Notes under the pieces: model-generated | Told to the model about the DNA's origin: nothing | What the model saw: the letters and a program-made list of their open reading frames with translations, nothing else | The model's database searches: none | Shown here: piece by piece, positions 1-33,004 of the stretch | Layout: every line of letters starts with the position of its first letter | Numbering within the stretch: position 1 is the stretch's first letter | Translations under genes and position numbers: made by a program | Assembly (NCBI GenBank): GCA_012518815.1 | Contig: JAAYRK010000038.1 | Coordinates: 1 to 33,004, forward strand | From: Candidatus Epulonipiscium sp. | Lineage (GTDB): Bacteria > Bacillota > Clostridia > Lachnospirales > Defluviitaleaceae | Direction of reading: 5' to 3' | DNA: 33,004 nucleotides

Positions 1-250
1 GAAAATGTAGTTTTGAGCAAGTCGTTGGTAAACGGCTTAGTTATTATGCATTTTTACCTGTGAGTGGATAGTATTGACTTCTGTAGATAGCTTTTGATAA
101 CTATACTTTGCTGTAGATTCTGTTGCCTAAGGGACTACTATACTCTTTTTGGTCTAAAGCCATGGGCAATAGAAGATATAGTTTTTTTGGTATGGTTAAG
201 ACCTGCAAGGATACTATCCTCTCCGGTAAATTTAGGAGGGGTTTTTTATT
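1..250 (+). promoter_or_regulatory. Attenuator-type leader of an ABC-F gene
   Basis: The region before the ABC-F start holds several competing RNA structures. A tiny ORF (ATG at 46, stop at 61-63, peptide MHFYL) lies near the 5' end, without a convincing ribosome binding site. A first terminator-like hairpin pairs 137-147 with 173-182 and runs into seven T (182-188). A second pairs CCTCTCC (218-224) with GGAGGGG (235-241) and runs into six T (242-247); it also buries the ribosome binding site. GGATAGTAT (66-74) is a perfect complement of ATACTATCC (211-219), a long-range helix that would compete with the second hairpin. Leaders with a short uORF and an attenuator are known for antibiotic-induced ABC-F genes; that this one responds to ribosome-targeting drugs is inference. 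Confidence 0.6.
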
Positions 251-652
251 TTGTTAGTAGAATGTAGAAATCTAAAAAAATCATATGGAGATCGCCTTAT
301 TTTAAATATTGAAAATCTTTGCATATACGATCAAGATCGTATTGGTATTGTAGGAGTAAATGGGGCAGGGAAAACAACTTTATTGAATCTTTTAAGCCAA
401 AAAATAGAACCTGATGAAGGATGGGTAAAACTTTATGGGAAATGTTCCTTCATCTCCCAACTAGAGCCCCCTGAGGAAGAAACAATTCGACAAGAAATGG
501 CTTCAAAATTTAAAGTTTCCCACACCTATTTGGAGAGTATGAGCGGAGGAGAAAAAACCCGCTTTAAGCTGGCGGCCAGCCTTAGTCAAAATAATGCAAT
601 TATTTTTGCTGATGAACCTACTTTGACTCTAGTACCCCCAGTATTTCAATAA
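251..652 (+). pseudogene. Truncated ABC-F ribosome-protection ATPase (N-terminal piece)
   Basis: Only 133 codons remain of a family whose members are usually about 480-650 residues with two ABC domains. The first ABC domain is recognisable: Walker A GVNGAGKTT (about residues 35-43), signature SGGEKTR (about 98-104) and Walker B IIFADEPT (about 117-124). Homology stops right after ADEPT, where the D-loop, the interdomain linker and the whole second ABC domain should follow; the last residues (TLTLVPPVFQ) are out-of-frame sequence from the neighbouring fragment. The start is TTG with GGAGG at 235-239. ABC-F proteins displace macrolide, lincosamide, streptogramin or pleuromutilin drugs from the ribosome. 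This copy lacks what is needed for that, so it is a remnant, unless the join is an assembly artefact. Confidence 0.85.
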
Positions 653-1365
653 AAGCAAAACCTCACATCGTAGCCCCTGGTAATGGTTGTAAAGACATAA
701 CTAGATTAGCTACTGCACCTGTCGGAACTTCCAAAGGTTATCGTATTTATGTTACCTTCTTAGTAGAATGGGAAATAGAAGTTCCACCAGAGGGAGATTT
801 AATAGCTGACCTAGTTATAATTCCTAATATAAAAGCTATTGAAAAAGGTACAACAGCGAATGTAACCTTTACTCTTGATGCAAGCGGTTCAAGAAGTACA
901 CACTATCCTATTACAAAATATGAATTTTGGTTTGATGGCACAAGAAGTTTCAATGACAGTAATTATTTAGGTGCAACTTCGAGTAGTGTAACATCTACAA
1001 CTAGGACAGGAGTTCAACCTAATTCTACATGGTACGGAAAAGTAAGAGTCTATGATGAAAAAGGGAATACTGCTGAAGCGGAAGCAAGAGTGACAATTGG
1101 CGAAATAGACCTAAGTAAAGGAATCTATGCCGACTTAGATTTAACTGTTAACGATCCTAAAGTAGTTGAAAGAGATCCAAATGGATACTGGGTAAAAATA
1201 AGAATTCCTTATACCGAAAGGAATGAGGATATCGAACTAAAAGTAGTTATGGATGCTTCAGAAAGTATAGCTCAAAATGGAATAAGCAACTATAACTTTG
1301 ATTTACTCAATGTCGGTGAAGTAGTTGACACCATAAGTCCCTGTGATTCACAGCAAGTGCCATGA
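625..1365 (+). pseudogene. Internal fragment of a PKD-like surface protein
   Basis: One open frame runs from the ABC-F junction to TGA at 1363-1365 but has no start codon or ribosome binding site of its own; the GTG at 1090 lies inside the reading frame and is not a credible start. The translation has a PKD/Ig-like beta-sandwich pattern: a linker PPEGDLIADLVI, then TFTLDASGSRS, YEFWFDGT, and a terminal strand WYGKVRVYDEKGN followed by ARVTI, after which a second similar module begins (VMDASES). Such modules occur in large exported clostridial proteins. Both ends are missing: the 5' side joins the ABC-F gene at about 622-626, and the 3' side runs into the DUF1796 sequence near 1340. The exact parent protein is not recognised. 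Confidence 0.65.
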
Positions 1366-2353
1366 GTCTTAGTGGTTTAAGAAGTTTTTCAGGACCATTT
1401 GATTGGATTGTTTCAGATTTTCAATCTGTTCTTAAAATGATAGAATCAGATTTTGATGATTTTATGAATAAAGACAATATCTTTGAACTTCCGTTTGATC
1501 CGAACAAGACTAGACGATTTATTGATGAAAAATATGGTTTTCTATTCCTCATGAAATAAAAGAAAACTTAGAAGATGAATGGGATATGATTAAAGATAAA
1601 TATTGCAAGAGAGTAAAAAGATTTATTGAAAAATCAAAAAAGCGAATATGTTATTTAAGAGCTGTGAAAAATAATGAAGAAATTTTGTATATAGAAAACA
1701 ATCAGGAATATATAAATTCTGTAATTAAAAAACATAATCCTAATAGTACAATTATATATTTGCTTCTTAATGGAATGCATTTTGATAGCAGTTTTAAAGG
1801 TAATTACTATTACCTTAATATTGACTGCTATAGGAACGATTATTTTGGTATGCTTTATATGTTTAGGAATTCAATGCAATTATTGGGTAGATGTAAGACT
1901 CTTTTATCTGATGAAGTTTTTGCAAATAATATTGAATATAGAAATAAAGTATTTAATGATACGGGTAAAACATTTAAAATATTGCTGCATGAGATTGAAA
2001 ATGGGTCAAAAATAGGAATAAAGATTCTAGAAAAATGTCTGGATTTGTATGATGGACTTTATATTTGGGGTGCCGCAAAACTTGGTTTGATTATTACCAA
2101 GTATATGAAAGATAACAATATAAACATCTTAGGCATAATAGATAGTAAAGAAGAATTACGTGGGACTAAAGTAGAAGGAATAGAAGTAATTTCTTTTGAC
2201 GATGTAATAGATAACAAAAGTATTTTTATTACTGTATTAAATTCTAAAGCTGTTAATGAAATATCTAATATGATTAAAACGAGTAGAAAAAATCTTAAAT
2301 TTGCAACGTTCGAAGATTTAAATGCTGATTTGTTTATGTTTTTGTTAGAATAA
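1347..2353 (+). pseudogene. Frameshifted DUF1796 (putative papain-like peptidase) protein with C-terminal Rossmann-like domain
   Basis: Two overlapping frames give one DUF1796-like product. The first (about 1347-1541) carries the family hallmark SGPFDWIVSDF and reads to EKYGF. The second continues with SIPHEIKENLEDEWDMIK into KRVKRFIEKSKKRICYLRA and on to 2353. One missing T in the run at 1538-1541 explains the break. The start of the domain is lost in the join to the surface-protein fragment; no in-frame start with a ribosome binding site is visible. After the DUF1796 part, residues LYIWGAAKLGLIITKYM, GIIDSKEELRG and FITVLNSKAV resemble a Rossmann-like nucleotide-binding fold seen in polysaccharide enzymes. 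Function is unknown; DUF1796 genes often sit in surface-glycan loci. A sequencing error in the T run is possible. Confidence 0.7.
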
Positions 2354-2550
2354 AAGATAGATTAAAACCAAAGGAAATATTTAGAATTTAAGTGTTTTAT
2401 AGAGTGATTATATTAAAGTATGCAAAATAGGATTATATAGATCGTTTGATAATTATATAAGTAATTACCCGCTAAGTCATACAATAATTAATGAAGGTGC
2501 ATAATAACATAACAGGTATAGCTTATTAATTAATTTGGAGGATTAAAATA

Positions 2551-2859
2551 ATGGAAAATCATCTAGTAGACTTTGATAAAATAGCATGGGTTGAATCAGC
2601 AATTGGGATAAGGCATAAAAGTTTTAAAAAGGATGGAAAAACAATAAAGTTGATTGAATTAAGTGATACGTACTGTTATAAAGATTGGTGCACACGTGGT
2701 CATATATCATATATATTAGAAGGTAAATTTACAGTTAAATTTGAAAATCATACAGAAATATTTAATACAGGAGATATTGTTTTTATTCCAAGTGGTAAAA
2801 AACATATTGCTATGGTGGAAAAAGGAAATCGACTAAAGATGATTTCTTTTGATATTTAG
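2551..2859 (+). CDS. Small cupin-domain protein
   Basis: This 102-residue protein is a single cupin barrel. The ATG is preceded by GGAGG at 2537-2541. The cupin core is visible: CTRGHISYILEGKFTVKFE forms motif 1 and FNTGDIVFIPSGKKHIAM forms motif 2. In motif 1 one His (H51) is present but the usual HxH pair is only partly kept; in motif 2 the His of PSGKKH is present. Metal binding is therefore plausible but weakened. It stands alone with no operon partner, so its substrate cannot be inferred. Stand-alone cupins of this size act as sugar or small-ligand binding proteins, isomerases or sensors. Confidence 0.75.
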   Translation: MENHLVDFDKIAWVESAIGIRHKSFKKDGKTIKLIELSDTYCYKDWCTRGHISYILEGKFTVKFENHTEIFNTGDIVFIPSGKKHIAMVEKGNRLKMISFDI

Positions 2860-2913
2860 ATAGTTTCGTTATTATCAGTCAAATTCTCCTTAAGGCATTG
2901 ATTAAGAAATATT

Positions 2914-2940
2914 GGACTATAGTAGTCTCTTTCTTTTTTT
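2914..2940 (+). terminator. Weak terminator after the cupin gene
   Basis: GACTA (2915-2919) and TAGTC (2923-2927) form a short stem, extended by one G-T pair, followed by a T-rich run (2928-2940). The stem is short, so efficiency is uncertain. Confidence 0.4.
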
Positions 2941-3013
2941 TGAAGTATATGCTAAGATTGCATTATAAAATAAACATATTAAGTTATTCTATCAATAATC
3001 TAAATACTAATAA

Positions 3014-3038
3014 CACGTCTTTAATGACGTGATTTTTT
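3014..3038 (+). terminator. Intrinsic terminator
   Basis: CACGTC (3014-3019) pairs perfectly with GACGTG (3026-3031) across a six-base loop, and six T follow (3033-3038). The T run on one side only points to plus-strand transcription. It lies 155 bases past the cupin stop, so it may end either that transcript or a lost neighbour. Confidence 0.65.
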
Positions 3039-3198
3039 CTACTAAAAAACGGAACTGAAAGAATGTACTGAACAACTATCCTAATACTGTAGACATAGAA
3101 TGTCTCAGCAAGAAAAAACCAGCAATTGCTCGTTTTGTGTCCTGTAATATTTGATGATATGATAGTATCTTATTTTTTGAAAGGAGGCTGTAAAACAT

Positions 3199-3705
3199 TT
3201 GGATTTAATAAAAACGGGTGCTTTTATTAAAAAGCTTAGAAATGAAAAGAAACTAACTCAGGAGCAATTTGCAGAACAGTTTGGTGTATCTAGAAGAACT
3301 GTTTCACGATGGGAAACAGGAACTAATATGCCTGATCTTGATATTTTGGTAGAGATGTCAGACTACTTCAATGTAGATCTTCGTGAACTGTTGGATGGAG
3401 AAAGGAGAAGTGAAAAAATGAATGAAGAATTAAAAGATACTGTATTGAAGGTAGCTGATTATAGCAATAGTGAAAAAGAGAAGATAACAAAATTTATGCG
3501 TATGTTATTTATTGCTGGAATAATAGCAAGTATAATCAATGCAATATTGAGTCGTAGTGAACTTCCTGAGACATTCTGGGTCGGTTTTGCAGAAGGTGCA
3601 TCTTTTGGATTAATATTAATCGTAATGGTTTATGGTTTATTATACACAAGCGGATATCTTTTAAAGCTAGCAGCTGCGAAAAAGCGTATTACTGGCAAAC
3701 AATAA
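3199..3705 (+). CDS. XRE-family regulator with two C-terminal membrane helices
   Basis: The 168-residue product has an N-terminal helix-turn-helix of the HTH_3/XRE class (about residues 7-62: IKKLRNEKKLTQEQFAEQFG, then VSRRTVSRWETG and MPDLDILVEMSDYFNVDL). A polar linker follows, then two hydrophobic segments (about 103-120 and 130-155) and a basic tail. This layout suggests a DNA-binding protein tethered to the membrane that responds to an envelope signal. The start is TTG 3199, because no ATG precedes the HTH in frame and AAAGGAGG lies at 3179-3186. No target gene is adjacent in the same direction; the next gene is convergent. Function beyond transcription control is not known. Confidence 0.85.
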   Translation: MDLIKTGAFIKKLRNEKKLTQEQFAEQFGVSRRTVSRWETGTNMPDLDILVEMSDYFNVDLRELLDGERRSEKMNEELKDTVLKVADYSNSEKEKITKFMRMLFIAGIIASIINAILSRSELPETFWVGFAEGASFGLILIVMVYGLLYTSGYLLKLAAAKKRITGKQ

Positions 3706-3716
3706 ATTTTAGAAAT

Positions 3717-3768
3717 AGGGGACGATTTTTTGCTTCCTCGCAAAATTAGAAGCAAAAAGTCGTCCCCT
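3717..3768. repeat. REP-type palindrome, divergent copy
   Basis: AGGGGACGATTTTTTGCTTC (3717-3736) and its near-exact complement (3749-3768, 19 of 20 paired) form a stem between two convergent genes. A T-rich stretch follows, so it probably acts as a terminator. It is the most diverged member of the GGGACGGTTCTT...GCTTC family in this window. Confidence 0.8.
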
Positions 3769-3950
3769 AGATTTTTAGGTCTAAATATAAATAATTTGTA
3801 AGCCGATATAATAAATATCTTATTTTACAATGTTTAACATTAAATTACATTTTGTACAGTAATTATTAAGAAATTATACTGCAAACATATCACTTAATAA
3901 TTAAAATTCTTAAAACACATAATAAAATAATTATCCATCCTCAAAACACA

Positions 3951-4604
3951 TCATGAAATATTACGCAAATGCATATAAACAGTGTTCTTAGAAATTCCCA
4001 TATATGATGCTACCTTAACAACAGCATCTTTTAGATTGAAGATACCTTTTTCGCTTAATAAGCTAATTATTTCTTTATTTTTATTAGAAACAGGTATGTT
4101 AGGATTTGACAGTACCTTTGACTTTGCTTCTTCTAATGCAGATATAATTAATTCATCCACATTATCTGAGAAAGTTTCAGCAACATTTAAATTAGAATCA
4201 TTAGGTATGAATTTAGCAAGTACTTCTGATAAAGGGAGATTTGTATAGAAGTTTATGCAGAGCATACCAATAATTCTATCATATTCTCCGATTATTGGAA
4301 TAGTAGTAGATTTCATCATGGTGCCATTCTTATCCCTATTAAAATAGCTTATAGATTTTTTATCATTATTTTTTTTCAGTGTTTCAAGCATAGATAGAGC
4401 AAAATCTGTAATTGGGGCCCCTTCGCTTCTGCCTGAATAGTGTCCATTTACAATTTTAATGACAGATTTATCTAAGTCTTCAAGACTATGTAGTATTATC
4501 TCATAACCGCTACCAAGATAGTCAGCAAGACCATCTACCAATGTCTTATATGAATTTAGTATTAAGTTCTCTTTTTCTGTGAGAACAATATGATAATGAT
4601 CCAC
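3951..4604 (-). CDS. YheO/DauR-type PAS-HTH transcription regulator
   Basis: This is a DNA-binding regulator with the layout of YheO and DauR. Its N-terminal PAS-like sensor (about residues 10-120) contains YEIILHSLEDLDKSVIKIVN and ends in IIGMLCINFYTNLP. A C-terminal HTH_22-type domain (about 155-217) contains LSEKGIFNLKDAVVKVA and ISKNTVYMHLRNI. GTG 4604 is chosen over GTG 4613 because GGGAGG ends immediately before 4613 and is well spaced for 4604. The gene diverges from the ridA-nhaC-PLP-lyase operon, so it most likely controls it. DauR in Pseudomonas represses D-arginine catabolism; by analogy this protein may sense an amino acid or its imine/keto product. The ligand is inference. Confidence 0.85.
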   Translation of the reverse strand: MDHYHIVLTEKENLILNSYKTLVDGLADYLGSGYEIILHSLEDLDKSVIKIVNGHYSGRSEGAPITDFALSMLETLKKNNDKKSISYFNRDKNGTMMKSTTIPIIGEYDRIIGMLCINFYTNLPLSEVLAKFIPNDSNLNVAETFSDNVDELIISALEEAKSKVLSNPNIPVSNKNKEIISLLSEKGIFNLKDAVVKVASYMGISKNTVYMHLRNIS

Positions 4605-4794
4605 TTTTTTCACCTCCCTTAATTCTAGTTTTAGTTATTAAGGTATACTACTTGGTTTTTATATTTGTAGTTATATTTTAGTTTACATTATTTATAAAAA
4701 AACGCAAGAATAAATTTTACCAAATGAAATATTTTTCAGTAAAAATGCACAAAATATATGATAAAAGTTTATAGAAATAATAAAAAAAATTTCA

Positions 4795-4824
4795 TTGACT
4801 GAAATAAAGTTTATCATGTAAAAT
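4795..4824 (+). promoter_or_regulatory. Probable sigma-A promoter of the ridA operon
   Basis: TTGACT (4795-4800) and TAAAAT (4819-4824) are separated by 18 bases, and ridA starts 30 bases downstream. The region is shared with the divergent YheO-type regulator gene; no clear operator palindrome was recognised. Confidence 0.55.
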
Positions 4825-4853
4825 ATAAATATAAAGTAATGGAGGTTAAAAAA

Positions 4854-5231
4854 ATGATTAAGAAAATAAATACTAACCAAGCACCAGAAGCAATTGGCCC
4901 ATATTCTCAGGCAACCCTATATGGAAACATGTTATTTACATCTGGACAAATTCCAGTAGACCCGAAAACTGGCGAAATAGTTGGAGATGACATTGAAACT
5001 CAGGCAAAGCAAGTAATGGAGAACTTAGCTGCAGTATTAAAAGAAGCAGGTAGTTCTTTTGAGAAGGTAGTAAAAGCTACTTGCTTTTTAAAAGACATGA
5101 ACGACTTTGCTAAATTCAATGAAGTTTATGCAAAATATTTTACTAGTAAACCAGCACGATCATGCGTGGCAGTAAAAAGTTTACCTAAAGACGTTCTTTG
5201 TGAAGTTGAGGTGATAGCAGTAATTGAATAA
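4854..5231 (+). CDS. ridA: RidA family 2-iminobutanoate/2-iminopropanoate deaminase
   Basis: This 125-residue protein is a full-length member of the RidA (YjgF/YER057c/UK114) family. RidA is a cytosolic trimer that hydrolyses reactive enamine/imine intermediates such as 2-aminoacrylate to keto acid and ammonia. The family signature [10 protein letters not shown] lies near the N-terminus, and the C-terminal [20 protein letters not shown] keeps the substrate-binding Arg and the following Glu. ATG 4854 is preferred over an in-frame ATG at 4839, because the latter overlaps GGAGG (4841-4845) that is ideally spaced for 4854. It is the first gene of an operon whose last gene encodes a PLP enzyme expected to release 2-aminoacrylate, giving a direct metabolic reason for the pairing. 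Confidence 0.93.
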
Positions 5232-5313
5232 AAAATTTATCAAAACACAAAGAATAATTTAGAGGGAAAACAAAAAGTAAAATAAGAGGGTAAAATAAGA
5301 GAGGAGTACAATT

Positions 5314-6816
5314 ATGAGTAAAAAGGATAATAAAAACAAACAAGAAAGAATAAAGAAACAACCAACGTTCTTTTTAGCATTATTACCTATAATTGTAATG
5401 ATATTATTATTAGGTATTGGTTATGCAGTAATGGGACTAAGTCCTGAATTATTAATGCTTGTGTCTGCAGTGGTAGCTGGAATTATTGCATTATATTTAG
5501 GTCATTCTTGGGATGACATTATGGATACAATTGTGTCAAAGTTATCTAAAACAATGCCAGCAATTTTTATTTTAATTATTGTTGGTCTACTTATCGGTAC
5601 TTGGATGATAGGTGGAACCATACCTATGATGGTTTATTATGGACTAAAAATCATTAGCCCAAGTTTCTTAATTATAACTTCCTTTTTAGTTACAGCTTTT
5701 GTTTCAATATGTACAGGAACTTCATGGGGTTCAGCAGGTACAGTAGGTGTTGCAATAATGGGTGTGGCAGCTGGAATGGGAGCTCCGCTTCCTATTGTAG
5801 CAGGAGCAGTAGTGTCAGGTGCTTACTTTGGCGATAAAATGTCACCATTATCCGATACAACTAACTTAGCCCCTATAGCTGCGGGATCAAAATTATATGA
5901 ACATATTGGACATATGTTTTGGACAACCCTTCCTGGTTTTCTAATTGCATCTATTGTTTACACTATAGTAGGTTTGAGATTAGATGTTGGCTCAGCAGTT
6001 GCACCTGAAAGAGTTACTCAGGTTATGACTTCTATAGAAGGTATCTTTGATTTTAATATACTATTAGTAATTCCAGTAATTATAGTATTAGCTGGTTCAG
6101 TTATGAAGAAGCCAACTATTCCTGTAATGTTATTATCAAGTGCAGTTGCAATTTTTAATTCAGTTGTATTCCAAGGCTTTACTTTACAACAAGGGTTTAC
6201 TGCTGCAATAGATGGATTTAACTTATCAATGGTTAATATACCTGGCTTTGATCCTTCCACTTTAATACCTGATGTAGCAAGACTTCTTGAAAGAGGCGGT
6301 ATGAAATCTATGCTAAGCACAGTGCTAATTGCATTTTGTGCCTATGGATTTGCAGGGACATTAGCGGTAACAGGTTCTCTTGATATTGTTCTTGATAGAC
6401 TAACAAAAGTAGTAAAATCTACTTTTGGACTTGTACTTGCTACAGTTATATCATGTCTAACAGCTGTATTTGTAACTTCTAATGGACAATTATCAATATT
6501 ATTACCAGGTGAGATGTTTAGCAAAACTTATATTAAAAAAGGATTACATCCTAAAAACCTTTCAAGAACATTAGAAGACTCTGCAACTGTAACGGAACCT
6601 ATAGTTCCATGGACAGCAGCAGGTGTATATATGGCTACAACTTTAGGTGTACCAACCTTAGAATATCTACCTTGGGCAATCCTTTGTTATACAGGAGTTA
6701 TTTTTGCATTGATTTGGGCGGCTACCGGAATTGGTATAACTAAAATCAAAAAAGGTGACGAACACTACGAAGAGTATATTAGCTTAAATAAGGCAGATGG
6801 AGTAGCTGTTGAATAA
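5314..6816 (+). CDS. NhaC-family Na+/H+ antiporter-like transporter
   Basis: This 500-residue integral membrane protein has about 11-12 hydrophobic segments after a short basic N-terminus. Family features include the polar membrane motif CTGTSWGSAGTVGVA (about residues 132-146) and GAYFGDKMSPLSDTTNLAP (about 169-187), typical of the NhaC branch of the ion transporter superfamily; a second half carries TSNGQLSILLPGEM and EDSATVTEPIVPWTAAG. NhaC members include Na+/H+ antiporters, but relatives such as MleN exchange organic acids, and many clostridial copies sit beside amino-acid enzymes. Placed between ridA and a PLP lyase, it more likely imports or exchanges the amino acid being degraded than serves general pH control; that is inference. 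GAGGAG precedes the ATG. Confidence 0.88.
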   Translation: MSKKDNKNKQERIKKQPTFFLALLPIIVMILLLGIGYAVMGLSPELLMLVSAVVAGIIALYLGHSWDDIMDTIVSKLSKTMPAIFILIIVGLLIGTWMIGGTIPMMVYYGLKIISPSFLIITSFLVTAFVSICTGTSWGSAGTVGVAIMGVAAGMGAPLPIVAGAVVSGAYFGDKMSPLSDTTNLAPIAAGSKLYEHIGHMFWTTLPGFLIASIVYTIVGLRLDVGSAVAPERVTQVMTSIEGIFDFNILLVIPVIIVLAGSVMKKPTIPVMLLSSAVAIFNSVVFQGFTLQQGFTAAIDGFNLSMVNIPGFDPSTLIPDVARLLERGGMKSMLSTVLIAFCAYGFAGTLAVTGSLDIVLDRLTKVVKSTFGLVLATVISCLTAVFVTSNGQLSILLPGEMFSKTYIKKGLHPKNLSRTLEDSATVTEPIVPWTAAGVYMATTLGVPTLEYLPWAILCYTGVIFALIWAATGIGITKIKKGDEHYEEYISLNKADGVAVE

Positions 6817-6849
6817 ATAAAAAATTTATTATAAAGATCTAACTAGGGG

Positions 6850-6874
6850 AGCGGATATTTACGATATATCCGCT
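6850..6874 (+). other. Stem-loop between the transporter and lyase genes
   Basis: AGCGGATAT (6850-6858) and ATATCCGCT (6866-6874) form a perfect 9-bp stem with a 7-base loop. No T run follows, so it is unlikely to be a terminator. It may protect the upstream mRNA end or set the ratio of transporter to lyase. Confidence 0.6.
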
Positions 6875-6899
6875 TCTTGGAAGGAGGAAGTGAAAATCC

Positions 6900-8075
6900 G
6901 TGTATAACTTTGATAAAATAATTAATCGTAGGAATACAAATTGTGCTAAGTGGGACACTCTTGCTGCAATGTATGGACGAAATGATCTTATTCATTTAGG
7001 TGTGGCTGATATGGATTTTGAGTCTCCAAAGCCTATTTTGGACGCATTTAGTAAAGTAGTTGACCACAAAATATTTGGCTATACCGATTTAAATGATGGC
7101 TTTTATTCAAGTATTCAGCGATGGATAAATAAACAATTGGGAGTAAATATACCTAGAGAGTGGATTGTTTTTTGTCCTAGGATTAATATAGCTTCTAGTA
7201 TATGTGTAGATACTTTAACAAGTCCAAGTTCTTCAGTTATTCTTAATTCTCCAGCATATTCACCTTTAAAAGAAGCTATTGTAAAAAATAATCGTAGATT
7301 AATAGAAAATTCATTAGTAATTAAGAATGGAAAATTTACAATGGATTTTGATCATCTAGAGTCAATAGTGGATGATGACACCGAGATGTTTATACTATGT
7401 AATCCTGATAATCCTAGCGGCCGGGTTTGGTCAAGAAAAGAGCTAGAGCAACTAGTACAATTTTGTAAAGAGAAAGACTTAATTTTGTTCTCTGACGAAA
7501 TACATTCTGATTTATTAGCAGAAGGAGTTAAGCATAACAGTGCTCTTCATTTTGAAGAACTATACGATAGATTAATTTATGCAAATTCACCTACAAAGAC
7601 CTTTAATATACCTGGAGTAATTATATCTTACATGATTATCCCAAATGAAGAACTTCGTGACAAGGTCAAAAAATCAATCGATAGAATTGGAATGCATAAT
7701 CCAAATATATTCTCTGTTGTTGCAGTAGAAGCAGCTTACAACCATTGTGATGATTGGCTTATGTCAGTTAAAGATTATGTGAATGAAAATGAAAAGTTTG
7801 TTAGAAGCTTTTTAGAAGAAAATATGAAAGAATTTGTTGTAATGCCAAGAGAGGGAACATATTTGCTTTGGATAGATTATACTGCCTTAGGTGTTAGTGA
7901 AGATGAACTTAGGGATTGGTTTATTAATGAAGCAAAGGTTGAACTCTATATGGCCACTAATTTTGGCAAAGATGGTTATGGCTATATTCGTATGAATATA
8001 GCAGCACCTAGAAAGTTGCTTGAAGAAGCGTTAAATAATATGAAAAATGTTTATCATAAAATAAAGCATAAATAA
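6900..8075 (+). CDS. MalY/PatB-type PLP C-S beta-lyase or aminotransferase
   Basis: This 391-residue fold-type I PLP enzyme belongs to the MalY/PatB branch of the aminotransferase class I/II family. Visible features: VADMDFESP near the N-terminus (typical of this branch), CNPDNPSG with the PLP-ring Asn (about 168), LFSDEIHSDL with the pyridine-N Asp (about 199), SPTKTFNIPG with the PLP lysine (about K233), and the C-terminal carboxylate-binding Arg in YIRMNIAAP. PatB and MalY cleave cystathionine, cysteine or similar beta-substituted amino acids to 2-aminoacrylate (then pyruvate and ammonia) plus a thiol. The start is GTG 6900 behind AAGGAGG (6881-6887). It ends the ridA operon and is followed by a strong terminator. 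An aminotransferase role cannot be excluded. Confidence 0.85.
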   Translation: MYNFDKIINRRNTNCAKWDTLAAMYGRNDLIHLGVADMDFESPKPILDAFSKVVDHKIFGYTDLNDGFYSSIQRWINKQLGVNIPREWIVFCPRINIASSICVDTLTSPSSSVILNSPAYSPLKEAIVKNNRRLIENSLVIKNGKFTMDFDHLESIVDDDTEMFILCNPDNPSGRVWSRKELEQLVQFCKEKDLILFSDEIHSDLLAEGVKHNSALHFEELYDRLIYANSPTKTFNIPGVIISYMIIPNEELRDKVKKSIDRIGMHNPNIFSVVAVEAAYNHCDDWLMSVKDYVNENEKFVRSFLEENMKEFVVMPREGTYLLWIDYTALGVSEDELRDWFINEAKVELYMATNFGKDGYGYIRMNIAAPRKLLEEALNNMKNVYHKIKHK

Positions 8076-8079
8076 TAAG

Positions 8080-8119
8080 AATATGCTTACTTCCTGTGGG
8101 AGGTAAGCATATTTTTATT
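8080..8119 (+). terminator. Strong intrinsic terminator of the ridA operon
   Basis: A 15-bp stem pairs AATATGCTTACTTCC (8080-8094) with GGAGGTAAGCATATT (8099-8113), with one G-T pair and a TGTG loop. TTTATTA follows. Confidence 0.9.
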
Positions 8120-8231
8120 ATAAAAAGTCGAAGGATATGGAATATAGTCTTATTTTCCATGTTTTATGAAATTTTGATTTAGATTAAATAGCTTTTAGTA
8201 GGGTGCGAATTTAATAAACTATACAGATGTA

Positions 8232-8420
8232 TTGATGTTGTAAGCACATTTGTGTATAATATAGTTAAAAAGAGGAACAATAATTTTTATATTCAGCTCA
8301 TGATAAAAAGAGAGTTACAATTCTTCGTCTTATGTACAGTGAGTGGGATAAGGATTTATATATGCATGTAATATAAAAAGAAAAAATTCTTTAAGGAACT
8401 GGGAAACTAGTTCTTTTTTT
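8232..8420 (+). ncRNA. Candidate small RNA: promoter, about 150-nt body, terminator
   Basis: TTGATG (8232-8237), a 17-base spacer and TATAAT (8255-8260) make a near-ideal sigma-A promoter, predicting a start near 8267. About 130 bases later an 8-bp stem (AAGGAACT 8393-8400 with AGTTCTTT 8409-8416, one G-T pair) leads into a T run ending at 8420. Nothing recognisable is encoded in between. A 23-codon frame (ATG 8300, stop 8369-8371) has no nearby ribosome binding site. The unit stands free of both flanking genes, which have their own signals: a terminator at 8080-8119 and a second promoter at 8474. No known RNA family was recognised. Confidence 0.45.
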
Positions 8421-8473
8421 ACGATTTGCATTTTATTTATGTTTAGAAGTTATAGACTTTACTGTGTTTTTTA

Positions 8474-8706
8474 TTGATAATAATTTTCAAATGAATTAAA
8501 ATGTATTTATTGATAAATGACAAATTAATTCAATCAATTTGTTAATAACAGTCAGACGGTTTTAGCGAGGGCGTCATGAGTCTACCGTCTTTGTTAAAGC
8601 CATAGCAAAAGAAATTTTGCTAGCTTGCTGGTGTTTGTTAAAGCCATAGCCAAAGTAATTAGCGTAGCTACTGATATTAAAAATAATCAGTTTATACAAT
8701 AAATTA
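8474..8706 (+). promoter_or_regulatory. Promoter and structured leader of the flavodiiron gene
   Basis: TTGATA (8474-8479), 17 bases and TAAAAT (8497-8502) predict a start near 8509, giving a leader of about 210 bases. The leader holds an inverted pair AGACGGT (8554-8560) with ACCGTCT (8584-8590), then an imperfect tandem duplication of about 44 bases whose copies both begin with TTTGTTAAAGCCATAGC (8590-8606 and 8634-8650). Copy 1 contains the hairpin TAGCAAAA (8603-8610) with TTTTGCTA (8615-8622). No known riboswitch consensus was recognised. The two repeats could be binding sites for a regulator or paired RNA stems. Confidence 0.5.
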
Positions 8707-8720
8707 AAGGAGGATAAACT

Positions 8721-9929
8721 ATGAAGAAATTAAAAATAGCAGATGGAATACATATGCTTACTATGAATGTTGAGGATATTTTATTTGAGGGAATTTGGGA
8801 GCTTGCTAATGGTGTAACTCTTAATTCCTATATAGTTCAGGGAGAAAAGACTGCAATAATTGACGGTGTAATTGGTTGGGATGGGATCCCAGAAACCCTT
8901 TACAAAAGCTTAGAAGAAATAGATGTTAATCCTCAAGATATTGATTATTTGATTGTTAATCATATGGAACCAGATCATTCTGGTTGGATTTCAAACTTTA
9001 GAAAAATTAAGGATGATTTTAAGATAATATGTACTGATAAAGCTGCAAAGATGGTATCTTCCTTTTATGGTGAAGATAAGATAAGGATTGTAAAGGAAGG
9101 AGATACTTTAGAACTTGGAAAGGGTAAAGTATTGAGTTTTCACCCAGTAGCAAACGTTCACTGGCCAGACACCATGTACACTTATGAAAAGGATACAAAA
9201 ACTCTTTTCTCATGTGATATGTTTGGAGCCTTTGGTAGGATGGGAGACCATTGTTTTGACGATGAGCTTACTTCTGAAGAAATAGAGTTCTTTGAACTTG
9301 AAGGATTAAGATATTATTCTAATGTAATGGCAACTTTTACAACTAGTTTAAAAAAGGCAATTGAGAAAGCAAAAACACTAGAAATCAATACAATAGCACC
9401 TGGTCATGGTCCGGTTTATAGAAAGAATCCTCAAAAAATCATAGATGATTATTCTAGGTATGCTCTTTATGCTGAAGGGGCAGGTAAAAATGAAGTTACG
9501 ATATTGTGGGGTTCTATGTATGGTATGACAGCAAAGGCTGTTGACTTTGTTGAAAGCATACTTCAAAGAGAGGGTATTAAGTACAACAAGTTGGAAATGC
9601 CTTTAGAAAGTGAAAGTGAAATGGTGGCAGCTGTTTTTAGGTCTGCAGGGATAATAATTGCAGCACCTACATATGAGTACAAGCTTTTCCCACCTGTTGC
9701 AGCAGCCCTAAGTGAGCTTGGCAGAAAAAAGATTACAGGCAAGACAGCATTTAGACTCGGCTCTTATGGATGGTCCGGAGGTGCGGAAAAAGAACTAAGT
9801 GAAATAATAGAAAGAAATAGGATGAACTGGGACTTCATTGAATCCGTAGAGTTTGAAGGAGCACCAAAGGAAGAAGACTTTAAAAAGATTGAAGCTAGAG
9901 TATTAGAACTTATAGAAAAGATGAAGTGA
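8721..9929 (+). CDS. Flavodiiron protein (A-type flavoprotein), O2 and/or NO reductase
   Basis: The 402-residue product has the class A flavodiiron layout: an N-terminal metallo-beta-lactamase-like diiron domain (about 1-250) and a C-terminal flavodoxin domain (about 255-400). Diiron ligands are visible in NHMEPDHSG (H81, E83, D85, H86), later in ANVHWPDTM and SCDMFGAFG, and in APGHGPV. The FMN loop is WGSMYGMTAKA. No rubredoxin extension is present. These cytosolic enzymes reduce O2 to water or NO to N2O with electrons from reduced rubredoxin or F420; in anaerobic clostridia O2 reduction protects the cell. The NADH:rubredoxin-reductase-like gene at 17153 could complete the chain. GGAGG lies just before the ATG. 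Its TGA stop (9927-9929) overlaps the left REP arm. Confidence 0.95.
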   Translation: MKKLKIADGIHMLTMNVEDILFEGIWELANGVTLNSYIVQGEKTAIIDGVIGWDGIPETLYKSLEEIDVNPQDIDYLIVNHMEPDHSGWISNFRKIKDDFKIICTDKAAKMVSSFYGEDKIRIVKEGDTLELGKGKVLSFHPVANVHWPDTMYTYEKDTKTLFSCDMFGAFGRMGDHCFDDELTSEEIEFFELEGLRYYSNVMATFTTSLKKAIEKAKTLEINTIAPGHGPVYRKNPQKIIDDYSRYALYAEGAGKNEVTILWGSMYGMTAKAVDFVESILQREGIKYNKLEMPLESESEMVAAVFRSAGIIIAAPTYEYKLFPPVAAALSELGRKKITGKTAFRLGSYGWSGGAEKELSEIIERNRMNWDFIESVEFEGAPKEEDFKKIEARVLELIEKMK

Positions 9930-9957
9930 AGCAGGGGGACGGTTCTCCTGCTTCAAT
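9928..9957 (+). repeat. REP arm left of ade
   Basis: This single arm (core GGGGGACGGTTCTCCTGCTTC) begins inside the flavodiiron stop codon. It is the inverted partner, 29 of 30 bases, of the arm at 11724-11753, with the ade gene between them. In other copies in this window the two arms are separated by only 2-4 bases. Confidence 0.9.
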
Positions 9958-10001
9958 CTTTTGAAACACCATGTAAAAAGTTAAAAAGAAGGAGCCATAA
10001 T

Positions 10002-11801
10002 ATGGAAAAACAGTTCTTGAAAAAAAGAATCGATGCAGCAGCTGGAAGAATACCAGCAGATATGGTTATTAAAAATTGCAAAATCATTGATGTCTATAAT
10101 TCTTCTATTATAGAAGGGCAAAGTATTGCTATCACAGATGGTTATATTGTAGGAATTGGTGATTATAAAGGCAAGCATACGATTGACGCAAAAGGTTGCT
10201 ATGCTGCACCAGGATTTATTGATGGTCATATCCATATTGAATCTTCTTATGTTACGCCGGAGGAAATTGGAAGGCTTTTGGTTCCCCATGGCACTACAAC
10301 TATTATTGCCGATCCTCACGAAATTGTGAACATATGTGGTCTAAGGGGCTTAAATTATATGCTTGATGCTGCAAGGGGAACAAAACTCGATATTCGTTAT
10401 ATGCTTCCATCTTGTGTGCCAGCAACACCTTTTGAAAATGCCGGAGCAGTATTGGATGCAGAAAGGCTCAAAGAACCTCTTAAGGATGAGCGTATTCTTG
10501 GTTTGGGTGAATTTATGAATTACACAGGAGTTGTAGAGGCAGATGATGATGTCTTAGATAAGTTGCTGCTTGCCATAAATGAAGGAAAAATCATTGACGG
10601 TCATAGTCCAGCTTTAGTAGGGAATCCCTTAAATGCTTATGTAGCATGTGGAATCCGTACAGATCACGAATGTTCTACAGAAGAAGAAATGCTTGATCGT
10701 ATTTCCCGAGGTATGTATATTCTTCTAAGAGAAGGTTCAGCCTGTCATGATCTTCGTACATTGTTGAAGGCTGTTACACCAGATAACAGTCGTCGCTGCT
10801 TGCTGTGTTCTGATGACCGGCAGCCTGAAACAATTTTTAGCTTGGGCCATCTAGACAATCATCTTCGTATTTGTGTAGAAGAAGGTATTTCTCCCATTAT
10901 CGCAATTCAAATGGCTAGCCTAAACGCAGCGGAATGTTACGGGCTGCTTGACAGGGGTGCTATAGCACCAGGACTTCGTGCAGATATTGTTTTGCTGGAT
11001 AATTTACATGACTTTAAAGTGAATCAGGTATTTATTAAAGGAGAGGAAGTTGCTAGGGAAGGCAAATACCTGCCACAAATACAGCGGAGTGATATTTCGT
11101 CAGTACAAGGACGTTTTAATGTAAAAAACTTTTCTATTAATAAATTAAAATTAAAGAGCCGTTTAAAGAATGTCCATGTTATTGATCTTCTTCCAGGTGG
11201 TGTTGTGACAGCAAAAGGTACAGCAGAAATTGTTCTTAATGAAGAAGGGGAGTTTATGTGGCAGCCAGGACAGGATATTGCAAAAATAGCAGTTGTAGAA
11301 CGACACCGTGGAACAGGAAATATTGGTTTAGCTTTGCTTCGAGGATATGGAATCAAATCTGGTGCTGTGGCTTTGTCCATCGCTCATGACTCTCATAACA
11401 TTATTACTGTTGGAACTAATGACGAAGATATGGCGTTGGCAGTAGAAGAACTTGTAAAGCAAGGTGGAGGGATTATCCTTATAAAAAATGGAGAAATCAT
11501 CAATTCTATGCCGATGGTTGTCGGGGGAATTATGAGTGACCAATCGGGTGAATGGGTAAGTGAAAAGCTGGCACAAATTCATAAAGATGCATATGAGGAA
11601 CTTGGAATTAATAAGGAGGTAGAACCAGTAATGACATTATGCTTTATGTCATTGGCAGTGATACCTGAAATCAAGCTTACGGACAAAGGACTTTTTGATG
11701 TTACGCAAAATGCTTTTATTTCTATTGAAGCAGAAGAACCGTCCCCCTGCTTCGCTAAAGGTGGTGTAAAGTTTGGAACTATTAAAAGAAACTATAAGTA
11801 A
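10002..11801 (+). CDS. ade: Adenine deaminase, with a read-through C-terminus
   Basis: Adenine deaminase converts adenine to hypoxanthine and ammonia in purine salvage. The 599-residue product has the amidohydrolase metal site GFIDGHIHIESS (about 71-82; H76, H78, E80), ADPHEI, GLGEFMNYTGVV, DGHSPAL, RTDHE and LCSDDRQPE, and the C-terminal adenine-deaminase domain ending near LTDKGLFDV. Family members normally end a few residues after that point. Here about 23 extra residues (from about EEPSPCF to the end) are encoded by the right REP arm and by the first bases of cobT. By hand count, GC is 28/60 at 10741-10800 and again at 10801-10860, against 16/60 in a flavodiiron line (9001-9060) and 19/60 in a cobT line (12061-12120). 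The gene therefore looks acquired. The ribosome binding site is AAGGAG; no own promoter was seen. Confidence 0.95.
   Translation: MEKQFLKKRIDAAAGRIPADMVIKNCKIIDVYNSSIIEGQSIAITDGYIVGIGDYKGKHTIDAKGCYAAPGFIDGHIHIESSYVTPEEIGRLLVPHGTTTIIADPHEIVNICGLRGLNYMLDAARGTKLDIRYMLPSCVPATPFENAGAVLDAERLKEPLKDERILGLGEFMNYTGVVEADDDVLDKLLLAINEGKIIDGHSPALVGNPLNAYVACGIRTDHECSTEEEMLDRISRGMYILLREGSACHDLRTLLKAVTPDNSRRCLLCSDDRQPETIFSLGHLDNHLRICVEEGISPIIAIQMASLNAAECYGLLDRGAIAPGLRADIVLLDNLHDFKVNQVFIKGEEVAREGKYLPQIQRSDISSVQGRFNVKNFSINKLKLKSRLKNVHVIDLLPGGVVTAKGTAEIVLNEEGEFMWQPGQDIAKIAVVERHRGTGNIGLALLRGYGIKSGAVALSIAHDSHNIITVGTNDEDMALAVEELVKQGGGIILIKNGEIINSMPMVVGGIMSDQSGEWVSEKLAQIHKDAYEELGINKEVEPVMTLCFMSLAVIPEIKLTDKGLFDVTQNAFISIEAEEPSPCFAKGGVKFGTIKRNYK
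11724..11753 (-). repeat. REP arm right of ade, inside its coding end
   Basis: ATTGAAGCAGAAGAACCGTC and the following bases to 11753 are the reverse complement, except for one base, of the arm at 9928-9957. The arm is translated as part of ade (about residues 575-584), and the cobT ribosome binding site follows directly. Confidence 0.9.
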
Positions 11802-12858
11802 AATCACTAAGCCTGATGAAAAAGCTAAAGAAGAGGCTATTAAAAAGTGGGATGGGCTACTTAAACCCATTGGTAGTTTAGGAGCATTAGAAGAGATTAC
11901 AATAAAGATATCAGCCATGACAGGTAAAGTGATTAATAAATTTGATAAAAAAGCAGTCGTTGTAATGTGTAGTGATAATGGAGCAGTTGAAGAGGGTATT
12001 AGTGCGGCACCACAAGTTTTTACAAAAATTTTAGCACAAAGTATGTCAAAAGGACTAACTGGAGTTGCGACATTAGGTAAATTTACGAATACAGATATTA
12101 TTACAGTTAATTTGGGGATAAAAGGTCATATTGATGATCCTCACATACTTGATATGAAGCTTGCAGATGGAACTAATAACTTTACAAAAGGACCTGCTAT
12201 GACCTATGAGGAAGCAGTTAAAAGTATTGAAAAAGGTATTGAAGTTGCAGATCAATTATATTCTAAAGGATATGATATACTAGGAACTGGTGAAGTAGGA
12301 ATTGGAAATACTTCTACTGCAGTTGCGGTGGTATCAAGCATATTAGGATTAGATGTCGATATTATTTGTGGTAAAGGAGCAGGCCTTACAGACGAGCAAT
12401 ATGCTCATAAAAAAGAAATTATAAAAAAGGCAATATCTATCAATAAAGTAAATACAGATGATCCTATAGAAGTTATATCAAAGCTTGGAGGTTTTGATAT
12501 AGCTGGCATGTGTGGTTTATGTTTATCTGCAGCTAAGAATAAAAAACCTATTGTCATCGATGGTTTTATTTCTTCGGCAGCAGCACTATGTGCAAGTTAC
12601 CTAAATCCCCATGTAAAGGAATATATTATTCCATCTCATTTATCTGCGGAGCCTGGTGCAGGGTATGTATTAGATGAACTAGGATTAAAACCATTATTAA
12701 CTTTAGAAATGAGATTAGGAGAAGGCTCTGGTTGTCCTTTAGCATTCCAAATAATTGAAGCAGCAGAATATCTTTTAGAGAACATGGGAACTTTTGATGA
12801 TGTTTCGATGCAATCCTCATGTCTGATAGATATAAGAAATGATAGGGAGTGTAAATGA
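11773..12858 (+). CDS. cobT: Nicotinate-nucleotide:dimethylbenzimidazole phosphoribosyltransferase
   Basis: CobT transfers phosphoribose from nicotinate mononucleotide to a lower-ligand base such as dimethylbenzimidazole, giving alpha-ribazole phosphate for cobalamin. The 361-residue product has the family features KPIGSLGALEEI, VVMCSDNGAVEEGISAAP, GTGEVGIGNTSTAVAV, GGFDIAGMCGLCLSAA and the C-terminal RLGEGSGCPLAFQIIEAA with the catalytic Glu. The TTG start at 11773 follows AAAGGTGG (11757-11764) and lies inside the 3' end of ade, overlapping it by 29 bases. It opens a tight cobT-cobU-cobS-cobC cassette. No cobalamin riboswitch was found upstream; the gene probably depends on read-through from ade or further upstream. 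Confidence 0.95.
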   Translation: MELLKETISKITKPDEKAKEEAIKKWDGLLKPIGSLGALEEITIKISAMTGKVINKFDKKAVVVMCSDNGAVEEGISAAPQVFTKILAQSMSKGLTGVATLGKFTNTDIITVNLGIKGHIDDPHILDMKLADGTNNFTKGPAMTYEEAVKSIEKGIEVADQLYSKGYDILGTGEVGIGNTSTAVAVVSSILGLDVDIICGKGAGLTDEQYAHKKEIIKKAISINKVNTDDPIEVISKLGGFDIAGMCGLCLSAAKNKKPIVIDGFISSAAALCASYLNPHVKEYIIPSHLSAEPGAGYVLDELGLKPLLTLEMRLGEGSGCPLAFQIIEAAEYLLENMGTFDDVSMQSSCLIDIRNDRECK

Positions 12859-13394
12859 TGATTACATTAGTTACTGGTGGTGCCAGATCAGGTAAGAGTA
12901 GATTTGCAGAAAGTTTATATAAAAATGATAAGGATGTAGTATATATAGCAACTGCTAAACTAACTGATAGCGAAATGAAAGAAAGGATAGAACATCATCA
13001 AAACTCTAGACCAAAATATTGGCGTACATATGAAGCAAACTATAACTTAAGTCATGGAATAGCCAGTGAGAGAAATTATTTACTTGATTGCATTACACTA
13101 CTTACATCTAATATAATGTATGATATATCTAAAGATAAAGAAGTCATAGACATTAAAATGCAAAAGATAATTGAAGATAAGGTTTTTTATGAAGTAAAAA
13201 AATTAATAGATGAAATTAAAAAAAATGACTATAATCTTGTTATAGTGACCAACGAAGTTGGATATTCAATTGTTCCAAGCCATCCCATATCTAGGATTTT
13301 TAGAGATATTCAAGGACGTGTAAATCAACGTCTTGCAGCAGTAGCTGATCAAGTATATTTAGTATGTTGTGGAATTCCGGTGAAGATAAAATGA
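12855..13394 (+). CDS. cobU: Adenosylcobinamide kinase / adenosylcobinamide-phosphate guanylyltransferase
   Basis: CobU phosphorylates adenosylcobinamide and then activates it with GTP to AdoCbi-GDP, the acceptor in the last assembly step. The 179-residue protein has the P-loop TGGARSGKSRFAE at its N-terminus, then VYIATAK, RIEHHQNSRP with the guanylylated-His region, LLDCITLLTSN, and the C-terminal NEVGYSIVPSHPISRIFRD and GRVNQRLA. ATG 12855 overlaps the cobT stop (12856-12858); a second ATG at 12858 is about equally well spaced from GGGAG (12845-12849), so the start is uncertain by one codon. The stop overlaps the cobS start in an ATGA arrangement, indicating translational coupling. Confidence 0.95.
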   Translation: MMITLVTGGARSGKSRFAESLYKNDKDVVYIATAKLTDSEMKERIEHHQNSRPKYWRTYEANYNLSHGIASERNYLLDCITLLTSNIMYDISKDKEVIDIKMQKIIEDKVFYEVKKLIDEIKKNDYNLVIVTNEVGYSIVPSHPISRIFRDIQGRVNQRLAAVADQVYLVCCGIPVKIK

Positions 13395-14125
13395 TAAAAG
13401 GTTTTATATTATCCATACAATTTTTTTCGAGAATACCTATAAATATTAAGGTCGATTTTAATGAAAAAAATATTCGATATTGTATATTTTTTATGCCATT
13501 AGTTGGGGCTATTATAGCTGCTTTAGCTTCTATAATATATTATTTAATTGAACCTTATAATAAGCTTATTGCTTCATTTCTTACCTTATTATTAACCATA
13601 ATTTTAACGGGTGGACTTCATATTGATGGTCTGGCAGATACCTTTGATGGCTTTTTTGCAAACAAAGACAGGCAAAAAACTTTGGAGATTATGAAAGATA
13701 GTAGAATAGGAACTTTTGGTGTACTTAGTATAGTTTTGCATGTAATATTTATCTATGTTTTAATGATGAGCATTGAAAATCTACCTTTAATACTAATCCT
13801 CTCTTTCTTTAATAGCAGATTAGTATCAAGCATAATCATATCTTATAAAAAATCAGCAAAGTCTGATGGATTAGGGATTTTATTTCATAAAAGCAATCCG
13901 GGTAAAATGATATTAACAACTATGATTAGTTATTTAATAATTTTAATTTTAGTTGACATAAAATATATAATTCCCTTTGCTATAAATTATGCTTTGGCAG
14001 AAGTCATTAGCCTGATATCATACAAAAAAATAGATGGTTTAACTGGAGATGTATATGGAGCTATAATAGAATTAGGAGTGGCTGTTTCTTTGTTCTCATT
14101 TTGGAGTGTGATGACATGGATATAA
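13391..14125 (+). CDS. cobS: Adenosylcobinamide-GDP ribazoletransferase
   Basis: CobS joins AdoCbi-GDP and alpha-ribazole (or its phosphate) at the membrane to give adenosylcobalamin. The product is about 244 residues with six or so hydrophobic segments. Signatures seen: FSRIPI near the N-terminus, GGLHIDGLADTFDGFFA (acidic metal-binding segment), MKDSRIGTFG, and DGLTGDVYGA near the end. ATG 13391 gives the usual family N-terminus (MIKGFILSIQFFSRIP) and overlaps the cobU stop; an in-frame TTG 27 bases upstream would add residues that do not fit. It overlaps the following cobC by 10 bases. Confidence 0.95.
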   Translation: MIKGFILSIQFFSRIPINIKVDFNEKNIRYCIFFMPLVGAIIAALASIIYYLIEPYNKLIASFLTLLLTIILTGGLHIDGLADTFDGFFANKDRQKTLEIMKDSRIGTFGVLSIVLHVIFIYVLMMSIENLPLILILSFFNSRLVSSIIISYKKSAKSDGLGILFHKSNPGKMILTTMISYLIILILVDIKYIIPFAINYALAEVISLISYKKIDGLTGDVYGAIIELGVAVSLFSFWSVMTWI

Positions 14126-14682
14126 TTATGATTAGGCATGGAAAAAGCCAAGATAATCTAAGGAAAGTATATAGCTGTGATTCTACTCCTTTAACTAAAG
14201 AAGGTATAGCTGAACTGTCAAATATTAAGCTATTATTAAAAGAGTATGATTATGAAAAGGTATATTATAGTCCTTTAAAGAGGGCAGTAGATACTTTAGG
14301 GTGTTTGGGTTTAAAAGGCAAAGAAGATATTAGACTAAGGGAGATTAATTTTGGAATATTTACAGGAAAAAGCTTTGAAGAAATATCAAAAATATATCCA
14401 GAAGAAACTAAGCTTTGGACAAAGGATATTTATAACTACCGTATTCCAAAAGGTGAATCTTTGCAAGATGTTTATAAAAGAGTTAGTGAATTTTTAGAAG
14501 AGGTATGTAAGCTTGATAAAAATTTACTCTTAGTAACTCATGATTCTGTGATTCGTTTAGCCTTATGTTGGGTGTTTGATAACCCATTATATTTTTATAG
14601 ATTTAAAATAGATGAAGGAAGTATAACTACGATTACTATTTCTAACGGATATAAGTATATTTATAGAGTAAATCACAGATAA
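14116..14682 (+). CDS. cobC: Histidine phosphatase, probable alpha-ribazole phosphatase
   Basis: This 188-residue protein belongs to the histidine phosphatase (phosphoglycerate mutase-like) superfamily. The catalytic RHG lies in MIRHGKSQDN (about residues 5-14); the second Arg is in YYSPLKRAVDT, the Glu in REINFGIFTGK, and the second His in LLVTHDSVIRLA. CobC removes the phosphate from alpha-ribazole phosphate or adenosylcobalamin phosphate, and its place at the end of cobT-cobU-cobS fits this better than a general sugar-phosphate role. ATG 14116 is preferred because GGAG (14103-14106) is well placed for it. No terminator follows before the EamA gene 80 bases away. Confidence 0.88.
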   Translation: MDIIMIRHGKSQDNLRKVYSCDSTPLTKEGIAELSNIKLLLKEYDYEKVYYSPLKRAVDTLGCLGLKGKEDIRLREINFGIFTGKSFEEISKIYPEETKLWTKDIYNYRIPKGESLQDVYKRVSEFLEEVCKLDKNLLLVTHDSVIRLALCWVFDNPLYFYRFKIDEGSITTITISNGYKYIYRVNHR

Positions 14683-14761
14683 GTACATATTAGAACAAAA
14701 TAATAAATGAAATATTTAAAAACTTAATTATCACGAAAGACATTTTTTAAGGGGGCACAAT

Positions 14762-15187
14762 ATGCTTAGTTATGTTTGGCCATTAGCTTTAGTCGTGTTA
14801 TCCAACGTGTTTTATCAAATTTCTGCCAAGTCAGTACCCAAAGAAATGAATCCATTTGTCTCACTTACAATTACATACGCGATTGGTGCTGTATCATCAC
14901 TTATCTTATACTATCTGCTAAATAAGGATACTAATATTTTTTATGAATATAGTAAGGTTAATTGGGCACCATTTGTTCTTGGATTTGTAGTTGTAGGTTT
15001 GGAAGTTGGTTATATCTATGCGTACAAAGCAGGATGGCCGGTTAGTGTGGCTCAGATTGTGCAAGCAGCGGTATTAGCTATTATTTTGATATTCGTGGGC
15101 TACTTTTTATATAAGGAATCTTTGACATGGAACAAGATAGTAGGAATTATTGTTTGCTTGCTTGGTCTTGGATTAATTAATATGTAA
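14762..15187 (+). CDS. Half-size EamA/DMT-superfamily transporter
   Basis: The 141-residue product is almost entirely hydrophobic, with four to five membrane helices, matching a single EamA domain rather than the usual ten-helix double domain. Features include the opening WPLALVVLSNVFYQISAKSVP, the Gly-rich helix VLGFVVVGLEVGYIYAYKAG, and the typical ending YKESLTWNKIVGIIVCLLGL. Single-domain EamA proteins work as dimers like small multidrug exporters; the substrate is unknown. The ribosome binding site is AAGGGGG. A REP hairpin 11 bases past the stop likely serves as its terminator. Confidence 0.85.
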   Translation: MLSYVWPLALVVLSNVFYQISAKSVPKEMNPFVSLTITYAIGAVSSLILYYLLNKDTNIFYEYSKVNWAPFVLGFVVVGLEVGYIYAYKAGWPVSVAQIVQAAVLAIILIFVGYFLYKESLTWNKIVGIIVCLLGLGLINM

Positions 15188-15197
15188 AGCACGGCGA

Positions 15198-15263
15198 AGC
15201 ACGGGGACGGTTCTTCTGCTTCATTCTTCAAAAAGAATGAAGCAGAAGAACCGTCCCTGTGCT
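15198..15263. repeat. REP-type hairpin, also a probable terminator
   Basis: Two 31-base arms (15198-15228 and 15233-15263) pair with one mismatch around a CAAA loop. The core is GGGACGGTTCTTCTGCTTC and its complement. Five T follow the right arm, so on the plus strand it should end transcription of the EamA gene. A partial duplication, AGCACGGCGAAGCACGG, lies at its left edge. Confidence 0.92.
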
Positions 15264-15364
15264 TTTTCCCTGTTTTTTGTCTTGAAATATCCCCCCTAGT
15301 TAAAATATAATAAAAATTGTAACTTTATGACCTTTTTTTACTTATGTGAATTAAATAACAACAG

Positions 15365-15526
15365 TATAATTGACTGAAAAATGGGATATATCTTGCTTAA
15401 AGTTAAATCTTATGGAAGGGAATTGTATAAAGGAATAACTTTACATCAGCATAGATGTAACACCGAGGGATAATGAAGAATAAGCAAGATGATGGTAATA
15501 AATTATGAAGATTAGGAGGAAAAGCT
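15365..15526 (+). promoter_or_regulatory. Structured 5' leader of the SLH surface-protein gene
   Basis: A -10 box TATAAT (15365-15370) with only a weak -35 predicts transcription from about 15377. ATCTTGCTTA (15390-15399) pairs perfectly with TAAGCAAGAT (15481-15490), enclosing an 81-base core. Inside, TTACATC (15441-15447) pairs with GATGTAA (15454-15460) around AGCATA. The single-stranded parts are purine-rich (ATGGAAGGGAATTG, CACCGAGGGATAATGAAG). A long closing helix, an inner hairpin and purine-rich joining strands resemble a riboswitch aptamer, but no known class was recognised. AGGAGG precedes the start codon. Confidence 0.5.
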
Positions 15527-16783
15527 ATGAAAAAAGTAAGAAATGTTTTGGTATTTGCACTTATTGTAGTTTTTACATTTGCTCAGCTACCAATGTCAGC
15601 AATGGCAAAAGATGTGGGAATATCTCAATTAGACGATGAAGATTTTGTTGCTCAGGTCAAAGAGATTACTGCTTTTGCCGAATTAGCTGAGGAAGTTCGC
15701 TGGCAGAATACAAACACACCTCAATTTCCCGATACTCTAGAGAGTACTGTAGAGGGAGAAGTAGTCCAAATTCCAGTGACTTGGGAAACTGATAAGGCTT
15801 ATGACGCCAATGAGCCTGAAGAAGGTTCATATGTCTTTACGGCTGTTGTGAGTGAAGATTATAAAGTAGCCGAGGGTGTAGTAGTTCCGTGTATCACTGT
15901 AGTTATTTCAAAATCAGATGTAATGAGTGATGATACGCAAGAGAGTTCACAAGCAAGTTTAGAAGATAAGAAAGAAGAAAACATAGAAAATATAGAAGAA
16001 GATATAGAAGATAAGAAAGAAGACAATATAGAAAAGGATATAGAAAAGGATATAGAAGATAGTAACTTAGAAATTAATAATATATCTTTACAAAGCAGTG
16101 ATGCTTATTTTATAGGAGAGGGAGTAGAAACGAATCCCTATCTTATCCAAAGTGCTGAAGATCTTGCCAACCTAGCGGAGTTAGTAAATCAAGACGATGA
16201 ACATTATCGTAGTGCATATTATGAATTAACAAATGATATTGATCTTTCAGCTTATAGCAGTGGTGAAGGTTGGACGTATAATAGGAGAAAACTCTTCCAC
16301 GCGTGGATTTAACGCTGGCAACATTGCTTTAGAAGAAATGAAGGTTAATGGCAGCCTTGTTTCTAGTGGTAATCATGATGATGAAAATGGTAAAGGAGTA
16401 AGCTTAGACCAGGTTTATGACAAAAATTTCTGGGAGAGCTTAAAATGGAGTGGCGAATGGATTTTTGAAGACAATATGGCATTGTCAATGGCACAGGCAA
16501 CAATCAGTTTAGCCCTTATGCAGCAATTACAAGAGAACAAATGGCAGTGATGATGCAAAACTATGCAAAAGTTTTAGGCCATACTATACCAGCTTCTAAT
16601 CAGTATCCTTCATTTACAGACGAGAATAAAATCGGTCCATGGGCAAAAGATGCAGTAAAAGGGATTGCCCAAGCTGGTATAATGATAGGTAAAACAGGTG
16701 GAAATTTCGATCCGAAAGCTAACGTTACAAAAGCAGAATCAGCTGCTATTCTAAGGAGATTTGTGGAACTTGTTGTTGACTAG
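15527..16783 (+). pseudogene. Decayed SLH/GLUG cell-surface protein
   Basis: The frame opens with a clear signal peptide (MKKVRNVLVFALIVV... to SAMAKD), then an Ig-like module (WQNTNTPQFPDTLESTV to VISKSD), an acidic repeat rich in EDIEDKKEDNIEK, and the start of a GLUG region (GTNPYLIQ-type, here ETNPYLIQSAEDLANLAELV). At about 16272-16278 the frame shifts: GEGWT should run into IIGENSSTRGF. A second join (about 16310) leads straight to GNIALEEMKVNGSLVSSG, so the GLUG body is missing. A third, near 16475, passes from WIFEDN in one frame to YGIVNGTGNNQFSPYAAITR in another, entering SLH modules that end at 16783. SLH domains anchor proteins to cell-wall polymer. Three lesions point to a pseudogene or to collapsed repeats in the assembly. 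Confidence 0.85.
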
Positions 16784-16868
16784 AGTATGACTTAGAATAT
16801 ATGCTTTTTGTTGCTTATTAATAGTTTCAATAATTGATTGAGCTTTAATTAAGTATTTGAAAGGCTTT

Positions 16869-16906
16869 AATAGCAAGATGGTTTTAAGCCATCTTGCTAT
16901 TTTTTA
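16869..16906 (+). terminator. Strong intrinsic terminator
   Basis: AATAGCAAGATGG (16869-16881) pairs perfectly with CCATCTTGCTATT (16889-16901) and a T run follows. It closes the SLH gene, 86 bases past the stop. Confidence 0.9.
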
Positions 16907-16914
16907 TTTAATGA

Positions 16915-17103
16915 AAACCGCTTGTTACACCAATTACATACTTTTGTGGTAATTTTAATAGTAATGGTAAAACTATAGTAGAAGCTAGTATTATAGATGA
17001 TAAAGATGATAAGATTTTTCCAAAAGATATAGCAGTCCGACTAAAAATGGTCCAAGCATTGTATAATTTATTAATGAAGCAAGAGGAGCATAATATGATA
17101 TAA
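16915..17103 (+). pseudogene. Orphan coding fragment, 3' end of an unknown gene
   Basis: An open frame of 62 codons ends at TAA 17101-17103 and reads KPLVTPITYFCGNFNSNGKT, then IVEASIIDDKDDKIFPKDIA and VRLKMVQALYNLLMKQ. The composition looks like real protein (alternating hydrophobic and charged residues, a plausible amphipathic C-terminal helix), but there is no start codon or ribosome binding site at its beginning, where it meets the terminator of the preceding gene. It is probably the tail of a gene whose front was deleted. The family was not recognised. No other feature was seen between 16907 and the next gene. Confidence 0.35.
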
Positions 17104-17152
17104 TAATGTAAAGAAATGAAGATTTAAATTGCTTTTTACGGAGGATAAATGC

Positions 17153-18379
17153 ATGAGTAACGATTATTTAGCAAGTTCAAGAAATATTCTAATTGTCGGG
17201 AACGGGACTGCTGGGCTTTCAGCAGCAAAGGCAGCTAGAACACAGGATCCAGAAGCTAAAATAATTATGTTTGGCGAGGATGAACGATTACCGTATTATA
17301 GGCTTAGGCTATGTGATTACATTGGCAATAATGAAAGCTGTGATAAACTTGTAATTAGCAACGAAGAATGGTTTGAGAAAAACAAAATTCAGCTTGAGCT
17401 ATCATCAAAAGTTACATCAATAGATGTTAAGGACAAAAAAATCAGTACAGATGATAAAGAATATAGTTATGATAGCTTAATATTGGCTACTGGTAGTACT
17501 CCAATTATGCCTAACTTTAAGGGTAAGGATCTCTTAGGTATCCATACTATATGGACATGGGAGGATATTGTTAAAATTAATAAGAGTCTTTTGGATACAA
17601 AAAGAGCGGTTGTTATAGGTGGTGGGCTACTTGGATTAGAGGCCGCATATAAAATATCTGAAATGGGTATTGATGTATCATTGATAGAAAGTATGCCAAG
17701 ACTGCTACCAAAACAACTTGATGAAGAAGGCTCAGAAATATTTAGAGAAAAAGTACAGAGTTTGGGTATATCAGTGTTGTGTGGAAAATATGTAACAGGA
17801 TTTGGAGGGGATGATAAAGGACATGTTAGACAAGTGCACATGGCTGATAACACGCTGCTCGAAGCTGATGTTGTTATCGTAACAGTTGGTGTTGCACCTA
17901 ACATTTCATTAGTCCAAAATAGTGGTATAAGTATGGACCGGTTTTTGAATGTTAATGAGAGAATGGAGACAAGTATTAAGGATATATATGCAGTAGGAGA
18001 TATAGCCTGTATAAATGGTAAATGGTTTGGACAATGGTCAGTAGCTGGAAAACAAGGACAAGTTTCAGGAATAAATGCCGCGGGAGGAGATGCTATTTAC
18101 AAAATAGACGAAGTTCCTTATATACTTGCTACCATGGGAACAAGAGTAGTTTGTTCAGGTGACATAGCTATTACCCAATCAGATAATATTGAAACAACTT
18201 ATCTGATAGAGCAAAAGAAAGGCAAAGAAAAATTTAACTATTCCAGACTTGTATTTAGTGATGGCTTATTTGTTGGATATATACTTGTTGGTGAACCAGC
18301 AAAAGCGTTCAATAAACTTCAGTCACTGCTTAAGACCAGTGCAAATATTGAGACTATAAATAGTATTATATATAGCTAG
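17153..18379 (+). CDS. NADH:rubredoxin-oxidoreductase-like FAD flavoprotein
   Basis: This 408-residue protein is a pyridine nucleotide-disulfide oxidoreductase family member without the redox-active Cys pair. Its FAD-binding site is ILIVGNGTAGLSAA (about 12-25), the NAD site is AVVIGGGLLGLEAAY (about 150-165), and IYAVGDIACINGKWFGQW is the second FAD motif. LPYYRLRLCDYI is typical of rubredoxin reductases and nitrite-reductase-like reductases. ATG 17153 is chosen because GGAGG (17140-17144) is ideally spaced; an upstream TTG at 17129 is not. In clostridia such enzymes pass electrons from NADH to rubredoxin, which feeds flavodiiron proteins; a partner is encoded at 8721. No rubredoxin gene is in the window. 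It ends next to a REP cluster. Confidence 0.85.
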   Translation: MSNDYLASSRNILIVGNGTAGLSAAKAARTQDPEAKIIMFGEDERLPYYRLRLCDYIGNNESCDKLVISNEEWFEKNKIQLELSSKVTSIDVKDKKISTDDKEYSYDSLILATGSTPIMPNFKGKDLLGIHTIWTWEDIVKINKSLLDTKRAVVIGGGLLGLEAAYKISEMGIDVSLIESMPRLLPKQLDEEGSEIFREKVQSLGISVLCGKYVTGFGGDDKGHVRQVHMADNTLLEADVVIVTVGVAPNISLVQNSGISMDRFLNVNERMETSIKDIYAVGDIACINGKWFGQWSVAGKQGQVSGINAAGGDAIYKIDEVPYILATMGTRVVCSGDIAITQSDNIETTYLIEQKKGKEKFNYSRLVFSDGLFVGYILVGEPAKAFNKLQSLLKTSANIETINSIIYS

Positions 18380-18400
18380 AGGCAAGGTAAATTAGGGGGA

Positions 18401-18534
18401 AACAGGGGACGGTTTTTGTGAAGCAAGGGGACGTTTTTTGAAGCAGAGGGACGGTTCTTGTGCTTCATTCTTTTTGAAGAATGAAGCACAAGAACCGTCC
18501 CTCTGCTTCAAAAGAACCGTCCCTCTGCTTCACT
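18401..18534. repeat. Cluster of REP-type repeats with a perfect 33-bp hairpin
   Basis: Two plus-direction partial arms (about 18401-18424 and 18420-18440) precede a full palindrome with 33-base arms (18440-18472 and 18477-18509) pairing without a mismatch around TTTG. One more minus-direction arm follows (about 18510-18534). The cluster fills the gap between two convergent genes and comes within five bases of the nspC stop, so it likely terminates both. Confidence 0.93.
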
Positions 18535-18539
18535 TCAGT

Positions 18540-19715
18540 TTATGAAAGGCGTTCTTTGAAATCTTTATAGCCAAATTTTTTGATTATTTTTAAGCCATCC
18601 TTTTCATTATAACTTGCTATAGTGGGAAGATTTACGCCATTAAAGGTATTGTTTTTTACCATGGTGTAGATAGCCATATCGGTAAATATTAAAATGTCTC
18701 CTATTTGCAGAGCCTTGCTAAAGGAGTAGTCTCCTATGATGTCTCCAGCCAGACAGGTTAGTCCACCAAACCTGTAGGTATAAGGATATTGCCCAGCTTC
18801 TCTGGCTCCTATTACTTTTGGTCTATAGGGCATTTCGATTACATCGGGCATATGGCATGCCGCAGAAGTATCCAAAATGGCTATATCTATATTATTTTTC
18901 ACAAAATCTAATACTCTTGTTGCCAAGTATCCTGCATTTAATGCGATGGCTTCCCCAGGTTCTAAGTAAACTTCTACATTGTACTTGTTTTTGATATACA
19001 TAATGCATTCTATTAGGGTGTCTATATTATAATCAGGTCTAGTAATATGATGTCCGCCGCCAAAGTTGATCCATTTCATTTTTTTAATATATTTTCCAAA
19101 CTTCTTATCTACAACTTCGATTGTACGTTTTAAGACATCGGAGTTTTGCTCACACATGGTATGAAAATGAAGACCGTCTATGCCTTCTAGATCATTACCC
19201 TGAAAGTTTTCTAATGTAATTCCAAGTCTTGAGCCTGTAAAACAAGGATTATATATATCGGTTTCAATTTCTGAGTATTCAGGATTTATCCTAAGGCCGC
19301 ATTCTATTTTTTTAGCAGAAGCTTTAATTTTATTCTTGTATTTATTCCATTGGGAAAATGAATTAAAAACAATATGGTCGCATATACTGATGATTTCATC
19401 AAATTCATCTTCCCTGTAGGCTGGAGCATAGATGTGGACTTCTTTTTCTTTCATTTCCTCATAACCTAATTTTGCCTCAAAAAGTGAGCTGGCTGTTGTA
19501 CCACTTAGGTACTGGCCAATAAGAGGGTATAAAGAGAACATGGAAAAGGCTTTTTGGGCAAGAAGAATCTTGCAGCCTGTCTTATCCATGACCTCTTTTA
19601 ATATTTTGAGGTTTTTTTCGATTAATCTTTCATCCACGATGTAGATGGGTGTTGGAAGTTTGGATATATCAATATTTAAATCTATAGTCCTGAAATTTTG
19701 AATATTTTTATCCAT
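18540..19715 (-). CDS. nspC: Carboxynorspermidine/carboxyspermidine decarboxylase
   Basis: NspC is a PLP enzyme of the alanine-racemase-fold (DapDC-like) group; it decarboxylates carboxyspermidine to spermidine, or carboxynorspermidine to norspermidine. Of its 391 residues, the PLP lysine lies in LLAQKAFSMFSLYPL (about K54), the glycine-rich phosphate loop region is WINFGGGHHI, the active-site Cys segment is DTSAACHMPDVIEMPYRP, and the C-terminal site includes FGGLTCLAGDIIGDY. It is the last gene of the polyamine operon and follows its synthase partner by nine bases with AAGGTG as the ribosome binding site. The REP cluster lies immediately downstream. Confidence 0.93.
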   Translation of the reverse strand: MDKNIQNFRTIDLNIDISKLPTPIYIVDERLIEKNLKILKEVMDKTGCKILLAQKAFSMFSLYPLIGQYLSGTTASSLFEAKLGYEEMKEKEVHIYAPAYREDEFDEIISICDHIVFNSFSQWNKYKNKIKASAKKIECGLRINPEYSEIETDIYNPCFTGSRLGITLENFQGNDLEGIDGLHFHTMCEQNSDVLKRTIEVVDKKFGKYIKKMKWINFGGGHHITRPDYNIDTLIECIMYIKNKYNVEVYLEPGEAIALNAGYLATRVLDFVKNNIDIAILDTSAACHMPDVIEMPYRPKVIGAREAGQYPYTYRFGGLTCLAGDIIGDYSFSKALQIGDILIFTDMAIYTMVKNNTFNGVNLPTIASYNEKDGLKIIKKFGYKDFKERLS

Positions 19716-19724
19716 AGGCTCACC

Positions 19725-20924
19725 TTAATCCAATATTTCTGGTGAAAAACTCTCTTGCCAGGGTAATCCGTTTTTATTTAGAGCATCCATAAATGGATCG
19801 GGATCAAATTCTTCTACATTAAACACACCAGGTTTTTTCCATTTGCCTGTTAGTACCATCATAGCACCAATCATGGCTGGCACTCCTGCAGTATAGGAGA
19901 TAGCTTGGGATCCCACTTCTTTGTAGCACTCTTGATGGTCACAAACATTATAAACATAATATTGTCTTGGTTTGCCGTCTTTGATTCCTTGGAAGATACA
20001 TCCAATATTTGTTTTACCCTTGGTTCTTGGGCCTAAAGAAGCTGGATCGGGTAGAACGGCTTTTAAAAACTGTAAGGGTTGAATAAGCTTACCTTCGAAT
20101 TCTATAGGCTCAATGGATGTCATGCCGACATTTTCAAGTACTTGAAGATGAGTCAGATATTTTTGAGAAAAAGTCATCCAAAATCTAATTCTCTTTACGT
20201 TTTCAATGTTTTTAGCCAAAGATTCTATTTCTTCATGGTGAAGTAGATAAATATCCATATCGCCTATTTCAGGGAAGTTAAAGCTTCTTTTGATTTCAAG
20301 GGGCTTAGTTTCAACCCATTTTCCGTTTTCCCAGTAGCTGCCAGGTGCTGTTATTTCCCGTATATTTATTTCTGGATTAAAATTTGTTGCAAAGGGGTAA
20401 CCGTGGTCACCGGCATTAGCATCTAAAATATCTATATAGTGAATTTCATCAAAATAATGTTTTTGTGCATAGGCAGTAAAAACACCAGTAACTCCAGGGT
20501 CAAAACCGCTACCTAAAAGTGCTGTAATACCTGCTTGTTCAAACTTTTCTTTGTATGCCCACTGCCATTTGTATTCGAACTTAGGCACATCAGGGGGCTC
20601 GTAATTTGCAGTATCCACATAATCTGTTTTTGTTGCAAGGCAAGCATCCATAATGGTTAAGTCTTGGTAAGGCAAAGCTACATTGATAACTATGTCAGGT
20701 TTATAATTATTAATTAAATTGATGAGTTCTTCTGTGTTGTCTGCATCAACTTGGGCAGTATGTACAATGCATTTGCCGCCATCCAATTCTTTTTTTAGCT
20801 CATCACATTTAGATTTTGTTTTACTTGCTATAATAATTTCCTCAAATACTTCAGGATTTTGAACACATTTGTGTGCTACAACTCTGCCGACTCCACCGGC
20901 TCCAATAATTAATGCTTTTCCCAT
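19725..20924 (-). CDS. Carboxynorspermidine/carboxyspermidine synthase (dehydrogenase)
   Basis: The 399-residue product is a saccharopine-dehydrogenase-family oxidoreductase with an N-terminal Rossmann motif ALIIGAGGVGRVVAHKC. Other features: VNVALPYQDLTIMDACLATKTDYVDTANYE, LLGSGFDPGVTGVFTAYAQK, and a C-terminal segment ISYTAGVPAMIGAMMVLTGKW. Family members condense L-aspartate semialdehyde with putrescine (or diaminopropane) and reduce the product with NADPH to carboxyspermidine (or carboxynorspermidine). Directly followed by nspC, it forms the alternative, SAM-independent spermidine route first worked out in Vibrio and Campylobacter. GGAGG precedes the ATG. The preferred diamine cannot be read from sequence; agmatinase in the operon suggests putrescine. 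Confidence 0.92.
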   Translation of the reverse strand: MGKALIIGAGGVGRVVAHKCVQNPEVFEEIIIASKTKSKCDELKKELDGGKCIVHTAQVDADNTEELINLINNYKPDIVINVALPYQDLTIMDACLATKTDYVDTANYEPPDVPKFEYKWQWAYKEKFEQAGITALLGSGFDPGVTGVFTAYAQKHYFDEIHYIDILDANAGDHGYPFATNFNPEINIREITAPGSYWENGKWVETKPLEIKRSFNFPEIGDMDIYLLHHEEIESLAKNIENVKRIRFWMTFSQKYLTHLQVLENVGMTSIEPIEFEGKLIQPLQFLKAVLPDPASLGPRTKGKTNIGCIFQGIKDGKPRQYYVYNVCDHQECYKEVGSQAISYTAGVPAMIGAMMVLTGKWKKPGVFNVEEFDPDPFMDALNKNGLPWQESFSPEILD

Positions 20925-20973
20925 ATCAAAACCTCCATTTCAAGATTTAATATTAATTACAAATAAAAATAAT

Positions 20974-21825
20974 TTATTTATATACATATAAGAGTATTTC
21001 TCTTAATAGCTTGCAAGCCAAAGCTGTTGATGCCCCTGTAGGGTCAAGGGGTGGGGCAAGCTCTGTAATATCAAGAGCAACTATATTTAAATTTGATACT
21101 TTTTTTATTGCATCTAACAGTTGACAAAAGCTGACCCCACCTGCCTCAGGAGTTCCTGTACCAGGAAATACGGAACTATCTAGGACATCTAAATCTATCG
21201 TTAAGTAAACAGGTTGCTCTTTTAAGCTGTTTACTAGATTATCTAATTGGTCAAAATTAAAGAAACTGGTGTGGACATGCTTTTTGCCCCAGCTAATTTC
21301 TTCTCTAGAGCCACTTCTTATACCAAATTGAAAAATTTTATTGTCTCCAACTAAATCCCAACAGCGTCTTATAACTGTTGCATGAGATAAGCTTTCGCCC
21401 AAGTATTCATCCCTTAAATCTGAATGAGCATCAAAATGAATGATGTGAAGATCCTTATAATTATTTACTACAGCTCGTATCGCCCCCAAACTAACAAGAT
21501 GCTCTCCGCCTATCATTAAGGGAATCTTTTTATCCTTTAATATTTTGAGTACAAAATTTTCAATTTCCTCAAGAACTTTTGCTGTATTTCCTAAGGGAAG
21601 CTCCAGATCCCCAGCATCAAATACATTTATATCTTCCAGATCTTTATCCTGGTAGGGGCTATAAGTTTCTATTGAGTAGCTTTCATTTCGGATAGCTGAA
21701 CTAGCAAATCTTGCTCCAGGACGATAGGAAGTTGTCCCATCAAAGGGTGCTCCAAAGATTACTATTTTACTTTCTTGATAGTTTTTATCACAGCCTAAGA
21801 TACTATGGATGTTTTTTTCAGGCAT
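20974..21825 (-). CDS. speB: Agmatinase
   Basis: SpeB hydrolyses agmatine to putrescine and urea with two Mn ions. The 283-residue ureohydrolase has all the metal-binding motifs: GGEHLVSLGA, HFDAHSDLRDEY (three ligands), and LTIDLDVLDSSVFPGTGTPE with DxD. ALDITELAPPLDPTGAS closes the fold. The start ATG overlaps the last eight bases of speE (ATGCCTGA), so translation is probably coupled. Its place after an arginine-decarboxylase-type gene supports agmatinase over other ureohydrolases. Confidence 0.94.
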   Translation of the reverse strand: MPEKNIHSILGCDKNYQESKIVIFGAPFDGTTSYRPGARFASSAIRNESYSIETYSPYQDKDLEDINVFDAGDLELPLGNTAKVLEEIENFVLKILKDKKIPLMIGGEHLVSLGAIRAVVNNYKDLHIIHFDAHSDLRDEYLGESLSHATVIRRCWDLVGDNKIFQFGIRSGSREEISWGKKHVHTSFFNFDQLDNLVNSLKEQPVYLTIDLDVLDSSVFPGTGTPEAGGVSFCQLLDAIKKVSNLNIVALDITELAPPLDPTGASTALACKLLREILLYVYK

Positions 21826-22663
21826 TTTTCAAAAGCTCCTTTACATAGTTTGGTAAAGCAAAACAACCTTTATGAAGGTCAGTATTGTAGTATCTAGTCT
21901 TTATGTCAAGGGAATTCCAGTTTGTATCTAAGTCGCCTATGGGATCAAGACCTTTGGAAGCAAAGCCAAAAATCCAATGACCTGACGGATAGGTTGGAAT
22001 ATGTGCTTGATAAACTAGGGCTGTTGGAAATACCGATTTTATCCGTTTATGAGTTCTTTGCATTGCTAAGGCATCATTTGGATAGTAAGGGCTTTCGTGT
22101 TGATTTACTAAGATACCTGATTCTTTTAGTGCCTTGTAGCAATTGCCGTAGAATTCTTTGGTAAAAAGATCTTCGCCTGGTCCAAAGGGATCGGTTGAAT
22201 CTACGATAATTAAATCATATTCATTATGTTTATTTCTAACAAATTTAAGACCGTCTTCATAATATATATTTACTCGCTTATCATCTAATTTACATGCGGT
22301 TTGGGGAAGATATTTTTTACAAATATCTACTACGAGCTTATCTATTTCTGCCATATCAATTCGCTCTATAAAATCATACTTTGTAAGTTCTCTTATAACT
22401 CCACCATCGCCAGCTCCAATAACTAAAACATCACGAATTTTTGGATTCACCGCCATAGGTATGTGTGTCATCATTTCATGGTATATAAATTCATCCTTTT
22501 CGGTAAGCATTAAGAAGCCGTCTAGTACCAAGATTCTTCCAAAGATATAAGAATCAAAGACATCTATGCGTTGAAAATCACTTTCTACACTTATTACATG
22601 TTTATCAATCTTAATAGAAAAACGGGCGTTTTTTGTATAGTACTCAGTAAACCATAAATCCAT
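21818..22663 (-). CDS. speE: Spermidine synthase (aminopropyltransferase)
   Basis: SpeE transfers the aminopropyl group of decarboxylated SAM to putrescine. The 281-residue protein has an N-terminal beta domain (LWFTEYYTKNARFSIKI) and a Rossmann methyltransferase-like domain: VLVIGAGDGGVIRELTKY binds the nucleoside, IDMAEIDKLVVDICKKYLP follows, and IVDSTDPFGPGEDLFTKEFY is the catalytic Asp loop. ATG 22663 is chosen over an upstream in-frame ATG at 22678, because GGAGGG is ideally spaced for it and the family N-terminus fits. Only one base separates it from the stop of the preceding decarboxylase. Related enzymes making thermospermine or longer amines cannot be excluded. Confidence 0.93.
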   Translation of the reverse strand: MDLWFTEYYTKNARFSIKIDKHVISVESDFQRIDVFDSYIFGRILVLDGFLMLTEKDEFIYHEMMTHIPMAVNPKIRDVLVIGAGDGGVIRELTKYDFIERIDMAEIDKLVVDICKKYLPQTACKLDDKRVNIYYEDGLKFVRNKHNEYDLIIVDSTDPFGPGEDLFTKEFYGNCYKALKESGILVNQHESPYYPNDALAMQRTHKRIKSVFPTALVYQAHIPTYPSGHWIFGFASKGLDPIGDLDTNWNSLDIKTRYYNTDLHKGCFALPNYVKELLKNA

Positions 22664-22664
22664 A

Positions 22665-24107
22665 TTATCCCTCCACAACCAAGATATTTTCTACTTTCAT
22701 ATCTTGAGGCCCCATAAGCAGGCTGCCCTTGTCCTTTGCATAAGCTATATAATCAATAATTTCACCGGTTATTCTTTCACCGGGAGCTAAAATTGGTATG
22801 CCAGGCGGATAAGCCATAACAAATTCCCCACTGACTTTACCTTTACTATCTTTTAAGGACATAATTTTTTTGTCGCAAAAAAATGCTTTTTGAGGCGTAC
22901 ATACCAAATCGGGCTTAATATAATTATGATCATACATATTTGAAGGATCTTTCGCATAAAGTCTTTTAATTTCATAAAGGGCTGAAATAAGTCTTTCTAT
23001 TTCCATAGCTCTGTCACCAGCAGTTACAACGGCTAAAATATTGCCTAAATCTCCAAACTCAACCTGTATTCCATAATCCTCACTTAAAATATCATAAACT
23101 TCGATTCCTGCTAGACCTATATCCCTTGTATTTATTGAAAGCTTTGTCACATCGAAGTTGCACACGTTCTCATTATTGACAAGCTCAGAAGAGAAGGCAT
23201 AATATCCTCCCAGGCTATTAATTTCCTTTCTGGCATACTCTGCAAGTTCAACAGTTTTTTTTATTATTTCTTTTCCGTTTAAACTTAGGTTTTTTCTTGC
23301 CAAGTCTAAGGATGTTAGCAGTAAATAAGAAGCACTGGTTGTTTGGGTAAGGCCAATAATTTGCCTTACATAGTCACAATTTACATTTTCACCACACAAC
23401 AATAAAGAGCTTTGAGTTAAAGAGCCTCCTGTTTTGTGCATACTTACGGCTGCCATGTCTGCACCAGCCTTCATAGCAGAAACAGGCATATTTTCTCCAA
23501 AATAAAAATGGGTACCATGAGCTTCATCCACCAGTACCAACATATTGTGACTATGAGCTAGCTCAACGATTTCTTTTAAATTAGAACATATTCCATAGTA
23601 AGTTGGATTGTTTACCAATATAGCCTTGGCATCAGGGTGTTCTTCAATCCCTTTTTTTATATCAGCAATCGACATACCCAAGGCAATCCCTAGCCTGTTG
23701 TTTATGCCAGGATCTATATAAACTGGGATAGCTCCACTTAAAATAAGAGCATTTATAGCACTTATGTGTACATTGCGGGGCATAAGTATTTTTTCACCTG
23801 CTTTGCAGGCTGACATCACCATAGCTTGAACAGCAGAAGTTGTTCCATTAACAATAAAAAAGCAGCTATGGGCTCCGAATGCTTCAGCAGCCAATTGCTG
23901 TGCATCTTTAATAACTGATACGGGATGATTTAGGTTGTCCACTGATTTCATTGAATTAACATCAGCCTTAAGGCATTTTTCTCCAAGAAAATCAGTAAGC
24001 TCCTTATTGCCCCGGCCACCTTTGTGTCCTGGAACATCAAAATGTACAATTCGTTCAGCCCTGTGTTTTTCTAAAGCCTCATAAAGAGGAGCATTACTTT
24101 GATTCAA
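22665..24107 (-). CDS. speA: Arginine decarboxylase-type PLP decarboxylase (Orn/Lys/Arg family)
   Basis: This roughly 480-residue fold-type I decarboxylase resembles the Bacillus SpeA type. Features: FDVPGHKGGRGN near the N-terminus, FFIVNGTTSAVQAMVMSAC, VDEAHGTHFYFG with the PLP Asp, and SMHKTGGSLTQSSLLL with the PLP lysine. A C-terminal wing domain ends in AYPPGIPILAPGERIT, typical of the family. The start is probably TTG 24107, since the GTG at 24116 overlaps GGAGG (24116-24120), which is correctly spaced for 24107. That site overlaps the speD stop. With agmatinase in the same operon arginine is the likely substrate; lysine or ornithine cannot be ruled out by motif alone. Confidence 0.88.
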   Translation of the reverse strand: MNQSNAPLYEALEKHRAERIVHFDVPGHKGGRGNKELTDFLGEKCLKADVNSMKSVDNLNHPVSVIKDAQQLAAEAFGAHSCFFIVNGTTSAVQAMVMSACKAGEKILMPRNVHISAINALILSGAIPVYIDPGINNRLGIALGMSIADIKKGIEEHPDAKAILVNNPTYYGICSNLKEIVELAHSHNMLVLVDEAHGTHFYFGENMPVSAMKAGADMAAVSMHKTGGSLTQSSLLLCGENVNCDYVRQIIGLTQTTSASYLLLTSLDLARKNLSLNGKEIIKKTVELAEYARKEINSLGGYYAFSSELVNNENVCNFDVTKLSINTRDIGLAGIEVYDILSEDYGIQVEFGDLGNILAVVTAGDRAMEIERLISALYEIKRLYAKDPSNMYDHNYIKPDLVCTPQKAFFCDKKIMSLKDSKGKVSGEFVMAYPPGIPILAPGERITGEIIDYIAYAKDKGSLLMGPQDMKVENILVVEG

Positions 24108-24119
24108 CCTTAACACCTC

Positions 24120-24947
24120 CTAAGAATCAAAAATATTCATGCCACTAAAAATTTCAATCATTTCTTTTCTTAATCTATCCGTTATTTCAAGCCTTTTCAT
24201 AGGAGGCAGTTCATATACATCTTGATTAAAGAGATAGTTTTGTAATTCTATATCCTTTATAAGCATCTTTGTATGGAATGTATTGGACTGATACACATTT
24301 ACATCAACCGCATCATATTTTCTTAGAATGCTTTTATTTATATAATCTTGTATTGATTTTATGTCATGATCGATATAGTATTTTTTTCCGTATATATCTC
24401 GGGTGAAGCCTCTTACCCTGTAGTCTATGGTTATTATGTCCGAGTCAAAGCTGTTTATTAAAAAATCCAGTGCATTTAAAGGAGAAATCTTCCCACAGGT
24501 AGAGACATCAATGTCTACACGGAAAGTGGAAATATCATTATCAGGGTGATGCTCTGGGAAGGTATGTACAGTAACATGGCTTTTATCCAAATGAGCATGC
24601 ACAGTTTCTTTTTGTATAGCCCTGCCATCAATCATACCTTGGTTGCAAGACTCATTTATTTCATGAGGAAGCAATTGTCCCTCTGCTATCAAAATGTTTA
24701 CAGAAGCCCCTTGTGGTTCATAATCTTGCTTTGAGATATTAAGTATATTGGCTCCAATAATATCAGCAACCTTGCATAGAATATTTGTAAGTCTTTCTGA
24801 ATTATACTGTTCATCTATATACTCAATATAATCATTTTTTTCTCTTTCACTTGCTGCATAACAGACATCATAAATATTAAAACTAAGGGACTTTGTAAGA
24901 TTATTAAAACCATACAAGGTTAACTTCTTTTCCAACCCTAACACCAC
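24120..24947 (-). CDS. speD: S-adenosylmethionine decarboxylase proenzyme (E. coli type)
   Basis: SpeD makes the aminopropyl donor for spermidine synthase; it cleaves itself to create a pyruvoyl group. The 275-residue length and N-terminus ([20 protein letters not shown]) match the larger enterobacterial class rather than the short Bacillus/Thermotoga type. The processing site is [17 protein letters not shown], with cleavage before Ser (about S123). [20 protein letters not shown] follows with the catalytic Cys. It is the first gene of the polyamine operon. The start is one of two consecutive GTG codons (24947 or 24944), with AAAGG just upstream; a TTG a few codons on would give a shorter E. 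coli-like N-terminus. Confidence 0.92.
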
Positions 24948-25064
24948 TACCTTTCTAATCGATTATAAAAATACTAAGAACTAGGATATGTCTTAAGCAA
25001 GAAGATTATTACATATTTTATTTATAAATGCAATATAATTTTTTGAATTGTGAGAGAAGTAAAA

Positions 25065-25124
25065 CAGGGGGACGGTTCTTTGCTTCATTCTTTTTAAAGA
25101 ATGAAGCAAAGAACCGTCCCCCTG
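25065..25124. repeat. REP-type hairpin
   Basis: Arms 25065-25093 and 25096-25124 are perfect complements (core GGGGGACGGTTCTTTGCTTC). It lies upstream of speD and downstream of the hemerythrin gene, both on the minus strand, and so could end the hemerythrin transcript. From 24948 to 25064 no certain promoter was identified, though the AT-rich stretch near 25010-25040 is a candidate for the polyamine operon. Confidence 0.92.
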
Positions 25125-25171
25125 CTTCAAAGCACTGTCTTTTTGTTTCAGACCTTACTTTTCACTATTAA

Positions 25172-25573
25172 TTAAAGAGTTTTCACATAATCTCCAATTT
25201 TCTTATCCATGGTTTTTATATGATTAGTAAGCCAGTTAATAACCATTTTATTAGCATTAATTATTACTAAAATATTGCCGCCGCCTTCATTATAATCACT
25301 TTTTAGTTTTGCAAGATCACTAATGAATTTTGCATGGGCTTTCTTTTGGGCATCAAGTTCGGGGTATCCGATTTTTGTCATGTAAGCTTCTTCATCTCTA
25401 AAATGTAGTTTTGTATATTCATCTAAGAAGTCAATCATTTGATTGATATATTCTTTTGCTCTTTGTTGTTTTCCAGCTTCAAATAGTTCATTAGCTTTTT
25501 CAAACCATATTTTGTGCTGCTCATCAATATTTTCAACACCAACAGATAAATCAGGAGTCCACTTTATTGCCAT
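25172..25573 (-). CDS. Bacteriohemerythrin, one iron-binding His replaced
   Basis: This 133-residue four-helix-bundle protein binds O2 at a non-heme diiron site. Expected ligands are seen at H20 (NIDEQHKIWF), H57 and E61 (KLHFRDEEAYM), H80 (KKAHAKF), and H118 and D123 (NHIKTMD). In the HxxxH motif of helix 3 the first His is Gln (Q76 in AQKKAH), so one of the usual five histidines is absent; similar AQK variants occur in some homologues, as far as is recalled. Possible roles are O2 storage, delivery to the flavodiiron enzyme, or sensing. It has its own GGAGG-like ribosome binding site and no operon partner; a REP hairpin follows. Confidence 0.9.
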   Translation of the reverse strand: MAIKWTPDLSVGVENIDEQHKIWFEKANELFEAGKQQRAKEYINQMIDFLDEYTKLHFRDEEAYMTKIGYPELDAQKKAHAKFISDLAKLKSDYNEGGGNILVIINANKMVINWLTNHIKTMDKKIGDYVKTL

Positions 25574-25686
25574 ATAAATCCACCCCTCATAATTATTTTA
25601 ATTATATTGTATAGTTTTTTTAGAATAAATTCAATAGATTTAAAAAATAATGACACATTATGTCGATATTATATGATAGAAGTATT

Positions 25687-25713
25687 GAAGCAAAAGAACC
25701 GTCCCCGTGCTTC
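25687..25713 (-). repeat. Single REP arm
   Basis: GAAGCAAAAGAACCGTCCCC to 25713 is one unpaired arm in the same orientation as the arm at the end of ade. No partner arm was seen within the following 100 bases. It lies between the divergent hemerythrin and XRE-DUF5680 genes. Confidence 0.85.
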
Positions 25714-25728
25714 CCTGTATAACAAAGG

Positions 25729-25773
25729 TAGCAAAATTGCAACCATTAAGTTATGTTTACAACAATTTTGCTA
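25729..25773. promoter_or_regulatory. Inverted repeat, possible autoregulatory operator
   Basis: TAGCAAAATTG (25729-25739) and CAATTTTGCTA (25763-25773) are perfect 11-base inverted repeats separated by 23 bases. They end 15 bases before the ribosome binding site of the XRE regulator gene. A dimeric regulator could bind here, or the pair could form a leader hairpin. Confidence 0.45.
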
Positions 25774-25800
25774 TTGTATTATTATCTTGAGGTGATGAAA

Positions 25801-26472
25801 ATGATTTTTTGTGAAAAACTACAATTACTAAGGAAAAACAAAGGGCTTACACAAGAGGAAATGGCTGAAAGGCTTGATGTATCGAGACAGGCAGTTGCTA
25901 AATGGGAGTCAGGGCAGGTTTATCCGGATATTTCAAATTTAATTCAAATTAGTGATTTATTTAATGTGTCTATTGATTATCTTGTTAGAGATCAGGAGTG
26001 CATGCTAAATATTTCATCTAATAACAAAACAGATCTGGATAAACTGATTGATTTTAGGCTCGAAGCAAATATAAACACATATGCAGCATTTAAGAATGAG
26101 ACAAGTTCAACAAGGCTTGATTCTCACGACTTTAGGTACACAAAAGGACCTTTTACATATCATGATACATATGTTGGCGGAGAAAAATTTGCAGGTCAAG
26201 AGGCGATTTGGGAAGATGGAAAAGCTGTTTATGCAATGAATTATGTAGGACGGGTTTTGGCAGAACAATTTAGTGGAAATTTCTTAAAAGAGGCTCTTAG
26301 AAAGGCAGATAAAAACATGCCTTATAGAGGACCAGAATATTATCAGTCTGGAGAATACTTATATAAGAGCAAAGTTGTAGGTGATTTTACATGGTTTCAA
26401 GGCTATGAAGAAATTTATTGTAATGGCATAAAGGTATATGAGTGCTATTTTCACGGAGGCTTGATTCAGTAA
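25801..26472 (+). CDS. XRE-family regulator with DUF5680 domain
   Basis: The 223-residue product starts with an XRE helix-turn-helix (about 5-60: LRKNKGLTQEEMAERLD, VSRQAVAKWESGQVYPD, LIQISDLFNVSIDYLV). A C-terminal domain follows with the DUF5680 pattern: FRLEANINTYAAF, SRLDSHDFRYTKGPFTY-type text (here TRLDSHDFRY), YVGGEKFAGQEAIWEDGKAV, YRGPEYYQSGEYLYK and FQGYEEIYCNG. DUF5680 probably binds a ligand, unidentified. ATG 25801 is chosen since GAGGTG (25789-25794) is well spaced for it; the ATG at 25795 is too close. The inverted repeat at 25729-25773 may be its operator. A terminator follows. Confidence 0.9.
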   Translation: MIFCEKLQLLRKNKGLTQEEMAERLDVSRQAVAKWESGQVYPDISNLIQISDLFNVSIDYLVRDQECMLNISSNNKTDLDKLIDFRLEANINTYAAFKNETSSTRLDSHDFRYTKGPFTYHDTYVGGEKFAGQEAIWEDGKAVYAMNYVGRVLAEQFSGNFLKEALRKADKNMPYRGPEYYQSGEYLYKSKVVGDFTWFQGYEEIYCNGIKVYECYFHGGLIQ

Positions 26473-26506
26473 AATAAAACTTAAAAAAATAAATTAGATT
26501 ATTTAG

Positions 26507-26538
26507 CTACCATCATAAAGTAAGATGGTAGTTTTTTT
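26507..26538 (+). terminator. Intrinsic terminator of the XRE-DUF5680 gene
   Basis: CTACCATC (26507-26514) pairs perfectly with GATGGTAG (26524-26531), followed by seven T. Confidence 0.88.
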
Positions 26539-26594
26539 ATAAAAATAATTAAAAGAGTATGGGAAATATTGAAAGGCTTACCATGAATAATTAG

Positions 26595-26623
26595 TTGACA
26601 TAAATAGTTGATAGAACTATTAT
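26595..26623 (+). promoter_or_regulatory. Sigma-A promoter of the diguanylate cyclase gene
   Basis: A consensus -35 TTGACA (26595-26600), a 17-base spacer and TATTAT (26618-26623) predict a start near 26630, leaving a leader of about 100 bases. Confidence 0.7.
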
Positions 26624-26732
26624 TAAATAGTAAACATATAAAATGTGTTTAATATGGGTATCAAATTAACTGATTATATCCAATGATGACAAAATTATTT
26701 ACTTTTAAAAATTTTCATCGGAGGTGGACATC

Positions 26733-27881
26733 ATGGGTTTAATTAATAATATAATCTTTAATATATATTCTATTGTAATAATACTAATCATTTATTTTTT
26801 TGCATTTAAATATTTAAGAAAAAATTCTCTATCAGATAAATTTTATATGTTGATATTAAATACTACGATAGTGATGCTTCTTATTGATATCTTAAGCAAA
26901 TTTGATGGGAATAGTTCTATCATTTATGTTGTATTTAATCATATTGGTAATTTCATGCTTTTTCTAATGAGCCCTGTTTTACCTTCATTATGGGTAGTAT
27001 ATGTTCACTATCTGGTATTTCGTGATGAAAAGAGAACCAAAAAATTATTTTATCCTCTTTGTGGTATTAATATAATTAATGCTATTACTTTAATATTATC
27101 TCAATTTTTTGGATGGTTTTATTATATAGATTCGGAAAATGTCTATCATAGAGGTCCATACTTTTTAATTCCTATATTTATTACGGTTATTTTGATATTT
27201 GCATCACTTGCAATAATTTTATCAAACTACAAAAAAATGAATAAAAACTGTTGGCTTTCACTTATTCTATGTACCCTACCTACATTTATTAGCATAATAT
27301 TTCAAGTTAGATTCCACGGAGTATCCCTAATACTAAATAGTGTTGTACTTCCACTATTGGCATTATTACTAACCATTCAAAACCACAATATCTACACTGA
27401 CTACTTGACAGGGGTTAATAACCGAAAAAAGCTTGATAGCTATTTAAAAGAAAGAATTAATTTGTGCAATAAAGAAAAGAGTTTTTCTGCTATTTTAATA
27501 GATATCAATAATTTTAAAGAAATTAATGATAATTATGGGCATAAAATGGGGGATGATGCATTAGAGACAGCAGCAAAATTGCTTAAGAGCTGTATCCGTG
27601 AAAGCGATTTTATAGCAAGATATGGCGGAGATGAATTTTGTGTTGTTTTGGATGTATCAAATAAAAAAGACTTAGAAGCCTTGGTTTGCAGAATAAATAA
27701 ATGCCTTGAAGAATATAATAAGTGCGGTGCCCATCTTTACAAACTTGAGTTTAGTATGGGTTATGCAGTATATGATTATAAAACTCATAAGTGTGTAGAA
27801 GAATTTCTACATCAGATAGATATGTTAATGTATGAGAATAAAAGGGCTTATAAAAACAAATTAAAAGAAATTTGTACTTGA
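26733..27881 (+). CDS. Membrane-bound diguanylate cyclase
   Basis: The N-terminal half (about 1-215) has six to seven hydrophobic segments and no recognised sensor motif; the C-terminal half is a complete GGDEF domain (about 223-380). The active site RYGGDEF (GGDEF at 298-302) and the metal-binding Asp in LIDINNF (D257) are intact, and RESD at 289-292, five residues before GGDEF, is a canonical inhibitory I-site. The enzyme should make cyclic di-GMP from two GTP and be product-inhibited. ATG 26733 follows GGAGGTGG; the GTG at 26724 lies within that site. It is monocistronic behind a strong promoter. No EAL or PilZ gene is near. Confidence 0.93.
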   Translation: MGLINNIIFNIYSIVIILIIYFFAFKYLRKNSLSDKFYMLILNTTIVMLLIDILSKFDGNSSIIYVVFNHIGNFMLFLMSPVLPSLWVVYVHYLVFRDEKRTKKLFYPLCGINIINAITLILSQFFGWFYYIDSENVYHRGPYFLIPIFITVILIFASLAIILSNYKKMNKNCWLSLILCTLPTFISIIFQVRFHGVSLILNSVVLPLLALLLTIQNHNIYTDYLTGVNNRKKLDSYLKERINLCNKEKSFSAILIDINNFKEINDNYGHKMGDDALETAAKLLKSCIRESDFIARYGGDEFCVVLDVSNKKDLEALVCRINKCLEEYNKCGAHLYKLEFSMGYAVYDYKTHKCVEEFLHQIDMLMYENKRAYKNKLKEICT

Positions 27882-27989
27882 TAGCTAATCATAGAAAAGA
27901 TTATATAAGATATTGTACTGTTTAGTGTAGGCTATTCATCTAAACCGTAGAGTAGGTTTTTGCTTCATTAGCGATGGATGATGAATCAT

Positions 27990-28018
27990 TTGCTTGCAAC
28001 AAAGATAAATGATAAAAT
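27990..28018 (+). promoter_or_regulatory. Probable promoter of the second EamA gene
   Basis: TTGCTT (27990-27995), 17 bases and TAAAAT (28013-28018) lie 32 bases before the start codon. Confidence 0.45.
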
Positions 28019-28050
28019 GAGAAATAAAAAAGAAAAAGAGGGAATATTGT

Positions 28051-28464
28051 ATGTGGATATTATTTGCAATACTATCGGCAATTTTTGCGGCACTGACTTC
28101 CATACTGGCGAAAATCGGTATTGAAGGCGTAAACTCTAATCTGGCGACAGCGGTAAGAACCATTGTTGTTGTGATTATGGCATGGTTAATGGTTTTTATT
28201 ACGGATGCACAGGGTGGTTTATCTGCAATCAGCAAAAAGAGCTGGATATTCCTGATTCTATCTGGACTAGCGACGGGTGCATCCTGGATGTGTTATTATA
28301 AAGCTCTGCAGACTGGGGAAGCTTCAAAGGTCGTGCCGATTGATAAATTGAGTGTGGTGATAACGGTTGTTCTTGCATTTATTTTTCTTCATGAAAAAGT
28401 GGATGCCAAAACGATTATTGGCTGTATTATGATTACAGCAGGTACTTTGGTTATGGTCTTATAA
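28051..28464 (+). CDS. Half-size EamA-family transporter
   Basis: This 137-residue protein has four to five membrane helices and is a single EamA domain. It opens with WILFAILSAIFAALTSILAK and has LATAVRTIVVVIMAW, GASWMCYYKALQTGEASKVV (the signature loop of this subfamily) and PIDKLSVVITVVLAFIFL. It ends in GCIMITAGTLVMVL. It probably exports small metabolites as a dimer; substrate unknown. By hand count GC is 25/60 (28081-28140) and 24/60 (28141-28200) against 12/60 in a line of the preceding gene (27481-27540), suggesting acquisition. It differs in sequence from the half-size EamA at 14762. Confidence 0.88.
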   Translation: MWILFAILSAIFAALTSILAKIGIEGVNSNLATAVRTIVVVIMAWLMVFITDAQGGLSAISKKSWIFLILSGLATGASWMCYYKALQTGEASKVVPIDKLSVVITVVLAFIFLHEKVDAKTIIGCIMITAGTLVMVL

Positions 28465-28466
28465 AA

Positions 28467-28507
28467 TTAGGCTCCTATACCCGATATTTCAGGGGTAAGG
28501 AGCCTAA
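28467..28507. terminator. Hairpin between convergent genes, probable terminator
   Basis: TTAGGCTCCT (28467-28476) pairs perfectly with AGGAGCCTAA (28498-28507), with inner ACCC/GGGGT pairing. A T run follows only on the minus strand (TTTTAT past 28467), so it mainly suits transcripts of the nitroreductase gene but could stop both. Confidence 0.7.
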
Positions 28508-28578
28508 TGTATTGGTTAAAGCTTATATTTTGGGTGTTTGATGGATATTTTTATATTACGATATTTTTGGAACAAAGT

Positions 28579-29094
28579 TTAACGATACTTTTCCCAACTA
28601 ACAATCTCTGATATATCCATTCTATTTTTGTTTTCTGGTGCCGTATCTGCAGGATAGCCTATAGGTATAAGTGCTATTACTTCTAAGTTTTCAGGAAGCC
28701 CTAATATCTTATGACACTGCTTTGCATCAAAGGCACATACCCAACAGGTGCCCAGACCTAAATCTGTTGCTGCAAGGGTCATATGATCAATAGCAATAGC
28801 TACATCTATGTTGCAGTGATCCTTGCCATCTTTTCTTTTCCATGATTTTGAATGATCTCCGCATACAACAATAACAGCAGGAGCTGTTTTAAACCATTCT
28901 CTTGGATATGTTTCTGCTATTTTGTTTTTTGTATTTTCATTAGTAACCACAATAAAGTTCCAGGGTTGCTTATTAACAGCCGAGGGTGCTATTCTAGCTG
29001 CTTCAAGAACTTGAAGGAGCTTTTCTTTCTCCACAGGTCTATCTAAATAGCTTCTTACAGAATATCTTTTTTTAGCAAGTTCAAGAAATGACAT
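28579..29094 (-). CDS. Nitroreductase-family FMN protein
   Basis: The 171-residue product is a short nitroreductase-fold flavoprotein. The FMN-binding start RYSVRSYLDRPVEKEKL (about 10-26), the APSAVNKQPWNFIVV segment (about 36-50), the central AIDHMTLAATDLGLGTCWV and the terminal IGYPADTAPENKNR are all family features. These cytosolic enzymes use NAD(P)H to reduce nitro compounds, quinones or other electrophiles; the physiological substrate is unknown. GGAGGAA precedes the ATG. It stands alone, convergent with the EamA gene. Confidence 0.92.
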   Translation of the reverse strand: MSFLELAKKRYSVRSYLDRPVEKEKLLQVLEAARIAPSAVNKQPWNFIVVTNENTKNKIAETYPREWFKTAPAVIVVCGDHSKSWKRKDGKDHCNIDVAIAIDHMTLAATDLGLGTCWVCAFDAKQCHKILGLPENLEVIALIPIGYPADTAPENKNRMDISEIVSWEKYR

Positions 29095-29462
29095 AAAAGA
29101 TTCCTCCTTAGGGATTTTTATTAATAAAATTATTTTATAATTAATACATATGGACTATAAAAAATATATAATAAATAAAAAGCAGTGTCAAAAATATGAT
29201 TCCAAAAGCAGAATGTTTTATTCCATATATAGCATCTTATGTCAAGATATGATATCATATAACATATTGTGGTTGGAATTAATCTGTTTATAAAATGTTT
29301 AAAGACTATTTTGCTGTAAATAAGAAATGAAGTAAAGGCCTATAGGATAAAGTTATGAGAAAGCTTCATGAAATATTTTTGCTTGGGTCAGGGTTTAAGC
29401 TTAAGTGTATAGTCATTTGAAATTTTTTTAAATCATAGAAAGTTGACATAGGGGGGAAGCTT
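29095..29462. other. Intergenic region before the PAP2 gene
   Basis: This 368-base AT-rich gap separates divergent genes. It contains a perfect 14-base palindrome ATATGATATCATAT (29247-29260) that could be an operator. The only strong -35-like box (TTGACA, about 29442) is too close to the start codon for a -10. AGGGGGG provides the ribosome binding site of the PAP2 gene. No coding pattern or RNA structure was recognised in the rest. Confidence 0.4.
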
Positions 29463-30362
29463 ATGGATATAATGTTAGAAATACTTAAGTTTATCCAATC
29501 GTTTTCAAATGATACTTTTGATTTTCTTTTTGAATTGATTACTATGTTAGGAGAGGATTATTTCTTTATTATTGTCACTGCACTTTTTTATTGGTGTTTT
29601 AATAAAAATTTAGGATATAAACTAGCATTTATTTATCTAACAAGTGGAACCATTAATACTATGATTAAGGAAATTATTAAGTTTCCAAGGCCTATTGGAT
29701 ATGAAGGAATTAGATCAATTAGGGTAGAAACTGCAGGGGGTTATTCTTTTCCCAGTGGCCATACCCAGCAAACAACTTCTTTATTTACAACTTTAATGAT
29801 AGTTTTTAAAAAGAAATGGCTTTATTTTGTAGGCATAATATCCATGCTTTTAGTTGCTTTTTCAAGGATGTATTTAGGAGTTCATTGGCCAACAGATGTT
29901 CTTGGAGGCTTGATTATTGGAGTATTGTGGACTATTTTCTCAATTAAATTATTTGATTGGGCTAAAAACAAGGAAAATCCTATACTACTAGGCGTTCTAG
30001 TTATACCTATGTTTGTATGTATATTATTTTTTAAGACATCAACTTATTTTAAGGCTATTGGTACACTGACTACCCTTTGGATTGGCTATATAGTTGAAGA
30101 TAAATATATTAAATATGAAACAAAAGCAGTATGGTGGAAGCAAGTTATTAAAGCTGGAATTGGATTTTTTGGTCTTGTCTTTATTAAAGTATTTGTAAAA
30201 CAGCTTCTCCCATTAAATATCTACAGTGATTTTTTAAGATATGCATTAATGGGATTTTGGATGACAGTGATATCTCCTATAATTTTTCGTGTACTTAATA
30301 TTGAGGAAAGAAAAGAGTTGGGAAAATCCAATAAGCATTCAAAAGAAGTTTTTATGGAATAG
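29463..30362 (+). CDS. PAP2-family membrane phosphatase
   Basis: The 299-residue integral membrane protein carries the three acid-phosphatase motifs: KFPRPIGYEG (motif 1, KxxxxxxRP form, shortened spacing), PSGHTQQTTS (motif 2) and SRMYLGVHWPTDVLGG (motif 3, catalytic His). These motifs lie in the first half between helices; the second half adds about four more hydrophobic segments (from about residue 175), an extension beyond a minimal PAP2 domain. Relatives dephosphorylate undecaprenyl pyrophosphate or phosphatidate at the outer membrane face. The extended type is common in Firmicutes and its substrate is not settled. It ends at a bidirectional terminator. Confidence 0.9.
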   Translation: MDIMLEILKFIQSFSNDTFDFLFELITMLGEDYFFIIVTALFYWCFNKNLGYKLAFIYLTSGTINTMIKEIIKFPRPIGYEGIRSIRVETAGGYSFPSGHTQQTTSLFTTLMIVFKKKWLYFVGIISMLLVAFSRMYLGVHWPTDVLGGLIIGVLWTIFSIKLFDWAKNKENPILLGVLVIPMFVCILFFKTSTYFKAIGTLTTLWIGYIVEDKYIKYETKAVWWKQVIKAGIGFFGLVFIKVFVKQLLPLNIYSDFLRYALMGFWMTVISPIIFRVLNIEERKELGKSNKHSKEVFME

Positions 30363-30389
30363 CTAAAAATTTAAAGACAAGGGAAGTTT

Positions 30390-30420
30390 AAAAATACCGT
30401 GGTTAACCACGGTATTTTTA
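30390..30420. terminator. Bidirectional terminator between convergent genes
   Basis: A perfect palindrome AAAATACCGTGG-TTAA-CCACGGTATTTT sits between the PAP2 and TraB/GumN genes, with A and T runs on either side, so it can end transcription on both strands. Confidence 0.9.
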
Positions 30421-30426
30421 TCAAAC

Positions 30427-31818
30427 TTATTTGATTTGTTCAACTTCATATCCTAATTCTTGTAATCGTGCTACTATACTCGAATCACTCACCATATGAC
30501 CAGCTCCAGCAACTACAAAGTATGTGATTCCATTTTCTGAATTTAAGTATTGAGTTATCTTGTTAGTCATATTCTCATCTCTACCGAAAATTAATTCTTT
30601 ATATTCTCCTTCTCCAATTGATGCTAAATAAGATTCTGTAAAAGCTTCTACATCTCCTTCAATCCATTGATTAAGCCATGCGTCAGCCAAGTTAGCAGCT
30701 TCTTCTTTTAAGGAAGGATCTTCAAGAGATTTTAATGTTTCTATTAATTGATTTTCTTGAAATTCTGATGAAAGGTTATCAAATAAATCTGCTTGAAATT
30801 TTATTCCTTCTAATTCTTTAACAGTTTTACCCATAAATGCTGAATTAATAAGGAAATAATAATCTATACCTAAATTTGCTGAGTAAGCTGAGCTACCAAT
30901 TCCATCTTCTTTTTGCATTACAAGTGAAGATAGCTGTTGTGATAGTGCCCAGGCTTTATAAGTATTATAATGTGATTCTGGTACTCCAAGTTGTGTCATT
31001 ATCTCTTTTAATTTAGCATATGTTTCTTCTGATATATGATCTTTTATAGTACTTCCGTCTGTATATGTCATTTTTGATTGTAAATATTGCAAACCTTCTA
31101 TATCAGATATAATGTCTGCTTCTACTACTAGGGCATCAGAATCCTCAAAAGCTTCTTTTATTTTACTATTCATTGGATAAACATCGTGTTTTGCAAGATG
31201 AATAGAAGCGAGGAGGTAAACTGTATTATTGTCTTTTGATACTTTCCAAAAGAAGCCCGAAGAACCTTTATCAGTTTCAGTAACAATTTTTTCTACAATT
31301 CTTGTAGCAAAAATAGCGGCATCTTCTAAAGTACATATAGCATCTAAATTATAATTATTACCGTCTCCTCTAAGTACAGAGTTTTTAATCATAAAACTGA
31401 TAGCTTTGTCTTTTTCGCTTGCTGCTACTGTCATCGATTCGGGCAACTCGAAGAAGGAAACCCAATTATATAAAGACTCTAGGAAATCTTTTCTTGTTCT
31501 AGATTCAGTCAGTATAAAAGATAATGCAGATATGTCTTTATTTGGTTCTAATTCTAATTTATGCAGCTTCTTTATAAGATTTTTATGCAATTTTGATTGT
31601 GCCTCAAAGCTTAGTGGAGCCTGCATATTGGTGTGCCATTCAATAGGTATAAGCCCCATGCGTTCTCCTTCAAATATAGTTCTGGCTGCCCAAGGGCTAT
31701 AAGTTGCTGTTGTTTGTGCTTGTGATTCATTTGCATATACAGGCATCCACCACAACTGTGGTATGATAACTAATGCTAATAAAAGACTAACAAATTTTTT
31801 TGTAAATTGTTTTTTCAT
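30427..31818 (-). CDS. Secreted TraB/GumN-family protein with SLH-like N-terminal part
   Basis: The 463-residue protein starts with a signal peptide (KKQFTKKFVSLLLALVIIP to YANESQA). The region after it (about 38-190) contains segments resembling degenerate S-layer homology modules, such as YSPWAARTIFEGERMGLIP and MIKNSVLRGDGNNYNLDAIC with TLEDAAIFATRIV. The TraB/GumN domain follows (about 195-463): SGFFWKVSKDNNTVYLLASI with His in SIHLAKHDVYP, DALVVEADI, and the terminal YFVVAGAGHMVSDSSIVARL. This family shares the TIKI/erythromycin-esterase-like metal-protease fold, and the GxH motifs are intact, so hydrolytic activity is plausible but unproven. It is expected outside the cell and perhaps wall-bound. 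Confidence 0.88.
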   Translation of the reverse strand: MKKQFTKKFVSLLLALVIIPQLWWMPVYANESQAQTTATYSPWAARTIFEGERMGLIPIEWHTNMQAPLSFEAQSKLHKNLIKKLHKLELEPNKDISALSFILTESRTRKDFLESLYNWVSFFELPESMTVAASEKDKAISFMIKNSVLRGDGNNYNLDAICTLEDAAIFATRIVEKIVTETDKGSSGFFWKVSKDNNTVYLLASIHLAKHDVYPMNSKIKEAFEDSDALVVEADIISDIEGLQYLQSKMTYTDGSTIKDHISEETYAKLKEIMTQLGVPESHYNTYKAWALSQQLSSLVMQKEDGIGSSAYSANLGIDYYFLINSAFMGKTVKELEGIKFQADLFDNLSSEFQENQLIETLKSLEDPSLKEEAANLADAWLNQWIEGDVEAFTESYLASIGEGEYKELIFGRDENMTNKITQYLNSENGITYFVVAGAGHMVSDSSIVARLQELGYEVEQIK

Positions 31819-31888
31819 ATAATCCCTTCTTTCAAATTTTTTATTTATATATATTTATTTATATATATTAATTTAATAATTTTTTAGA

Positions 31889-32494
31889 TTAATACTCTTT
31901 TTTCGCATATTTATAAAGAGAGAGTAAATATGATATTGTTAAGGATAAAAAAAATACAATTCCTAATTTTATATATGAAGGTTCAAAGGAGTCTAAGGCC
32001 TCCAAAACCATTCCCCATTCCGCGGTAAATATAAATAATATGGTAAAAAATCCAATTGATAAGTAAAAAAGAACTTTTCTTTCAACACAAAAGCTAATAA
32101 ATAGCCAAAGGGCATGGATTATTAACGCTACTATAGCAAGTATAAGATTTTCTTTATAGCCAGACATATGGTACTTTATGCCTAAACAAGAAAAGAGTAG
32201 AGACAATATGTAAGTAATAGCAATGATAATAGGAAGAGTAATAAAAACTGACAAATATGTGCTTGTTACAATTTCAGTGCGTTTAACAGGAAGACTATTA
32301 ATTAGTCTGGCATCAGGATTATTTTGATCAAGATTCCTTATCATAGTAGTTAATATAAAATTTATTAAGATTGCAAGAACTAATAAATTTGTATTTTCTG
32401 AGAGTTTTAATAGCAAGATAAATATACTACCTGCAATCCAAATAAGATAAATTCTTTTAGGGAGCAAAAAAAATCTTTTTATAAGGACTAACAT
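31889..32494 (-). CDS. ABC-2-type membrane permease subunit
   Basis: The product is about 201 residues with six hydrophobic segments and the ABC2_membrane_5-like pattern: an N-terminal LIKRFFLLPKRIYLIWIAG, a loop ARLINSLPVKRTEIVTSTYL (the coupling segment of these permeases, SLPVKR) and a basic C-terminal tail YKYAKKEY. ATG 32494 is chosen because AGAAGG lies just before it and it gives the family N-terminus; the longer open frame overlaps the preceding gene. It lies 14 bases after a similar gene, so the pair probably forms a heterodimeric permease; the ATPase would be outside the window on the right. The substrate is unknown. Confidence 0.82.
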   Translation of the reverse strand: MLVLIKRFFLLPKRIYLIWIAGSIFILLLKLSENTNLLVLAILINFILTTMIRNLDQNNPDARLINSLPVKRTEIVTSTYLSVFITLPIIIAITYILSLLFSCLGIKYHMSGYKENLILAIVALIIHALWLFISFCVERKVLFYLSIGFFTILFIFTAEWGMVLEALDSFEPSYIKLGIVFFLSLTISYLLSLYKYAKKEY

Positions 32495-32508
32495 ATATAA
32501 CCTTCTTT

Positions 32509-33004
32509 CTAAAAGTCTTTTTTTATATAAAATATTGTGGTAAACAAATAGGATATAAAAAATAAAGTTAATGAAATCATGAAAAATGAAAAGCAATTTA
32601 GGTAATTTGTGTAAAAATCTTTAATTTCCTTAATCAACATATAAAAAATATTAGCTTGAGCAATATCATCTATTGTTGGATAAAAAAAGATAATAAGTAT
32701 ACTTGTAATCAAAGCCCATATATGAGCTATTAATCCCCAGTTGGCTTTTAATAAGAAGTTTACTGGTAATGTCAGAGTTGTAATGCACATTAAAACACTT
32801 ATTGTTGATATTAGATCCATAATGGATATAAAGGACATAATTGAGATGCCAATTAATTTTAATAAACCACCTATTAAGCCAACCAATATAGTATTGATTA
32901 ATCCAACAATTATAACAAGCAAATATTTCGCAGTTATTTGTTCAATCCTAGTAATTTTAAGACTATGTATAAAGATATTATGTTTTGAATCTAAGTATTG
33001 AACA
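32509..33004 (-). CDS. ABC-2-type membrane permease subunit (cut by window end)
   Basis: The open frame runs off the right edge, so the 5' end is missing. The visible part begins YLDSKHNIFIHSLKITRIEQ, the same SLP(V/I)TR-type coupling loop as in the downstream gene, and continues with four to five hydrophobic segments (ITAKYLLVIIVGLINTILVG onward) to a short basic tail IFYIKKDF. It is a sister of the gene at 31889-32494, probably by duplication. A start at 32922 (TTG) is internal and not real. An upstream ATP-binding subunit is expected outside the window. Confidence 0.8.
   Translation of the reverse strand, partial: VQYLDSKHNIFIHSLKITRIEQITAKYLLVIIVGLINTILVGLIGGLLKLIGISIMSFISIMDLISTISVLMCITTLTLPVNFLLKANWGLIAHIWALITSILIIFFYPTIDDIAQANIFYMLIKEIKDFYTNYLNCFSFFMISLTLFFISYLFTTIFYIKKDF

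Follow-up and report, generated by a model that had tools for sequence, protein, structure and literature searches.

Introduction

REP units and their doublets, the REPINs, are the small repeats that accompany RAYT transposases in bacterial genomes. The TnpA-REP protein is able to cut and to join single-stranded REPs (PMC8266576), and REPs form preferentially near the rayt gene (PMC2817692). REPs have also been reported at points of recombination and at the edges of transferred segments: in the O157 antigen cluster of Escherichia coli (PMC3158064), at strain-specific loops and at the phage lambda bio junctions (PMC1525189), and at recombination points in Pseudomonas SBW25 (PMC11708052).

The window described here (the whole stretch of DNA analysed, 33,004 nucleotides) is the entire contig C101 of a draft genome of 2.19 Mb in 117 contigs, estimated as 92% complete. 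Within it an adenine deaminase gene, ade, lies between two inverted REP units, an arrangement that an earlier note on the same DNA had read as a gene captured in the loop of a REP hairpin, perhaps by a RAYT-type transposase. Our comparisons with related genomes, chiefly a congener (G001), make ade appear to have arrived at a seam in gene order that is marked by REPs.

The REP/REPIN Family

The REP unit of this genome is about 27 bases long (GAAGCAnnGGGACGGTTCTnnTGCTTC) and folds alone into a 12-bp hairpin. Exact GGGACGGTTCT cores number 28 in the 2.19 Mb genome, as against 0 for a reversed control pattern; 10 of the 28 are in this 33 kb contig, so the match between the two arms beside ade reflects membership in a family and not chance, and a further 8 are on contig C83. 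The family thus consists of a short imperfect palindrome in many dispersed copies. Lone units are frequent, and inverted doublets with a short spacer occur three times in the window and also on contigs C39, C50, and C83. The spacers of the intact REPINs in the window are 4, 4, and 2 bases long, as the earlier note had said of copies elsewhere in the window. The REP loci of the window other than those at ade are as follows.

15196–15264, unstranded: intact REPIN behind the cob cluster (repeat search, nhmmer, fold)
18399–18531, unstranded: REP cluster that includes an intact REPIN (18440–18509); a seam, at which G001 carries an additional ferredoxin/flavodoxin gene
25062–25128, unstranded: intact REPIN, adjoining the hemerythrin gene at its 3' end; a REP singlet at the G001 counterpart
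25687–25713, minus strand: REP singlet between the hemerythrin and XRE regulator genes, the order of which is swapped in G001

Two further repeats of the window may be recorded here: a decayed REP-like copy at 3719–3770 (GGGGACGATTTTTTGCTTC), directly behind an XRE-type gene (3199–3705), and, at 15945–16076, about eight 12-base repeats (ATAGAAGAAGAT-like) within the coding sequence of a secreted, surface-type protein.

In the copies listed, a GTAG-like foot at the hairpin base is absent from the unit ends. REP classes without the GTAG consensus are known (PMC6006769), so the missing foot alone does not exclude the REP/REPIN family. The CGTC-tagged REP superfamily (PMC3733652) was considered and rejected, its tag being unpaired and at the element end, whereas the CGTC string here is inside the hairpin.

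Y1 transposases matching the PF01797 profile are present in 28 of 54 relatives, the congener not among them. In one genome of the same family (G003), a RAYT (NF047646, 86.1 bits against a cut-off of 80) is situated between REPs with the same core as ours, which shows that the repeats belong to the RAYT kind. The arms at ade are units of a REP/REPIN family of the type that accompanies RAYT transposases. REPs also lie near a Y1 transposase gene in G041 and G032, where most same-core REPs fall within tens of kilobases of that gene (G041 contig C11:50–86 kb; G032 contig C1:4.19–4.23 Mb), as described for Thauera. In another genome (G010, contig C42, at approximately 3782–4512 of the stretch read), two REP cores in inverted order, 0.7 kb from each other, flank a small ferritin-like gene.

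The ends of C101 and C83 share 9 bases, and both match adjoining DNA of contig C34 of G006 at approximately 90–92% identity. The two contigs are probably neighbours in the chromosome, so that the REPs seem to form one local island across them. The matching DNA itself (window 1–652 and C83 1–135) comprises a truncated ABC-F-like gene and its upstream region; its 90–92% identity to C34 is unusually high for another genus, and the match ends beside a REP.

The ade Locus

The features of the locus, in order along the window, are listed below.

8721–9929, plus strand: gene of an fprA-type flavodiiron protein of 402 aa, having lost the final 5 codons present in four relatives; G001 homology stops at 9926
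9928–9954, plus strand: left arm, a REP unit (nhmmer E 3.4e-9) forming a complete 12-bp hairpin (fold), loop side toward ade
9955–9964, plus strand: REPIN-spacer-like remnant, AATCTTTTGA, compared by direct reading with ATTCTTTTTGA in the REPIN at 18440
10002–11801, plus strand: ade, adenine deaminase, 599 aa (TIGR01178, 631 bits against a cut-off of 472.5, residues 20–574); codons 578–599 from the REP and its flank
11725–11732, plus strand: right join, with bases common to both partners; ATTGAAGC belongs to native ade in two relatives as well as forming the REP inner end at this locus (alignment of ade 3' ends)
11727–11753, minus strand: right arm, a REP unit (nhmmer E 4.8e-10), loop side toward ade; read through in the ade frame (translation)
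11773–12858, plus strand: cobT, first gene of a cobTUSC cluster that extends to 14682 (TIGR03160, 387 bits against a cut-off of 319.3); start overlaps the extended end of ade

Compared directly, 9928–9957 and the reverse complement of 11724–11753 agree at 29 of 30 bases, exactly as the earlier note had counted; a repeat search pairs 9925–9957 with 11724–11756 at 94% identity. The note had also placed the start of the left arm within the upstream stop codon, read the right arm as translated at the end of ade, and put cobT just beyond it, and all three readings hold: the TGA of fprA (9927–9929) overlaps the left arm, the ade frame runs through the right one, and the TTG start of cobT is at 11773, 19 bases past the arm. 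The contrast in base composition (approximately 47% GC for ade against 27% and 32% for its neighbours) had been overstated, the measured values being 39.4% (ade), 35.9% (fprA), and 34.2% (cobT). As to the loop of a single hairpin, ade is indeed flanked by inverted units, but each arm is a complete 12-bp hairpin in itself, so the gene is better described as flanked by two REP units than as lying in one hairpin loop. The two arms differ at 1 of 27 positions, a distance to be set beside the 0–2 differences within intact REPINs and beside REP pairs of unrelated origin, 16% of which are equally close; the arms may, but need not, be the halves of a single REPIN.

On the left side, the fprA orthologues of G001, G004, G006, and G007 are 407 aa long and end in KMKxK(V/I)VE; here the protein ends at KMK and the stop overlaps the REP. 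The congener has a lone REP directly 3' of its fprA stop, in the same orientation, followed by an ArsC-like gene (so named by eye) and others, neither ade nor cobT being among them. Thus ade is not required for fprA to have a REP beside it. Common descent of this copy in the two species appears likely but is not proven, and its exact boundary beside fprA differs between them. At the left join no clear sequence is held in common. Upstream of fprA, two 39-base direct repeats that are 82% alike lie 44 bases apart (8587–8669; GTNTTTGTTAAAGCCATAGC..).

On the right side, ade continues from ATTGAAGCA into the arm, with the loss of its stop codon, the gain of 22 residues (EEPSPCFAKGGVKFGTIKRNYK), and an overlap with the start of cobT. 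By the TIGR01178 equivalog test the protein is an adenine deaminase, the REP-derived tail falling outside the model. The join is on 6–8 bases common to ade and the REP. In three relatives, ade stops where the right arm starts in this genome or one codon later: the congener's copy (89% aa and 84% DNA identity), on a different small contig and among different neighbours, ends ..ISIEA-stop, and two further copies (87% and 85% aa), also in other neighbourhoods, end ..IPIEA and ..IPIEAL. No exact REP core occurs in these ade-relative loci, and the one REP-like unit seen there is upstream of ade in G001. Homology with G001 falls into blocks, one of which stops at 9926 while another covers 9975–11738. 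Each join of ade is on the inner side of the adjacent arm, which is its loop side.

Genomes of the same family outside the genus have versions of ade only 40–42% identical to this one, whereas those of two metagenome-assembled genomes named Clostridiaceae bacterium (a label that may not be their true relationship) are 85–87% identical, which suggests that ade entered the genus by horizontal transfer. Its identity to the G001 copy (84% DNA) is like that of other genes, so the differing places of ade within the genus could reflect one relocation and not two acquisitions. The captured-gene reading is in this respect half sustained: ade appears to be an arrival here, its nearest relatives (85–89% aa) all being in other neighbourhoods and its joins being on the loop sides, but capture by a RAYT does not follow. 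A precursor in which fprA and cobT are separated by a plain REPIN, for which the earlier note had proposed looking in close relatives, did not turn up at any of the cobT, fprA, and ade loci compared. In none of them are fprA and cobT adjacent, and cobT has no match in G001.

REPs and Gene-Order Seams

Comparison of gene neighbours on C101 and C83 with those of G001, the one other genome of the genus in the comparison, gave 12 seams, at which the neighbours differ, and 12 conserved junctions. A REP is present in 7 of the 12 seams and in 0 of the 12 conserved junctions (Fisher two-sided p = 0.0046), a local and not genome-wide count, scored by hand over approximately 45 kb chosen for carrying REPs. 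Because of this choice of stretch and manner of scoring, because the conserved junctions are mostly inside operons, and because some seams share events, we regard the association as suggestive only; REPs may only mark tolerated sites.

The strongest single case for a REP-bounded exchange is a cassette on C83 that encodes a GntR regulator, an ABC ATPase, and a permease. Its genes are individually 90–94% identical to those of G001, as compared with 73–86% for 13 other orthologous genes. The cassette (approximately 2 kb, 92% identical overall) occupies 1421–3423 of the C83 stretch and C22:17633–19634 in G001, and in both genomes the match runs from REP to REP, with differing DNA beyond. In the window itself, the hemerythrin and XRE regulator genes (25172–26472) are in swapped order relative to contig C36 of G001, with REPs at the joins; the 3' side of the hemerythrin gene has a REP in both genomes.

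The arms at fprA, at the hemerythrin gene, and at either end of the GntR cassette all turn their outer side to the conserved gene, and it is on their loop side that the genomes differ. An XRE case and an ABC-F case appear similar by eye but depend on degenerate REP copies. This is the pattern to be expected if REPINs break at their centre, and the position of ade on the loop sides of both arms is as such a model predicts. The ridA gene of G001 is a counter-example, homology there beginning on the outer side of a REP. That gene (contig C50, stretch 2474–3113) has a REP unit on either side, and its upstream similarity to the window sets in just past the REP; the ridA gene of the window is without REPs.

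Origin of the ade Arrangement

We propose that the locus is a REP-marked seam in a mosaic region, with ade joined between the units on their loop sides, an explanation for which we judge the chances to be evenly balanced. Regardless of ade, fprA would have had a REP unit at its 3' end and cobT a unit of opposite orientation before it; ade, which in its relatives lies in unrelated neighbourhoods, would have been joined between the two on their inner sides. Use of the 6–8 common bases at the right join would have removed the ade stop codon and added the 22 residues. Probably a REPIN broke in or close to its middle, or dispersed REPs recombined with one another, after which short homologies served to join the site to DNA that was incoming or had been relocated. 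Hairpin nucleases such as SbcCD are known to cleave long palindromes. In this account the joins themselves, the loss of the ade stop, the REP behind the congener's fprA in the absence of ade, and the varying places of ade are established from the sequence comparisons. We infer the break at a REPIN centre, the short-homology repair, and a possible origin of both arms from a single REPIN; for the repair, the common bases at one join are suggestive support and not proof.

A rather unlikely alternative is that ade arrived by ordinary means and that REP singlets were inserted independently at the 3' ends of fprA and ade, the inverted order being coincidental. REPs are commonly located no more than 20 bp from 3' ends and are able to provide stop codons (PMC3733652), lone units abound in this genome, and the congener's fprA has its REP with no ade behind it. 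Nor is inverted order commoner than the others: in a hand list, drawn from listings that for some genomes cover part of the copies, neighbouring REPs 0.3–6 kb apart are arranged +- 5 times, -+ 7, -- 8, and ++ 3. However, the right arm starts on bases common to ade and the REP, and the spacer-like remnant on the left arm faces ade; both fit joining at a REPIN better than insertion of bare units. Nearby seams and the transferred cassette also end at REPs, a further point in favour of the seam explanation.

It is highly improbable, in our estimation, that a RAYT captured ade in the loop of one REPIN, making arms and gene a mobile passenger unit. The arms are inverted and nearly identical, and the RAYT of G003, flanked by same-core REPs, shows that an arms-gene-arms layout exists for a transposase gene. 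Yet the search of the genome for a RAYT that the earlier note had advised, made with the PF01797 profile, found no Y1 transposase, and hence no cognate RAYT, in this genome (92% complete) or the congener (85% complete). Flanking by inverted arms, for which the earlier note had also proposed looking, is not enriched, neighbouring REPs showing no excess of +/- order, and the GntR cassette has the opposite order (-/+), so such a unit would not be general. The relatives of ade elsewhere lack the arm pair, ade together with both arms was not found at other sites, and there is no sign that the gene moves with them.

Misjoining of contigs through REP copies during metagenome assembly is also very doubtful: although both this genome and the congener are drafts (117 and about 130 contigs) and some contigs (C33, C64) end near REPs, the partners at the ade/REP and fprA/REP joins have so few bases in common that an assembler could not have joined them on that basis, only a switch inside the 27-base unit could mislead and both units are variants unseen at the other REP loci read here, and the raised identity of the GntR cassette is independent of the joins.

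Beyond the locus, REPIN centres in these Clostridia might be recurrent break-and-join points, with REP halves bordering exchangeable cassettes (single genes or short cassettes, within and between species), loosely like an integron without an integrase; we consider this generalization improbable. If it were true, common small repeats would gain a concrete role in gene-order change and single-gene transfer, and breaks should be on the loop side of the arms and not the outer side, a prediction applicable to any REP-rich set of genomes. If REPs merely mark tolerated places, the locus still shows a REP junction that extends a protein by fusion with the 3' end of its gene.

Comparison with Known Systems

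The repeats resemble the described REP/REPIN and RAYT (TnpA-REP) systems in having short units that form hairpins, doublets of inverted units separated by a short spacer, many and mostly intergenic copies, and, within the same family, a RAYT gene flanked by same-core units. They differ in that no RAYT was found in this genome, the GTAG foot is absent, and a metabolic gene, not a transposase, lies between the inverted units. At the REP recombination points of E. coli and Pseudomonas, as here, changes in gene content or sequence identity coincide with REPs; the present cases are in Clostridia, involve single genes or short cassettes, and have joins apparently on the loop side. IS481, IS1397, and ISPpu9 split REPINs and so, like ade, place foreign DNA between the parts of a REP doublet (PMC11708052, PMC1525189), but ade is an ordinary gene that has neither its own transposase nor terminal repeats. 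REPs situated within genes or at gene ends furnish final coding sequence or stop codons (PMC3733652), and the right arm likewise contributes to the end of ade, but here the join did away with the native stop codon and lengthened the protein by 22 residues. REP-associated recombination is already known, and this locus is a new and unusually clear example of it in Clostridia, not a new kind of element; what it adds to the known cases is the suggestion that breaks occur on the loop side of the arms.
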